From contig NZ_FNCA01000006.1 in the NCBI RefSeq assembly GCF_900100715.1, positions 80,276 through 144,275 on the forward strand: a stretch of DNA of 64,000 bases, given 5' to 3'. This DNA is from Methanolobus vulcani. GTDB lineage: Archaea > Halobacteriota > Methanosarcinia > Methanosarcinales > Methanosarcinaceae. A model generated the notes under the pieces. It had not been told where the DNA came from, ran no database searches, and saw only the letters and a program-made list of their open reading frames with translations. Shown here piece by piece: positions 1-64,000 of this stretch (position 1 is its first letter; the number at the start of each line of letters is the position of its first letter). The position numbers and the translations under genes were made by a program.

Positions 1-578
1 AAGTTTATGAAGTCAGTAGCCTGCTCTTCACAATCAAGCAGTTGACCCAGATATTCTATAGTGTCATCTCCATCTGCTATGGCAATAATAGAACCATTGA
101 TGGCAACCACAGGAATGCTTCCGAATTTCTCCTGTCTTTCAGTAACCTGTTCACTTATCTGTCCGTTTTTGCTTACGGTGTATCCTTCAATAACAATTTC
201 AGGATCAAGACCAATGACAGTTTCATAGTTTGCTGTCTGGGCATTTCCCCATGAACCAACTACAGGAAGAGATGTATACCGCTCGTCCATAAGCATGTGG
301 TCTATAGGAGTAAATGTGTTCCAGCCTGCAAGTTTTTCAGGTGCAAGCATGTAAACAAGTATGGAATAAGGGCCAGTTGCAGTTACAACACTATCTATTT
401 CAGAAGGCACTGTCAGGTTCCTGCCCAACATATCGGTTATTTCGACTGTCTCTACCGTTTCTTCTTGCTGGACTATGGATTGCTGTGTCTGGTCAGTGCA
501 ACCGCTGATTGCAGTTGCTAAAATTAGAATTAATAAAAAAATACCTAAGGAAATACCTGGATAGAATTTCTTATCCAT
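1..578 (-). CDS. ABC transporter substrate-binding lipoprotein (iron/corrinoid type), C-terminus outside window
   Basis: The reading frame is open from an ATG at 578 to the left window edge, so only about 192 N-terminal residues are visible. A hydrophobic signal peptide ends in a lipobox (ISGC), indicating a lipid-anchored extracytoplasmic protein. The next segment (VEITDMLGR, then VYMLAPEKLAGWN) is the start of the BtuF/FepB-type periplasmic-binding fold used for ferric siderophore, haem or corrinoid uptake. It is a clear tandem paralog of the gene at 668-1753: they share the TDMLGR, YMLAPEK, IVIEGYT and LLDCEEQATDFINF segments. The permease and ATPase genes are not visible and may lie to the left. 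The ligand cannot be told from sequence; iron complexes or corrinoids are both plausible. Confidence 0.85.
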   Translation of the reverse strand, partial: MDKKFYPGISLGIFLLILILATAISGCTDQTQQSIVQQEETVETVEITDMLGRNLTVPSEIDSVVTATGPYSILVYMLAPEKLAGWNTFTPIDHMLMDERYTSLPVVGSWGNAQTANYETVIGLDPEIVIEGYTVSKNGQISEQVTERQEKFGSIPVVAINGSIIAIADGDDTIEYLGQLLDCEEQATDFIN

Positions 579-609
579 TTTTTCACTACCTTTTGTTTTA
601 TTTTAAATA

Positions 610-647
610 AAGCACAGGTAGGAAGGTTTGTGCGAATACCTGTGCTT
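610..647 (-). terminator. Inverted repeat between the two binding-protein genes
   Basis: Perfect 11-bp arms at 610-620 and 637-647 around a 16-nt loop, lying 20 nt past the stop of the 668-1753 gene on its coding strand and followed by an A/T-rich run. It could end transcription of the upstream gene or lower expression of the gene beginning at 578. Confidence 0.5.
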
Positions 648-667
648 ATCATTATTTTTGAATCCGG

Positions 668-1753
668 TTAAGGATTCAGCAGTGATTTCAGTTCCTCGTC
701 TGTGAGATTATAATGCAGGAACTGTGAATAGAAATCACGTGTAGTCTGTTCCATATCCATATCTTCGAAAAGATCTGGATACAATACTGTGGCTGTCCAT
801 GCGGTTCCGATAATGAGATGTGGTCCCTGTGGCCTGTCTATCCAGCAGAATGGATTTAGTGGTGACAGGTAGACACGCTTGTTCTGTACAGCGTCGATGT
901 TCTCCCAGAGTGGATCGGAGTAAACTGTATTGTAGAACTGGGCATTGGATGTGAGGATTACTTCCGGATTCCATTCGATTACCTGTTCAATGGATACTGG
1001 TGTCATTCCATTTCCAGGGGTAAGGGAACAGTTAGCAACATTTATACCGCCACATATATCGATTACCTGTGAATGCTGTGATCCCGAAGGGTCTGTAGCA
1101 AGTCCTTTTGGTCCTTCTGCATAGTAGACTCTTACCTTTTCATCGTCTGGAATATCGGATACCTTGCTTTCAATTTCATCAAGGACCCCGGCTCTGAAGT
1201 TTATGAAGTCAGTAGCCTGTTCTTCACAATCAAGGAGTTTTCCTACATACTCAATTGTAGGGTCGGAGTCTTCTACAAAAATAATCGAATCATCAACGGC
1301 TACAACCGGAATATTTCCGAATGATTCCTGCCTGCGTTCGATTGCTTCATTTATCTGGCCGTCGGTTGTGTATCCTTCTATTACGATATCAGGATGAATG
1401 TTGATGATTGTCTCGTAATTCCCTGTCTGTGTGCCGAACCACCCGCCAAGAACTGGCAAATTGAGGTATTCGTCATTCATCAATGTGTGATTAAAAGTGT
1501 TAAGAAAATTCCAGCCTGCTACTTTTTCAGGTGCAAGCATGTAAACAAGGATTGTAGAAGGAGGGGATGTAGCGTAAACCGATGTGATATCTTCGGGTAC
1601 TGTCAGTTCCCTGCCAAGCATATCCGTGATTTCCACCGTATTATTTGTAGTATACTGTACCTGTTCTGCTCCGGTCTGTTCCATGCAACCACATGCAGTA
1701 ACAGCCAGCAGAACCATAAAAATGAGGAGTAATGTACCATTTTTTACGTTCAT
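668..1753 (-). CDS. ABC transporter substrate-binding lipoprotein (iron/corrinoid type)
   Basis: A complete 361-residue extracytoplasmic solute-binding protein. Residues 1-20 form a signal peptide with lipobox V-T-A-C21, so it should be anchored by a lipidated Cys21. The rest matches the periplasmic-binding family of BtuF/FepB/FhuD: TDMLGRELTVPEDI near the N-terminus, VVAVDD in the middle, and a C-terminal lobe containing WIDRPQGPHLIIG. The gene is followed 89 bp downstream by a close paralog on the same strand (578 to the window edge), which suggests tandem duplication with ligand diversification. A TATA-like element and a 20-bp palindrome lie just upstream (1788-1819), fitting metal- or cofactor-responsive control. 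Substrate identity (ferric chelate, haem, corrinoid) is not decidable from the sequence. Confidence 0.85.
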   Translation of the reverse strand: MNVKNGTLLLIFMVLLAVTACGCMEQTGAEQVQYTTNNTVEITDMLGRELTVPEDITSVYATSPPSTILVYMLAPEKVAGWNFLNTFNHTLMNDEYLNLPVLGGWFGTQTGNYETIINIHPDIVIEGYTTDGQINEAIERRQESFGNIPVVAVDDSIIFVEDSDPTIEYVGKLLDCEEQATDFINFRAGVLDEIESKVSDIPDDEKVRVYYAEGPKGLATDPSGSQHSQVIDICGGINVANCSLTPGNGMTPVSIEQVIEWNPEVILTSNAQFYNTVYSDPLWENIDAVQNKRVYLSPLNPFCWIDRPQGPHLIIGTAWTATVLYPDLFEDMDMEQTTRDFYSQFLHYNLTDEELKSLLNP

Positions 1754-1787
1754 GACAACACCTGTAAAACATTAATTGTTTTTATCG

Positions 1788-1819
1788 TTATGTTCTGAGA
1801 AACATAATGGTATAAAAAG
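1788..1819 (-). promoter_or_regulatory. Candidate promoter and operator of the binding-protein genes
   Basis: On the minus strand an archaeal TATA-like box (CTTTTTATA, around 1811-1819) is followed by a 7-6-7 palindrome, TTATGTT at 1788-1794 and AACATAA at 1801-1807, at about the distance expected for the transcription start. An operator overlapping the start site would suit a repressor; which one is unknown. Confidence 0.4.
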
Positions 1820-1996
1820 ATATACGTTGAATGGCTTATGAGCTAAATATTATATTTCCAATGTAGGCTTTCAATTCATTCAAAAAAGTGGTAACTTTTA
1901 ACGATTACACCTGCCGAGTGCTAAAAAAGTAATAGTGTCAACTCAGGTATCAACATCAAATAAAACAACGAATTTGATAAATAATAAATTAAAGAA

Positions 1997-2093
1997 CGGG
2001 CCTGCCGCGATTCGAACACGAGTCGATGGGTATCTTCGTACCATTGTGGTCACATCGAAGCCCATCAGGATATCCTGGCTACCCTACAGGCCC
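1997..2093 (-). tRNA. tRNA-Arg (anticodon TCG) with a probable 23-nt intron
   Basis: Read on the minus strand the acceptor arms GGGCCTG (2087-2093) and CAGGCCC (1998-2004) pair perfectly. A T-arm with TTCGAAT loop and a D-arm (GGGT/ATCC) fit a class I tRNA, with a G discriminator at 1997 and no encoded CCA. The anticodon stem ATGGG/CCCAT encloses CTTCGA, then an extra segment at about 2032-2054, then A38. CTTCG can pair with CGAAG inside that segment, leaving a 3-nt bulge on the 3' side, as in archaeal bulge-helix-bulge introns at position 37/38. Removing it gives a mature tRNA of about 73 nt plus discriminator with anticodon TCG. The tRNA call is firm; the anticodon rests on the intron placement. 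Confidence 0.75.
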
Positions 2094-2152
2094 GCAAAGC
2101 AACTACTCATTGCTACGGGCGGTATTAAAGGTTTCTATTATACATATCATTT

Positions 2153-2902
2153 TCATAAAAGTCCTGATAACATTTTAGCTGCCATCAGCCAAAGCACGAT
2201 TCCAAACATTTTCTGAAGTGTTTCCGCTCTGACCCTGCTATGCATGAGATGGGATCCCAGTTGTGCTCCGGAAAATGCGGCAATGATTATGGAGATGATC
2301 AAACTAATATCCGGGTTCCAGGAAGGAACATGGGCAATAAATGCGGATATGGACGTAAAGAAAACCATAAACCCTGAGCTTGCTGCGGCTTTTTTCATAT
2401 CGAATCCGATTATAAGTAACAGAGGAACGATCAATGATCCTCCTCCTATACCAACCATGCCTGATATCATTCCTATAAGGAGTCCGCAGATGACTACCAG
2501 CAAGTATTTGACCTTTCCTTTGACCTGTTTTCTTTTGTACAGTATCTGCACTTTTGAAAATATCATCTCTTCACCTACAAATAACATCAGTAGGGAAAGC
2601 ATAAACAAAAGGAGATCAACGGGTGCTATTTTTGTGAAGAATGCGCCTATTTGTGCTCCTATTGTGGATGCAAATACAAAAGGTATAGCTGTTTTGAAAT
2701 CCACCATGTGCTTCCTGACATATGTAATAGCTGCCGATCCTGAAGTGGTGAAGTTCAAAAACAGAGCGGTAGTAACAGAAAAGATGAAATCTCCGGTAAG
2801 CCAGTAAAAAAATGGTACATAGAATATAGCTCCGCCAAGTCCTATCATTGAAAAAAAAGCAGATGCACAAAAAACAACAAGAGCAATAAGCAGTATTTCC
2901 AT
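2153..2902 (-). CDS. TauE/SafE family membrane permease (sulfite exporter-like)
   Basis: A 249-residue polytopic protein with about eight hydrophobic segments in two inverted halves. Each half starts with the family's glycine-rich signature: SMIGLGGAIFYVP near residue 18 and GMVGIGGGSLIVP near residue 150. The family (formerly DUF81) transports small organosulfur or sulfite-type anions, but substrates of archaeal members are mostly untested. It starts 18 bp after the stop of the RCK-domain gene at 2921-3631 in the same direction, so the three genes 4641 to 2153 may be one transcript. The start ATG at 2902 places the first membrane segment right at the N-terminus. Confidence 0.85.
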   Translation of the reverse strand: MEILLIALVVFCASAFFSMIGLGGAIFYVPFFYWLTGDFIFSVTTALFLNFTTSGSAAITYVRKHMVDFKTAIPFVFASTIGAQIGAFFTKIAPVDLLLFMLSLLMLFVGEEMIFSKVQILYKRKQVKGKVKYLLVVICGLLIGMISGMVGIGGGSLIVPLLLIIGFDMKKAAASSGFMVFFTSISAFIAHVPSWNPDISLIISIIIAAFSGAQLGSHLMHSRVRAETLQKMFGIVLWLMAAKMLSGLL

Positions 2903-2920
2903 TGGTGGCAGTCCGTAAGA

Positions 2921-3631
2921 TCAAATTATTTTGTTCTTTACATACTTTTCCTTGAAACGGGATATCTCTTCTTTTCCGCCTACTACTGCAATGATATCTC
3001 CTTTCAATATCTTTGTGGATGGAAGTATGTCTGTGATGATCTGTCCTTCTCTTTCTATTCCTAAAATGGTACATCCAACTTTGTGCCTGAGACTTATATC
3101 AGCTACAGTCTTGTTTGCAAGGTCGTCAGAATGAGTAATTGTATGTTTTTCAATATCCACACCTTCATAGAGCATGATATCCTCGTCCATTTTCTTGCAT
3201 GAGATATCAATGCATCTTGAGGTCATTTTTGCAAGCATTTGCCCGGCAACTATTGGCAGGGCTGCAACATAATTTGCACCTGCCTTGTATATCTTGTCTA
3301 TGGACTTGTACGAATTTGCCCTTGCAATTATAGTTGAATCGGGGTTAAGTCCTCTTGATATGAGTGTTGCGAACATCACATGGGTATCGTCATTCAGGGT
3401 AACTATGATGGTTGATGCCTGTGGTACTCCTGCCTGAATAAGTATGTCTTCTTCAGTTGCATTCCCCACAACATAATCATAATCCGCACTCTCAAAAGAA
3501 TGAACCTGTGAATCTACGACCACGAATTTGATATCAGCATAAGTTAATGTTTCCACAACCCTTCTGCCAACGTCTCCACATCCGAGAACTACAATATGAT
3601 CTTTGTGTCCTGAGTTTTCCATATTATTCAC
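2921..3631 (-). CDS. TrkA/KtrA-type potassium channel regulatory protein (RCK domains)
   Basis: 236 residues with a TrkA-N Rossmann domain (GCGDVGRRV near residue 17, NAD-binding type) followed by a TrkA-C domain (about residues 155-225, ending in the GDIIAVVG segment). Such proteins form gating rings that bind nucleotides and control K+ flux. It probably starts at the GTG at 3631, overlapping the stop of the upstream channel gene by 4 bp (GTGA), which indicates translational coupling; an in-frame ATG at 3622 is possible. The coupling suggests it works with, or duplicates, the RCK module of the neighbouring channel. Confidence 0.85.
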   Translation of the reverse strand: MNNMENSGHKDHIVVLGCGDVGRRVVETLTYADIKFVVVDSQVHSFESADYDYVVGNATEEDILIQAGVPQASTIIVTLNDDTHVMFATLISRGLNPDSTIIARANSYKSIDKIYKAGANYVAALPIVAGQMLAKMTSRCIDISCKKMDEDIMLYEGVDIEKHTITHSDDLANKTVADISLRHKVGCTILGIEREGQIITDILPSTKILKGDIIAVVGGKEEISRFKEKYVKNKII

Positions 3632-4641
3632 TCCGCGGATTGTGTTAGTTTCTTAAGTTTCGATAGCTGTTCATTGGAACCTATTGCAAGGAGCACCGAA
3701 TTGTCTTTGATGATATCTTCAGGCTTGATTACAAACGTCAGGCTTCCACCCTTCCACATTCCTACAACGTTTGCACCTGTCTTTTCCCTTATGGCTGCAT
3801 TCTTCATGGTTTTACCCATCAACGGGCTTTTAGGATAGATGGGTAATTCCACAATGCTGACCCCTTCAAAGAATTCCGTTGCACCGGTGAGCCTGTTGAC
3901 GAATGGATCAGCAGCCTTTCTTCCGATGAACCTGCCGAATAGTTCCTTTGGTGAAACAACACTTGTTGCTCCTGCATATTTCAGGTATTTCTTGTTAGCC
4001 CTGTCCTCAACCATAGCAATGATATTCACTTCACTGATATTGCGTGCTGTCAGCACGATGTTTGCATTCATCTCATCGCTTCTGTTTGCTATCAGGAAAC
4101 GGGCTTCTTTTATGTTTGCATTCTTAAGGGTTTCTTCCTCACTTACAAGTCCGTAAATTGCATGGATATTCCTTTTTAGCAGTTCCATTACAAGTTCAGC
4201 TTCTTCTTCAACAAGGATATACGGGATGTTGTTCTCCTTTAGCTCCTCGATAAGTGTTTCAATAAGCCTGTTATATCCACAAATAATAATGTGATCTGTA
4301 AGCTTTTTCGGTGCTTTGGAAGGAATATTGGACTGGATCTTTTTTTCCATCCAGGGAATTATCACAAGAGTGAAAAGTATGCCAAATACCAGTGGGATTC
4401 CTGTCAGCTGGACAAAGACAGCATACATCTTCCCTATAGGGGATGTCATTGTTATGTCCCCGTATCCCACTGTTGTCAGGGTGGTCACCACCCAGTAAAT
4501 GGCATCATAGATATTGACATACTGTGTCTGACCCTCGTGTATCATAATCTCCACAAAAATAATCATGTACACCATTATTATGGCAAGTGCTCCCAGTACT
4601 GATTTTAGAAGCGTTTTATGCCAAAGGTGTCTTCTTTTCAT
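3628..4641 (-). CDS. Two-TM potassium channel with RCK domain (MthK-like)
   Basis: 337 residues. TM1 spans about residues 14-34, the pore loop carries the K+ selectivity filter TTVGYGD at 56-62, and TM2 covers about 75-95. The cytoplasmic part has a TrkA-N/RCK Rossmann domain starting with IIICGYN (about residue 113) and a TrkA-C domain near the C-terminus. This is the architecture of the calcium-gated MthK channel of methanogens. The last codons overlap the GTG start of the separate RCK gene downstream. Calcium-site residues were not assigned, so the gating ligand is open. Confidence 0.9.
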   Translation of the reverse strand: MKRRHLWHKTLLKSVLGALAIIMVYMIIFVEIMIHEGQTQYVNIYDAIYWVVTTLTTVGYGDITMTSPIGKMYAVFVQLTGIPLVFGILFTLVIIPWMEKKIQSNIPSKAPKKLTDHIIICGYNRLIETLIEELKENNIPYILVEEEAELVMELLKRNIHAIYGLVSEEETLKNANIKEARFLIANRSDEMNANIVLTARNISEVNIIAMVEDRANKKYLKYAGATSVVSPKELFGRFIGRKAADPFVNRLTGATEFFEGVSIVELPIYPKSPLMGKTMKNAAIREKTGANVVGMWKGGSLTFVIKPEDIIKDNSVLLAIGSNEQLSKLKKLTQSAE

Positions 4642-4688
4642 GTAGTTCCCCTGTTTTATACATTTTAGATTCTTATTCTCATCCAGTC

Positions 4689-6428
4689 TCAGAACCCATG
4701 TACAAGGTACGGTCCGATCACCATGAAAATGAATGAGAATAATATCATCATTGCAAATGTAGCCGATATCATTGCTGACACATTTTCTGCTTTTTCTTCA
4801 TTTCCTGTTACCTTGTAAATTAAGGAATTCATAGAATCCCTGAAAACGTGTCCTCCATCAAGAGGTACTGCCGGAAGACAGTTGAACAGACCCACATAGA
4901 AATTAAGCCAGCCTACCCACAGGAGAGTGTTTGCAAGCCAGAAAACTCCTATTCCGAAAGGTTCGGCCCATCCCACAGGCATGTAGAATTGGGAAAGTGT
5001 TTCACTGAAACCCGGGAATCCATTTCCTGTAAATCCACTTATTGGCAGTATAAGTATGAGGTACCATCCTGCCAGACTTCCAAGCATGCCAGGAATGCCC
5101 TTTAATAGTTCAAGGTATTCTGCTGCCGGATATTCACCAACGGAAAAACCAAGTGATGTTACTACATTTCCTCCAGAGGCTGTTGTAACTCCAAGGAACC
5201 CTCTTCCTTCATAATCAGGATGCTCTGCAAGAGTGACCTTGTATTCAGTTGTTTCTCCTTTATCGTTTTCAACCACAGCTGATATTTCCTGCCCGGGAGT
5301 GCTTTTACTGAGTATTTCGTTAAAATCGGTATAGGTGTAAATCGGTTTTCCATCAATGTAGAGGATATGTGTACCAGCTTCCATTCCTGCTGCTTCTGCA
5401 GGTGTGCCCTCAACTATGCTCTGTATAAGGATGCCTTTAGGGTCAATATTTGTATTCCCAATTTGAAGGTCATAACTTGACACCACGCGATCCGTGGCCG
5501 CATAGACAGTTACACTTGTGCCGGTTTCAAGTCCGTCGAGATAATCAAGCATTTCATTTACATTGTTGATCTTTGTGTCATCAAGTTGTGTTATTACCAT
5601 GTTTTCCCGGATGCCTGCTGAATATGCAGGGCTATCCGGGGAAATGTCCACAACCATAGTATCTCCAAGAGGTGTCAGTGAACCGAGCACCGGTCCAAAA
5701 AGTAGTGCAAAGGCCAGAAAAGCTACCACGAAGTTTGCCATGACACCTGCTGCAAGTATTCTTGCTCTCTGTTTACGGGTAGCTACTTTTTCATCGTCTT
5801 TGACAACTTTCTTTTCTTCGGCCTTGTTGTCTATTACTATTCCAAGGCGCCTGTCTCCATAAGGGTCGTTCTCATCATTTAGCTCTTCTTCTTCCTGTTT
5901 TCCGAAGAGTTCTTCCTCATCAGGTTCTGCAAAGCCACCTATAGGAACAACAGCAAGCAGTATGCCCATTGATTTGACCCTGATATCTTCCACTCTGCAT
6001 AGTATTGCGTGTGAGAATTCATGGACAACAAGTGTGACAAGTAGTGCAATGGTACCCCATACAAGAGGTATGAACTCATTGACACCTGGTATCAGGAATA
6101 TATTCCTTGCCTCGTTGAATTTGCTTGGCTCCGGCATTGTGTTTGCCTCATACGATGCCAGCATGGCAAGGTCAGAAAGGATAACAAAAAGGAACATTGC
6201 TATCATTCCTATGAACATAAGTCTGATGCCAATATCTGCATAGACTCTCCATGCCTTTTTAGGTATGGCCAGCTTGTCAAGTAATTTCAGTCCTTTTGTT
6301 GTCCTGATCATCAGAACAGGGCCATAGGCACTGATGTTGTATTTTTCAAGTATTCCTTTTCTGTCAAGTGCTATTACAACGATCCAGTAAAGCAAAAAAA
6401 TTGCAGCTGCAATGTATATTCCGTCCAA
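4689..6428 (-). CDS. Site-2 protease family intramembrane metalloprotease (M50) with two PDZ domains
   Basis: 579 residues starting with TTG at 6428, supported by GGAGAG about 8 nt upstream. Membrane segments flank the zinc motif HEFSH at residues 136-140. The second metal motif, NCLPAVPLDGGH, lies near residue 520, so the catalytic set of the M50 family is present. An acidic cytoplasmic-looking insert follows the first catalytic segment, and two PDZ domains occupy about residues 255-330 and 345-420. Such proteases cut substrates inside the membrane after a first extracytoplasmic cleavage, typically to release regulators or degrade misfolded proteins. No substrate is suggested by the neighbours, which are K+ transport genes and, divergently, ftsZ. 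Confidence 0.9.
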   Translation of the reverse strand: MDGIYIAAAIFLLYWIVVIALDRKGILEKYNISAYGPVLMIRTTKGLKLLDKLAIPKKAWRVYADIGIRLMFIGMIAMFLFVILSDLAMLASYEANTMPEPSKFNEARNIFLIPGVNEFIPLVWGTIALLVTLVVHEFSHAILCRVEDIRVKSMGILLAVVPIGGFAEPDEEELFGKQEEEELNDENDPYGDRRLGIVIDNKAEEKKVVKDDEKVATRKQRARILAAGVMANFVVAFLAFALLFGPVLGSLTPLGDTMVVDISPDSPAYSAGIRENMVITQLDDTKINNVNEMLDYLDGLETGTSVTVYAATDRVVSSYDLQIGNTNIDPKGILIQSIVEGTPAEAAGMEAGTHILYIDGKPIYTYTDFNEILSKSTPGQEISAVVENDKGETTEYKVTLAEHPDYEGRGFLGVTTASGGNVVTSLGFSVGEYPAAEYLELLKGIPGMLGSLAGWYLILILPISGFTGNGFPGFSETLSQFYMPVGWAEPFGIGVFWLANTLLWVGWLNFYVGLFNCLPAVPLDGGHVFRDSMNSLIYKVTGNEEKAENVSAMISATFAMMILFSFIFMVIGPYLVHGF

Positions 6429-6911
6429 AAAAACTCTCCGGCGTTTGGTATTTTCGGTTGAAGTCGATAATTAGCTATTTTCAAAAATAATCATCAAGAT
6501 TATTTTTAAGATAAATTAGATTTGTTTCTTAATTCTCTTTACGAGGTATATATCTTTGTCATATTAAATGATAAGAATGATATATAATTGATTGGGCAAA
6601 AATTAGGCAAAAATATTCTGATATTACTGGTCTTACTATTTTTATACAGTACATAAATATAAAAACTAAGCAGGTTAAATTTATATAGTTTCTTTCTCAA
6701 ATGTAATATTTAATGTTTGCCAGCTTTCCGGGGTCTTTTTTTGTAGGATGTTTCAAACTTGCATAAAAGGATAAGTATAAAAACAATAAAGGAAATATAG
6801 CAATTACAGAATTACAAAACGTTGATAAACGTTGATGAATGGTTACAGTAAAATCGAGCAACAACTAAAAACCAGAACACTATACCGTAATGTTACTAAA
6901 TCCGTGAGGGG
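6429..6911. promoter_or_regulatory. Divergent intergenic region with ftsZ promoter and short direct repeats
   Basis: 483 bp of A/T-rich DNA between the protease and ftsZ with no credible gene. A TATA-like box (AGTATAAAAAC, 6774-6784) would place a start near 6805-6810. Immediately after comes a perfect tandem repeat of AAACGTTGAT (6817-6836). Further left, GGCAAAAAT occurs twice with a 2-nt gap around 6595-6614. Several other TATA-like stretches near 6640-6690 may serve either strand. Confidence 0.4.
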
Positions 6912-8114
6912 ATGAAAGTGCAGTCAATAGTTCAGGAAGCGTTAAAACACACAGAGAAAGAGAAAGCGTACCGCCAGTCAATCGCAATTAACGACGACCA
7001 GTTCGATATTCTTGGTCAGCCAAGGATCATGATAGTCGGATGCGGTGGTGCAGGTAATAACACTATCAACAGACTTTATAATATGGGTATTGAAGGTGCT
7101 GAAACAGTAGCTATCAACACTGACAAGCAACACCTTGACCTCATTCGTGCAGACAAGAAGATTCTCGTGGGCAAGACACTTACCCGCGGTCTTGGTGCAG
7201 GAGGATACCCGGAAGTTGGTGCAAAGGCAGCAGAACTTGCCCGCGGCACACTTGAAGAGATCTTCAAGAATGCAGACCTTGTTTTCGTTACAGCAGGTAT
7301 GGGAGGAGGAACCGGTACTGGTGTCGCTCCTGTAGTAGCTGAGATCGCAAAGGAACAGGGCGCAATTGTCGTAGGTATGGTCTCAAGTCCTTTCAGAGTT
7401 GAAAGGGCAAGAGCAGTCAAGGCAGAGGAAGGACTTGAAGAGTTCCGCCGCGCTGCAGACACTGTTATCGTACTTGATAACAACAGACTCCTTGAGTACG
7501 TACCAAACCTTCCGATCGACCAGGCATTCTCAGTAATGGACCAGATTATTTCCGAGACTGTAAAGGGAATCACAGAAACTATCACACAGCCTTCACTTAT
7601 CAACATCGACTACGCTGACATCAGAGCTATCATGGGATGTGGCGGCGTTGCAGTAATGCTTGTTGGTGAGAGCAAGAACCAGGATAAGAGTGACGATGTA
7701 GTTCGCGCAGCACTTAACCACCCACTTCTTGATGTGGATTACAGAGGCGCAACAGGCAGTCTTGTACACATCACCGGTGGTCCTGATCTCAGTCTAAAAG
7801 AGGCTGAAGAGATCGCTGCTTCACTCACATACGAGCTTTCATCCAGTGCAAATGTCATCTGGGGAGCACGTATCACTCCAGAGTATGAGGGCAGGGTACG
7901 TGTAATGGCTATTATGACCGGCGTCCAGTCAGCACAGATCCTTGGACAGCCACAGAGCAGTATGTCATACGAGCCAGCAGCTGTTTCAAGCAGAGAAGAG
8001 GCACCACGTGCATACAGACGTGCAAGCACATCTGTGAACAAGGTCAGCCGTTCCGTTGTTGAACCAATTCAGTCCAGGGGCAACGGCGGATCTATCATTG
8101 ACATTATTCACTGA
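6912..8114 (+). CDS. ftsZ: Cell division protein FtsZ
   Basis: 400 residues, the tubulin-like GTPase that polymerises into the division ring. The GTP-binding elements are intact: GCGGAGNN at 43-50, the tubulin signature GGGTGTG at 131-137, and the T7-loop region [11 protein letters not shown] for catalysis across subunits. The N-terminal tail begins [12 protein letters not shown], resembling archaeal FtsZ1-type proteins. After the core there is a linker of about 50 residues (roughly 345-390) and a short hydrophobic tail (SIIDIIH) that may be a partner-binding peptide. The start ATG at 6912 follows GTGAGGGG; a GTG two codons later is also possible. Two hairpins, the second followed by a T-run, lie just downstream. 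Confidence 0.95.
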
Positions 8115-8133
8115 TTGATTTAATTAGTATCAG

Positions 8134-8202
8134 TCCGGCATTAAGCCGGATCTGCCAATTTTCCGAAATAGATTTTAGAAATTGGCAGATATTCTTTTTT
8201 AC
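8134..8202 (+). terminator. Double-hairpin terminator after ftsZ
   Basis: A small hairpin TCCGGC/GCCGGA (8134-8139, 8145-8150) is followed by a longer one with 12-13 bp arms (8150-8162 and 8178-8190) and a TTCTTTTTT run. It lies about 20 bp after the ftsZ stop. Confidence 0.7.
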
Positions 8203-8222
8203 TTTCACTACTATTTCCATTC

Positions 8223-9716
8223 ATGAAAATACTGATAGCTACGGGCAGACTTGCTGAACAGACTGTAAGGAATGCAATTGGTGACCATGCCGATGTTGTT
8301 GTTGCTGACACTCAGGTTGCCGCATTCATTACCCCTCGTAAACTGCTTGCTGCGATCAAAGAACAGATCTGCGTTTTTGATTCAGATTTTGATTATGACT
8401 TAATATTCATTCCAGGCCTTGTTTCCGGCAATTTTGAAAAGGCAGAACAGGAATTAGGATGCAAAATATGGCTTGGTCCAAAGCATGCCTATGATCTCAG
8501 CTTTGTACTTCCATTTGCAGAAACCATGGAATTCTCAAAAGATGTTCCTGCCTGTGAGCTTCTTGCAGACGTAAGACGTGCCATGGCTATTGAAAAGATT
8601 GAAGAACTCGAAGCTGCTGCCACTTGTCCGCTTCAATTGAAGAAAATGAAAATTGGCGGCGATTCCCGTATGAAGGTGCTTTCTGAGGTTGTAGATGCTA
8701 CGGGACTTGACCCTGAAGCACTTGAACTTAGAATCCGCAGTTTTGAAATGAAAGGCACTGACATGATAGATCTTGGTGCATCCCTGCATGCAATTCCTGA
8801 TGATGTAAAGCGAGCTATCAGCATTGCCCGCAAAACCACCAACCTTCCTATGAGTATTGATACCCTTGATCCTGTACTTATCAGGGAAGCCCTCAATTGC
8901 GGTATTGACATGGTGCTTAGTTTGGATGGTAGCAATATTGCAGAGATTGCTTCTGAAATTGCCGCCCATGATATTCCTGCTGTTGTGATACCTGATCAGG
9001 GCGAAGGTTATGACAGTCTCATGAAGAACATTGAACTTGCCCGCAAAGCCGGTATTAAGAAACTAATTGCTGATCCTGTTCTTGACCCGATAGGTCATGG
9101 AATTGCCGGTTCTATTGTAAGGTACATGGAATTCCATGAAAAGAACCCTGAAATTCCTGTTTTCTATGGGATTGGTAATGTCACCGAACTCATAGACGTT
9201 GACTCTACAGGTGTTAATGCTACACTTTGTGGAATCGGTGCAGATGTGGGAGCAAGCATTCTTTTCACACCGGAATACAGTAACAAGACTCAGGGTTCCA
9301 TAAGTGAGCTCAAAAGAGCATCTCAGATGATGATGCTGGCAAAAGAGCGCGAAAGTTCACCAAAGGACCTTGGAATTGACCTGATAGAGATCAAAGAGAA
9401 AAGAAGGCGCACAGATTCTATAATGCCGAGTTCCTTTTTCAATGCCGAGAAAAGCAAGATGTGGACTGTTGATCCCAAAGGCAGTATCAGGATAAGCATA
9501 ATCCCTGATAAGTTTGGAATGAAAGACGGAAACATACTTGCAGAACATGACAGTGTATCCATTGTTGGAAAAACTGCCAGGGAAGTCATGGACACGATTC
9601 TAAAAATGGAACTGGTCTCAAGAATAGAACATGCTGCTTATCTGGGACAGGAACTTAAAAAAGCAGAACTCGCCCTGAAGCTGGGGAGAAGTTATGCTCA
9701 GGATGATGATTTCTAG
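8223..9716 (+). CDS. Dihydropteroate synthase-like protein (tetrahydromethanopterin biosynthesis candidate)
   Basis: 497 residues. The central part (about 150-400) has the pterin-binding TIM-barrel features of dihydropteroate synthases, including [22 protein letters not shown] and [12 protein letters not shown]- and C-terminal extensions are typical of the archaeal family related to the methanogen DHPS-like proteins. The family is thought to act in methanopterin assembly, where the usual p-aminobenzoate condensation is replaced, but its exact reaction is not certain to me. It lies 108 bp after ftsZ beyond a strong terminator, so it is probably transcribed separately, and it converges with the HEAT-repeat gene. 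Confidence 0.8.
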
Positions 9717-9744
9717 ATAAGTTCAAAGATAGAAAGCAAAGACA

Positions 9745-12700
9745 TCAGGAATTATCCTGTATCTTTTCCACTGCCTTTTGAGCACTTTCTCTCACTACGG
9801 GGTAATCATCCTCATCTTCTGCAACCTGTTCAAGAGCTTCAATAGCCTCAGGATCATTGAGCATTGCAAGAGAATTAGCAACGGTTAATCTCAAATCAGG
9901 TGAATCATCCTTATTGAGTAATATGTTTGTCATTGGAATGGTTGCATTCCTGTTTCCTGCTATTCCAAGACCTTCAGCAGCGCGTAATCTGGCACTAAGG
10001 TAATCATTTCTGTTTTCTAATACTTTTATGAGTTCCTGAACACTTCTTTCGTCTCCTATTTGGCCAAGGGCATATACTATGGTATACCTGACCTTTTGTT
10101 CTGTTTCATTCTCAAGAGTGTTGATTAGGGGTTCAGTTGCATTACTATCTTTTATTAAAACAAATCTTCCTGCCACAGTATAACGCACAGCCCAGTAATC
10201 ATCATCTAAGGCCTTAATTAATGCAGGTGTAGAATTTTGGCCGCTGATCTCGCCTAAAGTCATTGCAGCTTCATGTCTGACACGCCATTTCTCATCGGTA
10301 AGCATCATATCTTCAAGAGCTTTAACAACTTCTTTATCTCCGGTTGAATAGAATGAATGTATAATGCTTATTCTTATCTCCATATTTTCATCAGCAAGGT
10401 TGTTTAACAATGGTTCAATAGCTTCTCCCTCATCAATTCTCATTATTGTTTTTGGAACTGTTGTTCTCACAGTTTCGGTTTCGTTCTTATTTTCCAGAAT
10501 TGAGATCAAAGGTGCAATAGCATCTTTATTTCCAATCCTTCCAAGTGCTGATATTGCATTTCTGCGCACTTCTTCTTTTTCGGATTTGTCCTCTGCGATT
10601 TCAAGAAGTGGTTCGTAGGCAGCTTGTTCTTCCATTATTCCAAGTACATAGGCTGAATTTTTCCTTACATCTTCGTTCATGTAATTCAGATTATCTATAA
10701 GGATATCTGCTACAGGTTCATCCATTTTATCCAGTGCTACTGCTGCTTCGTATACAGTCCCTCTGTCTTCATATTTCAATGCATTATCAAGAGGTTTGAT
10801 AGCCCGCATATCACCGATTTCCCCAAGTGCCCATGCGGACATTTCAGGAATAAGGTAGTCTCCATCTTTAAGAGTGGTTATGAGGAGATCAACTGCTCTT
10901 CTGTCTCCTATCTGGCCAAGCGATTTTGCTGCAGATGCACGAATTTCATCATACTGGTCTGGGTCGGCAAGTATTTCCATTAGGGGGTCAACTGCCTCTG
11001 TATCTCCAATAGCTCCAAGTGATTTGACTGCGTTTATTCTATTTGAAAAGTCTTCATCATCAAGTGTTTCAATGAGCTCATTGATACTATTGGAACCTCT
11101 GTATTTAGCAAGATTTTCAGCAGCTGTATTACGCAAAGTTTCATTCTCATCAGGGTCATTCATTATTTGTGTAAGAGGAGCTATAGCACTTTTGTCACCC
11201 AGAGATCCAAGCTTCACAATACTTTCAGTAGCAGCATTGCGTAAAGTCTTGTTCTCCTCATAGTTATTCATCATTTGTGCAAGTGGTTCTATAGCTCTTG
11301 TATCTTCAGATTCTCCAAGCATCTTAGCAGCGTTAATTCTTTCATTATCGGTTTTGAATTCATCCTGAAGTATATTAGTCCAAAGTTCCACATTTTTTTC
11401 GTTTCCTGTATTTACCAGAGGTTCAATATTGTTTTTCATTGCTGTACTGGCATTTACAGGTATATAGCTCTCATCGGAGTTCATTCCCTGACTGAGTTCA
11501 ATTATGGGCGCATTAATCTCAACAATACTTACATTGTCATTTCTTTCAGTATGGGCAAATGATTGGAAAAAATCTACAATTGAAGAAAAATCGAATCCCA
11601 TTTTAACTACCTGAGATTCATTAATTCTCATAGAACTGTTTTCTTCTATTTTTTCTAGTGCCTCCTGGGCACTCAGCCTGATTGCAGGATACTCTTCTTT
11701 ATCATTTGCAATCTCGGTCATTAATTTAATTGCTGCCGGATCTCCTATTTGTCCGAGTGAAACTGCTGCCGCGTTTCTGATATTGGGAGAATCATCCTTA
11801 GCCTCAACTATGTTCATAAGAGGAATTGTTGAATTCCTGTCTTTAAAAATGCCAAGTTCTTCTGTTGCTAATATTCGTACATCTATGTATTCTTCTCTGT
11901 CTTGCATGATCTGCACAAGAACAGGTACTGCCCTGCTATCGTTTGTATGACCAAGTGCACGTGCCAGATCATTACGTGTATACTTGTTTGTTTCATTTGC
12001 CAGAGCATTTATCAGATATTCTATAGAGTTCTCATCAGACATATAGGAAAGATACATTGCTGCAACAGACCTGACTTCTGAATTTTCATCATTCAAGGCC
12101 ATTGCCAGAGTATCTGATGCATTTTCTCCGGCTATACTTCCCAGAGCGATTGCGGCTTGCTTTCTAACAGGCCATTGTTCGTCGTTCAATAACAGATATT
12201 CAAGAGGTTCTATCGCATCCAATAGTTTTTCTGATTTTTGTTCTTCTGGTACCCTGAGCGAGGAAACAATACTTGCCCTGACTTCCATATTTTCGATATC
12301 AAATCCATCAAGAAGTATCTCAACCGCTTTTTCTTCGTCTATTTTCATTAGTGCCCATGGAACTCCCTTTCTCACCTCTTTTTCTTCATTTTCATTTTCC
12401 AGTATCTGAACAAGAGGTTCGATTGCCTCCTCATTGCCTAATTTTCCAAGGGCTATGATAGTGCTTCTGCGTACTTTTACTTCTTCATTTCTGTCCTGCG
12501 CAATATTTAGAAAAATATCATAAACATCCTGTCCTTCAATAGAATTAAGTGCACGAATCGAATTTATCCTGACAGTAGCATCCCGATGATCAAGATTTTC
12601 AATAAGCATCTCTTCTATTGGCGCTCCCAATTTTTTTAGAGATACAGCTGAATTTGTAACTGTAAATTCATGCTCATCCTCTAGGTGATTGGTTAAAGGT

Positions 12701-15009
12701 TCAATTGCTCTCTCATCACCGATTTCCCCAAGAGCCCAGGCCGATTCCGGTTGTATCTGCCATGGTCCATTTTCTAGGCATTCAATAAGCAATTCTACTG
12801 CCCGTGCATCTCCAATCTGTCCAAGTGCTTTTGCTGAATATCCTCGCATATTTTCTGACTGGCTTTCATTTTCCAGTATATCCATAAGTGGCTCGACTGC
12901 TTTTTCATCTCCAAGATCACCTAAGGAAATAACTGCTGTGGTATCAAGAATATCATCATCCAGCATTTCTATTAACATATCAGTATCTTCTTCACTTCCT
13001 ACTTTTCCAAAATAACTGGTAACTGACTGACGCAATGAATCCGATTCTACCGTATTTTCCATTACTTTTATGAATGGTTTTTCAGCTCTGGTGTCTCCTG
13101 ATTCTCCCAGCATATAAGCAGCATGTCGTCTGTTATCCTCACTTTCGGATTTATTTTGCAAAATTTCAATCCACTGACTTACGTTGTCATTTCTTTCGGT
13201 ATGGACAAATGATTTGAAAAAATCTATAATCGGTGAGAAATTGAATCCCATCTCTACAATATTGGATGTGTAAACAATTCCGGAATTGTTCAGTTCAATA
13301 TTATCAAGTGCCTGCTGTGCACTTTCCCTGACAGGGATGAAGTCTCTCTCATCTTCTGCAACTCTGATCAGAACTTCAATAGCTTCTGTGTCGTTGACTT
13401 TTCCAAGACCAGTGGCAGCGGCTGATCTCATATAGGGTGAATTAGCAGTATTTTCAAGTATCTGGATTAAAAGTTCTGTAGTATTGCTGCTTCTAAAATT
13501 ACCTAGACCTGATACTGCTGAAGTTCGAACACTTATGTATTCGTTTTCGTTTTCAGCTATTTGGGTGAGTATTGGAGTAGCTCTCTTATCTTCTATTATG
13601 ATTAATGCCTGCACCATTGTATTTCTTGCTGATTGATCAGTTTCATTTCCTAGGGCGCTTATCAATGTTTCAGTTGCATTTTTATCGGGATAGTTTTTAA
13701 GTTGGGAAGCAGCAGCAGAACGAACAATAGCTGATTCATCATTTAATGCTAATGTATATGCATATGTTGAATTACTTCCACTCATTCGTCCAAGTGTAAT
13801 TGCTGCCTGTTGTCTGACTCTCCACTTTTCATCATTCAATAATAGATATTCTATAGGTTTTACTGCTCTATCTGATGAAATTGCTTCCAGAGACTCCATA
13901 ATTCTAATCTTTACTTCCGGGTCCGCATCATTCAGATTATCAAGAAGTGGGTCTATTGCTGCATTTTCGTCAGTTCTTCTCAAAGTGGATGGGACATTTA
14001 GTTTCACATCTATTGGTTCATCTGGATTATTTAGTATTTTTATAAGTGGTTTTATGCAACTGTTGTTTCCTATATCTCCAAGGGCTATTACGGCAGATGC
14101 TCTGACTTTTTCGTCTTCTGCTCTGTTTTCTACGATTACAAGAAGTTCATCTGTAGCATCATTTGCTTTTAGGTCTCCAAGTAGAGTGGCTGAATTTTTT
14201 CTAACATTTACATTTCTGCTATCTAAATTATCAATAACAATTTCTGTAACTGGTTCATTCATTTTCTGAAGAGCTTCGCCAGCATTACGTACCACGCCGT
14301 ATCTTTCATCTTCAAGTGCTTGGATAAGAGGTTTGATGGCGCTTTTGTTGTCAAGTTCCCCAAGTGCCCATGCTGATCTTGAAGCAACAAGAGATGATTC
14401 ATCTTTCAGATTATCAATCAACAATTGAACTGCTCTCTCATCTCCTATTTTTCCAAGTGCTTCGGCAGCTCTATAGCGAACCTCAGGATAAGCACTTTTA
14501 TTTTCAAGTACTTCCATTAGGGGAGTGACTGCTTTTTCATCTCCAATCTCTCCAAGAGCTGCTATTGCAGATCTTGAATCGTCTGTTCTGTAAAGTTCTG
14601 CAATCAATGAATCTGTAATTCTTTCATCCCCTACTTTTCCTAAATTATAGGTAGCAACATGACGCAGCGATTCAGATTCTTCTTCATTAAGGAATATTCT
14701 TTCAAGTGGTTTTACAGCTCTTTTGTTTCCTGTTTCTCCCAGCATATCTGCTGCATTGATTCTATTTTCTTGGGTTTCAGATTCATTTTCAAGAATATCA
14801 ATCCACTTTGTAATGTTCTTATCTTCTTCAGTGTAAACTATGGATTCAAAAGACTTCATAATGAATGAAAAGGTACTGGAATTGTCGGTTACCTGGCTAT
14901 CACTTGTACCCAGATTATTCTGTTCGCCGGAAACACAGGTTCCGGATACAAGAACAAATGTGATAATTGCTATAATCAGTATCATTAAAGTTTTACCTGT
15001 TGTTTTCAT
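9745..15009 (-). CDS. Giant exported HEAT-repeat protein (1754 residues)
   Basis: A signal peptide (residues 1-28) is followed by dozens of PBS-lyase/HEAT-like repeats of about 31 residues, recognisable by A-x-x-LG-x-IGD-x-RAVxPL. The protein is built of three long blocks (about 45-590, 590-1136, 1136-1754), blocks 2 and 3 each opening with a near-identical module around HTERNDNVS. Block 3 carries an insertion of about 48 residues after NVS, part of which matches the product of the adjacent upstream gene. No catalytic motif is visible; HEAT solenoids normally form protein-binding scaffolds, here outside the membrane. The start overlaps the stop of the 288-residue gene by 4 bp. The acidic, Asn-rich composition fits a surface protein. 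Confidence 0.85.
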   Translation of the reverse strand: MKTTGKTLMILIIAIITFVLVSGTCVSGEQNNLGTSDSQVTDNSSTFSFIMKSFESIVYTEEDKNITKWIDILENESETQENRINAADMLGETGNKRAVKPLERIFLNEEESESLRHVATYNLGKVGDERITDSLIAELYRTDDSRSAIAALGEIGDEKAVTPLMEVLENKSAYPEVRYRAAEALGKIGDERAVQLLIDNLKDESSLVASRSAWALGELDNKSAIKPLIQALEDERYGVVRNAGEALQKMNEPVTEIVIDNLDSRNVNVRKNSATLLGDLKANDATDELLVIVENRAEDEKVRASAVIALGDIGNNSCIKPLIKILNNPDEPIDVKLNVPSTLRRTDENAAIDPLLDNLNDADPEVKIRIMESLEAISSDRAVKPIEYLLLNDEKWRVRQQAAITLGRMSGSNSTYAYTLALNDESAIVRSAAASQLKNYPDKNATETLISALGNETDQSARNTMVQALIIIEDKRATPILTQIAENENEYISVRTSAVSGLGNFRSSNTTELLIQILENTANSPYMRSAAATGLGKVNDTEAIEVLIRVAEDERDFIPVRESAQQALDNIELNNSGIVYTSNIVEMGFNFSPIIDFFKSFVHTERNDNVSQWIEILQNKSESEDNRRHAAYMLGESGDTRAEKPFIKVMENTVESDSLRQSVTSYFGKVGSEEDTDMLIEMLDDDILDTTAVISLGDLGDEKAVEPLMDILENESQSENMRGYSAKALGQIGDARAVELLIECLENGPWQIQPESAWALGEIGDERAIEPLTNHLEDEHEFTVTNSAVSLKKLGAPIEEMLIENLDHRDATVRINSIRALNSIEGQDVYDIFLNIAQDRNEEVKVRRSTIIALGKLGNEEAIEPLVQILENENEEKEVRKGVPWALMKIDEEKAVEILLDGFDIENMEVRASIVSSLRVPEEQKSEKLLDAIEPLEYLLLNDEQWPVRKQAAIALGSIAGENASDTLAMALNDENSEVRSVAAMYLSYMSDENSIEYLINALANETNKYTRNDLARALGHTNDSRAVPVLVQIMQDREEYIDVRILATEELGIFKDRNSTIPLMNIVEAKDDSPNIRNAAAVSLGQIGDPAAIKLMTEIANDKEEYPAIRLSAQEALEKIEENSSMRINESQVVKMGFDFSSIVDFFQSFAHTERNDNVSIVEINAPIIELSQGMNSDESYIPVNASTAMKNNIEPLVNTGNEKNVELWTNILQDEFKTDNERINAAKMLGESEDTRAIEPLAQMMNNYEENKTLRNAATESIVKLGSLGDKSAIAPLTQIMNDPDENETLRNTAAENLAKYRGSNSINELIETLDDEDFSNRINAVKSLGAIGDTEAVDPLMEILADPDQYDEIRASAAKSLGQIGDRRAVDLLITTLKDGDYLIPEMSAWALGEIGDMRAIKPLDNALKYEDRGTVYEAAVALDKMDEPVADILIDNLNYMNEDVRKNSAYVLGIMEEQAAYEPLLEIAEDKSEKEEVRRNAISALGRIGNKDAIAPLISILENKNETETVRTTVPKTIMRIDEGEAIEPLLNNLADENMEIRISIIHSFYSTGDKEVVKALEDMMLTDEKWRVRHEAAMTLGEISGQNSTPALIKALDDDYWAVRYTVAGRFVLIKDSNATEPLINTLENETEQKVRYTIVYALGQIGDERSVQELIKVLENRNDYLSARLRAAEGLGIAGNRNATIPMTNILLNKDDSPDLRLTVANSLAMLNDPEAIEALEQVAEDEDDYPVVRESAQKAVEKIQDNS

Positions 15010-15872
15010 AATTGAACCTCCAACTCTGAACTATTTTCAGGCACAAGTATTTCTTTTTCAACAACCTGATCATGCCATACAGCAGTAACTCGCACAATAT
15101 ATTGCTCACAAGTCTTCCCTTTAACAACTGCCAGGGCAGGCATGTAACTTTCATCTGAGTTATCGCCGGAGCTTAGCTCAATAACACCAGCCGGAGAATC
15201 ATGCCATGTGCTGAAAGGACTTTTGGAATAGGCTGGTACAACAAGATTCCATTTATCTGAAGCTATAGTCCCGTTTGTTTCAGGGTTTATTATACTCAGG
15301 CCTGCTTCTACATTTTCAGCTCTGCCAAGACCGCTGTTCAACACATAGGCATCGATATTATAGATTTCCAGTTTTCCTTCGTTTTTCAGATCGTAATTTA
15401 ACTCCAGAGAAAGCTCAGGTGGTAAAACATCTACAGTAAAAGATTTCTCATCCAGGACAACTTCATTGTTTACAATCCTGATATGAACATTCTGTTCTCC
15501 CGTTACCTGATATCCAAGCAGCAGGGTTAATCTGTTCTCACCTGGTTCAAGGCTGATCTTGTCCTGCGTTGAAATATAATTACTGTATTTGCTGCCATCA
15601 TAACCAAATACAATGAACGTGTCGACACTCTTTCCGTTCTCATCGACAAAAGCATTTTCAGTTTCGATAGTTACTTCAACATTTTTTGATTCGTTGTTCT
15701 GTATGACAAGTTCAATTTCATTCATGCTATCGGTTCTGATAGTATCTACCCCCAGAGTCCGGGGTGCATTTATCTCAGCAATACTTACATCGACACTACT
15801 GTCATAGTGCCACCATATTATGACAGAAACCAGAATAATTCCTGCCAGAATTAATGGAAGTTCTTTTCTCAT
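15006..15872 (-). CDS. Membrane-anchored extracytoplasmic protein of unknown function
   Basis: 288 residues with one N-terminal membrane segment (about residues 5-22) and an otherwise hydrophilic beta-rich extracellular part. Segments such as IELVIQNNESKNVEVTIETE and NAYVLNSGLGRAENVEA-like stretches recall CARDB/immunoglobulin-like domains found in archaeal surface proteins, but I assign no family. It overlaps its neighbours by 4 bp on both sides (15869-15872 and 15006-15009), giving a tightly coupled trio with the membrane-anchored winged-helix gene and the HEAT gene. Two of its segments, VSIAEINAP near residue 29 and IELSSGDNSDESY near residue 230, recur fused together inside the HEAT protein. 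Confidence 0.7.
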   Translation of the reverse strand: MRKELPLILAGIILVSVIIWWHYDSSVDVSIAEINAPRTLGVDTIRTDSMNEIELVIQNNESKNVEVTIETENAFVDENGKSVDTFIVFGYDGSKYSNYISTQDKISLEPGENRLTLLLGYQVTGEQNVHIRIVNNEVVLDEKSFTVDVLPPELSLELNYDLKNEGKLEIYNIDAYVLNSGLGRAENVEAGLSIINPETNGTIASDKWNLVVPAYSKSPFSTWHDSPAGVIELSSGDNSDESYMPALAVVKGKTCEQYIVRVTAVWHDQVVEKEILVPENSSELEVQL

Positions 15873-16468
15873 TTGTTCTCACCCCTTATCTCTTCGGTCA
15901 GTGAGATGCAGTTGGTCAGTCCGTACTTTTGTTTTGAGATTATGCCCTTCTTTTCGAGATTAGAAAGAACACGTGAAGTTTTAGCTTTGGAAAAATCAAG
16001 TCTGTTAACAAGTTCGTTTTGTAGCATCTGTCCGTTGTTATCCACAATTGCCCTGACAATCTTTTTCTCATCTCCTTCCAGAGCCATGAGAAGTATTTTT
16101 TTCATGCCTGTATGGATTGAAGCTTGATTTTCAGCTAGAATTTCAGTTTCATCACCAGAAATAAGCATTTCTAAATTAGTTTCAATTTCAATATCAGAAG
16201 GAGACTCACGAGTAGTTTTGTGTGCGAATGGATAGATGTCCAGAGACAAAAATATCTGGTACAAGGCAAAACCTGAGAAAAAACCGGATATTAGCAGCAG
16301 GTATGCTTCACCTGTAGTATAGGAATAGGGAATCTCGATTATCTTGAATGATTCGCCCTCTATTTGTATAACTACAGGTGCATCCTGTAGCAGTATGCTC
16401 ACTGTAATTATTCCTGCTAGGATAAGAATTCCTGCTGATATCATTAGTTTTGTTCTTTCCTTTATCAA
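15869..16468 (-). CDS. Membrane-anchored winged-helix regulator
   Basis: 199 residues: TM1 at about 8-27, a short loop outside, TM2 at about 56-75, then a cytoplasmic linker and a C-terminal winged helix-turn-helix (about 125-195; LQNELVNRLDFSKAKTSRVL is the recognition region). The layout is that of archaeal two-TM regulators whose DNA-binding domain stays at the membrane. It is first in a trio with 4-bp overlaps, so it likely controls or senses the state of the exported HEAT system encoded behind it. The A/T-rich region upstream carries inverted TGTAACAAT elements that could be its operator (inference). Confidence 0.75.
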   Translation of the reverse strand: MIKERTKLMISAGILILAGIITVSILLQDAPVVIQIEGESFKIIEIPYSYTTGEAYLLLISGFFSGFALYQIFLSLDIYPFAHKTTRESPSDIEIETNLEMLISGDETEILAENQASIHTGMKKILLMALEGDEKKIVRAIVDNNGQMLQNELVNRLDFSKAKTSRVLSNLEKKGIISKQKYGLTNCISLTEEIRGENK

Positions 16469-16787
16469 GTCACCATCTCACTGTTGACAATTATCACAAG
16501 GGATGAAACAAATGATATATTTTGACTGTAACAATTGGATGAAACGTATCATTTATTTGAAACCACCATTGTTACATGCTGTTTTTGTACAACATCAATT
16601 ACTTTATTGCAATAACAATCATTTCAACAATAACGCGCCAAGAATTAAATAGTTTAACATTTAATCCAAATTGTTGGTAAAGTACTATGCAAGTAGAACG
16701 GGCAACATTTATTTTTTAGAAGTTACTGAAACAACATTGAAATAATTAGGCAGCTTTATATAAATGTAGAATTATAATGAGGTTTAG
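16469..16787. promoter_or_regulatory. Divergent promoter region with inverted TGTAACAAT elements
   Basis: 319 bp without a gene. A 9-bp inverted pair lies at 16527-16535 and 16568-16576; related AACAAT/ATTGTT words recur several times between them and about 16740. A good TATA box (TTTATATAAA, 16755-16764) lies 24 nt before the start codon of the response regulator-kinase, implying a near-leaderless transcript. Confidence 0.5.
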
Positions 16788-18263
16788 ATGACAGCCTCGA
16801 AATATAAGATCCTTATCGTTGATGATGAACCGCTGAATGTGGAATTGTTGTCTGTGTATCTTGGGGATGACTACGACATCGTAACTTCATATAATGGAAA
16901 GGATGCTCTTGCAAAAGTAAAAGATGAATGTCCTGACCTGATACTTCTGGATGTAATGATGCCTGAGATGGATGGATATGATGTTTGCAGGGTCATACGT
17001 AACGAGTTCAAAATGGATTTCATACCCATTATAATGGTTACAGCTCTAACTGACAAAGCAGATCATCAAAGAGGAATCGAGGCTGGTGCAGACGATTTTT
17101 TGAAAAAGCCTGTTGGTAAGTTCGAGCTTGAAAAGAAGATTGATTCTCTTCTAAGGATAAAAGAACAGCATGATAATCTTTTGACCGAAAAGAACAAAGC
17201 ATACTATTATCTGGATTATGTTGGAATTCTGGTAGCTGTTCTGGATCTTGATTTCAAGGTTACAACAATTAATAAGAAAGGATCTGATTTTCTGGGTTAC
17301 AGTCCTGATAAAATAGTTGGCAAAGAATGGATAGAATCTTTCATTCCGCATGATTCGGTAAGTGATATCCGGGCTCATTATGATGGCCTTGTTTCAGGCG
17401 AGGTTAAACCCTATGAATACAGTGAATTCCCTATCATTATAAGCACAGGTGAAGAACGTCTTTTCAGGTGGTATGATTCACCACTGAAGGATAATTTTGG
17501 CAATAATATGGGTGTTCTGATATCCGGTGAGGATATAACTGAAATGCGAGAAGCTGAAAAACAGCTAAAAGAATACGCATATCAGCTTGAGAAGTCCAAC
17601 GACCTCAAGGATCTCTTTACTGATGTCATGAGGCATGATCTGCTAAATCCTGCCGGTCTTATCCAGTCTTTTGTTGACTTACTTATTGAAACTGAAACTG
17701 ATGAGGGCAAGAAGATCCTTTTGAACAATGTCAGTACGGCAACTGAAAAATTAATATTTATGATAGAGGATGCGGCGCATCTGGCTAAACTCGAATCTGT
17801 TGATGATATTAGTTTTGTACGTGTTGATCTGAACTCAATGATAAATGACACTGTAAACGGTTTTGTGCATCTGGCAATGGAAAAGAACATGGAGATCACT
17901 GTAAAGATTGATGAAGACAGTTTTGCTATTGCAAATCCTATGATAGAAAGGGTTTTTGTGAACCTTCTCTCCAATTCCATAAAGTACAGTCCTGATGGAA
18001 GCACCATTACTATTGATGTCATGGATATTGGAGACAAATGGAAACTCAGTTTCATAGACCAGGGTGACGGTGTACCTAATGAAAGCAAGGCTTCTGTTTT
18101 TGAACGCTTCAAGAGACTCCATAAGGAAAACATCAGAGGTACAGGCATTGGTCTTGCAATTGTCAAGAGGATCATGGATCTTCACATGGAACTCATCGAT
18201 GTTGATGACAACCCTGGAGGAAAGGGTAGTGTTTTCTGGTTGACACTTAAAAAAGACAAATAA
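16788..18263 (+). CDS. Response regulator-PAS-histidine kinase hybrid
   Basis: 491 residues with a receiver domain first (acidic pocket VDDE at 11-14, phosphoacceptor D55 in LLDVMMPEMDGYD, Lys in FLKKPVG), then a PAS domain (about 135-250), a HisKA-like dimerisation helix with H283 in RHDLLNPAG, and a HATPase_c domain with N-box NLLSNSIKYSPDG, G1 DQGDGVP and G2 GTGIGLAI. There is no membrane segment, so the kinase is cytosolic and probably receives a phosphoryl group from another kinase. Receiver-first hybrids are common in Methanosarcinales. No output regulator is adjacent; it is divergent from the membrane-bound winged-helix trio. Confidence 0.9.
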   Translation: MTASKYKILIVDDEPLNVELLSVYLGDDYDIVTSYNGKDALAKVKDECPDLILLDVMMPEMDGYDVCRVIRNEFKMDFIPIIMVTALTDKADHQRGIEAGADDFLKKPVGKFELEKKIDSLLRIKEQHDNLLTEKNKAYYYLDYVGILVAVLDLDFKVTTINKKGSDFLGYSPDKIVGKEWIESFIPHDSVSDIRAHYDGLVSGEVKPYEYSEFPIIISTGEERLFRWYDSPLKDNFGNNMGVLISGEDITEMREAEKQLKEYAYQLEKSNDLKDLFTDVMRHDLLNPAGLIQSFVDLLIETETDEGKKILLNNVSTATEKLIFMIEDAAHLAKLESVDDISFVRVDLNSMINDTVNGFVHLAMEKNMEITVKIDEDSFAIANPMIERVFVNLLSNSIKYSPDGSTITIDVMDIGDKWKLSFIDQGDGVPNESKASVFERFKRLHKENIRGTGIGLAIVKRIMDLHMELIDVDDNPGGKGSVFWLTLKKDK

Positions 18264-18402
18264 TCATGGTCTCGAATTTTTTAGTTTACTGTTCAGGTAA
18301 ATAGTAATCACAACTTTCATATCATATATTTTCATATTAGCGAGCAGTGAGTGATACCATAGGTAGCTAATTGAGTGTATAATTACCTGAAAAGACGGTA
18401 GG

Positions 18403-18409
18403 TATATAT
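18403..18409 (+). promoter_or_regulatory. TATA box of mch
   Basis: TATATAT at 18403-18409, about 50 nt before the mch start, embedded in a region where CAGGTAA (about 18293) and TTACCTG (about 18384) form a widely spaced inverted pair. Confidence 0.5.
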
Positions 18410-18456
18410 GCTCCAGTGCCTAATGTCACTCGATTAACAGGTTAAGAGTGATAAAC

Positions 18457-19419
18457 GTGATAAGTGTCAACGAAAAGGGATTAGCTATAATCGATGAGAT
18501 GCTTGACTGGGAAGAGGAACTTAAGGTTCAGTCCATAGAGCTTGATAACGGCGCTACTGTCATTGACTGTGGTGTGAATGTAGAAGGTGGATATGATGCA
18601 GGTATGTATCTTTCCCGTCTCTGTCTTGCAGATCTTGCAGACATCAGCTACACTAAGTTCGACCTGGACGGTCTTCCAGTACCAGCTATTCAGGTAGCAA
18701 CAGATCACCCAACCATCGCATGTATGGCATCCCAGTACGCAGGCTGGAGAATTGCAGTCGGTAAATATTTCGGAATGGGTTCAGGTCCTGCAAGGGCTCT
18801 GGGTCTTAAACCAAAAGAACTGTATGAAGAAATAGGCTACAAAGATGATTCCGAGTTTGCAGTCCTTGTAATGGAATCAAGCGCAATTCCAGATGAAGAG
18901 GTTGTCGAATACATTGCAAAGCACTGCAGTGTTGACCCTGAGAACGTCTACATCGCTGTTGCACCAACAGCATCAATTGCAGGTTGTGTCCAGATCTCAG
19001 CACGTATTGTTGAGACCGGTATCCACAAGCTCGAATCCATCGGATACGACATCAACACAATTAAGAGCGGTTTCGGTGTTGCTCCAATTGCACCAGTTGT
19101 CGGAGATGACACAAAGTGCATGGGTTCAACCAATGACTGTATCATCTACTGTGGTGAGACATACTACACTGTTGAGTACGGAGATGTGGAGAAGCTGGAA
19201 GAACTTGTCAAGAAGGCACCATCCACAACCTCAAGGGACTTCGGTAAGCCATTCTACACAACCTTCAAGGAAGCAGAATTCGACTTCTTCAAGGTTGACG
19301 CAGGAATGTTCGCACCAGCCAAGATAACAGTGAATGATGTCAAGAGCAAGAAGTCCTTCACAAGCGGAAGGATCAACCCTGGCATTCTCCTGGAATCCTT
19401 CGGCATAAAAGAGATCTAA
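18457..19419 (+). CDS. mch: Methenyltetrahydromethanopterin cyclohydrolase
   Basis: Interconverts 5,10-methenyl-H4MPT (or H4SPT) and 5-formyl-H4MPT in the C1 pathway of methanogenesis; in methylotrophic growth it runs in the oxidative direction. The sequence is highly conserved with Methanosarcina Mch: [60 protein letters not shown] and [13 protein letters not shown] choose GTG at 18457 (ISVNEKG) because that is where the family begins and a GTGAT ribosome binding element sits 4 nt before it; a GTG three codons earlier (18448) is also open. The third-position bias toward C and G is stronger than in neighbours, as in highly expressed genes. A terminator follows. Confidence 0.97.
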
Positions 19420-19465
19420 GCTAAGACTTAGACTTAAGTCTCTAACATACTCAAATAATACCGAT

Positions 19466-19493
19466 ACAACCTTAAAGGTTGTATTACTTTTTT
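19466..19493 (+). terminator. Terminator after mch
   Basis: Hairpin ACAACC (19466-19471) / GGTTGT (19477-19482) with a 5-nt loop, then ATTAC and a T6 run at 19488-19493. A second small inverted repeat, AGACTTA/TAAGTCT, lies just before it. Confidence 0.6.
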
Positions 19494-19509
19494 CCTTTTG
19501 GAGATAGTA

Positions 19510-19983
19510 ATGGAAATCATAAGTACTTCAAAAGGTATCGGTGGACAGCTTACAGAATTCAGAAAACTTGTCAGTAATTCTAAAAAAATCACTTTTATCG
19601 GAACCGTTGGTTTCTGCACACCATTTGCCGAGCTCATGGCATTTGTTCTAAGAGGCAGCGATAAAGAGATTGTTTTCCTCCCTGACCTGCGTGCAGATGA
19701 AGCACGTTCAATGGTATTCTCATCTTATGGAATGCAGCTTGACGAAAAGGCAGACCCAGCCGCAGATACTGTGGTCCTTCTTGGTGGTCTTGCAATGCCA
19801 AAGATAGGTGTTGAACCTGAAAAGATGAAGGAACTTGTTGATGAACTACTGAAAGATGCTGAGAATAAATTGATAATCGGTGTCTGCTTTCAGTCAATGC
19901 TTATAAACTGCAACTGGCCAGGCCACATTGACTTCGATTACATCATTGATGCGGATATGACAAACGAAATCAAAAAACTATAA
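19510..19983 (+). CDS. DUF2124-type conserved methanogen protein
   Basis: About 157 residues, soluble, alpha/beta with a Rossmann-like appearance (KITFIGTVGFCTPFAEL, VVLLGGLAMP, LIIGVCFQS). It resembles the uncharacterised DUF2124 family found mainly in methanogens; no activity is known to me. I start it at the ATG at 19510 behind TTGGAG; the frame is open from a TTG at 19498. It follows mch and its terminator by about 90 bp in the same direction, which is suggestive but not proof of a C1-pathway link. Confidence 0.7.
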   Translation: MEIISTSKGIGGQLTEFRKLVSNSKKITFIGTVGFCTPFAELMAFVLRGSDKEIVFLPDLRADEARSMVFSSYGMQLDEKADPAADTVVLLGGLAMPKIGVEPEKMKELVDELLKDAENKLIIGVCFQSMLINCNWPGHIDFDYIIDADMTNEIKKL

Positions 19984-20012
19984 ACTCAGATACTCATTTT
20001 TATCTTTTATTT

Positions 20013-21032
20013 TTAACTAATCCTGGCGTCTACAACCACATGCCAGATTCCCGGAGAATATTTTTTTATCTTCCGGCAGTCCAGTATCTCAACTCTTCTT
20101 CCAGCTTTCAAAGCTGCGGTTTTGATTCTCTCAACAGGTCTTGAAAACACCATACTTTCAGGTGTTGTTTCATGATAATGGATTATGCCACCTTTCGGTT
20201 TCAGGGCTGCGATCCCGGAATCAAGATAGTGGTGTGTGGTATTCACATATCCCATGAGGACTCTGTCAGCAACTCCTTTTGGTGTTAGTTCCGCACAGTC
20301 ACCGTTCAGAGCTTCAACGATGTGTTCTACTTTATTCAGAATAATGTTCTCTTTCAGGTATCCATAGGACTGCGGATTTATCTCAATTGCAATGAGCTTC
20401 TCAGGTTTTGCATGAACTGCCATTGGGATAGTGAAATATCCGATTCCGGCAAACATGTCCACTATTGTCTCATGCGTGCCGATCTTACTCATAAGCTTCT
20501 TTTCATGGAGATTACCTTTGGAGAACATCACTTTTGTAACATCAAGCTTGAAAAGACATCCATGCTCTTTGTTGATTGTTTCCGTGTTGTTTCCAATAAG
20601 AATCTCCCTCTTTGGTAATCTGAACTGACCACTGATTCCAAGATCTCTGACAACCGTATTGCATGATGGGTACATCTGCAGCAAGGCTTTAGCAATCATC
20701 ACTTTAAGATGGTCTATAGTGGGGTCTATTGTGACGATTACAATATCTCCGATAATATGCCATCCGGAAGGAAGTTTCTCAAGCTCATTTGAGGAAATAT
20801 CATTTTTGAGTATATCTTCAAGAGATTGCCATTTATTGTAAAACTCAGCGTTTTCCTGCATGTAAGATTCAAAACCTTCAATGTCTTCCGTAACCGGTAT
20901 TTCGAGCAAACGCTGGTGCGTATCAATAAGCTTTATTTTGCGGTGTGGATCAAGTCTGCCTGATCCTGCAAGTTGAATTCTGATTTTTTCCGCATCTTTT
21001 AACGGAACCCGAATACATTTGTTCATGGTCAT
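20013..21032 (-). CDS. taw2: Class I SAM-dependent tRNA wybutosine-pathway transferase (Taw2-like; Trm5/Met-10 family)
   Basis: 339 residues. The C-terminal catalytic domain has the Met-10+ methyltransferase fold with SAM motif VDMFAGIGYFTIP, the acidic AIEINP, and the late motif RVLMGYVNTTHHYL followed by GGIIHYHETTPE. Trm5 (m1G37 methyltransferase) normally has an N-L-P motif at that point; MGY there is what I associate with archaeal Taw2/TYW2, which transfers the 3-amino-3-carboxypropyl group of SAM to 4-demethylwyosine at tRNA-Phe position 37. The N-terminal third would be the substrate-binding domain. Trm5 is the alternative. It is convergent with the DUF2124 gene and divergent from the V4R regulator. 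Confidence 0.75.
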   Translation of the reverse strand: MTMNKCIRVPLKDAEKIRIQLAGSGRLDPHRKIKLIDTHQRLLEIPVTEDIEGFESYMQENAEFYNKWQSLEDILKNDISSNELEKLPSGWHIIGDIVIVTIDPTIDHLKVMIAKALLQMYPSCNTVVRDLGISGQFRLPKREILIGNNTETINKEHGCLFKLDVTKVMFSKGNLHEKKLMSKIGTHETIVDMFAGIGYFTIPMAVHAKPEKLIAIEINPQSYGYLKENIILNKVEHIVEALNGDCAELTPKGVADRVLMGYVNTTHHYLDSGIAALKPKGGIIHYHETTPESMVFSRPVERIKTAALKAGRRVEILDCRKIKKYSPGIWHVVVDARIS

Positions 21033-21180
21033 TGTTTCAGAGAGTGGTTATTTTTTAAATAACATATGCAACTATAAGTTTGATTATAGTTAAGGTTGTA
21101 AATCAAGGCTTTATATGTTGAATAAACTCATTCGTTCAATAGCGAACATTTAAATACATTGTCGTTTTATTCATAATTGC

Positions 21181-21921
21181 ATGAACAACGGAGACAACAC
21201 GGCTATTTTTTCCACTGATATTGGAGTTATTGCTCTTAACGGTTCTGTAAAGATAAAGATACTTGATTTTCTCAAAACAGGCTGTAAATCATTTGATGAG
21301 ATAGTACAGCATACCGGTAAGGCCAAATCAACAATATCTGTGCATCTCAATGACTTAAAGAGCCAGAATCTCCTTGAGGAAACCATTGACTCCAACGATA
21401 AAAGAAAAAAAGTCTATTTCCTGAGGTGTCAGTATGTAGCATGTTCCCAGGAACCGGGAATGAAACAGTATAATGAAATGCTGGACCTTATAGCTTCTCC
21501 TGAAGTTCACTCTTTTGGTTGTTTAAAATGTCTATTTCATGCGGTTCAGTATGGTTTCAGGGCACACGGTGTCAACTGTGATCCCATCATGCGCAAAATA
21601 GGTCATGATGTTGGTACCAGTCTCTCAAGGAATATCGTTTCACAGGAGCCGGGGGATATCCTTCAGGAAATGCTGAATTTCTGGGAAAAAAATGATATCG
21701 GAAGTTTTACTATTCTTGAAAAGGATCCCATCAAACTCGCCGTGCATAATTTTTTCGATTGTCGCTCCATACCAATAAAAGAGAAAACATTGTGCTCATT
21801 CGCACAAGGTGTCTTTGAAGGTGTGTTCAGGGCAAAAATGGGCGGGGAATGCGTAATGCAAATGATCGGTAAATGCGATGATACTTGCGATTCCTGTTTT
21901 TTCCAGATGATAAAACTCTAA
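21181..21921 (+). CDS. ArsR-like winged-helix regulator with V4R domain
   Basis: 246 residues. The N-terminus (about 15-80) is an ArsR-type winged helix (TGKAKSTISVHLNDLKSQ). The C-terminal part (about 100-246) matches the V4R (4-vinyl reductase) small-molecule-binding fold and is rich in conserved cysteines: GCLKCLF, VNCDP, FFDCRS, GECVMQ and CDDTCDSCFF. These could bind a metal, Fe-S cluster or hydrocarbon/tetrapyrrole ligand. The protein is therefore probably a one-component redox- or ligand-sensing transcription factor. Its targets are not evident; the upstream A/T-rich 150 bp is shared with taw2. Confidence 0.75.
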   Translation: MNNGDNTAIFSTDIGVIALNGSVKIKILDFLKTGCKSFDEIVQHTGKAKSTISVHLNDLKSQNLLEETIDSNDKRKKVYFLRCQYVACSQEPGMKQYNEMLDLIASPEVHSFGCLKCLFHAVQYGFRAHGVNCDPIMRKIGHDVGTSLSRNIVSQEPGDILQEMLNFWEKNDIGSFTILEKDPIKLAVHNFFDCRSIPIKEKTLCSFAQGVFEGVFRAKMGGECVMQMIGKCDDTCDSCFFQMIKL

Positions 21922-21942
21922 TATTGATGATTTAACTAAAAA

Positions 21943-22626
21943 TTAATTTGAGGTTCTTACAACCCCAAGCTCACCTTTTACAAGTTTGCCGATAGCAGCA
22001 ACAATTCCCGGTCCATCGGTGTTTTCACGGCATGTTATCATGTGTTCCATAAGGCCCAGTCTTTCAATGCCGTAAATATCCCTTGCATGGCCTGTTTTCT
22101 TGATAGCCGCTTTAAGTTCTGACCTGGTGACCGAATTCGCAATCACCCTATCCTGATGAGATTTCTTCCAGCTCCACCAGAGGTCTGCCTGTTCTCTGGT
22201 AAAGATTCCTTCCTTTGCCTTTTCATCAGTTATCTCTACTTTTACAGGCAGGTGTCTTATAATACCAAACCGTGTAGCTATCTGTTTAGCAGTTCCGTTT
22301 CCCAGATTGTTAAGATTCTTTCGGGGAATGGTCACAAGAACTCCTGCATCAACAACGATCTCGTCATCATGTATCTGTCGTATGAATCCGTGATAGTTTT
22401 CACCTTTCATTATTTTTGTGACAGGCGAGCCGAATTTCTGAATTAGGAAATTGGAAGCGAACTCGCTGTCCTCACCTTTAAGATCCAAAGTAAGCCAATT
22501 GTCATCACTTACTGAGAATTCAGCAGAGGCATCAAGTTCCTTAAGTTCATTGTTGATCAGTACTTCAGCAGAATGAGTTGCTCTTTCCCTGTTGCCATAG
22601 ATTTTGATCAATAGTTTTGTGACCAT
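21943..22626 (-). CDS. DUF2110 family archaeal protein
   Basis: 227 residues, soluble, resembling the archaeal DUF2110 family: LLIKIYGNRERA at the start, an S1/KOW-like central segment (GFIRQIHDDEIVVDAGVLV) and a helical C-terminus. Function is unknown; the nucleic-acid-binding look of the centre is only suggestive. It sits 16 bp after the winged-helix gene at 22643-23224 on the same strand, so they probably share a transcript. Confidence 0.7.
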   Translation of the reverse strand: MVTKLLIKIYGNRERATHSAEVLINNELKELDASAEFSVSDDNWLTLDLKGEDSEFASNFLIQKFGSPVTKIMKGENYHGFIRQIHDDEIVVDAGVLVTIPRKNLNNLGNGTAKQIATRFGIIRHLPVKVEITDEKAKEGIFTREQADLWWSWKKSHQDRVIANSVTRSELKAAIKKTGHARDIYGIERLGLMEHMITCRENTDGPGIVAAIGKLVKGELGVVRTSN

Positions 22627-22642
22627 TATTATTGTCCTTTAG

Positions 22643-23224
22643 TTATTGTTTCATCACAAGGTCAAAGATATTCTGTATCTCTGTAAGTTTATCCAGTCCC
22701 TCGTCATTAATAAGGTCTTCATTCTCCTCTATTGAATTTAAGAGTAACTGGATATCCCTGCTAAAAGGACCTATTTTCATTTTCATGATCTGAAGTTCAG
22801 CATCGTTCTCTTCAAGACCGTTATATGTGGTCACTATCTGTTGGTGCAGTCTGTCTATATGATCAAGAGTTGTTTTTCTGGCTTCATCAGTATTTTCCGA
22901 ATCATTTTCGGCAGATTCAGTGCTGTTCTCTTCCTGTGACTCTTCAGGTGTTTCACCTTCAATTGCCATTATTAGATTCTTGAGAGCATCAACAACTCTG
23001 TAACCATGATCTGTAAGCTCCACATATTTTACACGTCCTTCAACTGAGAACTGTACAAGGCCATGCTCTTCCATCTTGGCCAGTATTTTGGTAGTGTGAG
23101 CAAACGTGGAATTTATTTCTTTAGTTATAACAGATGCATAGGTTTTTTGAAGGGACCAGATAGCCAGAAGGGCAAGGGTTGGTTTTTCCTGCAAAAAAAG
23201 TTGTTCAGCATATTCTTTAGTCAT
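22643..23224 (-). CDS. Winged-helix (MarR/PadR-like) transcriptional regulator
   Basis: 193 residues. An N-terminal winged helix (about 10-75; TKILAKMEEHGLVQFSVEGRVKYVELTDHG) is followed by a low-complexity Glu/Ser/Asn linker (about 90-118) and a C-terminal helical, probably coiled-coil region. It is first in a likely two-gene transcript with the DUF2110 gene. The promoter lies in a very A/T-rich stretch (about 23235-23330) shared with the end of trm1. Confidence 0.7.
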   Translation of the reverse strand: MTKEYAEQLFLQEKPTLALLAIWSLQKTYASVITKEINSTFAHTTKILAKMEEHGLVQFSVEGRVKYVELTDHGYRVVDALKNLIMAIEGETPEESQEENSTESAENDSENTDEARKTTLDHIDRLHQQIVTTYNGLEENDAELQIMKMKIGPFSRDIQLLLNSIEENEDLINDEGLDKLTEIQNIFDLVMKQ

Positions 23225-23330
23225 ACGATTTCCCCTCTAATTTAGCATATAGAACCCTTGTTTGAAAACATCATAATACCTTAATTATATATTATAATAT
23301 ATATCATTAAAATAAATATACTATATATTT

Positions 23331-24482
23331 CTAACGGATATCAGCAATTATTCTTTCTATATCCGGTAGTTCAGCATCCGTTTTAAATGAAGTACCACTG
23401 AAATGCGTCCTTGAAGCCTTATGACCATTATCCCTCAGAGCAGTGATAAGAGTATCAATCGCTGATGCAGAAACTCCAAGTTTTTTACATAGCAAATGCT
23501 GTTCATAGAACATTGGAATATCCAGTTCGTCCCTGCAGAATTGTAGCATTTTAACGGACATTTCCTTAGTTCCACAGTTTCTCTGCTCGAGTTCCTCAAT
23601 GGTCTCATCACAGAACTCAGGTTCATGTAATTCTCCAAGCCACATAGGCCCTGAGATTATATTTTCCTTGCCACAGAGACTGCATTTATCCCTTACGTGA
23701 ACAGCAAGACCATAAACTATCTCACGGTTGCCACATTCACATTGGGCAATGAATCCCATTTTCTTCAGCATTTTGTCAGCCTGTTTTGCTCCTCTTCTGA
23801 TGTGAAGATATGTTCGCACATAATGCCTTGTGGCATGTGATAGAAGAGGGATCATGGCTTTATCATGAAGTGATAGTTCTCTTGCGATCCTGCCAAGAAG
23901 AATACGTACTCCCATCTCACTGTGATATTCATTGTTAAGTGGAATGGCTGCATATTTGCGTATTCCTGAATTCAGATGTGCACCGCAAAGGGGTGCAGTA
24001 TCTGTTGCTGTGACCTCCAGTAAATCGATGACAGAACGGGCTGCAGCCGCCAGAAATGGAGCTGGTGTTCCAAAAGGATCAAGGTCAACAATATTGAAAT
24101 GTTTTTCATGTAACAGAACATTGGCATTTTTATGCCTTGCAAATGTATGGCCATCAATACCTAGTTTTTCAATATTTTCCAGTATAAGCTGATAGGCATC
24201 TTCACTCCAGTCATTCAGGGTGGTTTCAATACCGATTTCATTGGCTACTCTTAAGCCCCGGATTCCTGAAGCTGAAAGTGCATCAACATAAGTTATGGTC
24301 TTCTCAGGGTCAGATTCCATTCTTTTAAGAAAAGCAGATGTTGCAGCTATGGAGATATCACGGTTCATCTCCATGACCGGATTAAAAAAAACAGGTGCTG
24401 CAGAAGGAGCAAAATTAGCCCCTTCTTCAGGAACGGGAACCAGAACTTCAGTATCTCCTTCTTTTACAGATCTTACTTTCAT
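23331..24482 (-). CDS. trm1: tRNA (guanine26-N2)-dimethyltransferase
   Basis: 383 residues, the expected length for archaeal Trm1, which makes N2,N2-dimethylguanosine at tRNA position 26 using SAM. The family signature [14 protein letters not shown] is present near the N-terminus, the SAM-binding [16 protein letters not shown] at about 65-80, and the catalytic [12 protein letters not shown] motif near 132. C-terminal paired cysteines ([16 protein letters not shown]) form the zinc site usual in this family. It follows the cupredoxin-fold lipoprotein gene by 22 bp on the same strand. Confidence 0.93.
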
Positions 24483-24504
24483 CCGGTTCCCAGAAGATAC
24501 GTTC

Positions 24505-25017
24505 TTATTTAACGATAATGGTTCCTTTCATTCTTTCTTCCCAGCCCAGTACATGGTAGGTATATGTGCCAGTCTCGTTGAAAGTATATTTGAAGGATAA
24601 TCTGTATCCTATGGTAGTATTCTCCCAGAGACCATCATCGCTCACCAGTGTGAACAGGCGTGTTGGGTTATTACGGTTGAACCATACTACAGTATCGTGT
24701 TGACTGATTGTCAGGTTATTTGGCTGGATCAAATAATTTTCCATGTACAATGTGTATGTTTTTGGTCCCTCATACTCTATGACCTGAACTCCTCCGTTAC
24801 CATTTTCCTCGGAACTGGTATTTACAGAGCTAGTTTCTCCTGTAGAAGTATTATCCGTATTATCTGTATTATTTGTAACCGTGTTGTTATTTGCAGTATC
24901 GGTTACCGAATTGTTCGTGGATGCATTCTCTTCTGTTGTGGACTCTGTGTTATCGACACAGCCTGCAACTATCAGAGAAAGCGATATCAGGAGTATCATC
25001 AATAATTTCGCTTTCAT
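24505..25017 (-). CDS. Cupredoxin-fold lipoprotein lacking copper ligands
   Basis: 170 residues. A signal peptide ends in lipobox VAGC20, so the protein is anchored outside the membrane. A Ser/Thr/Asn-rich linker (about 22-75) leads to a single C-terminal cupredoxin-like domain (about 85-170). Compared with amicyanin-type domains, the positions that would hold His, Cys and His are occupied by other residues ([20 protein letters not shown]), leaving only the Met. It therefore probably has the fold without a type 1 copper centre. Function unknown. Confidence 0.75.
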
Positions 25018-25050
25018 TGTATCACCTGCATTATAATATATTTCCGATGG

Positions 25051-25716
25051 TTAAATAACTTCTCTATCACTTTTTATAAGTTCTACATTTATAATAGGAG
25101 TCTTGTTATCAAATACAATAGTTATTACAGCAGCAAATCCCAAAGCAGCCATTCCAGGGTTGACAATAATGGTTTTGCCTGACTTTTCAACTCCTCTTGC
25201 TTCGTGAATATGACCACAGATCATCAGATCCGCTTTGTCAAGGAATACATTGAGTGCCTTGCATCCCACATGCATATCTCCTACCATATCCAGAATGCTA
25301 AAAGGTGGAGTGTGTGTAAGGGTCACCAGCACCTCATCTGCTTTCACATCTTCCAGCATGCGACTTATATTTTCTTCAAAATCACATTCCTGTATTTCAA
25401 ATGGAGTGCAGAAAGGTGTGGGATTTGATCCTCCCATGCCTATGAACCTTATTCCATCTATGGAGATTGATCTTTTATGCAGGTTAGTGGCTTTTGAGTC
25501 TTCGATCACTTTGATAATAGACTCATGATCACAGTTACCGGGCACGGCAAGAATCTTCGAACTAAACTTATCAAAAAGATCAAGGGCTTTTTCATCGGGC
25601 CCAAAATTAGTAATGTCACCTGCTATCAGTACCAGATCCACGTTACCTGCGATCTTTAGCAGTTCCTCTATCTTTGAATAATTTCCATGCGGATCTGCTA
25701 TGGCGAATAACCTCAT
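25051..25716 (-). CDS. Calcineurin-like metallophosphoesterase
   Basis: 221 residues from the ATG at 25716, chosen because the family begins with RLFAIADPHGN and GGAGA lies upstream; a longer frame would overlap the neighbouring gene. Metal-binding motifs are ADPHGN near residue 6, AGDITNFGP near 36, GNCDHE near 65, TLTHTPP near 130 and CGHIHEARG near 165. This set forms the dimetal site of phosphodiesterases/phosphatases. The substrate is not predictable. The gene begins 40 bp after the AIM24-like gene on the same strand. Confidence 0.88.
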   Translation of the reverse strand: MRLFAIADPHGNYSKIEELLKIAGNVDLVLIAGDITNFGPDEKALDLFDKFSSKILAVPGNCDHESIIKVIEDSKATNLHKRSISIDGIRFIGMGGSNPTPFCTPFEIQECDFEENISRMLEDVKADEVLVTLTHTPPFSILDMVGDMHVGCKALNVFLDKADLMICGHIHEARGVEKSGKTIIVNPGMAALGFAAVITIVFDNKTPIINVELIKSDREVI

Positions 25717-25756
25717 TTTCAAGCGTCTCCAATTCCTGTTGTTGCCGGTTATTTGC

Positions 25757-26542
25757 TCAGAATGAGCGGTCACCGCCAAGAAGACCTCCAAGTGCATTAC
25801 TGCCAATACCAGCTATTCCGGAGGATTCTTCTCTCTGATTATTGGTCATGTATCTTGATGCAGCGACTATCCTGTCAGCAAGACGTGAGAACGGCAGGCT
25901 CTGGAGATATATTTTACCAGGTCCGGTAAGTGTTGCCAGTACAAGACCCTCGCCTCCAAAGAGCGCATTCTTGAAACCGCCTGTCAATGTAATATCGTAT
26001 CCGACACTTTCTTCAAATGCAGTAAGACATCCGGTATCTACTCTGATCGTCTCTCCGGGTGCAAGATCTCTCTCAACAATAGCGCCACCGGAATGTACAA
26101 AAGCCATTCCGTTGCCTTTCAGTCTCTGGAGTATGAATCCTTCTCCACCGAAAAGTCCTGCTCCTATCTTTCTGGTGAGTGCTATTTCGATTTCAATTCC
26201 ATTTGCAGCACAGAGGAACGAATCTTTCTGACAGAGGAAACTACCTCCGAATTTACTTAGATCAAGTGGTATTATCTTTCCAGGATAAGGCGCCCCGAAT
26301 GCCACATAGCCTTTTCCTTCCCCTTCGTGGACAAAACTTGTGATAAAGAAGCTCTCACCTGTAACGGCACGTTTTAAACCTCTGAGCAGGCCACCACCGG
26401 TGGATGTTTCCATTCTGACCCCCGGTCCCATATACATCATAGCTCCGGCCTCTGCCCTAACAGCCTCACTTGGATCAAGTTCAATTTCTACAAGCTGCAT
26501 GTCGTTGCCAATAATCTTATAATCTATTTCATCAGCCATCAA
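25757..26542 (-). CDS. AIM24/TIGR00266 family protein
   Basis: 261 residues with the glycine-rich beta pattern of the TIGR00266/AIM24 family (GAMMYMGPGV, FFITSFVHEGEGKGYVAFGAPYPGKIIPLDL, GGEGFILQRLKG, GGEGLVLATLTGPG). The family is widespread in prokaryotes, and the mitochondrial relative AIM24 affects inner-membrane organisation; the prokaryotic role is unknown. It probably starts at one of two adjacent ATGs (26542 or 26539). Confidence 0.85.
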   Translation of the reverse strand: MMADEIDYKIIGNDMQLVEIELDPSEAVRAEAGAMMYMGPGVRMETSTGGGLLRGLKRAVTGESFFITSFVHEGEGKGYVAFGAPYPGKIIPLDLSKFGGSFLCQKDSFLCAANGIEIEIALTRKIGAGLFGGEGFILQRLKGNGMAFVHSGGAIVERDLAPGETIRVDTGCLTAFEESVGYDITLTGGFKNALFGGEGLVLATLTGPGKIYLQSLPFSRLADRIVAASRYMTNNQREESSGIAGIGSNALGGLLGGDRSF

Positions 26543-26709
26543 TTATTCCTCTAATGCAATCATTTAATGTTCCTGAAGAACTTGTGATAGAGATTTGTGT
26601 TACCAGTATTTATTGCTTTATCCTTCATTATACATATTCTAAGGCATCTTGCACAACTCAACTTGAATAGTTTAATATAGCTCCTGTGCGTAACCACCTG
26701 TTGATAAGT

Positions 26710-28200
26710 GTGTACCGAAAAAATTTTCCACTTCATTTGAAGCATTATTTGCTTGCACTTCAGGCAAAGAAACACGGCGGGAGGACTCATGAACTGGCAA
26801 TGAGATTCAACGGTGCCGAATCAGATATTCTTGATTTCAGTTCCAACACGAATCCTCTTGGCACACCGTTCGATTTTCAGGCAAGTAACCTTGACCTGAA
26901 ACAGGTTGTTTTGAGATCAACAGAAAGAATAGAGCAGTATCCTGACAACAGATATTTTGAACTCAGGCAGGCTGCAGCTGCTTATCTAGGTACTAACATC
27001 TCTGCAGATAATATAATTCCCGGAAACGGTACATGTGAACTCTTGCGTCTGATCATGGAAACCGTTGTCAATGAAGAGGACATTGTAATTCTTGCTTCAC
27101 CTTCATCCGGTGAGTATCGTCATATAGCAGAGGTTTTCGGAGCACGTATTCATTCTTTTACTACCGATGAATTGTTAAACCTTCCAAAAATGACATTGGA
27201 CAGGGCAAAGGTCATTGTCATTGGTAATCCGAATAATCCTACCGGCCAGCTCATACTTAAGGATGAAATTTCTGATTTTGCGCAAAAATGTGCTGAACAT
27301 TGTACTCTACTTATTGTTGATGAATCAGCAATTGAACTGGTTGATCCTGATATGAGTATTGCTGAAATGGCACTTGACAATGAGTTCCTCTTTATAATAA
27401 GGTCGGTATCCAACATTACAGCCATGCCAGGTATCAGACTGGCATACGGAATTGCTTCCCTTCATCTTGCAAACATACTCAATTCTGCACGTCTTTCATG
27501 GAATATTGGTGTAACGGACGAAGCCATAGGTTTAGCGTTCCTGAGCATGGAAGGTGGTCCTCACAGTGAATATCTTAGAAGGTCCCGGGAGTTCATTAAA
27601 AATGAGAGGGAATACATGGTCAAACGCTTCTCAGGTATCTATGGTTTCGATCCTGTTGAAAGTAATACTAACTATATACTTATTGACGTGAAAGATCTGT
27701 TCCTGGATTCATTAAGACTTAGCGAAGGATTGGCTCTGCATGGCATATTGATACGTGAATGCAGTGATTTCTTTGATGGAAATAAGCGATATGTGAGAAT
27801 ATCAGTCCGTATGAGGGAGGATTTTGAAAAACTGATACACACCCTTGATGTTGTCTTTGCTGAAACCAGCAGAGAAGACGCAAGGGAAAAACTTGAAGAG
27901 ACCATTGAACACGGTGGTAGTTCCTGTGCCGGCCGTGGTACCTGTGAATATTATCCCTGCCATTTTACAGGGCAGGATTGCACTTTCTGTTTCTGTCCTT
28001 TCTATGCATGTGAGGAAGAGCTGACAGGAGGTAAATGGATAGAAAGCTCCACCGGAGGGCAGGTGTGGAGTTGTGAACATTGTACTTTATTGCATAGACC
28101 AAAGGTCGCCAAAATGGTGCTTGATGCGCTGATGGCCGACGGAGACACTGATGATAATATAAGGAGGGCATGGAAGGAAATCATTGAGCCTCTGCTTTGA
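26710..28200 (+). CDS. CobD-like protein, copy 1, lacking the PLP lysine (probable pseudoenzyme or altered function)
   Basis: About 496 residues with the class I/II aminotransferase fold of threonine-phosphate decarboxylase CobD plus a C-terminal cysteine-rich extension (CEYYPCHFTGQDCTFCFCPF, then VWSCEHC) as in methanogen CobD. Compared with copy 2 downstream, the Schiff-base lysine in SLTKSFAIPG is Asn here (codon 27412-27414, SVSNITAMPG), DEAY has become DESA, and the aromatic residue of PRPTFSEY is Ser (SPSSGEY). The NPNNPTG and late Arg motifs remain. PLP catalysis is therefore unlikely, while the tail is intact. I place the start at GTG 26710 because a TATA-like element (about 26668-26677) lies too close to the earlier GTG at 26686. 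It heads the corrinoid operon. Confidence 0.8.
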   Translation: MYRKNFPLHLKHYLLALQAKKHGGRTHELAMRFNGAESDILDFSSNTNPLGTPFDFQASNLDLKQVVLRSTERIEQYPDNRYFELRQAAAAYLGTNISADNIIPGNGTCELLRLIMETVVNEEDIVILASPSSGEYRHIAEVFGARIHSFTTDELLNLPKMTLDRAKVIVIGNPNNPTGQLILKDEISDFAQKCAEHCTLLIVDESAIELVDPDMSIAEMALDNEFLFIIRSVSNITAMPGIRLAYGIASLHLANILNSARLSWNIGVTDEAIGLAFLSMEGGPHSEYLRRSREFIKNEREYMVKRFSGIYGFDPVESNTNYILIDVKDLFLDSLRLSEGLALHGILIRECSDFFDGNKRYVRISVRMREDFEKLIHTLDVVFAETSREDAREKLEETIEHGGSSCAGRGTCEYYPCHFTGQDCTFCFCPFYACEEELTGGKWIESSTGGQVWSCEHCTLLHRPKVAKMVLDALMADGDTDDNIRRAWKEIIEPLL

Positions 28201-28252
28201 TTCTGCGAAGATCAATTGAGCAGGTCAATAGATTTCATGTTTTCTACATGCT

Positions 28253-29755
28253 TTGATTATTGTGACAGACCAAAGACCACATCTTCCGGTAAAGAAATAT
28301 CTTCTAAGCCTTGAACCATGTGTACATGGTGGACTGATAAGAAAAAGTTCCCAGAAATACGGCATTCCTGAATCAGATATCCTGGATGCAAGTGCAAGTC
28401 TTAATCCCTTAGGAACCCCTTTTGACCAGCCGGATCCTGAGCTGGACCTGCAGGACCTTTTGGATAAAGGCCTTGAAAAACTTGAGCAGTACCCGGATAA
28501 CCGTTATCTTGAATATCGAACGGCTGCAGCAGAATTTGTGGGAATGGGAATGACATATGAGAACATCATTCCCGGAAACGGTTCAACTGAGATTATACGA
28601 CTGGTGGCAGAGTGCGTAGTAGCTGAAGGCGATGTTGTACTAATTCCAAGACCTACTTTCAGTGAATATGAATTGCAATGCAGTGTCATGGGTGCCAGTA
28701 TAAAGTATATCGAGCAGGATGATATTTTTAACCTTGAGGATGAGCTTCTTGCCGAAGCTAAGATCCTTTTTGTGTGCAACCCAAATAACCCAACGGGGAA
28801 ATTGTTCAAAAAAGAGAAAATGGAGAAACTTGCAGAACAATGTGCAGCCCAGAAGACAATACTCTTTGTGGATGAGGCCTATATAGAACTGGCAGAACCG
28901 GAGCAGAGTGTTGCTTATCTTGTGGAGGATAATGATTATCTTTTCATTCAGCGTTCCTTAACGAAATCTTTTGCAATTCCCGGGATCAGAATGGGTTTTG
29001 GAGTTGCTTCTTCAAAATTTGCATGTGTGCTTAACAATGCAAGACTTTCCTGGAACATGGGATGTGTTTCAGATACAATTGCTACAGCTCTCTTGAGTAT
29101 GAAAGGCGGTGTGAACAGCAAATATCTGCTGGATTCAAGGGCTTTCATAGCGCAAGAACGCGATTTTCTTATGAGTAAACTATCTCGCAGGGGGTTCAAG
29201 CCTGCAGAGAGCTGTGTTAATTACATTTATGTAGATATTACTGATCTGTCGCTCAATTCATCCGAACTTGCAGAAAGAATGGCATCACATGGTGTTCTTA
29301 TTCGTGACTGCAATTCTTTCCAGAACAATGGCAAGAATCATATAAGGGTGGCAATACGCACAAGAGAGGAGAATGAGCGTATTGCAGATACAGTACGTCA
29401 GGTAATATATGAATGGGGCAGGGAACAGGCTGAGATGCAGCTTCATGAAAATATAAAAGTAGCTGCAGAATGCGGACGCAAAGGAAGTAACACTGACTGT
29501 GACTATTATCCATGTCATTTCAAAGGACAGGATTGTACTTTCTGCTTCTGTCCCTTCTATCCATGCGAGGATAGTCGTACAGGTGGAAACTGGATAGAAA
29601 GCTCAAGCGGTGGTCAGGTATGGAGCTGTCTTAATTGCAATATAGTTCATGAGGAAAAGATAGTTGATGACCTGTTATCTGTCTTTGTTGGCGAAGGTCT
29701 TAACGATGAAAGTATCAGAAAAGCGTGGAAGGAAGTAATGGAGCTCAATCTATGA
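28253..29755 (+). CDS. cobD: L-threonine-O-3-phosphate decarboxylase, probably with kinase-type C-terminal domain
   Basis: 500 residues. The PLP-dependent fold is complete: NPNNPTG, VDEAYIEL, Schiff-base Lys at codon 28964-28966 in SLTKSFAIPGIRMGFG, and the late Arg in HIRVAIRTRE. It makes the (R)-1-aminopropan-2-ol phosphate linker of cobamides. The C-terminal region (about 415-500) has the cysteine-rich pattern CDYYPCHFKGQDCTFCFCPF. The Methanosarcina mazei homologue with such a tail has been reported as a bifunctional L-threonine kinase/decarboxylase; that is prior knowledge, not shown here. The start is uncertain: TTG 28253 and GTG 28262 are candidates. Its stop overlaps the cbiB start by 4 bp. 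Confidence 0.88.
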   Translation: MIIVTDQRPHLPVKKYLLSLEPCVHGGLIRKSSQKYGIPESDILDASASLNPLGTPFDQPDPELDLQDLLDKGLEKLEQYPDNRYLEYRTAAAEFVGMGMTYENIIPGNGSTEIIRLVAECVVAEGDVVLIPRPTFSEYELQCSVMGASIKYIEQDDIFNLEDELLAEAKILFVCNPNNPTGKLFKKEKMEKLAEQCAAQKTILFVDEAYIELAEPEQSVAYLVEDNDYLFIQRSLTKSFAIPGIRMGFGVASSKFACVLNNARLSWNMGCVSDTIATALLSMKGGVNSKYLLDSRAFIAQERDFLMSKLSRRGFKPAESCVNYIYVDITDLSLNSSELAERMASHGVLIRDCNSFQNNGKNHIRVAIRTREENERIADTVRQVIYEWGREQAEMQLHENIKVAAECGRKGSNTDCDYYPCHFKGQDCTFCFCPFYPCEDSRTGGNWIESSSGGQVWSCLNCNIVHEEKIVDDLLSVFVGEGLNDESIRKAWKEVMELNL

Positions 29756-30729
29756 TCCTGCCTTCGGTACAGGCAAATCCAGGCGAACTGGTAATAGTAT
29801 TACTTTTAGCCTATGCTCTAGACCTTGTGTTCTGCGAGCCTCCCTTTGCAATCCATCCTGTTGTCTGGATGGGCAGATTGATAGGCTTCTTCAAAAAGAA
29901 CATTCCTGAGAACAATCGCAAGCTTTACGGAATATTTATTGGCCTTACTACGATACTTTTCGGATGTACTATTGCCTATCTTGTAATGTTATTCATGGGT
30001 ATTGAGTCCATTCCGGCAGTTCTTCGTTATCTGGTGGCTGCTTATTTCCTTAAGGCAACATTTGCCATTCGCTGTCTTTACGGTGCAGCCAATGAAGTAA
30101 GGACTGAACTTGATGCTGGTAAACTTGACAGCGCCAGGCAGAAACTTTCAATGTATGTGAGCCGCAATACGTCAAAACTGGAAGAGGGCCAGGTATCTTC
30201 AGCAATTATCGAGACAACTTCTGAGAACTATGTAGATGGAATACTTTCCCCCCTTTTGTTCTATGCATGTTTCGGGCCTTACGGACTCATAGCAGCATAT
30301 GTATTCAAAGCTACAAGTACACTGGATTCAATGGTAGGATATAAAGACGAGCGTCACCGTGAAGTGGGCTGGTTCTCTGCCAAGTTCGATGATGTACTTA
30401 ATTGGATACCTGCACGTCTGTCTGTGATTTTCCTTTCAGCTGCAACTCTTGTTGTGAGTCTCGCTTATCGTAAGGTCAAGATACCGGACTACAGGACAGC
30501 TTTTAAAACAGGTATCAGGGACGGATTAAAAACACCATCTCCAAATTCCGGTTTTCCAATGGCTTCCGTTGCAGGTGCTCTGAAAATAAAACTGGAAAAA
30601 CCGAATACCTATGTTCTGGGTGATGGCTTTGCTTACCCGGTGTCGGAGGATATCAAACTTACATCCTGGATTATCCTTGTGGCATCGTTCTTTGCTATCA
30701 TCGTATCTTCACTTACAATTATACTATAG
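29752..30729 (+). CDS. cbiB: Adenosylcobinamide-phosphate synthase CbiB
   Basis: 325-residue polytopic membrane protein that attaches the aminopropanol phosphate to adenosylcobyric acid. Family motifs are DLVFCEPPFAIHPVVWMGRL near the N-terminus, SENYVDGILSPLLFYACFGP in the middle, YVFKATSTLDSMVGYKDERH, and TPSPNSGFPMASVAGALKI. The ATG at 29752 overlaps the cobD stop (ATGA) and follows GGAAG, so it is preferred over an upstream in-frame GTG. It uses the product of the preceding cobD, giving a direct pathway link. Confidence 0.95.
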   Translation: MILPSVQANPGELVIVLLLAYALDLVFCEPPFAIHPVVWMGRLIGFFKKNIPENNRKLYGIFIGLTTILFGCTIAYLVMLFMGIESIPAVLRYLVAAYFLKATFAIRCLYGAANEVRTELDAGKLDSARQKLSMYVSRNTSKLEEGQVSSAIIETTSENYVDGILSPLLFYACFGPYGLIAAYVFKATSTLDSMVGYKDERHREVGWFSAKFDDVLNWIPARLSVIFLSAATLVVSLAYRKVKIPDYRTAFKTGIRDGLKTPSPNSGFPMASVAGALKIKLEKPNTYVLGDGFAYPVSEDIKLTSWIILVASFFAIIVSSLTIIL

Positions 30730-30851
30730 CTATGTTGAAAGCTAATTAATGACCACAGTCTGATATTAATGTCTAAGAATTGAAATCCAGAAATATAACG
30801 ATCAAATCTCAAACAACAATATTATAAAGAAATCTCCCCGAAGTGATGGCA

Positions 30852-31442
30852 ATGAAATTATCGGATATAGAATCAAAAGACCTGAAAAAGAACCAGTCAA
30901 AAGAACTGGAAGGTGAGATCACCAGGGATATAATCGAGATCCTTGAAGAGGAAGGAATAACAGTTCAGATGCTTGTTGATGCTGCACTTGAGCTCTATGC
31001 TCCCCATCCGGGTATAGAAACAAAAGAACTTGCAGAGGAAAAGTTCCTCAGAGAACTTGATATTGCAGTATCCGATCCGAATCTCTGTCTTCTTATCTAT
31101 TCCGGTATCTTACTTGAAAAAGAAGGTAGAGAAGGCCGCTTACCTAATATAAGCAGAAGTTCTTACGAAAAGGATCTTACATTCATTATCGCAGATGAGG
31201 TGCTTGGTATGAGTATTTCTAAATATATCAGTGGTGACAAAGGAATGTTTGAGTTCGTACGATTTGACAAACAAAAACCAGGTATTCTTGCTGAACTTGG
31301 ACCTTTCATGGATGACATTATAGGTGGTCTAATTGGCGGAGTGTCTGCCAACATGTACACAAGAGCAATGGCAGAAGCTGCTGAAAAAGCTAAAAAGAAG
31401 AAAACAGACCCTGAAAACAAAAGTGATGTGATAGCAGGATGA
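30852..31442 (+). CDS. cobZ: Alpha-ribazole phosphatase CobZ (PgpA-related)
   Basis: About 196 residues, related to bacterial phosphatidylglycerophosphatase A. CobZ is the archaeal non-orthologous replacement of CobC, removing the phosphate from alpha-ribazole-5'-phosphate or the late cobamide phosphate. The C-terminal segment MDDIIGGLIGGVSANMYTRA is a conserved glycine-rich part. It lies between cbiB and cobS; its stop overlaps the cobS start by 4 bp. I prefer the ATG at 30852 with GTGAT just upstream; GTG 30843 and ATG 30846 are in frame. The 110-bp gap after cbiB could hold a secondary promoter. Confidence 0.85.
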   Translation: MKLSDIESKDLKKNQSKELEGEITRDIIEILEEEGITVQMLVDAALELYAPHPGIETKELAEEKFLRELDIAVSDPNLCLLIYSGILLEKEGREGRLPNISRSSYEKDLTFIIADEVLGMSISKYISGDKGMFEFVRFDKQKPGILAELGPFMDDIIGGLIGGVSANMYTRAMAEAAEKAKKKKTDPENKSDVIAG

Positions 31443-32260
31443 ACGGATTCTTATTAGCTCTCAGATCCAGTTTCGGATTCCTTTCAACAATTCCTGTAGG
31501 AATTACAATGGAAGGACTTGATGAGTTCTTCAAGAGAACATACCTGCATCTGGTAGTTGGAATTGTCCTTGGGTTATTGATGGGTGCAGTTGCATATATT
31601 TTGATAAGTTATTTGCCGATCAACATTGCCGCTGTGTTTGTAATAGTTTTCGTCTACTATATTACAGGACTGAACCATCTTGATGGAATGGCCGACCTTG
31701 GTGACGGTCTGACTGCACATGGGTCTGTGGAAAAGAAACTCAAAGCACTGAAGGATATGTCCCTTGGAATAGGCGGCGTTGCCTACGCATCTCTTATTAT
31801 TATTGCATTCTATGCAACTCTTGTGGCACTTAATGAGCAGTCTTTAATTGTATACTCATCTGCTGCCGATGTGGCAAGAATCTTTTTCTTTGCGATGTTC
31901 GTGTCAGAGATAAGTGCCATGCAGTCCATGCTGACAGTTGCTGCATTTGGCAAGTCCATACACGAAGGGCTTGGATCAATACTCATCAAGAATACCACAG
32001 TACCTAAATATCTTATAGGATTTGTAATTGGTATTGTTGCCTGTGTCGCAATGTCATTTTACCTGGGTTTCGGTATAACAGGTATTATTCCTTTCATTGC
32101 AGCTATATTCGCAACCTTTATTTTGCTAAATATCAGTAACAGGCATTTTGGTGGTGTTAATGGTGATGTTATCGGTGCTTCCAATGAGGTTGGAAGGATA
32201 ATCGCACTTATCGCTGTAACATTGGTATTGATGTATGGAGGTATTGTTTGGACGCTATAA
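31439..32260 (+). CDS. cobS: Adenosylcobinamide-GDP ribazoletransferase (cobalamin synthase) CobS
   Basis: 273-residue membrane protein that joins adenosylcobinamide-GDP and alpha-ribazole to complete the cobamide. The CobS motif GLNHLDGMADLGDGL with its metal-binding Asp residues is present near residue 80, followed by several membrane segments and NRHFGGVNGDVIGASNE near the C-terminus. Start and stop overlap both neighbours (4 bp with cobZ, 13 bp with cobY), showing translational coupling. Confidence 0.96.
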   Translation: MNGFLLALRSSFGFLSTIPVGITMEGLDEFFKRTYLHLVVGIVLGLLMGAVAYILISYLPINIAAVFVIVFVYYITGLNHLDGMADLGDGLTAHGSVEKKLKALKDMSLGIGGVAYASLIIIAFYATLVALNEQSLIVYSSAADVARIFFFAMFVSEISAMQSMLTVAAFGKSIHEGLGSILIKNTTVPKYLIGFVIGIVACVAMSFYLGFGITGIIPFIAAIFATFILLNISNRHFGGVNGDVIGASNEVGRIIALIAVTLVLMYGGIVWTL

Positions 32261-32883
32261 TAATGGCCGGGGGTTTTGGAAGCAGGTTAGGTATGGGGGA
32301 AAAACCCTGTGTCGATCTACTTGGAAAGCCTCTGATATCATATGTGATCGATGCGCTGCAAAAAACAGAAAGTATAGGTGATATCTATGTTGCCGTATCT
32401 CCGGCAACACCTAAAACCGCATCTTTTGTGGAAGAAGAGTATGAAGGGAAGGTGCAGGTAATTCCGACAGGTGGTGGCAACTATGTTGGTGACATGGTCT
32501 ATGCAGTAAAAGTTGCCTGTATAAGCGACCCTTTAATGATACTTATGTCAGATCTACCTTTGTTAACTCCTGCTCTTCTTGAAAAGGTAATTGCTGAATA
32601 CAAGACATGTGGTAAACCTGCTATGTCTATATTCTCTCCGATATCCGTTTGTAAAAGCCTTGGCATAAGGCCGGATACGGTGTTCAACTGGGGCGGTGAA
32701 GGAAAGCTGATAGTTCCTTCTGGTGTCAATATAATGGACGGTAAAGATGTTGATCATGAGCAGGAATATGTCAGTCTTGTGATGGAAGATGTTGAATTTG
32801 CTCTTAATATCAATACGGTCGATGACCTCAAAAAATGCAAAGAGATGATCCTTGAGCGTGATGTCAGGTCAATTAAGAATTAG
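32248..32883 (+). CDS. cobY: GTP:adenosylcobinamide-phosphate guanylyltransferase CobY
   Basis: 211 residues, nucleotidyltransferase (GT-A) fold with the N-terminal signature IIMAGGFGSRLGMGEKPCVDL and the metal-binding region LMILMSDLPLL. CobY is the archaeal non-orthologous replacement of bacterial CobU and makes adenosylcobinamide-GDP, the substrate of CobS encoded just before it. It starts with TTG at 32248, inside the end of cobS. It is the last gene of the operon; a possible small-RNA unit follows. Confidence 0.95.
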   Translation: MDAIIMAGGFGSRLGMGEKPCVDLLGKPLISYVIDALQKTESIGDIYVAVSPATPKTASFVEEEYEGKVQVIPTGGGNYVGDMVYAVKVACISDPLMILMSDLPLLTPALLEKVIAEYKTCGKPAMSIFSPISVCKSLGIRPDTVFNWGGEGKLIVPSGVNIMDGKDVDHEQEYVSLVMEDVEFALNINTVDDLKKCKEMILERDVRSIKN

Positions 32884-33208
32884 ATTCCAGTCAAAGAAAA
32901 TTGCAGTAAAATATTGTTAATGATATTTAATTACAATATCCGCACACTTTATATCTTATAATTACTAATATTCTTTAAGGCAGGTTGGAATTGTCTCATG
33001 TGCGGTGGTTGGAGAACTCACAGGCACCTTTTACAGAATAAGAGGTGCCATTCTATTCATAGTCTTCAATTTTTCTTTTTTTGTTTTTCATGTTTTTAGT
33101 AATTTTATTGATCTGTAGTAGAACAAACCAAAGCATTTAAATTGTGTTTCTGACTAAAACCAATGTTATTTCGGTTGTTACTATAGTAAAACATATGAGG
33201 ATAGGTTT
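32884..33208 (+). ncRNA. Intergenic unit: candidate small RNA or 33-codon ORF with hairpin and U-rich tail
   Basis: A TATA-like box TTTATATC (32948-32955) is followed after about 25 nt by GGCAGG, a G-rich stretch, a hairpin GGCACCT/AGGTGCC (33023-33029, 33043-33049) and a U-rich tract at 33070-33082. The unit from about 32979 to 33085 could be a stand-alone RNA. It also contains ATG at 32998 opening 33 codons (MCGGWRTHRHLL at the start) to a TAG at 33099. The rest of the region is A/T-rich DNA upstream of the next gene. Confidence 0.35.
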
Positions 33209-34072
33209 ATGATCAAAAGATCTTACATGACATTTATTATGTGTCTCGTACTTCTGGCTGCAGTCCTGGTAAGTGGTTGTACTGGTTCTGATGATACAGC
33301 AAATGAAGAAACACAGCAGGAAGTTGCAGAAGACGTAACCCCTGCTCCTGAAGAAACAGTAGTTGATGATAGTACTTTTACCAATTCCATAGGAATGGAA
33401 TTTGTGAAGGTCCCTGCAGGTGACTTCCTGATGGGTGCTCCTGAAGAGGAGAAATACAGTGACAGGGCAGAAAGACCTGTTCATGAGGTGACTATTGGAA
33501 AAGACTTCTATATCGGGGTTTATGAAGTAACCCAGGACCAGTGGGTAAAGGTCATGGGCGAGAATCCTTCCTATTTCACAGGAGACGGTGATCTTCCGGT
33601 AGAAAAGGTTTCATGGGCAGATGCAAATCAATTCATTGGTATACTTAATTCAATGGAAGGCACTGAAACATATCGCCTGCCTACTGAGGCTGAGTGGGAA
33701 TATGCTGCCAGGGCTGGTACTGAGACTGCTTTTTGCTTTGGTGATGATACTTCAATGCTGGTTGATTATGGCTGGTATGATGCCAACTCAGAAGACAAGA
33801 CATGGCCGGTTGGCATGAAGGATGCGAATCCATGGGGCCTTTATGATGTTTATGGAAATGTTGCAGAATGGACTCAGGATGAGTATCACAGCAACTACTA
33901 CAAAGCTCCTACTGATGGCAGTGAATGGACAGGCGGGGTCAGTGGTACAAGAGTATTCCGCGGTGGAAGCTGGCATAATGCAGATATTGACTGTCGTTCT
34001 GCTGTAAGAGATAGCATCGGACAGGGCAGTCGTGTGGAATATATTGGTTTCCGCGTTGTGAAAGATATATGA
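33209..34072 (+). CDS. SUMF1/formylglycine-generating-enzyme-like lipoprotein
   Basis: 287 residues. A signal peptide and lipobox (VSGC24) anchor it outside the cell; a Glu/Thr-rich linker leads to a complete SUMF1-type domain (about 55-287) with VPAGDFLMGAP, YEVTQDQWVKVMGENPS, YRLPTEAEWEYAARAG and VFRGGSWHNADIDCRSAVRD. Only one Cys is present in the region where true formylglycine-generating enzymes use a pair, and no sulfatase is nearby, so enzymatic oxidation of cysteine is doubtful; many such domains are C-type-lectin-fold binding modules. A second SUMF1 protein, without signal peptide, is encoded at 44372-45148. Confidence 0.85.
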   Translation: MIKRSYMTFIMCLVLLAAVLVSGCTGSDDTANEETQQEVAEDVTPAPEETVVDDSTFTNSIGMEFVKVPAGDFLMGAPEEEKYSDRAERPVHEVTIGKDFYIGVYEVTQDQWVKVMGENPSYFTGDGDLPVEKVSWADANQFIGILNSMEGTETYRLPTEAEWEYAARAGTETAFCFGDDTSMLVDYGWYDANSEDKTWPVGMKDANPWGLYDVYGNVAEWTQDEYHSNYYKAPTDGSEWTGGVSGTRVFRGGSWHNADIDCRSAVRDSIGQGSRVEYIGFRVVKDI

Positions 34073-34234
34073 TATCCTTAATGGGTATCTACACTTTTCT
34101 TTTTTTATCGGGATTACTGGTCATCCAGGATTGTTTTAACTGTTAAATTCGAAACTTTTAAGTATGATTCATGCTGCCCTTAGTTGAAAGTATTCAGGCT
34201 TAGGCGATAGAATTAGCATGATGCAGATTCTTGA

Positions 34235-34303
34235 TGCAATATATTTAAATTCAATATTGCAGTAGGATAAGCACTAGGTTTACACGAAGTGTTTACATAT
34301 AAA
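34235..34303 (+). promoter_or_regulatory. ileS promoter region with palindrome and repeated GTTTACA
   Basis: A perfect inverted repeat TGCAATAT/ATATTGCA (34235-34242, 34254-34261; 11-nt spacer) is followed by two direct copies of GTTTACA (34278-34284, 34291-34297). The second runs into a TATA-like CATATAAA about 45 nt before the ileS start. The arrangement resembles a regulator site upstream of a promoter. Confidence 0.4.
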
Positions 34304-34344
34304 CTCAAATTAATCATAATTCACATTTACATGGAGAATCCTGA

Positions 34345-37300
34345 ATGATAGAGGAGATCACCAACCAGTATGACCCAAAGAAAATAGAGGAGAAGGTACA
34401 TGCTCTCTGGAACGAGACGAGTGCCTATTCCAAGGTACGTGAGCACAGAAAAGGCGGAAAACGATTCTTTTTCGTAGACGGTCCACCATATACAACCGGA
34501 CATATTCACCTGGGAACAGCCTGGAACAAGATCATCAAGGACTCCATCTTAAGATACCGTTCCATGAATGGTTTTGATATCGTTGATCGTGCAGGCTGGG
34601 ATATGCATGGTCTTCCTATAGAGGTAAAAGTGGAAGGTGCACTTGGTTTTACATCCAAGAAGGACATCGAGAGCTACGGTGTCGGTAATTTCATCGAAAA
34701 ATGTAAGGAATTCGCTCTTAATCAGAAGGACGACATGACAGAGCAGTTCCAGGACCTTGGAGCCTGGCTTGACTGGAATGACCCATATATGACACTCAGG
34801 GATGAGTACATCGAGGCTGCCTGGTGGACAATGAAACAGGCGCAGGAGAAAAGTCTCCTTGAGCAGGGTAAACGTGTTGTCAACTGGTGTCCACGCTGTG
34901 AAACCGCTATTGCTGATTCCGAAGTTGAGTATGAGGAAAGGAAAGACCCTTCAATATTTGTAAAATTCCCGATAATCGGTGAGGAGAACACCTTTGTGGT
35001 CATATGGACCACAACACCATGGACCATACCTTCAAACGTAGCAGTTGCAGTGCATCCTTCTTTTGAGTACTCAAAGGTAAAAGCGGTAAATGCAGAAGGC
35101 AAAGAGGAAACACTTATAGTTGCTTCCGAACTTGTTGAAAATGTACTCAAAAAGGGAAGATATGTAGATTATGAAGTTCTCGGAACAATGCTTGGCGAGG
35201 ACCTCACATCACTCTCATACGAAAGTCCGATCGCTGACAAAGTGCCAAAACAGGCCGAGATGAAACACAGCATATATCTTGCAGACTATGTAACCGCAGA
35301 GAACACAGGTTGTGTACACATTGCTCCGGGACATGGTATGGATGACTTTGAAGTTGGTAAGAAGAATGGTCTTCCTATATTCTGTCCGGTTGGACCCGAT
35401 GGTCGCTACACTGAAGAAGCCGGTGAATATGCAGGAATGCATATCCGTGAAGCTAACAAAGTTGTCATCGAAGACCTTAATGAGCGCGGAAACCTGCTCT
35501 CAGAAGGTACTATTGAACACAGGTACGGACACTGCTGGCGCTGTAAGACACCAATCATCTACCTTGCTACAGAACAGTGGTTCATCAAGATCGGTGAACT
35601 CAAGGAACAGATGCTTGAAGAGATAGCACAGGTAAAATGGTATCCGGAATGGGCCGGTTCTGCTAGGTTTAAGGACTGGGTTGAGGGAGCACGTGACTGG
35701 TGTGTTTCCCGTCAGAGATACTGGGGTATCCCAATCCCTGTCTGGAAGTGTAAGAGCTGTGGCAAGATGCACGTTGTCGGTACCAAGAAAGAACTTCAGG
35801 AAATGTCAGGTGTAAGCGACGATGTTGAGCTTCACAGGCCATATGTGGACGATATCCTGCTTGATTGTGAATGTGGCTGCAAGATGAAGCGTGTTGAAGA
35901 CGTTTTCGATGTATGGTTCGATTCAGCCGTGGCTTCATGGGCAACACTGAGATTCCCACAGCAGACAGAAGAGTTCGAGAAATGGTGGCCTGCAGACTTT
36001 ATCACAGAAGGACAGGACCAGACACGTGGATGGTTCTACTCACAGCTTGGTGCAAGTATGGTCGCTTTTGGCAAGGCACCTTACAAGAGCGTACTTATGC
36101 ACGGTTTCACCCTTGACAGTGAAGGCAAGAAAATGTCAAAGAGCCTTGGAAATGTAGTAGCTCCAGGTGATGTAATAGAGCAGTTCGGTGCCGATACCCT
36201 GCGTAGCTTCGTTTTATCTTCAAGTGCTCCATGGGATGATCTCAAATTCGTAAGCAGTGAATTGGGCAATATCAACAGGACTATCAACATTCTCTGGAAT
36301 GTCTATCGTTTCCCACTTCCATATATGGTTCTTGATAAATTTGATCCATCCAAAGTCTCACTTGAATCTGTGAAACCACACCTTCGCAAGGAAGACAGAT
36401 GGATACTTTCAAGGGCACAATCACTTGTTGCTGAAGTTAATGATGCAATGTCAAAGTGCACATTGCACAGGGCACTCAGATCTATTAACGAGTTCGTTCT
36501 TGAGGATCTTTCAAGATGGTATATCCAGCTTATCAGGCCAAGAACATGGGTAGAAGCAGATGACCCTGACAAGCTTGCAGTTTATCGTGTACTCTATGAT
36601 GTATTCGTATTGACAGCAAAGGTGATCGCACCATTCATGCCACATCTGGCTGAGGAAATGTACCAGAACCTTGTGAGAAATGTGTACCCTGATGCACCAG
36701 TTACTATTCACATGAACGATTGGCCACAGGTCGACGAGGGTCTTGTTGACAAGGAACTTGAAGCTCACATGGATATGGTCCGCTCAATTGTGGAGTCTGC
36801 ATCCAATGCCCGCCAGAAGGTTGGCAGGAAACTCAGGTGGCCTGTATCACGCATAGTTCTCAGTCCTGTGAACCAGCAGGCAGCAGATGCAGTCACAAAC
36901 CTGAAGTCCGTACTAATGGACCAGACAAACTCCAAAGACATCGTGCTTACAGGTGTAGGTGAATCATGGGACGAACTTGGATTTGAAGCAAACCCGGATC
37001 CTGGAAAGATAGGTCCGGTATTCAAAGGTGATGCTGGCAAGGTCATAGGTGCAATAAAGCAGGCAGATGCAATGCAACTTAAGAAGGCTCTTGCTCTGGA
37101 AGACCAGTTTGAACTTGAAATACCAGGCGGAACTGCCATGATCAAACCTGAAATGGTCAACTTCATAGAGACGCTACCTGAAATGGTTGCAAGTGCCCAG
37201 TCCAGCGCAGGTATAATCTATGTGGATGCAAACCTGACCCGTGAGATCGAATCCGAAGGTTACACAAGGGAAGTTATCCGCAGGGTGCAGGACATGAGGA

Positions 37301-37521
37301 AGGAACTCAATCTTGCAGTTGATGACAATATCAAATCCCACATACAGATAAACGACCAGAGGGTACTTGACCTTGTACTTGACCGCGAGCAGTTCATTGC
37401 AAAGGAAACCCGTGCAAACGTTCAGGTTATTGGTCTTGATGTTGACACGGCAGGTTCACTTGAAAAGGACTGGGATGTCGAAGGTATATCCATGACCATC
37501 GGCATTTCAAAAACAAACTGA
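34345..37521 (+). CDS. ileS: Isoleucine-tRNA ligase
   Basis: 1058 residues, the usual size of archaeal/eukaryotic-type IleRS. The class I signature reads HIHLG at residues 53-57 and KMSKS at 596-600. The editing domain contains [17 protein letters not shown], and the C-terminal anticodon-binding region carries [14 protein letters not shown]. Cysteine pairs in the catalytic insert ([15 protein letters not shown]) look like the structural zinc sites. The next gene, mptE, starts 7 bp after the stop, so they are cotranscribed. Confidence 0.97.
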
Positions 37522-37528
37522 GGTTACA

Positions 37529-38158
37529 ATGGACTTCAATGAATGGGAACCCATTTACGAGTCCATACTAAAGGACATGGGTTTTAGCAGGGAAGGTGAT
37601 GAGCAGGCAGCTCTCATCCTCTCTGCCATGCTCGATACCTCCAATTCTGCAGATATTTCCGAATTAAAATCACTCATTGAAGGGAAGGATGTTCTTGTCT
37701 GTGGAAATGCTCCTGTTCTTTCACAGGAACTTGAACTAATTAATCCCGATGATTTTGTGATAATAGCAGCCGATGGAGCGACTGCTGTACTTGTTGACAG
37801 AGAAATAATTCCTGATATTATTGTAACAGATCTTGATGGAGATGTCGATAAAGAGATCATTGCCAACAAAGCAGGTTCAATAATGGTGGTACATGGTCAT
37901 GGAGACAACATTGACAAGCTTCATACTTATATCCCGCAGCTTAACAGAATAATAGGCAGTACCCAGGCTGGACCTCTGAAAAATGTATTCAATTTCGGTG
38001 GATTCAGTGACGGGGACAGATGTGCATATCTGGCAAAGGAATTTGGTGCTGCCAGTATAACTCTTCTTGGATTTGATTTTGATGATGAGAATGTCAATCC
38101 TATTAAGAAGAAAAAACTGAAATGGGCTCGTCTGCTTATAGAAAGATTAAATCCATAA
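37529..38158 (+). CDS. mptE: 6-hydroxymethyl-7,8-dihydropterin pyrophosphokinase MptE-like
   Basis: 209 residues of the DUF115 family. The archaeal member MptE pyrophosphorylates 6-hydroxymethyl-dihydropterin in (methano)pterin biosynthesis, replacing bacterial FolK. Matching segments are VLVCGNAPVLSQELE, VIIAADGATAVLVDREIIPDIIVTDLDGD, VVHGHGDNIDKL and FNFGGFSDGDRCAYLA. It follows ileS by 7 bp with GAGGTTAC as ribosome binding site. With the DHPS-like gene at 8223 it gives two methanopterin-related genes in the window. Confidence 0.88.
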   Translation: MDFNEWEPIYESILKDMGFSREGDEQAALILSAMLDTSNSADISELKSLIEGKDVLVCGNAPVLSQELELINPDDFVIIAADGATAVLVDREIIPDIIVTDLDGDVDKEIIANKAGSIMVVHGHGDNIDKLHTYIPQLNRIIGSTQAGPLKNVFNFGGFSDGDRCAYLAKEFGAASITLLGFDFDDENVNPIKKKKLKWARLLIERLNP

Positions 38159-38257
38159 GTCTTGTAACACTCAATTTATCTTTTTTCCAAGTTACTTGCA
38201 GGTAACGTTTTATCAGAATCTATTTATATTTTCGTTATAAATATCTACAGGAGTTGC

Positions 38258-39361
38258 ATGCAAACACTGGTAATCTGTATTGACCGGGATAACGACCTTG
38301 GTGATAAAGCAAACGTACTTGCTCCTCTTATAGGTAAGGAAGCAAACATAGAAGCAGCAGTGAAACTTGCAACTGCAGACCCTGAAGATTCAGATACCAA
38401 TACTATCTTTGGTGGCGTGAAGATACTTGACGAACTGCTGGCAAAAGGAGTTGATGCTGAAATAATCACCCTTGCAGGCGATCGAAATATTGGAATCATC
38501 TCTGATCAGAAGATTGCCAATCAGCTCGATATACTGTTAAAAAAATTTCCGGCCGAATCAGCTATCTTTGTGTCAGACGGTGCTGAGGATGAAACATTAT
38601 TACCAATAGTCCAGTCCAGGATCAAGATCGATTCTGTCAGGCGTATTGTAGTTATGCAGAGTGCAAATCTTGAAAGTACTTACTACATTATTAAACATGC
38701 ATTCAATGATCCGAAAATATCCCAGACATTCTTCGTACCTCTGGGTCTTGCGGCTCTTATCTATGCATTTTTCCTTCTTATTGACTATTCACAGGGAGCC
38801 ATAATAGGTATTCTGGCAGCTGTGGGTCTTTATATGCTTTACAGAGGTTTCAGTGACACAGTGAACCTTTACTGGGAAAAACTGAAAGATTCCTTCTATT
38901 CAGGCAGGATGACATTTTTCACCTATGCAACAGCAGCTTTATTGATACTGGTGGCTACGTTTCTAGGCTTGATGGACGTATGGTCACTTTATACTTCACA
39001 GGGAATATGGTATTACGGTATAATTCCATTGATAACATCATTCATCCACAGGACTATCTGGGTATATGTTCTGGCGATCCTGTTTGCAGATGCAGGTAAA
39101 ATTATTGATTGCAGGCAACGCTCTGAACCAACAGATAAGTATCTCATCCCGGCATTCTTTATCATGTCATTGGGTTTCCTCTTGTGGGGAGCCTCCAGTT
39201 ATCTGCTATCTGTGAATCCTGTGGTAAGTACAACTGAAGCCAGTAAATTTGGAGGCATACAGGTATTCATATATTCCATTGTGTTTGCCATAATTCTTGC
39301 ACTGGCAGGGATCAGAGTTTCCAATAAACCTCTGGATAAGATAAAAAGATCAAAAAGGTAG
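38258..39361 (+). CDS. DUF373 family membrane protein
   Basis: 367 residues. The N-terminal half (1-150) is soluble with the DUF373 pattern LVICIDRDNDLGDKANVLAP and AIFVSDGAEDE; the C-terminal half has about six membrane segments. The family is archaeal and uncharacterised. The ATG at 38258 follows CAGGAG. The phosphorylase gene begins 4 bp after its stop, so the two are coupled, but the meaning of the pairing is unknown. Confidence 0.8.
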   Translation: MQTLVICIDRDNDLGDKANVLAPLIGKEANIEAAVKLATADPEDSDTNTIFGGVKILDELLAKGVDAEIITLAGDRNIGIISDQKIANQLDILLKKFPAESAIFVSDGAEDETLLPIVQSRIKIDSVRRIVVMQSANLESTYYIIKHAFNDPKISQTFFVPLGLAALIYAFFLLIDYSQGAIIGILAAVGLYMLYRGFSDTVNLYWEKLKDSFYSGRMTFFTYATAALLILVATFLGLMDVWSLYTSQGIWYYGIIPLITSFIHRTIWVYVLAILFADAGKIIDCRQRSEPTDKYLIPAFFIMSLGFLLWGASSYLLSVNPVVSTTEASKFGGIQVFIYSIVFAIILALAGIRVSNKPLDKIKRSKR

Positions 39362-39365
39362 GAGC

Positions 39366-40211
39366 ATGCAGGAAAAAGCACGCAATTATATAGTATCTCC
39401 GGACAGTTCACAGGATCATAAGGAAGATATGCAGGATTACAGAGATCTGAATCTCCAGGCTGCTTTAATAGGTGGTGTTGCGTTTCCTTCTGAAGGGATA
39501 GCAGAGGAGTTAATGGTAAATACTCCTTATGGCGATGTTGCTGTATATCTAACTACTATTGGTAAAAAGAATGTTGCATTATTGCCTCGACATGCCAGCA
39601 ATAATGGTCACCTGCCACCTCATATGATCAATTACAGAGCAAATATTTACGCTATACATGAACTTGGTATTTCACGGGTAATCTCTACAAATTCTGTTGG
39701 AACAATGAAGAACCATCCAATTGGAAGTTTCTTCCTGCCTGAAGATTTTTTAGATATGACACGAACCCGTCCATCAACATTTTACAATGACAGGACTGTT
39801 CATGCTGATGTAACCGAACCATACTGTCCTGAGATAAGAGAACTAATGGCAGATTATCTTGAAAGAAATAATATCGGCTATTCAGAAGGTGTTTATGTCT
39901 GTACCGAAGGTCCACGCTTTGAAACCAGAGCTGAAATACGCATGATGAGGCAGTTTGGAGATGTGGTTGGTATGACTGGTCTTCCTGAAGCAGTCCTTGC
40001 AAAAGAGATGAACATGTGTTATGCTTCCATCTGCACAATAACCAATAATGCATGCGGTCTTGGAAATGGTAAAATGACAGTAAGTGATGTCCTTGATACT
40101 CTTGACACAATAAAAGAAAGGTTGCAGGATATACTGAGCAGTGTCATATGTGCCCTTCCTGAGTCTCCTTCATGTAATTGCAGGTACGCATGCTCTGATG
40201 CAGAGCTATAA
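39366..40211 (+). CDS. MTAP-family purine nucleoside phosphorylase (5'-methylthioadenosine/methylthioinosine type)
   Basis: 281 residues, longer than usual by an N-terminal tail of about 30. Family motifs are LLPRHASNNGHLPPHMINYRAN, SVGTMKNHPIGSFFLPEDF, VYVCTEGPRFETRAEI and VVGMTGLPEAVLAKEM. Such enzymes split 5'-methylthio-nucleosides or purine nucleosides with phosphate; methanogen members often act on methylthioinosine. The first glycine loop, normally GG(T/S)G, reads IGGVAFP, which may alter phosphate binding. A Cys-rich C-terminal tail (SCNCRYACSD) is also unusual. The start ATG follows GGAG from the overlapping end of DUF373; ATG 39429 is the alternative. Confidence 0.8.
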   Translation: MQEKARNYIVSPDSSQDHKEDMQDYRDLNLQAALIGGVAFPSEGIAEELMVNTPYGDVAVYLTTIGKKNVALLPRHASNNGHLPPHMINYRANIYAIHELGISRVISTNSVGTMKNHPIGSFFLPEDFLDMTRTRPSTFYNDRTVHADVTEPYCPEIRELMADYLERNNIGYSEGVYVCTEGPRFETRAEIRMMRQFGDVVGMTGLPEAVLAKEMNMCYASICTITNNACGLGNGKMTVSDVLDTLDTIKERLQDILSSVICALPESPSCNCRYACSDAEL

Positions 40212-40231
40212 ATTGATATTTTTAAATCTGC

Positions 40232-41068
40232 TTAGGCGATATCCCTGGAAGTATCTATCTGGACACCATCGCCGATTTTGAACTTAATGATCTCGGTATT
40301 TGGTATCATTCCTCTAATTTTTGGGATTGCCAGTTTACTCACTACCTTGTCAGCACCTTCATCAAGCATTGATTCGAATATCACATCACATAAACTGTAA
40401 ATGAAAGCCTTGAGATTCTCATTGGTGGTGCAAGTCGATCCGTAAAGATAAGTGAGACAATTAAGTTCTTTTGTTGTTTCGTATATGACGTTGATTAGCT
40501 GTTTTATAAGTCCCTTGTTAGCTGTAAGTCCTGTAAAGAAACAAAAAGAATCAAAGATTATGTTTACATCCTCACCACTGGAGTCATTTGCAATGTTACG
40601 CAGGTTATATTCGGTAAATTCCAGTATTTTCGAATCTATGAACTCGTTGTTCAGATTGTCTGAGATCTCTCCACATGAAGTACAGTAATATTCACTGTAT
40701 ATATCTACGAATATTATATTCGAAGGATCAAAACCAAGATTTATAACATCATTCAACACAAACCTAGGTCTTCTGTTGGTTGTAAAATAATATGTTTTCC
40801 TTGATTGCGTGAACTGGTAAAGAAAAACCTCTGACATAGATCGCGGGTCCGCCGAGAAAAATGTAAGTGAACCTGCTGGTAATCCTCCTCCAAGTGTTCT
40901 GTCCAGAACGAATATACCGGTAGATTTTAGTTGAACTCCTTTGTGTATAACCTGGTTATGATCTGGATTTCGGATGCTGTCATACAGTGAGCTTTCAGCA
41001 TTCTCTCTGGATTCTTCGGCAACAGGAGTAGTATTTTCGTTTTCTAACATGTTTTTAGGATCCAGCAT
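40232..41068 (-). CDS. RecA/KaiC-superfamily ATPase-like protein with degenerate Walker A
   Basis: 278 residues. After an acidic N-terminal tail (about 35 residues), GIFVLDRTLGGGLPAGSLTFF is the typical KaiC/RAD55 entry. The following phosphate loop, normally GxxGxGKT, reads SADPRSMSEVF and lacks the lysine. The Walker B-like strand NIIFDSFCFF and later core are recognisable. A CTSC pair and scattered Cys occur near residue 118. It therefore probably binds partners rather than hydrolysing ATP. Similar inactive RecA-like proteins are common in methanogens and haloarchaea, often linked to signalling. It is divergent from the helicase gene and convergent with the phosphorylase. Confidence 0.75.
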   Translation of the reverse strand: MLDPKNMLENENTTPVAEESRENAESSLYDSIRNPDHNQVIHKGVQLKSTGIFVLDRTLGGGLPAGSLTFFSADPRSMSEVFLYQFTQSRKTYYFTTNRRPRFVLNDVINLGFDPSNIIFVDIYSEYYCTSCGEISDNLNNEFIDSKILEFTEYNLRNIANDSSGEDVNIIFDSFCFFTGLTANKGLIKQLINVIYETTKELNCLTYLYGSTCTTNENLKAFIYSLCDVIFESMLDEGADKVVSKLAIPKIRGMIPNTEIIKFKIGDGVQIDTSRDIA

Positions 41069-41217
41069 AGTATGTCCTCTTTAATAGTAATTATATTGTC
41101 TTTAATATTATAAAACTCTTCTTTTGAGAAAATGATAGTTTATTATATTTTTTAAGTTCTCTGCAATATCCTTAGTACCAATAGTTTTTATAAACTGAAA
41201 GTCATCAATGAGCAGCA

Positions 41218-43695
41218 ATGACACTCTGGATACTTGCAAGCCCTGAAAGGTCAAAGATAATCATTCTGCCGATACGTGATAGGAAAAAAGTCCCTCTCTT
41301 TGTCGGTGAACTTATCCTGAGGCATACTGATGCAGGCCCCCGTCCTCATAAATTCAAGGTAAAAAGTGATGGGAAAGGTGAATACAGGCCACCTTCCGAA
41401 TTCATAGATCTTTTGAGAATAGCTGACCGTATTATGATAGCAAAGGGCGGTGATGAGAAACAAACAGCAGAGTTCGCTGAGATGCTCCAGGGATTCCAGT
41501 TAAGTGCTGATGTTGTCAATGCATGTCGTTTTTGTCTTTTGAAGAACCGGTTCAATTTCCTTAACAGACGTTCTATTAAATATCACAGGGATAAGATATG
41601 CGAGGACTGTGCCAGGGAAGAGCTTAACAGGATGTTAAAAAGTTCTCAAATAAATTATGCTGATGAAGCATGCCAGAGATTTGAAGAGATAATGCTCAAG
41701 ACAAAGGACCTTGACCGTACAATGGCAATGGTAAGTCCTGAAGACCTTGACCGTGAACTCACAAAATTTGATTCCATTGCAGCAAACACAGAAGTTCCTA
41801 CCGGAAAGATAAAGCCTCTTCCTTTGCATAAAAGTTTCAAGAAGATATTGCTTGCAAAATCCGATACCCTTCTACCAGTTCAGTCACTATCCATAGAAAA
41901 TGGTCTTTTAAAAGGTCAGAATCAGCTTGTGACTTCTGTGACAGCAACCGGAAAGACACTGATAGCCGAACTTGCGGGTATTGAGAATATACTGCGTGGT
42001 AAAGGACGTATGCTCTACCTTGTGCCTCTTGTGGCCCTTGCAAACCAGAAATACGACCAGTTCACAAAACGATATTCCCCAATTGGACTGAAGACCTCTA
42101 TCAGGGTAGGTAGTGCCAGGATAAAGACTGCAAAGAACGCTTCAATGAAAAGGACACTGGATTCTGAGATCATTGTAGGAACATACGAAGGTCTGGATTA
42201 CCTGCTAAGGACAGGTAGTGCTGATTTGTTAGGAAAGATAGGCACTGTGGTCATTGACGAGGTACACACCATTGAGGATTCGGAAAGGGGTCATCGTCTG
42301 GACGGTGTCATTGGAAGACTGAAATATGTTGCACCCAGTGCCCAGTTCATCTATCTGTCTGCTACCGTTGCAAAGCCGAAGTTACGTGCAAAACAATTTG
42401 ATGCAAGACTTGTGGAATATGAGTATCGTCCTGTGCCGATAGAGAGGCATCTCATCCTGTGTCCTGAACATTCCAAGAATAAGATCATGGCCCGGCTTGT
42501 GCGGGAGGAATTTGCAACCACGTCATCAAAAGGACACAAAGGACAGACTATCATCTTTACAAATTCAAGAAGGAATTGCCACCGTATTGCAGAGGCACTT
42601 CCAATATCTGCTGCTGCTTATCATGCAGGTCTTACAAGTCAGGAACGCAAAAAGACCGAGATAGCATTCCTGAAAGGAAAATTGCCGGTTGTGGTTACAA
42701 CTGCTGCACTTGCTGCAGGTGTGGATTTCCCGGCATCACAGGTTATATTTGAGTCTCTTGCAATGGGTATTGAGTGGCTTACAATGCAGGATTTCCTTCA
42801 GATGCTTGGTCGTGCCGGAAGACCGGATTACCATGACCGTGGACAGGTTGTGCTGCTGGCTGTTCCGAATAAAAAGTATTCAGGTGATAAGGGTGATACA
42901 GAGGATGCTGTTGCCCTGAAACTCCTTAAAGGTGAAATGGAACATACCAAAGTTGAGTACGGGGAAGACGAACAGCTGGAGGAAGTTCTTGCTTCGGTTG
43001 CTGTGACTTCATCAAAGAGAGACCTGGAGAAGATCCATTCATCTATGCTGGCAGATTTTAATGTGGATTATCTGCTTGGAAAGCTTGCAAAGAATAAGTT
43101 CATACATAAAAAAGGAGACTTTGTATCTCTCACTAAATTCGGTAAGATAGCAGCAGGTCATTTCCTGTCAGTTTCAAAGGCTTTCCTTATACGCGATTCT
43201 GTCCTTGTGGAACAGGACCCCATTGTAACGGTTTCTAATCTTGAATTTTTTGATTCTGTTTATTACAAATATGCAAATCGTATTTCTTCGGCTCTTAATG
43301 TGAACCTTCCTTCAAGGGTGTTCCAGGGTGCTTCTCTGGATATTCTTTTTGAAGGAGAGAACATGGACAAACTGGATATTACCCTGCGTGATCAGTTGTT
43401 CGAGTTTGCGGCTGATTTTCTGACCTGTAATTGCCGTGATTCCCCTTATTGTGGGTGTGCAGAGCGTAAGTTCTCCGAGAAGATAATTTCTATCAGGGCT
43501 GAAGGATATGAGCCGGAGGGCATTGTTAAGAAACTCGAACATCTTTATGGTGTTACGGCTTATCCTGGAGATGTGCTTGGATATCTTGATAATGTGGTGC
43601 GCAATCTTGAGGCTGTAGAAATGATAGCTAGTGCTTATTCAAAGCGTGATATTTCATCAAAGGCCAAGAGTTTGAGAAAGCAGGTTGAGGGATAA
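41218..43695 (+). CDS. Archaeal DEAD/DEAH-box (Ski2/Hel308-like, DUF5814-type) helicase
   Basis: 825 residues. An N-terminal domain with a cysteine pair motif (CRFCLLKN, CEDCARE; about 103-140) precedes the helicase core: motif I VTATGKTLIAE, motif II VIDEVHTI, motif III LSATVAKP, motif V TTAALAAGVDFPAS and motif VI QMLGRAGRP. A C-terminal domain ends with another cysteine cluster (CNCRDSPYCGCAE), so two metal-binding regions flank the motor. It is close to Hel308/Ski2 families but with archaeal-specific ends (DUF5814-like). Role presumably in DNA repair or RNA unwinding; no partner is evident nearby. Confidence 0.85.
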   Translation: MTLWILASPERSKIIILPIRDRKKVPLFVGELILRHTDAGPRPHKFKVKSDGKGEYRPPSEFIDLLRIADRIMIAKGGDEKQTAEFAEMLQGFQLSADVVNACRFCLLKNRFNFLNRRSIKYHRDKICEDCAREELNRMLKSSQINYADEACQRFEEIMLKTKDLDRTMAMVSPEDLDRELTKFDSIAANTEVPTGKIKPLPLHKSFKKILLAKSDTLLPVQSLSIENGLLKGQNQLVTSVTATGKTLIAELAGIENILRGKGRMLYLVPLVALANQKYDQFTKRYSPIGLKTSIRVGSARIKTAKNASMKRTLDSEIIVGTYEGLDYLLRTGSADLLGKIGTVVIDEVHTIEDSERGHRLDGVIGRLKYVAPSAQFIYLSATVAKPKLRAKQFDARLVEYEYRPVPIERHLILCPEHSKNKIMARLVREEFATTSSKGHKGQTIIFTNSRRNCHRIAEALPISAAAYHAGLTSQERKKTEIAFLKGKLPVVVTTAALAAGVDFPASQVIFESLAMGIEWLTMQDFLQMLGRAGRPDYHDRGQVVLLAVPNKKYSGDKGDTEDAVALKLLKGEMEHTKVEYGEDEQLEEVLASVAVTSSKRDLEKIHSSMLADFNVDYLLGKLAKNKFIHKKGDFVSLTKFGKIAAGHFLSVSKAFLIRDSVLVEQDPIVTVSNLEFFDSVYYKYANRISSALNVNLPSRVFQGASLDILFEGENMDKLDITLRDQLFEFAADFLTCNCRDSPYCGCAERKFSEKIISIRAEGYEPEGIVKKLEHLYGVTAYPGDVLGYLDNVVRNLEAVEMIASAYSKRDISSKAKSLRKQVEG

Positions 43696-43776
43696 ACCAT
43701 TTCTTTCTCTTGCGTGTAAAATCAAAAATTATAATAGTTATACTGTCAGATTAGAGTACTGTGAGGATATGATATT

Positions 43777-44172
43777 ATGGACAAAGAAAAAAACGAAGGT
43801 GTTGTAATGAGCGATAAACCGGAAGATGCTAAGAAAAAGAAGACTGTAAGAATAGAGCTTCATAAGCCAGAGGATTTCAAACAAGTATACTCTATCGGTG
43901 CTGTAGGAGGTCACAGTCCGTATGATTTCAGGATCGGTTTCTATAATGATATGCCAATGGCAACAGACAAGTCAGGAGAACAGGTAATTCAAAGAAGACT
44001 GGAGACCGAGGTAATTATGTCACCTCTGGCTGCCGTGGAGCTTGTGCGCTGGCTTAATCAGCATATTCAGAACTACGAGGCTGCATTTGGTCCGATTGCA
44101 AGGCCGCAGGTGGGAGTTAAGAAAAAGCCTGAGGCTGTCCAGGACAGTACTGAGATACAGGGATATATGTGA
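43777..44172 (+). CDS. DUF3467 family small protein
   Basis: 131 residues, soluble. The central part fits the DUF3467 pattern: YDFRIGFYNDMP, then a strand with TEVIMSPLAAVELVRWL and YEAAFGPI. The N-terminal 25 and C-terminal 20 residues are charged and likely disordered. Function unknown. An internal ATG at 43807 is an alternative start. It ends next to a decayed RamA-like fragment on the opposite strand. Confidence 0.75.
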   Translation: MDKEKNEGVVMSDKPEDAKKKKTVRIELHKPEDFKQVYSIGAVGGHSPYDFRIGFYNDMPMATDKSGEQVIQRRLETEVIMSPLAAVELVRWLNQHIQNYEAAFGPIARPQVGVKKKPEAVQDSTEIQGYM

Positions 44173-44205
44173 TTCTGGTTTTGTGAGTTCAATTGATCGT
44201 GTGAA

Positions 44206-44366
44206 CTAAGTATTATTTAGGAAGGGTTTGCCTTCAGGAATGATCCTTCCTTCTGGCAGCTCAGATAATTTTGGGTAACTTATTATCATACCAGAAATGA
44301 TTGTCAGTGAAATTGCGGGATGACAGCGTTTCCGATAATAATTCCCCTTGTTTTCCTGATATATAA
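44206..44366 (-). pseudogene. Relic of a RamA-like (ASKHA/ferredoxin) corrinoid activase
   Basis: On the minus strand the translation AISLTIISGMI followed by LSELPEGRIIPEGKPF parallels AISLAISSGMVTKLPELPKG in the intact RamA-like protein encoded at 47777-49420. Nucleotide similarity continues to a shared ATTCCCCTTG around 44340-44350. Only about 50 codons survive, with no start, no ATP-binding core and no ferredoxin domain. It lies directly downstream of the SUMF1 gene in the same operon direction as the intact paralog, so a second activase gene or duplication once stood here. Confidence 0.65.
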
Positions 44367-44371
44367 GATCC

Positions 44372-45148
44372 TCATATTTCTCTGAGAAGACGCAAACCAA
44401 TACGACTGCTGTTACGCCTTACAACCTGAGGATAAAAATAACGGCTTGTAGAACGGCAGCCTGCGGCAGATGTCTGCCAGCTGCCTCCACGCAGTACCCT
44501 CATAACTCTGGAAGAAATGTCATCAGTAGTTTTTTGTAATCCAACATTTGCATAGGCACCTTCATAACTATCAAAATACACATCCTGCATCCATTCCCAT
44601 AAATTTCCGTGCATGTCATACAATCCTAAAGAATTGGGCTTCTTCTGGCCAACGGGATGTGAGCCAATATCAGAATTACCGTGATGACAGTATTCATTCA
44701 GTTCTGACTCATTATCACCAAATGAATATCTTGTAGCTGTTCCAGCCCTGCAGGCATATTCCCATTCTGCTTCAGATGGCAGACGATACTTTTCAGTACT
44801 CTCTTTATTATTTAATTTTTTAACAAACTCCTGTGCATCATTCCATGAAACTCTGTCAACAGGTCTGTTGTCCCCGACAAACTTAGATGGGTTGTTGCCC
44901 ATTATTTCCATCCACTGTTCCTGCGTAACTAAAAATTTACCAAGATAAAATGGGTATTCTATGCTGACATTATGAACTGGTTTTTCGTTATTGTACCAGT
45001 TACTTTCATTTGTATCAGAACCCATTTCAAATTCGCCTGATGGAATCAGAATGAGTTCCATTCCAATGGAGTTTTTGTAAATATTCAGAATCTCTAATGC
45101 CTCTCTTTTTTGCAGAAAAGATGACTGTAATTCCATAAAATTATTCAT
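44372..45148 (-). CDS. SUMF1-domain protein without signal peptide
   Basis: 258 residues, nearly all a SUMF1/formylglycine-generating-enzyme-like domain: GMELILIPSGEFEMGSD, FLVTQEQWMEIMGNNPSKF, YRLPSEAEWEYACRAGTATRY, SLGLYDMHGNLWEWMQD and VLRGGSWQTSAAGCRSTSRY. There is no signal peptide or membrane segment, in contrast to the lipoprotein at 33209. It follows the sensor kinase stop by 39 bp, so it is likely in the RamA-like/kinase transcript. A cytosolic lectin-fold SUMF1 domain next to a sensor kinase may be a signalling partner (inference). Confidence 0.85.
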   Translation of the reverse strand: MNNFMELQSSFLQKREALEILNIYKNSIGMELILIPSGEFEMGSDTNESNWYNNEKPVHNVSIEYPFYLGKFLVTQEQWMEIMGNNPSKFVGDNRPVDRVSWNDAQEFVKKLNNKESTEKYRLPSEAEWEYACRAGTATRYSFGDNESELNEYCHHGNSDIGSHPVGQKKPNSLGLYDMHGNLWEWMQDVYFDSYEGAYANVGLQKTTDDISSRVMRVLRGGSWQTSAAGCRSTSRYFYPQVVRRNSSRIGLRLLREI

Positions 45149-45187
45149 CCAATGATATTTTCACTTTTCAAAATGCATTGTAAAGGC

Positions 45188-47704
45188 TTAGGTATTGATT
45201 CCTTCTACCCACTTTGGGATCTTTACATGGAATGAACTGCCAAGTCCTCTCTCACTCTCTATCCAGATATTTCCATTATGAGCTGCCACAGTATCTTTAC
45301 AAATATAAAGACTGGACTCAAAACCCTGGAACATCCTTGCTATTGATTCATCTGCCTGATACATCTTATAGAACAAACGTGGAATTAGGCTTTTATCTAT
45401 ACCTTCACCTGTGTCAGTTATGGTCACATGCAAATAGCCATTTTCATCGGAAACATCAACCCCTATGCTGTTTCCTTTAGGTGTGAGATTAATTGCATTA
45501 TGGATAAGATAAACAAACATTTCCTTAAGTTTCTCCTTATCAGCTTTCACAGGTGGAAGTCCGTTGGGAATTTCTTTCTCAAGCAAAAGTCCTTTTTCGT
45601 CTATAAGCAATATCTGGTTGAGCAGTACATCAGAAAGAACAGTTTCGATACTTACCGGTTCAAATGAATACTCTATCCTGCCTGACTGCTGCAGATCACT
45701 ATACAGAACTGCATCTATCAACAGCTTTAACCTCTCAGAGTTATTCAACATTGTGGAAATAGCCTCTTTCTGAGTGTCATCCAGAAGGTTCAGTGTTTCA
45801 TCATCAAGTATATCGAAGCTATGCAAAAGATCATGTCCGTTGTTCATGTATTCTTCGATGAATTCAGCTTTTATCATATTAACAGACCGAAGCTTCGTGT
45901 TAGCTTTAAGCAACTCCTCGGAGTACTTACTTAATGCACCTATCAACTGTTTTCTCTGGATAAGTTTCCACATGCCCTGCATCAGGAGAGTTAACTGGCG
46001 GACATCGGATTCGTCGTAGTCTTCATCTTTGTTCCCAACGCCTACAACAGCAACGATGTGTTCTCCGTCAAATATGGGAACATTCATGTGCCTTGTCAAT
46101 TTAACATGTCCTTCAGGATATCCTTTTTTATGGAGACTGAAAGCTTCATAATCATTGGTTATGATGGCTTTTCTCTGTCTGACAGCTTCTCCCCATAATC
46201 CGGTATTCTTTACAGGATAGATAAACTCTTTATCGGTTATGGCACATTCACTCATTGCTGTCTTAGACCAGGAATGCATAATCAGGTCTGTCTCATCGGC
46301 ATTCATGAATGCAAGATATCCAAGTTTGCTGTCCGTAAGTCGAACAGCCTCTTCCTTGACGAATTCTGCGATCTCATCCAGGGAAGCACCTGTCATCTCA
46401 TTGAGCTTTATCAACGCTTCAAGACGTGATTCATTAAGCTCCTTTGCCTTTTCAGCCTTTTTACGTTCTGTGATATCGCGTGCAACTGACAGAATTGTCT
46501 TCTTTCCGTTATAGTTTATCATCCTGGCATTTATTTCCAGGGGAATAACTGTCCCATCCTTACAGATAGCTGCAGCTTCATACATTGCCTTATGATCCCT
46601 TTCTATAATTTTAATGAGCTCAGAAGCACGCTGTACATACCATGAAGGAACAATATCCATTGGTGATGACTTTAAAATAAATTCCTTTGAATATCCAAGA
46701 TCATCGACAACAACTTTGTTGACATCTATCAGATTGCCATTCAATTCACTGACATAGATCTGATCATTGATATTATTGAAAATGGTCTTGAACTTATGAT
46801 CGGATTCCCTGAAAGTCTCATTGACTACACGGTGCTCGATCTCAATTGCTGCAAGGTCAGCATTTGCTTTCAGATATTCGTAACATGTCTTCTTTGGTGC
46901 ATTAGGAAAATTAAAGTACATTAAGAAAACACCAAGTATCTCACCTGATGATGATTTTATCAGCTCTGCCCAGCTGGCTTTAAGGCCTGCTTTTTTAGCA
47001 ATATCCCTGTGCATTGCCCAGTATGGATGGACCTCTATATTTTCAACAATGACACGCTCTCCCATATAGAGTGCAGTACCACCTGAACAAACACCGTAGC
47101 CGATATCAAGACCTTCCATTGCTTCCCTGTAAAAGGCAGGAAGACTGGGTGCAATAACACGACAAATATGTTTTTTATCTTTATCAATAAGCATAACAGC
47201 ACACGTAAGGCCGTCACGTATCCTTTCAGCATTTGTAACAAGCAGTCCCAGGACATCGTCAAGTGAGATTTCAGTTAGTGATCTGCCATTATGGGATTTC
47301 TGCTGATGTTTTATCATTTCATTGTGCTTATGCTCGGTAATATCAATAATTGTGCCTTCAAGGTGTAAATTATTTTCATCATATTTCTTTATGCGAACCT
47401 TGTCCTCAACATACCGAACCTCTCCAAAGCGGCTGATCACCCTGTATTCCTGAATGAATTCTGGCAGTTGCTTGTTCAGGTACTTCAGAGATTTTAAAAC
47501 AACTTTTCTATCATCAGGATGAATGAGATCTGCATATTTGACCTGACCTGAATAGAAATCCTCAGGAGTATATCCGAATTGCCTAACATTGTTTGAGATA
47601 TACTTCACAGGAAAATCTTTCTCTATCTTTCTGGAAATCACAATAATAGGACTATTATTGATTATTGATTCCATACTAATTTCCATATCTGCTTGTCCAA
47701 TCAT
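45188..47704 (-). CDS. Multi-PAS/GAF sensor histidine kinase
   Basis: 838 residues, no membrane segment. Domains in order: PAS (about 15-135, with PAC-like EYRVISRFGEVRYVEDKVRI), GAF (about 150-305), PAS (about 315-430, ending ARDITERKKAEKAKEL), GAF (about 440-600), linker helices and HATPase_c (about 690-838; NAINLTPKG, DTGEGIDKSLIPRL). The usual H-box sequence is degenerate around YMNNGHDLLHSFDILDDE. The GAF-rich cytosolic layout resembles the MsmS/RdmS kinases of Methanosarcina that sense redox through haem in a GAF domain and sit beside methyltransferase regulators. Here it lies 72 bp downstream of the RamA-like gene, with an Msr-type regulator further upstream. Confidence 0.88.
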   Translation of the reverse strand: MIGQADMEISMESIINNSPIIVISRKIEKDFPVKYISNNVRQFGYTPEDFYSGQVKYADLIHPDDRKVVLKSLKYLNKQLPEFIQEYRVISRFGEVRYVEDKVRIKKYDENNLHLEGTIIDITEHKHNEMIKHQQKSHNGRSLTEISLDDVLGLLVTNAERIRDGLTCAVMLIDKDKKHICRVIAPSLPAFYREAMEGLDIGYGVCSGGTALYMGERVIVENIEVHPYWAMHRDIAKKAGLKASWAELIKSSSGEILGVFLMYFNFPNAPKKTCYEYLKANADLAAIEIEHRVVNETFRESDHKFKTIFNNINDQIYVSELNGNLIDVNKVVVDDLGYSKEFILKSSPMDIVPSWYVQRASELIKIIERDHKAMYEAAAICKDGTVIPLEINARMINYNGKKTILSVARDITERKKAEKAKELNESRLEALIKLNEMTGASLDEIAEFVKEEAVRLTDSKLGYLAFMNADETDLIMHSWSKTAMSECAITDKEFIYPVKNTGLWGEAVRQRKAIITNDYEAFSLHKKGYPEGHVKLTRHMNVPIFDGEHIVAVVGVGNKDEDYDESDVRQLTLLMQGMWKLIQRKQLIGALSKYSEELLKANTKLRSVNMIKAEFIEEYMNNGHDLLHSFDILDDETLNLLDDTQKEAISTMLNNSERLKLLIDAVLYSDLQQSGRIEYSFEPVSIETVLSDVLLNQILLIDEKGLLLEKEIPNGLPPVKADKEKLKEMFVYLIHNAINLTPKGNSIGVDVSDENGYLHVTITDTGEGIDKSLIPRLFYKMYQADESIARMFQGFESSLYICKDTVAAHNGNIWIESERGLGSSFHVKIPKWVEGINT

Positions 47705-47776
47705 GTTTTTGACCGGTGATACTTTACATTCTTTAATTATTCGTACAACTAACCATTTTCAATAGAATTGAAGAGA

Positions 47777-49420
47777 TCACACTGCAGTAAGGTCTCCCGG
47801 GGATATGGCTCTTATTTCCCTGTAATTTATAGCTTTAACAGGACAAACCCCTATACACCTTTTACAACTCATACCCAGACACAGATGTGCTGTATAATCC
47901 ACATACACATGTCCATCTTTTGGAACAACATGTATGGCCTTTTCAGGACATTCTCTTTCACACATCCTGCATTGCATACATCCGCTGGATTCCTCTTCAA
48001 TGAGCATGTCAAGATCCCTGATGATCTTTAGTCCCTGATAACCCGAATCTTCAATATCCCTGTTAACTCTCTTTTCTATAGTTGGGATCATGTTAATATC
48101 CGGAAGACCAGGCATTCCATAGGCTTCAAGGAATTTATTGTACATTTCATAAGGCATTCCTTCTGTCCAGTAAGCCAGCTCACATGCGTAGATATTTTTG
48201 AAGACATCATTGGATGCCAGCATTATGTGATCTGCCTTTATCCTGTCAGCAAGACTTACTATCTCGTCCAGCTCATAATTACCAATAACCACATCCCTTG
48301 CAAGTTCAAGAGATGTGTTACCAAATTGTACTATATTCTTTGAGAAAATGGGTGCTAATCCGATCTTACGCCCTTTTTCTGCGTCAACATAAGTTCCCGA
48401 AGCACCTGACATATACATGTACTTCAGATTCTCATACTTCACTCCGGATTCGATAAGTAATGTCAGATGTGCAGCCCTGATGGCTCCTATTGCTTTTCCT
48501 GCCTCTGCAAAGTCCTCGTCTGTAAGTCTAACCTTTTCGCCAAGAACAAGTCGTCCTTTTGGAAGCTCTGGTAATTTCGTTACCATACCTGAGCTAATTG
48601 CCAGTGAAATTGCAGAGATGACACCGGTACCGGTGATTCCCCTTGACTGCACTTCACCCTTTTCCACAATCACTCCTGTCTCAGGATCAATAAGATCACC
48701 TTTTCCGGGTTCCATGTTCTCATCCAGTACGGTAATCCTCCAGAATCCGTTCTCTTCATTCACATCAGAAATAGCTCCGGGACTGGCAAGCATACCACAT
48801 TTGATTCCCTGACCTTCTATGGAAGGGCCTGCTGCAGCACTACAGGTGATGATACGGTCACCTTTCTTAAGTGCCATTTCTGCATTGGTGCCATAATCTG
48901 TAACAATAGCCACTTCATCCTGTTCAATAAAATCGGTCTTGACCATCATTGCAAGGGCATCAGCTCCGATCTCATGCTCTATTGAAGGTAAAACAATTAT
49001 TTCACATTCATCCAGTCCGGAATCCTTACCAAAAATCTCTATTCCTCTGTAGATCTTCAGCCCCCTTTCCACGCTTTCGATACCAAGTCTCCTTTGCATG
49101 TTCTTCCCGGCATACGCAAGATCCCTTATTTCGATGTTCTGGAATAGTGAGAGTTGTATAGGATTGCCACAAACAGCTATTCTTGTTATTGCATCGAGGG
49201 GAATGTGTAATTCATTGAACATCTTTAGAATTGTATGGATCATTATCTTGTTTGCATTTTCTTCCCCAACCTGAATAGCAAAACCCAGATGATCAATCAC
49301 ATTTCCTCCAGGGAGGGGATGTCTCATTGTCATTACTGTTTTAATAGCATTTTTTTTTCTCAGGTTTATGAGTTGTAATCTAAATCCACTTGTTCCAAGA
49401 TCTAATGCAATTCCATACAA
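47777..49420 (-). CDS. RamA-like reductive activator of corrinoid methyltransferases
   Basis: 547 residues starting with TTG at 49420 behind a perfect AGGAGG (49428-49433); the family begins YGIALDLGTSG. The main part is an ASKHA-type ATPase domain (former DUF4445) with LDLGTSGFR, TDYGTNAEMAL and GASGTYVDAEKGR. The C-terminal about 65 residues hold two [4Fe-4S] ferredoxin motifs, CMQCRMCERECP and CLGMSCKRCIGVCP. RamA uses ATP to reduce inactive Co(II) corrinoid to Co(I) in methylamine metabolism. Here it would activate the corrinoid protein at 54190. A TATA-like box lies on the minus strand near 49500. It heads a likely transcript with the kinase and SUMF1 genes. Confidence 0.88.
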   Translation of the reverse strand: MYGIALDLGTSGFRLQLINLRKKNAIKTVMTMRHPLPGGNVIDHLGFAIQVGEENANKIMIHTILKMFNELHIPLDAITRIAVCGNPIQLSLFQNIEIRDLAYAGKNMQRRLGIESVERGLKIYRGIEIFGKDSGLDECEIIVLPSIEHEIGADALAMMVKTDFIEQDEVAIVTDYGTNAEMALKKGDRIITCSAAAGPSIEGQGIKCGMLASPGAISDVNEENGFWRITVLDENMEPGKGDLIDPETGVIVEKGEVQSRGITGTGVISAISLAISSGMVTKLPELPKGRLVLGEKVRLTDEDFAEAGKAIGAIRAAHLTLLIESGVKYENLKYMYMSGASGTYVDAEKGRKIGLAPIFSKNIVQFGNTSLELARDVVIGNYELDEIVSLADRIKADHIMLASNDVFKNIYACELAYWTEGMPYEMYNKFLEAYGMPGLPDINMIPTIEKRVNRDIEDSGYQGLKIIRDLDMLIEEESSGCMQCRMCERECPEKAIHVVPKDGHVYVDYTAHLCLGMSCKRCIGVCPVKAINYREIRAISPGDLTAV

Positions 49421-49498
49421 ACAAAATCCTCCTTTTATTTCAAGCACGAATTACTGACATGCGGTTCTATTGTATATGCAATTGATTTGTCAGAGAAC

Positions 49499-49506
49499 TA
49501 TAAATA
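49499..49506 (-). promoter_or_regulatory. TATA box of the RamA-like gene
   Basis: On the minus strand TTATTTATAG (about 49498-49507) lies 80 nt before the TTG start at 49420, leaving a leader of roughly 50 nt with AGGAGG. Confidence 0.4.
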
Positions 49507-49700
49507 ACGACTTCGGGAAAAAAATAAGAGGTGGCGATATTATCGAAGCTTCAAATAAGGATAGTATTGTTGATAAAAAAAATGCCAGAATTAAAAATAA
49601 CATGATTGATTTTATCAAACCCATGTTTTCAGTTACATTGAAAAAAAATCAGATAATTCTTAATAAATCATATAAATGTGACAATATTTGCAGCAATTAG

Positions 49701-49734
49701 TTGCAGGGTCGTTTTATGTGGAGAGACCCTGCAA
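49701..49734 (+). promoter_or_regulatory. Perfect 10-bp stem-loop with a start codon in the loop
   Basis: TTGCAGGGTC (49701-49710) pairs with GACCCTGCAA (49725-49734); the 14-nt loop contains ATG at 49716 and the 5' arm contains AGGG, so the stem could hide a ribosome binding site. A TATA-like box about 28 nt upstream would make it the 5' end of a transcript. Confidence 0.4.
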
Positions 49735-49910
49735 AAACAGGTCGGGATTCAATATGCACGATCTCCTGGAAATATTATGATCTAATTTCTGAATTGAACT
49801 CTGGATCGGAAGTAGAATTACAGACCCTTGAATGTGCATATATCTTCTATGTCCTGTGTCCACAGATGGACAATTCATGCTATCCGGTAATAGAATATAT
49901 AATAACCTGA
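49716..49910 (+). CDS. Possible 64-residue protein of unknown function
   Basis: Opens at ATG 49716 in the loop of the stem described above. The product has a balanced composition (ends CYPVIEYIIT, with four cysteines) unlike the A/T-rich neighbouring frames, but I recognise no family. It may be a genuine small protein or chance. The same frame continues upstream of a TAG at 49698-49700, which I do not consider coding. Confidence 0.3.
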   Translation: MWRDPAKTGRDSICTISWKYYDLISELNSGSEVELQTLECAYIFYVLCPQMDNSCYPVIEYIIT

Positions 49911-50108
49911 GGTAATAAATCAATTAAAAGACTATTATCAAACCCATGTTTTCAATTCAAACAATGGATTTTACGACTTGTTAATTCAGAATAAGGTCAT
50001 TCAAAATAACAGAAGCATATGACCGATTAAAGCCTTTGACATTATCAAAAGCATGAATGTCGATATAAGCAGGGATTAAAAATGAGGAATATTTTGTATT
50101 TCACAGTT

Positions 50109-50891
50109 TCATGTAACCTGCTCTGCAAGTTCTTTGTAATGTAAAAAGAAATCCTGTCCCCACTCACGTGCACTATCCTCAAAACTTATGACCTTTTTAT
50201 GGTCAAAAAATCCCTTCTTATTGAAGAATGACAACAGAAGAAGATTATCTGTAACAGATATTGCACCTGGTTTCATTATGTTCTCTTCACACACGTAAAG
50301 ATGTGAGGTGGGAGATTCAACAATTGCATTGTATTGTTCTGTATATTCATCCCGCAGTCTTTCATATACAGGCCTTGTGAGAATAAGATTATAATTCACT
50401 TCTTTTTTTGCCAGCTCTGCGTAGTTATTGGGACATGTAGGACAGAAATATGAGTAGAATGTACAGACATTCTTTGTCTGCTTGAGGCTAACAAGCAGTT
50501 CTCTGGGTGGTTCGAACAGATGGTTAAGATCAGGCTCATGTATCAGAACTTCTCCAAGGTCTCCAATTCTGTCAAGTAAAGGATCTGGTACTGCACCAAG
50601 GTCCCTGCTTGCCCAGAACTCCTTATTACCTTCCACGACATTGAGAGCTTCGATCAGTGGTTTTATTTTCTTAAGGATGATCTGACCAACATGCGTCAAC
50701 CTGTATTCATCGTTCTTCTGTTCAATAAGACCCTGTTCCAGAAGAATTTTGATCTGAGCCATGATCGCACTGGTTGTACCATTTATGGAATTCTTTATCT
50801 GATCAATGGTGGCTGGCCCATCCATTAACATCAACAGAGTACTTTTCCTTTTTTCTGATAGGAACACCGTACTTATCAATTCAGTTTTCAT
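50109..50891 (-). CDS. Msr-type methanogenesis regulator (ArsR-like wHTH + DUF1724)
   Basis: 260 residues. The N-terminal winged helix (about 10-85; MDGPATIDQIKNSINGTTSA) is followed by the DUF1724-type C-terminal domain seen in Methanosarcina Msr regulators, with FCPTCPNNYAEL cysteines, SHLYVCEENIMKPGAISVTD and LSFFNKKGFFD. In Methanosarcina such proteins activate methyltransferase operons specific for methanol or methyl sulfides and are often paired with GAF sensor kinases. Its position beside a RamA-like gene, a GAF/PAS kinase and an mtbA cluster makes it the likely regulator of this island; the signal is unknown. Confidence 0.85.
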   Translation of the reverse strand: MKTELISTVFLSEKRKSTLLMLMDGPATIDQIKNSINGTTSAIMAQIKILLEQGLIEQKNDEYRLTHVGQIILKKIKPLIEALNVVEGNKEFWASRDLGAVPDPLLDRIGDLGEVLIHEPDLNHLFEPPRELLVSLKQTKNVCTFYSYFCPTCPNNYAELAKKEVNYNLILTRPVYERLRDEYTEQYNAIVESPTSHLYVCEENIMKPGAISVTDNLLLLSFFNKKGFFDHKKVISFEDSAREWGQDFFLHYKELAEQVT

Positions 50892-51017
50892 GGTCTATCA
50901 CTCGCCTTTTCCTGAAGGAAGCAATTTGATTATATGGATACGATCAATTCCCAGACAGTACAAATAGTTCAATGATGACATTTTAACCTCTGAACCCAGT
51001 CTATCAGGCTGATAGTA

Positions 51018-51359
51018 TTATTGCCCGGGTCTTTCTCCAAACGTATGATGATATCTATTTATTATTGATTCAATGTAATTAGTTGTCATTCGTGAGGATC
51101 TTTTGGACATGAAGTTATTTAATGGGAATTCAGTATGACAATGTGTACATCTGGCAAGTTCACAACCTCTGACAAGTTTTGGACATCCAGAACATAATTT
51201 TGCTCTTGAGTGGAACAGATTGAAAGATCTGCCACATTCAGGACAAAGAAGCATTCTGTTGGCATCATAGAAGTTCTTGTTAACTCCCTTTCTCTGCAGC
51301 TCAAAAGAATACCGTTCATCGCGTCTTAGATCATCAATATATTTTTTCTCATCAGACAT
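51018..51359 (-). CDS. Small zinc-ribbon protein
   Basis: 113 residues from ATG 51359 behind AGGTGA; the longer frame to 51395 is not needed. The centre holds three cysteine pairs: LLCPECGRSF, LCSGCPKLVRGCELARC and HCHTEFP, enough for two zinc ribbons. The N-terminal part (DDLRRDERYSFELQRKGV) and C-terminal tail are charged. No known family. It is divergent from the flavoprotein gene across a 310-bp spacer and follows the same direction as the Msr regulator, suggesting a role in the island. Confidence 0.7.
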   Translation of the reverse strand: MSDEKKYIDDLRRDERYSFELQRKGVNKNFYDANRMLLCPECGRSFNLFHSRAKLCSGCPKLVRGCELARCTHCHTEFPLNNFMSKRSSRMTTNYIESIINRYHHTFGERPGQ

Positions 51360-51669
51360 TATTTCACCTTTTTGACAGTAATACATAATTTTCATTTCAT
51401 ACCTATATATAACGAATTATACTTTAAAATCAAAAAGTCATAAGAAATCTTTAATCAACAAAATAACAACGATGTCGATAAAATCAAAGGCTTGAACTTA
51501 ACATCTGCATTAGATATAATAGACAGCTAAATCTATACTTTTTACACAATCAGGTACGTATCAGTTACCTGCAGTTGATATCATGTGTTGTCCGCATACC
51601 TTCTCTTTTATCGAAGGAATAGAAAAAATGTTTTCATATAGCTAATATCAGGCATCTTTTGAGGGATAT
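51360..51669. promoter_or_regulatory. Divergent spacer between zinc-ribbon and flavoprotein genes
   Basis: A/T-rich and without genes. A minus-strand TATA box (TATATATAG, about 51403-51411) serves the zinc-ribbon gene about 45 nt ahead of its start. On the plus strand a small inverted repeat CCTTC/GAAGG (about 51600-51617) precedes the flavoprotein, whose ribosome binding site is GAGGGATAT. Confidence 0.4.
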
Positions 51670-53838
51670 ATGGTATTTGAAAAATTGTTCGAGCCGCAGT
51701 ACATTGGCAAATGCAAACTTAAGAACAGGATAATAATGGCTCCCATTGGCAATATCAATATGGCTGATCCTGTCGGTCGTCCCCTCAATAAGATGATAGA
51801 ATACTTCATTGAAAGGGCAAAAGGAGGTACTGGTCTGCTGATTACCGGCCTTGTACCTGTATCTTACGGGATCGATCCGACTCTTTCTGAAGAGAATGAT
51901 ACTACTTATTTTCCGCGTATCGATGGCTCTTCACGAACACGGCTAAGTGGCTGGAGAGACCTGACCGCAGGCGTAAAACCATACGGAACAAAGATATTCA
52001 TACAATTGTCTGCAGGTCTTGGAAGAGTCGGCTCACCTGAATCAGCATTACATGGAAAGATACTCAAATCTGCTTCATGGAACAGTAACTATTACATCCC
52101 TCAGGTTCCTCATCTGCCCCTCTCTGATCGCAAGATAAAAAGAATTGTCAAGATGATGGGACAGAGTGCAGCCAATGCAAAAATATCCGGTTTTGATGGT
52201 GTACACCTCCATGGTCACGAAGGATACCTGATGGACCAATTAACATCTGCACCATGGAACCGCCGGAAACTAGGCAGGTACAGGAACAACTTCCAGTTCG
52301 GTATTGACGTTGTCAGAGAGATTAAACGTCGTTGTGGAGAGGATTTTCCAGTAATATATAGAATAGACCTGACACAGGCTTTGCAGGAAAGCTACGGTGA
52401 TGAGGTCTTCAGGAACCGTTTCCGTGGAAGAGAGAGGACAATAGATGAGGGATTACAGTTCTGCAAGGCTCTGTATGAAGCCGGAGTGGATGCCTTTGAT
52501 GTTGACAAAGGCTGTTATGATAACTGGTTCTGGCCTCATCCGCCATCCTATTTTGACGATGCTGTCTATGTTGAGGAAATAGCTGGCAGGCTAAAGGATT
52601 TCTTTAGAAAGGAAAGTATTGATGCTAAGGTTATAGCCGTAGGCAAGCTTGGAAAACCTGAGGTTGCAGAGTCCGTATTATCAGCTCAGCAGGCTGACTT
52701 TGTAATGCTGGGGCGACCTCTGCTGGCAGACCCTTACTGGCCGGTCAAGGTAAAAGAGAACAGGATTAAAGAGATAATACACTGCATAGGTGACCATGAA
52801 GGATGTATTGAATCTTTTAAAAAAGGAGGACATCCATGCTGTTCAGTGAACCCATACACCGGATTTGAGGACACAAAGAAACTTACTAAAGCTGAAAGGA
52901 GAAAGAAGGTCGCCATCATAGGTGCCGGCCCTGCTGGCTGTGAAGCAGCCATTACATCTCATATAAGAGGACATGAAGTGACACTTTTTGAAAAGACTGA
53001 ACGTATTGGAGGTCAACTTGTCACAGCCGGTAAAATGCTAATAAAACATGATATCAGGAGATACCTCGAAAATCTTGAATACCGGATGGAACTGCTGAAA
53101 AAAGATGGATTTTCCATCAGATTCAACACAGAGTTCCATGTATCCGATATTAATGATGGGTTTGATGTGATTATCTGTTGTAACGGACTGAAAACCGCTT
53201 TGCCTGCAATTGAAGGTATGGAAGATGTGAGATATTTAGAGGGGAAAGATCTTCTGAACAGGAATATGGAGCTTCCTGAAAACATCCGGAATATACTGGT
53301 TGTAGGTGGTGGCGTGCTAGGATGTGAAATTGCTTATTCACTTGCCTATGAAAAAGAAATGAATGTGATTCTTGTAGGCAGAAATAAGGAATTAATGCCT
53401 GAAACAGTACAGGCTAACCGGGCTCAGATGTTGTGGATGATGATGGGAAATGGTTCACCCTCTGGGAAGAAAGAGGACAGCTTAAAAAAGCCTGTTAAAG
53501 TCTATAATGCTTCTGAAGTGGTCCGATTCTCAAATGGCAAAGCCTATGTTAAAGCTAACAGAGGCAGAAAGGACCCTTACACCCCATGGAAACCTTTGAT
53601 ACCTGAGAATGTCAGAAACCCCTTTGAAAAGAAACTTGACCTTGATAATGTGGAAGAAATAGTCATTGATACTGATATGGTTATTTTTGCCACCGGAGGG
53701 ATGGCTGATGATAGTCTTTACTATGAACTGCTGAAAAGAAAAACAGGCATAGAAGTCTACTCAGCAGGTGATTCTACAAAGCCGGGAAGGGTCTGGGAAG
53801 CAATCAACGGTGCAAATGAAATAGCCAGGAACATCTGA
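51670..53838 (+). CDS. Old-yellow-enzyme/TMADH/2,4-dienoyl-CoA reductase-family flavin and Fe-S oxidoreductase
   Basis: 722 residues. Residues 1-360 form the FMN-binding TIM barrel (GFDGVHLHGHEGYLMDQLTS; VMLGRPLLADPYWPVKV). Then comes the [4Fe-4S] segment CIGDHEGC ... CC (about 375-395), in which the second canonical cysteine is Asp and an extra Cys precedes SVNP. Residues 415-722 are an FAD/NAD(P) module (VAIIGAGPAGCEAA, GGQLV, VVGGGVLGCEIAY, AGDSTKPGRVWEAI). The family includes trimethylamine dehydrogenase and dienoyl-CoA reductase. It lies directly upstream of a corrinoid protein and mtbA without an MT1, so it may process the methyl donor or its residue (inference). A terminator-like repeat follows. 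Confidence 0.88.
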   Translation: MVFEKLFEPQYIGKCKLKNRIIMAPIGNINMADPVGRPLNKMIEYFIERAKGGTGLLITGLVPVSYGIDPTLSEENDTTYFPRIDGSSRTRLSGWRDLTAGVKPYGTKIFIQLSAGLGRVGSPESALHGKILKSASWNSNYYIPQVPHLPLSDRKIKRIVKMMGQSAANAKISGFDGVHLHGHEGYLMDQLTSAPWNRRKLGRYRNNFQFGIDVVREIKRRCGEDFPVIYRIDLTQALQESYGDEVFRNRFRGRERTIDEGLQFCKALYEAGVDAFDVDKGCYDNWFWPHPPSYFDDAVYVEEIAGRLKDFFRKESIDAKVIAVGKLGKPEVAESVLSAQQADFVMLGRPLLADPYWPVKVKENRIKEIIHCIGDHEGCIESFKKGGHPCCSVNPYTGFEDTKKLTKAERRKKVAIIGAGPAGCEAAITSHIRGHEVTLFEKTERIGGQLVTAGKMLIKHDIRRYLENLEYRMELLKKDGFSIRFNTEFHVSDINDGFDVIICCNGLKTALPAIEGMEDVRYLEGKDLLNRNMELPENIRNILVVGGGVLGCEIAYSLAYEKEMNVILVGRNKELMPETVQANRAQMLWMMMGNGSPSGKKEDSLKKPVKVYNASEVVRFSNGKAYVKANRGRKDPYTPWKPLIPENVRNPFEKKLDLDNVEEIVIDTDMVIFATGGMADDSLYYELLKRKTGIEVYSAGDSTKPGRVWEAINGANEIARNI

Positions 53839-53876
53839 GCTTCCGTGAATCATGCAGGAATTTTCTATTTGCTAAG

Positions 53877-53922
53877 TGATTATATTCATGCTATTGATAT
53901 AATCAAAGTCATTCTTTTTTTT
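53877..53922 (+). terminator. Terminator-like repeat after the flavoprotein gene
   Basis: A perfect 9-bp inverted repeat TGATTATAT/ATATAATCA (53877-53885, 53897-53905; 11-nt loop) is followed 9 nt later by a T8 run (53915-53922). The stem is A/T-rich, so it could instead be a regulator site. Confidence 0.45.
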
Positions 53923-54189
53923 CGCATTGCTGTTTTCCAGAAAGCTGTAAATCCGCAATACCGCATTTGCAAAATCCATATTTTGAATATAGAATGCTGT
54001 ATTGATAATAATTATTTCGTTGATTAATTACTGCAAGTTATTATTTATATCTATTATTGGATATGGTAAATTGTCAGCAATTGCAGGTTCTGGCCTGTTT
54101 TGCTGTTATCAGAAATTAATCGTGGAAAATAATCAGGAATGAAGAAAAAGATCTCGTTCCTGGAATTTACTAAGATCAGGAGGTATCCT
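53923..54189 (+). promoter_or_regulatory. Promoter and long leader of the corrinoid-protein gene
   Basis: TTTATAT at 54044-54050 is a good TATA box, which would give a 5' leader of about 115 nt before ATG 54190. Long leaders are typical of methanogen methyltransferase genes. AGGAGG lies 7 nt before the start. Confidence 0.45.
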
Positions 54190-54855
54190 ATGGAAGAAAA
54201 TGAGATTATTAGCGGACTTACAGATGCCGTTGTTACAGGAAAGAAAGATCAGGCAGTCGAATTAGCACAGAAGGCACTGGACCAGGGTATTGATCCATAC
54301 ATTGCAGTTATCGATGGTCTTGCAAAGGGTATGGAAATAATGAGTGAAAAGTACGAGAAAAAGCAGGCATTTATGCCACATCTACTCATGGCCTCAAACG
54401 CAATGTACGGAGGTATGGATCTACTCGTACCACACATCAAGGCCGAAGGAGATGGTGCAAGGAAGGTTCTTGTAATCGGTAGTGTGGAAGGAGATGTCCA
54501 CGATATTGGAAAGAACCTTGTTAAAACAATGATGAGTGCCGTAGGCTTTGAAGCAATTGACCTTGGAAAAGATGTACCTGTTGAACAATTTGCAGAGGCT
54601 GCTGCTGAACACAAGGCAGATGTCGTATCAATGAGCACACTCATGACCTCAACAATGGACAACATGCAGAGGGTCATGGACAGTCTCCAGAGCAAGGGTA
54701 TCAGAAACAACCTCAAGGTGATTATTGGCGGTGCACCAATAACTTCAGACTTTGCTGAAGAGATCGGAGCAGATGCTACAAAGACTGATGCCATGGAAGC
54801 TGCAAGGTGGGCACAGGAAGCAGCTGCAACGCTTGCACCTGAAAGATGGGCTTAA
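54190..54855 (+). CDS. Methyltransferase cognate corrinoid protein (MtbC/MttC/MtaC family)
   Basis: 221 residues. The N-terminal four-helix cap (about 1-90; MPHLLMASNAMYGGM) is followed by the B12-binding Rossmann domain with the DxHxxG motif D102-V-H104-D-I-G107, then MSTLMTSTMDNMQ and VIIGGAPITSDFAEEIGAD. It carries the methyl group on cobalt between a substrate methyltransferase and MtbA. I start at ATG 54190 behind AGGAGG; the frame is open to 54139. No mttB, mtbB, mtmB or mtaB partner is adjacent, so the methyl donor is unknown. Corrinoid activation is presumably by the RamA-like protein at 47777-49420. Confidence 0.9.
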   Translation: MEENEIISGLTDAVVTGKKDQAVELAQKALDQGIDPYIAVIDGLAKGMEIMSEKYEKKQAFMPHLLMASNAMYGGMDLLVPHIKAEGDGARKVLVIGSVEGDVHDIGKNLVKTMMSAVGFEAIDLGKDVPVEQFAEAAAEHKADVVSMSTLMTSTMDNMQRVMDSLQSKGIRNNLKVIIGGAPITSDFAEEIGADATKTDAMEAARWAQEAAATLAPERWA

Positions 54856-54862
54856 AGATTAA

Positions 54863-55000
54863 ATGACTGCAAAAAGCCAAAGCGCACGACTGTTCGAAAT
54901 ATACGGGAACAATACCACCGACCAGGTTCAAAATCCAGATGGTCCGCACCAAGTAACCTACCATCTACCCGTGGCTGTTAAAAATAAATCTATCAGATGA
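54863..55000 (+). CDS. Possible 45-residue ORF after the corrinoid gene
   Basis: ATG 54863 to TGA 55000, beginning TAKSQSARLFEIYG; soluble, no family recognised. It has no strong ribosome binding site but follows the corrinoid stop by 7 bp, so it could be translated by reinitiation. Could be chance. Confidence 0.2.
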   Translation: MTAKSQSARLFEIYGNNTTDQVQNPDGPHQVTYHLPVAVKNKSIR

Positions 55001-55085
55001 CTCGCCTGACAGTCAGAATACGAACAGAATATCGGCTTTTGCAGGTTATGAAGGGGTTCACAGCATACATAGGAGGATATAAGAT

Positions 55086-55169
55086 ATGTCTGTGATCCCC
55101 AATATTTCATTTAAAAACACTAACAACAAGCATTATTTATATCATAATAATTCCCTTTCACAATTATAG
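55086..55169 (+). CDS. Possible 27-residue ORF with strong ribosome binding site
   Basis: ATG 55086 preceded by AGGAGG (55072-55077) opens 27 codons (SVIPNISFKNTNN at the start) ending at TAG 55167-55169, 22 bp before mtbA. The ribosome binding site is the best in the neighbourhood, yet the ORF overlaps the mtbA TATA box. It may be a leader peptide, a decayed gene start, or coincidence. Confidence 0.25.
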   Translation: MSVIPNISFKNTNNKHYLYHNNSLSQL

Positions 55170-55185
55170 TTAATTACAGGAGATC
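55136..55185 (+). promoter_or_regulatory. mtbA promoter and ribosome binding site
   Basis: TTTATAT at 55136-55142 and AGGAGATC at 55178-55185 give mtbA its own promoter with a short leader, independent of the corrinoid gene. Confidence 0.45.
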
Positions 55186-55191
55186 ATTACA

Positions 55192-56211
55192 ATGGATGAG
55201 TATACACCTAAAGAGAGACTGGCCCGTGCATTAAGAGGAGAAACAGTTGACAGGATGCCAGCTATATCCGTTACACAAACAGGAACTGTAGAGCAAATGG
55301 AAGCCTGTGGTTCATTCTGGCCTGAAGCTAACGAGGATTCAGAAAAAATGGCTGCTCTTGCAGAAGCTGGTCACAAGGTAATTGGATTTGAGGCTGTGCG
55401 TGTTCCTTTCGATATCACGGCAGAAGCTGAGTTCTTTGGCTGTGACATCAAGGCAGGTACAAAGGAGCAGCAACCATCTGTTGTAGGACATATTGTAAGA
55501 TCAATAGATGATATTGACAAGCTCAAAGATTATGATATCAGCAAAGGACGTATTGGTGTTGTCTGTGAAGCTATCAGGATACTTTCAGAGAAATATGGTG
55601 ATGAACTGCCAATAATGGGCAGCATGCTTGGTCCTTTTTCACTGGCGCAGCATATGAATGGTGATGACTGGTTCATGGCGATCATGACCGATGAGGAATT
55701 TGGTCATGCACTTATGGAACTCACAACAGAGTTCAACATCGCTTATGCAAAAAAGATGGTAGAGAACGGAGCAGACACAATGGTTATCATTGACCCAACT
55801 GCAAGTGCTATGCTTATCGGTGACGAATTCTACCAGAAATTTGTGGTGCCTGCTCACAAGAAGATCGCTGATGCAATGCGTGAATTGAATGTTGCAACCG
55901 TACTGCACATCTGTGGTGATACCACACCAAGCCTTCCATTAATGGAATCTTCAGGAGTGGATGCCATCAGTGTTGACCAGAATGTGGATGCTGCGACAGC
56001 TTGTGGAATGGTTGATAATGCAGTGATCATAGGAAATCTTGACCCCGTAAGTGCCCTGTGGAAAAAGACACCTGAAGAGATCCGGAAAATCTCAAAAGAT
56101 GTGCTGGATGCAGGCGTTGGTCTGCTTGCACCCGGATGTGGTATTGTGAGTAAGACACCGAACGCAAACCTTCAGGCAATGGTCGAGGCGGCAAAGAACC
56201 ACAAATATTAA
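55192..56211 (+). CDS. mtbA: Methylcorrinoid:coenzyme M methyltransferase MtbA
   Basis: 339 residues of the uroporphyrinogen decarboxylase-like MtaA/MtbA/CmuA family. It transfers the methyl group from a methylated corrinoid protein to coenzyme M, giving methyl-CoM for methyl-CoM reductase. The zinc ligands are visible: H239 and C241 in VLHICGD and C316 in [10 protein letters not shown]. The N-terminus [15 protein letters not shown] and [29 protein letters not shown] follow methylamine-type MtbA closely, more than MtaA. Its preferred partners are methylamine corrinoid proteins, but the adjacent corrinoid protein has no known MT1 here. A terminator hairpin follows. Confidence 0.9.
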
Positions 56212-56354
56212 GATCAAAGATAATTTCTCCGGCTCCCGTCTTTCATGTTCGTCTGACCTTCCATCCGGAGAAATTATTCCTTTGTTACGGTGAAACCTGG
56301 GTATGAAGAAAATAGATTGGGTTTTATCCGTTAACCTACCTCCAAAACTTCCCT

Positions 56355-56388
56355 TGCCAGTGTTTATTCGCTGGCACCTTTTATTTTT
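56355..56388 (+). terminator. Terminator after mtbA
   Basis: TGCCAG (56355-56360) pairs with CTGGCA (56371-56376), followed by CCTTTTATTTTT. Its position argues that the next gene starts after it, at 56447 or 56453, although the frame is open from 56303. Confidence 0.6.
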
Positions 56389-56446
56389 CCGGGAATGTTC
56401 CCCATACAAAACAATACAAAAATCTGCATCAAATGTAAAAATAGTG

Positions 56447-57313
56447 ATGAAAATGATATCCCAATTAAGTGCATTTATTAGCAAGCGGAGTCATCAGGAT
56501 ACTCTTTCATTGAATGAAATGAGACTTACACTGAAAAATAGACTGAATGAAAAAAGCAGTGTTCTTCTCAGCACCCCACATTATTTCTTCATTTTCATGC
56601 TTTCTGTGATATTCGGAGTTCTCGTTTACTACACAAATACTGTTGACGAGATAGTACCAACGATAGTGCTCTCAGTCCTGTGGGTACTTTTCTGGAAGAA
56701 CAGTGACAGTCAGGGAAGGATATTCCTTATCATTGCATCCGTATTCGGATACATACATGAGATTCTTGGTGTCAGATACGGATATTTCACTTACCTGGGA
56801 GGATTCATAGGCGGCTCCCCTATCTGGCTGATACCGGGTTATGGAACCATATTCTGGTCATCCCACAACCTGTGGAAGATATTTGAGAATAAATATTCAG
56901 ACAGGAAATGGTTCGGTTTTAGTGGAGTTTTTGTTGTCCTTAGTTTTGCTGTGCTGGCAACTGCTGATTATATTTTGTTCGATCTCTCTGAGAATATGAT
57001 AGGAATACTGGTTAAATTTGTTCTTGCATTCATGCTTTTCAACACGATACAAGGTATGAGGCTTGCATATTTTGTGGCATTCTTCACAGTGCTCACGGAA
57101 TTTACAGGTGAGATGCTAGGCACATGGTATCATCCAGATTTTTCATTGATCTCTCTGATGGCAGGATATGTGTTCATGCTGTGGCTGTGTCTTGCACTGA
57201 ACAGTTTTTCAAAAGGAACGTATCTTAAGAACCGAAGAAGAACAGAATCCGTTGCCGCAGTTGTTCTGACTGCATTTTACGTATTATCATTGTCAGGAAT
57301 AGTATCTGTATAA
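56447..57313 (+). CDS. Polytopic membrane protein of unknown function
   Basis: About 288 residues with roughly eight membrane segments. The start is at ATG 56447 or 56453 (GTGAT just ahead of the latter); the longer frame from 56303 would read through the mtbA terminator. The segment YGYFTYLGGFIGGSPIWLIP and the following HNLW recall carotenoid-biosynthesis-like or DUF2878-like membrane proteins, but I cannot assign a family. The aldehyde dehydrogenase gene follows after 39 bp, then an SDR and a DUF5714 gene, all closely spaced, so an operon is likely. Confidence 0.75.
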   Translation: MKMISQLSAFISKRSHQDTLSLNEMRLTLKNRLNEKSSVLLSTPHYFFIFMLSVIFGVLVYYTNTVDEIVPTIVLSVLWVLFWKNSDSQGRIFLIIASVFGYIHEILGVRYGYFTYLGGFIGGSPIWLIPGYGTIFWSSHNLWKIFENKYSDRKWFGFSGVFVVLSFAVLATADYILFDLSENMIGILVKFVLAFMLFNTIQGMRLAYFVAFFTVLTEFTGEMLGTWYHPDFSLISLMAGYVFMLWLCLALNSFSKGTYLKNRRRTESVAAVVLTAFYVLSLSGIVSV

Positions 57314-57352
57314 AATGTATAAAAAAATAAATCAAACGAAGTGATATGATCG

Positions 57353-58762
57353 ATGGAACGGGATATTCAAACGATATTCAAATCACAGAAGGAAAATTCA
57401 TCCAAAGTTGCACAAATGAGTGTAAAGGACAGAATGGAACGTGTGATGCGCATCGATAATTACCTCAAGAGCGATAAGAATCTATCAAGTTTATATGAAG
57501 CACTTTACAATGATCTGCGAAAGCCAGAGGTTGAGGTCATAGCAACGGAAGTGGGCGTTGTTCAGACCCAGATCAGCCACCTAAAAAAGAATCTGCATAA
57601 ATGGGACCGGGACCATAGAGTTCCCACTCCGCTGCCATTGCTTGGTACCCGGTCATACATTCGCTATGAACCCAGGGGAGTGGTTCTCATTCTATCACCC
57701 TGGAACTTCCCTCTGAACCTCTCCCTTGTACCTCTGGTCTATGCAATCGCTGCAGGCAACACTGTCATACTAAAACCAAGTGAGATATCATCCCACACAT
57801 CTGCCTATCTAAAAAAGATGATAAGCGAGCTTTTCAGATTGGACGAGGTGGCTGTTGTCGAAGGTGATGCCTCGGTTGCAACCAGACTACTGGAGATGCC
57901 ATTCGATCATATATTTTTCACAGGTAGTCCCCGTGTCGGAAAGATTGTCATGGGAAAAGCCGCTGAGCACCTTAGCAGTGTGACCCTGGAACTTGGGGGC
58001 AAATCACCTGCTATCATTGATGAAACTGCAAATATTCCGCAGATAGCAAGACGACTGGCATGGGCTAAATCGGTCAACTGCGGCCAGACATGTGTGACCC
58101 CGGACTATGTTATAATTCATGAATCGAAAAAAAGAGAGTTCATTGAGGAATTCAGGTCAGCTATCATAGAACTGTATAACAGGTCTGGCAGTGGTACTGA
58201 AAAATCACCGGACTATTGCAGGATCATTAGCAGGTATCATTTTAGAAGGCTTCATTCACTTTATCAGGATGCAGTTGGTAAGGGTGCAAAACTGCTGATA
58301 GGAGGGAATTTTGAGGAGGAGGACTTTTTCATTTCCCCAACATTGCTTGAGAATATTTCAGAAGATATGCACATCATGCATGAGGAAATATTCGGCCCTC
58401 TGCTTCCTGTTATCTCTTATAATGACAGGTCGGATGTCCGGGAGATTATCGGCAGACATCCAAATCCGCTGATGCTCTACATTGCCAGCCGGGAAAAGAA
58501 GAATATACGATATTTTATGGACGGAAATCCGGCAGGTGGCACAGTGATCAATGACTACATGCTCGGTTATAGTAATCCCAATCTTCCTTTTGGAGGGGTT
58601 AGCAATAGTGGTATCGGTAAGTCACTTGGTTTCCATTGTTTTATGGAATTCTCTAACAAGCGAAGTGTTATACATCGCAAGTGGGGGTCATTGGACATGA
58701 TCTATCCTCCCTATAATGATCGTGTGCTGTGGATGGTAAAAACCCTGTACAGGTGGATGTGA
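57353..58762 (+). CDS. NAD(P)-dependent aldehyde dehydrogenase (ALDH3-like)
   Basis: 469 residues, the short length of the class 3 / fatty-aldehyde branch. The catalytic pair is intact: E213 in LELGGKSPA and C247 in GQTCVTPDYV. Also present are LSPWNFPLNLSLVPL, FFTGSPRVGK, EEIFGPLLPVISY and NPNLPFGGVSNSGIGK. It oxidises an aldehyde to the acid with NAD(P)+. No C-terminal membrane tail is evident. The gene is followed 2 bp later by the SDR gene. Together with the upstream membrane protein this suggests conversion of a lipid- or terpenoid-type alcohol/aldehyde (inference), unless the substrate is a methylotrophy by-product. Confidence 0.9.
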   Translation: MERDIQTIFKSQKENSSKVAQMSVKDRMERVMRIDNYLKSDKNLSSLYEALYNDLRKPEVEVIATEVGVVQTQISHLKKNLHKWDRDHRVPTPLPLLGTRSYIRYEPRGVVLILSPWNFPLNLSLVPLVYAIAAGNTVILKPSEISSHTSAYLKKMISELFRLDEVAVVEGDASVATRLLEMPFDHIFFTGSPRVGKIVMGKAAEHLSSVTLELGGKSPAIIDETANIPQIARRLAWAKSVNCGQTCVTPDYVIIHESKKREFIEEFRSAIIELYNRSGSGTEKSPDYCRIISRYHFRRLHSLYQDAVGKGAKLLIGGNFEEEDFFISPTLLENISEDMHIMHEEIFGPLLPVISYNDRSDVREIIGRHPNPLMLYIASREKKNIRYFMDGNPAGGTVINDYMLGYSNPNLPFGGVSNSGIGKSLGFHCFMEFSNKRSVIHRKWGSLDMIYPPYNDRVLWMVKTLYRWM

Positions 58763-58764
58763 TC

Positions 58765-59655
58765 ATGATGCAGGCAAACGATATGATGGATTCTAATATT
58801 GGTGATCGCAGAAAGACTGTTCTGATTACTGGTGGAGCAGGTGGTATTGGTAAGGAACTTGCAAAGCTGTTTGCCCGGGATGGTTATGATCTGCTGCTTG
58901 TGGACAGGGCGATTGAAGAGCTAAAGCAGGCAAAAGATACGTTGCAGGTCATAAACCTGAATATGCGTGTATGGATGTTGGCACAGGATCTTACAGAACC
59001 TGATGCAGTCAGGAAAGTATCCGAATTTACACGTAAGCATTGTTTGCATATTGATGTGCTGGTGAACTGTGCAGGTTTTGGAAGCTACGGTTTTGTCAAT
59101 GAGGTTGACGAAGAAAAAGAACTGGATATGCTTCAATTGCATATTATCACGCTCTATAAACTGACACGTTTCTACCTGAAGGAAATGGTGAAGCGTAATG
59201 AAGGAAGGATCATAAATATTTCATCGATATCGGCTTTCCAGCCGAGTCCTTTTTTTGCTACTTATGGAGCCAGCAAAGGTTTTGTGCTTAACTTTAGCAG
59301 GGCATTGAATTATGAACTGAAGGAGAAGGGACTGAATGTGAAGGTGCTGGCTGTGTGTCCCACTGCTGTGAAAGATACGGGATTTAAGAGAGCAGCCAAG
59401 ATGGAACACACAAAAGCGTTCAGTTCATGGATGTCCGTGAATGCTGATGTTGTAGCACGTGACACGTACAATGCGCTTGGATCAGACAGGGATGTGGTCA
59501 TACCAGGCAGAGGTTTAGGTTTGCTGCATCGTGTAGTCAGCTTTCTGCCGGTTAAGTGGTTGATGAGGATATCACGCTGCGAACTGAAGGAAAGCAGTGG
59601 TATCCGCTTAAAAGAGACGTTCATCTGTTCCCACGACAAGGGAACTGATCAATGA
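58765..59655 (+). CDS. Short-chain dehydrogenase/reductase
   Basis: About 296 residues, starting at ATG 58765 (or 58768) just after the ALDH stop. The Rossmann signature TGGAGGIGKELAK, NCAGFGSYG, the catalytic Ser in NISSISAF and the YxxxK in TYGASKGFV are all present. It is an extended classical SDR with a C-terminal part like that of the DltE/YqjQ branch acting on lipophilic alcohols or ketones. The close ALDH-SDR pairing implies sequential oxidation or reduction of one substrate. Confidence 0.9.
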   Translation: MMQANDMMDSNIGDRRKTVLITGGAGGIGKELAKLFARDGYDLLLVDRAIEELKQAKDTLQVINLNMRVWMLAQDLTEPDAVRKVSEFTRKHCLHIDVLVNCAGFGSYGFVNEVDEEKELDMLQLHIITLYKLTRFYLKEMVKRNEGRIINISSISAFQPSPFFATYGASKGFVLNFSRALNYELKEKGLNVKVLAVCPTAVKDTGFKRAAKMEHTKAFSSWMSVNADVVARDTYNALGSDRDVVIPGRGLGLLHRVVSFLPVKWLMRISRCELKESSGIRLKETFICSHDKGTDQ

Positions 59656-59674
59656 TGTGTTCGAGGTGATTTAA

Positions 59675-60472
59675 ATGGAGATTGGATATAAAGAAAATAC
59701 AAAGAATGATGTTTGTGGAATGAGGGATGATCATAGTTCTTTGATCCCGGTTTTAAGTACAGGTACCAGGAACTCCTGCAAGACAGATTGTCTTGTCTGT
59801 GGTACTGAGGTAGATTATCTGAGCGAACCGGTGAATGCAACATGTCATTACTGCGGAGTTGAGGAGAAGACATACTTCGTGTGCAAGGATGGACATTATG
59901 TCTGCAACAGATGCCATTCCAGGGATGCCCTTGCTGTGATCGAGAACATATGCACTACAACGAAACTTGCTGACCCGCTTGCAATTGCAGAAATCATTAT
60001 GGAACACCCCGGCATCCATATGCATGGACCGGAACACCATTCTCTTATCCCTGCGGCCCTTGTTGCTGCTTACCAGAACTACGTTGGCAATACGGATAAG
60101 AAACAAATTATTGAAGCTATCAACCGTGGAAGCATGATTCCCGGTGGTTTTTGTGGCATTCACGGAGCATGTGGTGCAGGAGTAGGAGTAGGTATTGCAA
60201 TGTGTATATTGCTGGAAGCCACCCCCCTCACACCAGAGGAAAGAGCACATGCCAATTGGGCTACTGCCTGTACCCTGAAATGCATAGCTGATGCCGGAGG
60301 ACCCCGATGCTGTAAAAAGTCAACCCGTATCTCACTGGAAGAGGGAATGAAGTACCTGTCCGATATGTTCGACCTCAGCTGGCATGAAAAAGCAGATTTC
60401 AACATTAAGTGCGAATATACGCAGTACAACAAGGAATGTGACAAAAATTGCAGGTACAGGAGCGATTCCTGA
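59675..60472 (+). CDS. DUF5714 family cysteine-rich protein
   Basis: 265 residues, 19 bp after the SDR gene. The N-terminal part (30-85) has zinc-finger-like cysteine pairs CLVCGTEV, CHYCGVEEK, FVCKDGHYVCNRCHS. The main domain (about 90-265) has HMHGPEHHSLIPAALV, GGFCGIHGACGAGVGVGIA and GGPRCCKKST. It matches the DUF5714 family that often accompanies corrinoid methyltransferase or SAM-linked genes in methanogens and acetogens. Function is unknown; the conserved His and Cys suggest a metal- or Fe-S-bound centre. It ends the plus-strand run of the island. Confidence 0.8.
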   Translation: MEIGYKENTKNDVCGMRDDHSSLIPVLSTGTRNSCKTDCLVCGTEVDYLSEPVNATCHYCGVEEKTYFVCKDGHYVCNRCHSRDALAVIENICTTTKLADPLAIAEIIMEHPGIHMHGPEHHSLIPAALVAAYQNYVGNTDKKQIIEAINRGSMIPGGFCGIHGACGAGVGVGIAMCILLEATPLTPEERAHANWATACTLKCIADAGGPRCCKKSTRISLEEGMKYLSDMFDLSWHEKADFNIKCEYTQYNKECDKNCRYRSDS

Positions 60473-60917
60473 TTTCTTTTCTCTAGAAATCTTAGTTAAT
60501 CTTTATGATTTTGTTTTTTAGAAATTTCGAAAATATAATGGTAGTTTTGTGGTTCTAATTTACCATGTAGCAAAGGCGGTTTGGGTAATAGGTAACGCCA
60601 AAAAACAGAAATTCATAAAAAAGCAAATATGCCTCTCTGATTATTTATGAATATAGATATGGTTAATTTTTAAGTAACAATATAACTTACTATAATTTAT
60701 TTATTAGATTTATATGATCTTAATAAAAATTATATGACACAAAATGCCATTCTTTTTATAATATCAATATGCATTGTAGGGTAACAGTTGCCCAATATAG
60801 AATCACAGGTAACAAGATTATAGAAAAATTCCCTGCTGAAATTCAAATGGATAAATGTCGTTTGCTTTAAACTGATAAAGAGTTTGAATGAACTTCTTCA
60901 TAATTAAAAGGTGCTAC
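60473..60917. other. A/T-rich intergenic region
   Basis: 445 bp with no credible gene on either strand and only TATA-like runs (for example around 60696-60725 and 60753-60765). The next gene starts at 60918 behind AAAAGGTG. Confidence 0.5.
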
Positions 60918-61310
60918 ATGAATATTGAAATGCTTATAACTCTCATAAATAATGCCGCTTTATTAATTTTATTAGGCGTTTTTTACGATGTTCTTTTATC
61001 GAATAATAAAATCAATAAACATCTAAGAGGTACAGTTCTAGGATTTGTTGTTGGTCTTGTAGGCATCGCCTTGATGCTCAATCCATGGGAAGTTTTTCCT
61101 GGTTTATTCTATGATTCACGTTCTATTCTATTAAGCGTGGTATCTCTTTTCTTCGGATTTATCCCTGCAGTTATTGGGGCGATTATTATGATCGTATATC
61201 GTCTATATGTAGGTGGTATCGGTTCATTGTTAAATATAATTGCCATGATAGCTTTTATTGCAATTGGATTAAGCTGGAGAAAATATCATGAGAAATTGAA
61301 AAAAAATTAG
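60918..61310 (+). pseudogene. 5' part of a LytS-type sensor kinase (5TMR_LYT), ended early by frameshift
   Basis: 130 residues from ATG 60918 (AAAAGGTG upstream). About five membrane helices carry the LytS/YhcK receptor pattern: LLGVFYDVLL, FYDSRSILLSVVSLFFGFIPAVI, IVYRLYVGGIGSL. The frame stops at TAG 61308-61310 directly after an A8 run (61299-61306). Moving back one base at this run continues seamlessly (KLGIFDLYVFGLIVHIPLL) into the downstream kinase frame. The two parts were therefore one gene; the break may be a mutation, sequence error, phase switch or programmed -1 slip. Confidence 0.8.
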
Positions 61311-63376
61311 GTATCTTTGACTTATACGTTTTTGGTCTTATAGTACATATACCATTACTCGTTTTGCTAATGCTACTCCCTTGGTCACTTGCATCTGAAA
61401 TTCTAAATCATGTAGCTTTACCAATAATGCTGGTATTTCCACTTGGAACTTTTTTACTTGGAAGTCTTCTAAAGAACCAGCTTTCAGGGAAAGAAACTCA
61501 GGATGCTTTGAAAGAGAATGAGACAATGCTTCGGAACTTTATTGATAATGTTCCCGTTGGAATGTTCCGTATGAGTTCCGAAAGAAAGATCATTCAGACA
61601 AATCCAGAAATGGCTCATATCTTAGGCCTGAATACCCCCGAGCAGGCCATCAGTTACTTCCGGGATATGGGTGAACAAATTTATGTCAATCCCAAAGATC
61701 CCGTAGAAATCGCGACCACTCTTCAAAAGCAAGGATATATTAAGGATTTTGAATGTGAGGTTTTACGTGCTGAAGGTAGGCATATTTGGGTCTTGATCAA
61801 TGCAAGAACTAGCGGGGACTTAAAAGCAGATTCGTTCATAATAGATGGTTTTATCCATGATATCACCAAGAGCAAACTTGCAGAATTAGAACTGGAAAAA
61901 AGTAGAGAACAGTTCATGTTGGCGGTGAATGGTTCACAGGACGGCATATGGGACTGGAATATACGTGATAACAGCCTGTACCTATCCACCCAATGTAAAG
62001 AGATGTTCGAGTATGATGGTCACATACCCACTGATGTATTTTCACTAATAGAAGAAAAAATTCACCCCGATGATAAACTCAGGGTAAGGGGTGATCTGGA
62101 AAAATATCTGAACGGAGAGATCCCGGGGTTCAACATTGAGTTCCGTGTCATTGACAGGAATGGGAATAACGTATGGATACAGGTGAGAGGTGCAGCCTTA
62201 AGAAGTGAAAATGGCACCGCATATAGGATGGCAGGTTCTATCACAGATATTACTGAACGTAAAAATGCAGAAATTAAAATTGCCGAAGGAACTGTAAGAA
62301 GACGTATCCTTATCGAGCAATCCAGTGACGGAATCGTTGTCCTCGACAAGGATGGATACGTTTTCGAGGCAAATCTGAAGTTTGCCGAGATGCTTGGTTA
62401 CTCGCCGGAAGAGGTTCTTTCTTTGCATCAATGTGACTGGGATGCAAAGTTCACACCTGATGAATTAAATGATATGCGTAGTCGGATTGATGAGAAAGGT
62501 GACCATTTTGAGACTACACATCATCGCAAGGATGGCACTCTCTTTGATGTTGAAATCAGTTCAAATGCAGCCATGTTCGGAGAACAGAAACTAATTTTTT
62601 GTGTATGCAGAGATATCACAGAACGCAAACAGGCAGAGAAAGAGCTGCTGAGAGCTAAACTGGAAGCTGAATCTGCCAACAGGGCAAAATCGCAATTTAT
62701 TGCAACTATGAGCCACGAGTTACGCACTCCTCTTACATCAGTAATTGGTTTTTCAGATATTCTAAGTACTAATGCCAGTGACAAGCTAACTGAAAAAGAG
62801 CAGGTGTATATTGATAATATAAATAACAGTGGCAAACATCTTTTGGATATTATAAACGATATCCTCGATTTGTCACTAGTAGATTCAGGAAAAATCGAAC
62901 TTGAATGTGAAAAAGTCTTTGTTAAAGAGGTTTTTGACGAGATACTTACAATTAAGACCCTAAAAGCATCAAAGAAAAATATAGATATTAGAATTAATAA
63001 CAAAATCCCATTTGAATCAATCTTCGCTGATAAAGTGAAGTTCAAGCAGATCATGTTCAATCTTCTCAGCAACGCTATAAAATTTTCACATGAAAACAGC
63101 GTGATTTCAGTCATTGCAGACAAGAAAGACACAACTATAGAGGTCTCAGTCTCAGATACAGGAATTGGAATCCCTAAAGACCGGTTGAAGTATATATTCG
63201 ATCCGTTTACACAAGTTGATTCGTCTGATACGAGAAAATATGGTGGGACGGGGTTGGGACTTGCAATAGTAAAACAGTTAGTTGAACTTCATAAGGGAAC
63301 CATATGGGTTGAAAGTGAAGAAGGAAAAGGGAGTACTTTCACCTTTACCCTTCCCATTAGAGAATTTAATGAATAG
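61307..63376 (+). pseudogene. 3' part of the LytS-type PAS/histidine kinase (frameshift-separated)
   Basis: Frame open from 61307; the first possible internal starts are TTG 61364 and ATG 61370, giving about 670 residues. The last membrane helix (PIMLVFPLGTFLLGSLL) is followed by three PAS domains (about 55-180, 185-305, 310-430 from 61364), HisKA with SHELRTPLTSVIGFSD, and HATPase_c with NLLSNAIKFS, DTGIGIP and GGTGLGLAIVKQL. All catalytic boxes are intact, so purifying selection may still act. Alone it would be a soluble or singly anchored kinase; joined to the 5' part it is a full LytS-type membrane sensor. Confidence 0.8.
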
Positions 63377-63615
63377 ATTTCCTAATTTTTTCGAAATTAG
63401 AGTTACAACATCCTTCCCACATCTCCAACCTTCCCCTAACATGAGCATTCATAGTAAAAGGCTTATAAGCTTCAGCATTCTTTTTCATGTAGTGCAACTT
63501 TCCTTTTGAGAATCCCATCTTCTTCCAGTCTGAATAAGAGATGCTTAGAATCTTTTGTCTTATATCATCTGAGTCGTCTCTCCACTGAGTAAGCAGGTTT
63601 GCTGAAATCCATACT
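63366..63615 (-). pseudogene. C-terminal relic of CRISPR integrase Cas1
   Basis: About 80 residues read on the minus strand, including ANLLTQWRDDSDDIRQKI, SYSDWKKMGFSKGKLHYMKK and KPFTMNAHVRGRLEMWE, which match the conserved C-terminal end of Cas1. The catalytic Glu-His-Asp core and all of the N-terminal part are missing, because the HD-domain gene ends at 63639 just upstream. The stop at 63366 overlaps the end of the kinase frame. No repeat-spacer array or other cas gene is visible in the window. A non-functional remnant. Confidence 0.7.
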
Positions 63616-63638
63616 CGAAATGATGGACATACCACAAC

Positions 63639-64000
63639 TCAGAACAACTCTTCCACACATTCCTTAAAATCACGGTAGACGCGGGTTTCTGCTATGTTCT
63701 GCGGACCCGTGGTGAAAGCTTCCAGCATTGAGCGGTAGTACCATTCCTGTTCTTTTTTTGGTGCGTTGAACCTGTTCCAGAGGCCTTCTCCTTCCATTTT
63801 TAGTTCGCTGATGAGGTCCCTGATATTTGCAAGCTTGTCAGCACATGAGAGAAGTTTGATCTCCCACTCAGCATTCTTTATTTCTCTTATGGTGTGTTCC
63901 TTCCGCTGCTTCCAGGTCTGCGCCTTGTCACCGGTGGCAGGCTGCCTGAGTTCTTCTGGTTCGGTAACAGCGTTCACGTAATCAGCAACTTGTTGACCAT
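63639..64000 (-). CDS. HD-domain phosphohydrolase (SpoT/MESH1-like), N-terminus outside window
   Basis: About 120 C-terminal residues; the frame is open through the right window edge (upstream residues QQVADYVNAVTEPEELRQ). The segment EIKLLSCADKLANIRDL is the second metal-binding Asp region of HD hydrolases of the (p)ppGpp-hydrolase/MESH1 type, with surrounding helices TIREIKNAEW and KEQEWYYRSMLEAF. The HD motif itself must lie to the right of the window. Substrate unknown. It abuts the Cas1 relic. Confidence 0.75.
   Translation of the reverse strand, partial: GQQVADYVNAVTEPEELRQPATGDKAQTWKQRKEHTIREIKNAEWEIKLLSCADKLANIRDLISELKMEGEGLWNRFNAPKKEQEWYYRSMLEAFTTGPQNIAETRVYRDFKECVEELF

Follow-up and report, generated by a model that had tools for sequence, protein, structure and literature searches.

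A maintained CobD paralog without the PLP lysine precedes a complete CobD at the head of a cobamide gene array in Methanolobus vulcani

The closest described relatives of the genes considered here are the CobD proteins of Methanosarcina mazei and Salmonella enterica. The titles of two reports on the M. mazei protein (Tavares 2018, 2019, titles in PMC9986279) present it as a bifunctional L-threonine kinase and L-threonine-phosphate (Thr-P) decarboxylase with metallocentres. Methanosarcina CobDs, including M. mazei MM2060, share with the two Methanolobus genes a fold-type I head, a Cys-rich PF04071 tail and a slot before cbiB-cobZ-cobS-cobY; copy 2 matches all of their active-site motifs, whereas copy 1 is without the PLP lysine and the ring pocket, and Methanosarcina genomes carry one CobD only versus two in Methanolobus. 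The copy 1 model has Salmonella CobD (PDB 1LC5/1LC7/1LC8/1LKC) among its nearest experimental structures (TM by target 0.87-0.88), and the two have the Thr-P anchors in common; the Salmonella protein differs from copy 1 in that K216, F108, A187, F188 and T215 are all replaced in the latter, which also has the extra tail, at an overall identity of 25%. We know of no explanation of how archaeal proteins of the aminotransferase fold phosphorylate L-threonine.

In the window, the 64,000-nucleotide stretch of M. vulcani DNA that was analysed, two tandem CobD genes (copy 1, then copy 2) head an operon-like array that continues with the remaining nucleotide-loop assembly genes, cbiB-cobZ-cobS-cobY, all on the + strand. 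The features are as follows.

26650..26709, + strand: conserved promoter block before copy 1, from comparison of loci, with the TATA-like TTTAATATA at 26671-26679, ~33 nt before the GTG
26710..28200, + strand: copy 1, predicted PLP-dead CobD paralog, 496 aa, GTG start, frame intact (ORF, alignment, tree, AF2 model)
27106..27108, + strand: Ser133 of copy 1 in place of the PLP-stacking Phe of the PTF motif (F108 of Salmonella CobD), by alignment
27319..27330, + strand: DESA of copy 1 in place of DEA[FY] (DEAY); Ala187 to Ser on the other face of the PLP ring, by alignment
27412..27414, + strand: Asn235 of copy 1 (codon AAC) in place of the Schiff-base Lys (K216 of Salmonella CobD), by alignment
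27937..28137, + strand: Cys-rich, zinc-finger-like tail of copy 1 with every Cys present (PF04071 match)
28253..29755, + strand: copy 2, CobD with Lys (AAA, 28964-28966), start probably the GTG at 28262 (ORF, alignment, profile match)
29483..29680, + strand: Cys-rich tail of copy 2 (PF04071 match)
29752..30729, + strand: cbiB, start overlapping the copy 2 stop codon (ATGA) (PF03186, E 7e-87)
30843..31442, + strand: cobZ, alpha-ribazole phosphatase (TIGR03161, above cut-off)
31439..32260, + strand: cobS (PF02654)
32248..32883, + strand: cobY-like guanylyltransferase (TIGR00454 / NF045495, below cut-off)

As the first-pass annotation had described, the two copies aligned along their full length, tail included, at 46% identity, and profile searches placed an Aminotran_1_2 head and a PF04071 tail in both, with the copy 1 tail matching at E 8.5e-24 (83.7 bits; cut-off 27). 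Against TIGR01140, the NCBIfam profile for CobD (L-threonine-O-3-phosphate decarboxylase, EC 4.1.1.81; curated cut-off 290.55), copy 1 scored 234 bits and copy 2 289.6 bits, both falling below the cut-off, copy 2 just. The active-site changes named in that annotation were likewise recovered: AAC at 27412-27414 in copy 1 stands against AAA at 28964-28966 in copy 2, DEAY has become DESA and the PLP-stacking aromatic residue Ser, while the NPNNPTG loop and the late arginine (R349, R363 of copy 1) are present and the frame is open through 496 codons.

Two tail-bearing CobD genes were found in 27/27 Methanolobus genomes and in 6/6 genomes of the sister genus g11, which is probably Methanomethylovorans by our assumption, so that the copy 1 alignment comprised 33 rows (27 from Methanolobus, i.e. 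the window genome and 26 others, and 6 from g11). The Schiff-base Lys was absent from all 33 (N24, H6, R1, D1, G1) and present in 112/112 other CobD rows. The expectation that orthologs would be found with Asn at this site was thus borne out as to the missing Lys and in only 24 of the 33 as to the Asn; because the replacing residue varies, the site is better described as Lys-free than as selected for Asn, and with 33 orthologs devoid of Lys a sequence error at this codon was ruled out. The F108 site held P, S or A in every copy 1 row and F in each of the 112 others, and the Ala187 site Ser in 33/33 as opposed to Ala in 112/112, with S or T in other Lys-less CobDs. On the best reading of this alignment, copy 1 would be without what known PLP chemistry needs and unable to decarboxylate. 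In quick PMSF trees copy 1 formed a single clade (SH-aLRT 99) with a branching pattern parallel to that of copy 2, so vertical inheritance from before the Methanolobus/g11 split is most likely. The only interrupted copy 1 (L042 4010-4060; = G125, L021) has TGA and TAG at approximately codons 17 and 20 and is open over the rest. A third, very divergent Lys-less CobD, the Cys motif again present, was seen in one Methanolobus genome and one g11 genome (L165, L164); such copies, with the Cys-rich tail, lie outside the cob operon at L173 9660-11168 (G137) and L174 7441-8886 (G143).

The loss of the PLP site was accompanied by retention of the presumed contacts for the phosphate and carboxylate of Thr-P. 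In Salmonella numbering, Y56, R337 and N34 were kept in 33/33 copy 1 rows and H8 in 31/33, R323 was Arg in 29 and Lys in 4, and S213 and D185 were each kept in 33/33; copy 2 retained H8 and Y56 in 32/32. The roles of these residues, including those of H8, Y56, N34, R323 and R337 as Thr-P anchors, are presumed here from general knowledge of CobD and of fold-type I enzymes (Y70*, R386, S255 and D222 of AAT). The fold of copy 1 is predicted to be intact: the single-chain AF2 model had a mean pLDDT of 84.9 over the whole chain and a pTM of 0.76, with a confident head and residues 402-427 without usable confidence, and its first three PDB matches were Salmonella CobD entries (1lc7, 1lkc and 1lc8), plant HisC entries scoring nearly equal.

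Selection on the two copies was compared by dN/dS under a codon model (GY+F3X4, IQ-TREE). Among the seven closest species copy 1 had a value of 0.108 and copy 2 one of 0.054, and a larger set gave 0.118 and 0.071, respectively; the tail was the most constrained part of copy 1 (0.044 and 0.058 in the two sets). When only positions that do not vary in other CobDs were counted, the copy 1 head had lost 23 of 102 and its tail 0 of 31 (Fisher p 0.002). In copy 2 all 102 of these head positions were retained, and the three C-terminal columns scored as lost in it come mostly from loci that end within the sequence read. The head of copy 1 therefore evolves under looser constraint than that of copy 2, yet well short of neutrality, and the loss falls on one copy. 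Copy 1 is kept by selection, not decaying, and is intact in every genome examined but one; the earlier suggestion that it is maintained agrees with a dN/dS of ~0.11, intact frames in 32/33 and the presence of all tail cysteines. The accompanying proposal that corrinoid linker synthesis is split over the two proteins was not supported as worded: a reciprocal loss in copy 2 was sought across the 102 invariant head positions and none was found, so there is no sign that copy 2 has surrendered a kinase half.

Upstream of copy 1, the conserved block was near-invariant in the Methanolobus copy 1 loci compared and had no match in Rfam. A search of the organism's own genome for a regulon sharing the copy 1 promoter motif returned a single exact match to CAACTNNACTTGAATA, at the copy 1 site itself, and a shared regulon was rejected on that basis. 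A further TATA-like element lies in the 52 nt that separate the copies, ahead of copy 2; most copy 2 genes have one there, the element in the window being the weak CAATAGATTT. In window positions 28201-28261 and the equivalent gap at loci L010-L024, a TATA-like GGTTAATATATTTCCTG precedes copy 2 in many Methanolobus and is degenerate in the window genome. Because each copy has a separate TATA-like element, separate expression is possible, and the two may be expressed separately.

A second lineage of Lys-less CobD was found in Methanohalophilus (g10), where 8/8 genomes encode a CobD with D, N, T or Y at the lysine site (L169 10059-11537; L171 9637-11109; L170 10024-11502; L223; L224). Wherever the surroundings were read, this gene lies directly before cbiB-cobZ-cobS-cobY, and the active CobD is located ~20-26 kb from it. 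The Methanohalophilus copies clustered not with Methanolobus copy 1 but with the Lys-bearing CobD-B of Methanococcoides, which occupies the same operon slot, and this grouping had an SH-aLRT of 99-100 with any representative. Constraining all dead copies to one clade gave a p-AU of 0.049, so that a single origin, although disfavoured by this value together with the CobD-B grouping, is rejected only marginally; two origins are likely rather than certain, and the Methanohalophilus Lys-less CobD probably arose separately. This dead copy had lost 42/102 head positions, H8 and Y56 among them, and 0/31 tail positions, and its dN/dS was 0.21 versus 0.14 for the active copy. Of 93 invariant columns in the head, the Methanolobus/g11 lineage had lost 22 and Methanohalophilus 37, with 14 lost by the two alike (hypergeometric p 0.009), the common losses falling mainly in PLP-pocket motifs, with Ala187 replaced by Ser in every row of both. 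Since H8 and Y56 are missing, the argument from the retained pocket does not reach the Methanohalophilus copies. A separate CobD duplication with Lys in both copies was observed in Methanococcoides (L055, L058, L136) and in g3 (L060); the two Lys-bearing copies of Methanococcoides are separated by a cobY-like gene, and at L056 6303-7810 and L162/L166 (G098) CobD-B is split into two overlapping frames.

Our preferred reading, to which we assign a probability of about 0.4, is that selection maintains copy 1 as a PLP-dead CobD, which would no longer decarboxylate, would hold threonine or Thr-P, and is most likely an L-threonine kinase or a Thr-P-handling companion of copy 2. Having lost the Schiff-base residue and the pocket walls around the PLP ring, copy 1 would still bind L-threonine or Thr-P, as its kept anchors suggest, and would act as a kinase or as a companion feeding copy 2, which would decarboxylate Thr-P before CbiB attaches the linker. 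A search limited to PduX-type kinases found none among the four GHMP proteins of the genome, and a dedicated enzyme of that type was ruled out among the four by their family matches: mevalonate kinase, archaeal shikimate kinase, pantoate kinase (best match, below cut-off) and beta-RFAP synthase. Given this and the bifunctionality described for M. mazei, the role that needs the fewest assumptions is that of a kinase or of a companion that handles the substrate. Against it, no invariant head position is missing from copy 2, which would probably leave the cell with the kinase even in the absence of copy 1, and the changes at N157 (10/33 copy 1 rows) and R224 (6/33) would also tell against such a role. 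Of the role originally put forward for copy 1, the loss of PLP chemistry with retention of phosphate- and carboxylate-pocket residues stood, a kinase, a phosphate-binding or a partner function is possible, and the division of activities between two proteins found no support.

Fold-type I active sites are shared between subunits, and a less probable but serious possibility is that copy 1 forms mixed dimers as a non-catalytic subunit that regulates or activates copy 2 and could supply H8' and Y56' to the copy 2 site. The genes are adjacent, copy 1 keeps the residues that reach into a partner's site (Y56 33/33, H8 31/33) and loses the PLP residues of its own, and the lack of reciprocal loss in copy 2 is what a helper would predict. 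Precedents exist in LCB1 (SPTLC1), a subunit without the PLP lysine that pairs with LCB2 in serine palmitoyltransferase (PMC3794620), and in the catalytically dead paralog of deoxyhypusine synthase (PMC3663545). LCB1 is, like copy 1, a Lys-less paralog of an active PLP enzyme. The LCB1-like pattern of lost Lys and kept partner-reaching residues is seen in copy 1 but fails in Methanohalophilus, whose dead copy is without both H8 and Y56 and whose active CobD is encoded ~20-26 kb off. In addition, copy 2 keeps in 32/32 the trans-acting residues that reach the dead site of copy 1, which an obligate heterodimer would free; thus an obligate heterodimer is less likely and, by comparison with LCB1, not indicated.

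The Cys-rich domain also occurs apart from CobD heads. In a different family of the phylum, a stand-alone gene for a 122-aa PF04071 protein (L219 2457-2825) directly precedes cbiB and overlaps its beginning, and in other Halobacteriota PF04071 forms fusions with CbiZ (amidohydrolase) or with a GDPD phosphodiesterase (L210 1777-2703, L211 2766-3689, L214 2712-3737, L217 2105-3145); several of these proteins are encoded in or near cobamide genes, and unlike copy 1 they have no CobD head. Such occurrences, together with the 0/31 tail positions lost in each dead lineage, fit an explanation in which the head is a mere scaffold and the gene is kept for a metal-binding tail, a module of the cobamide pathway that would cooperate with CbiB or some other protein (as a metal cluster, for docking or in redox control), but the head dN/dS of ~0.11 in Methanolobus and the pocket residues kept in 33/33 exceed what a spacer needs, and we regard this as improbable. 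It is somewhat more improbable still that the emptied pocket has taken on a ligand or reaction with no link to Thr-P, such as the sensing of a pathway intermediate; Ala187 to Ser and Ala339 to Ser are common in both dead lineages, but Ala-to-Ser exchange is common anyway and the Thr-P anchors are kept. Least credible is a redundant duplicate in simple decay, to which the higher dN/dS of copy 1 (0.11 vs 0.05) and the two N-terminal nonsense codons in the G125/L042 copy might be attributed. Each of the 27 Methanolobus and 6 g11 genomes retains copy 1, at amino-acid identities as low as 48%, with 32/33 intact frames, all tail cysteines and a conserved promoter; retention, 33 orthologs and low dN/dS refute decay for the clade as a whole, and only the G125 copy could be decaying.

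The Lys-less CobDs of Methanolobus and Methanohalophilus are probably functional 'dead-enzyme' relatives that have taken on another task, and the label 'threonine-phosphate decarboxylase' would then misname roughly half of the copies in Methanolobus, g11 and Methanohalophilus. In the literature searched, no paper pairs CobD with a pseudoenzyme. We consider it possible, at a little short of even odds, that methylotrophic methanogens twice independently evolved a PLP-dead CobD for cobamide linker synthesis, either a PLP-free aminotransferase-fold L-threonine kinase or an activating subunit. CobD would be added to the few PLP enzymes for which maintained Lys-less paralogs are known, and copy 1, in which the PLP site is gone while the substrate pocket and the metal tail are kept, would be a natural separation-of-function protein for locating the kinase site.
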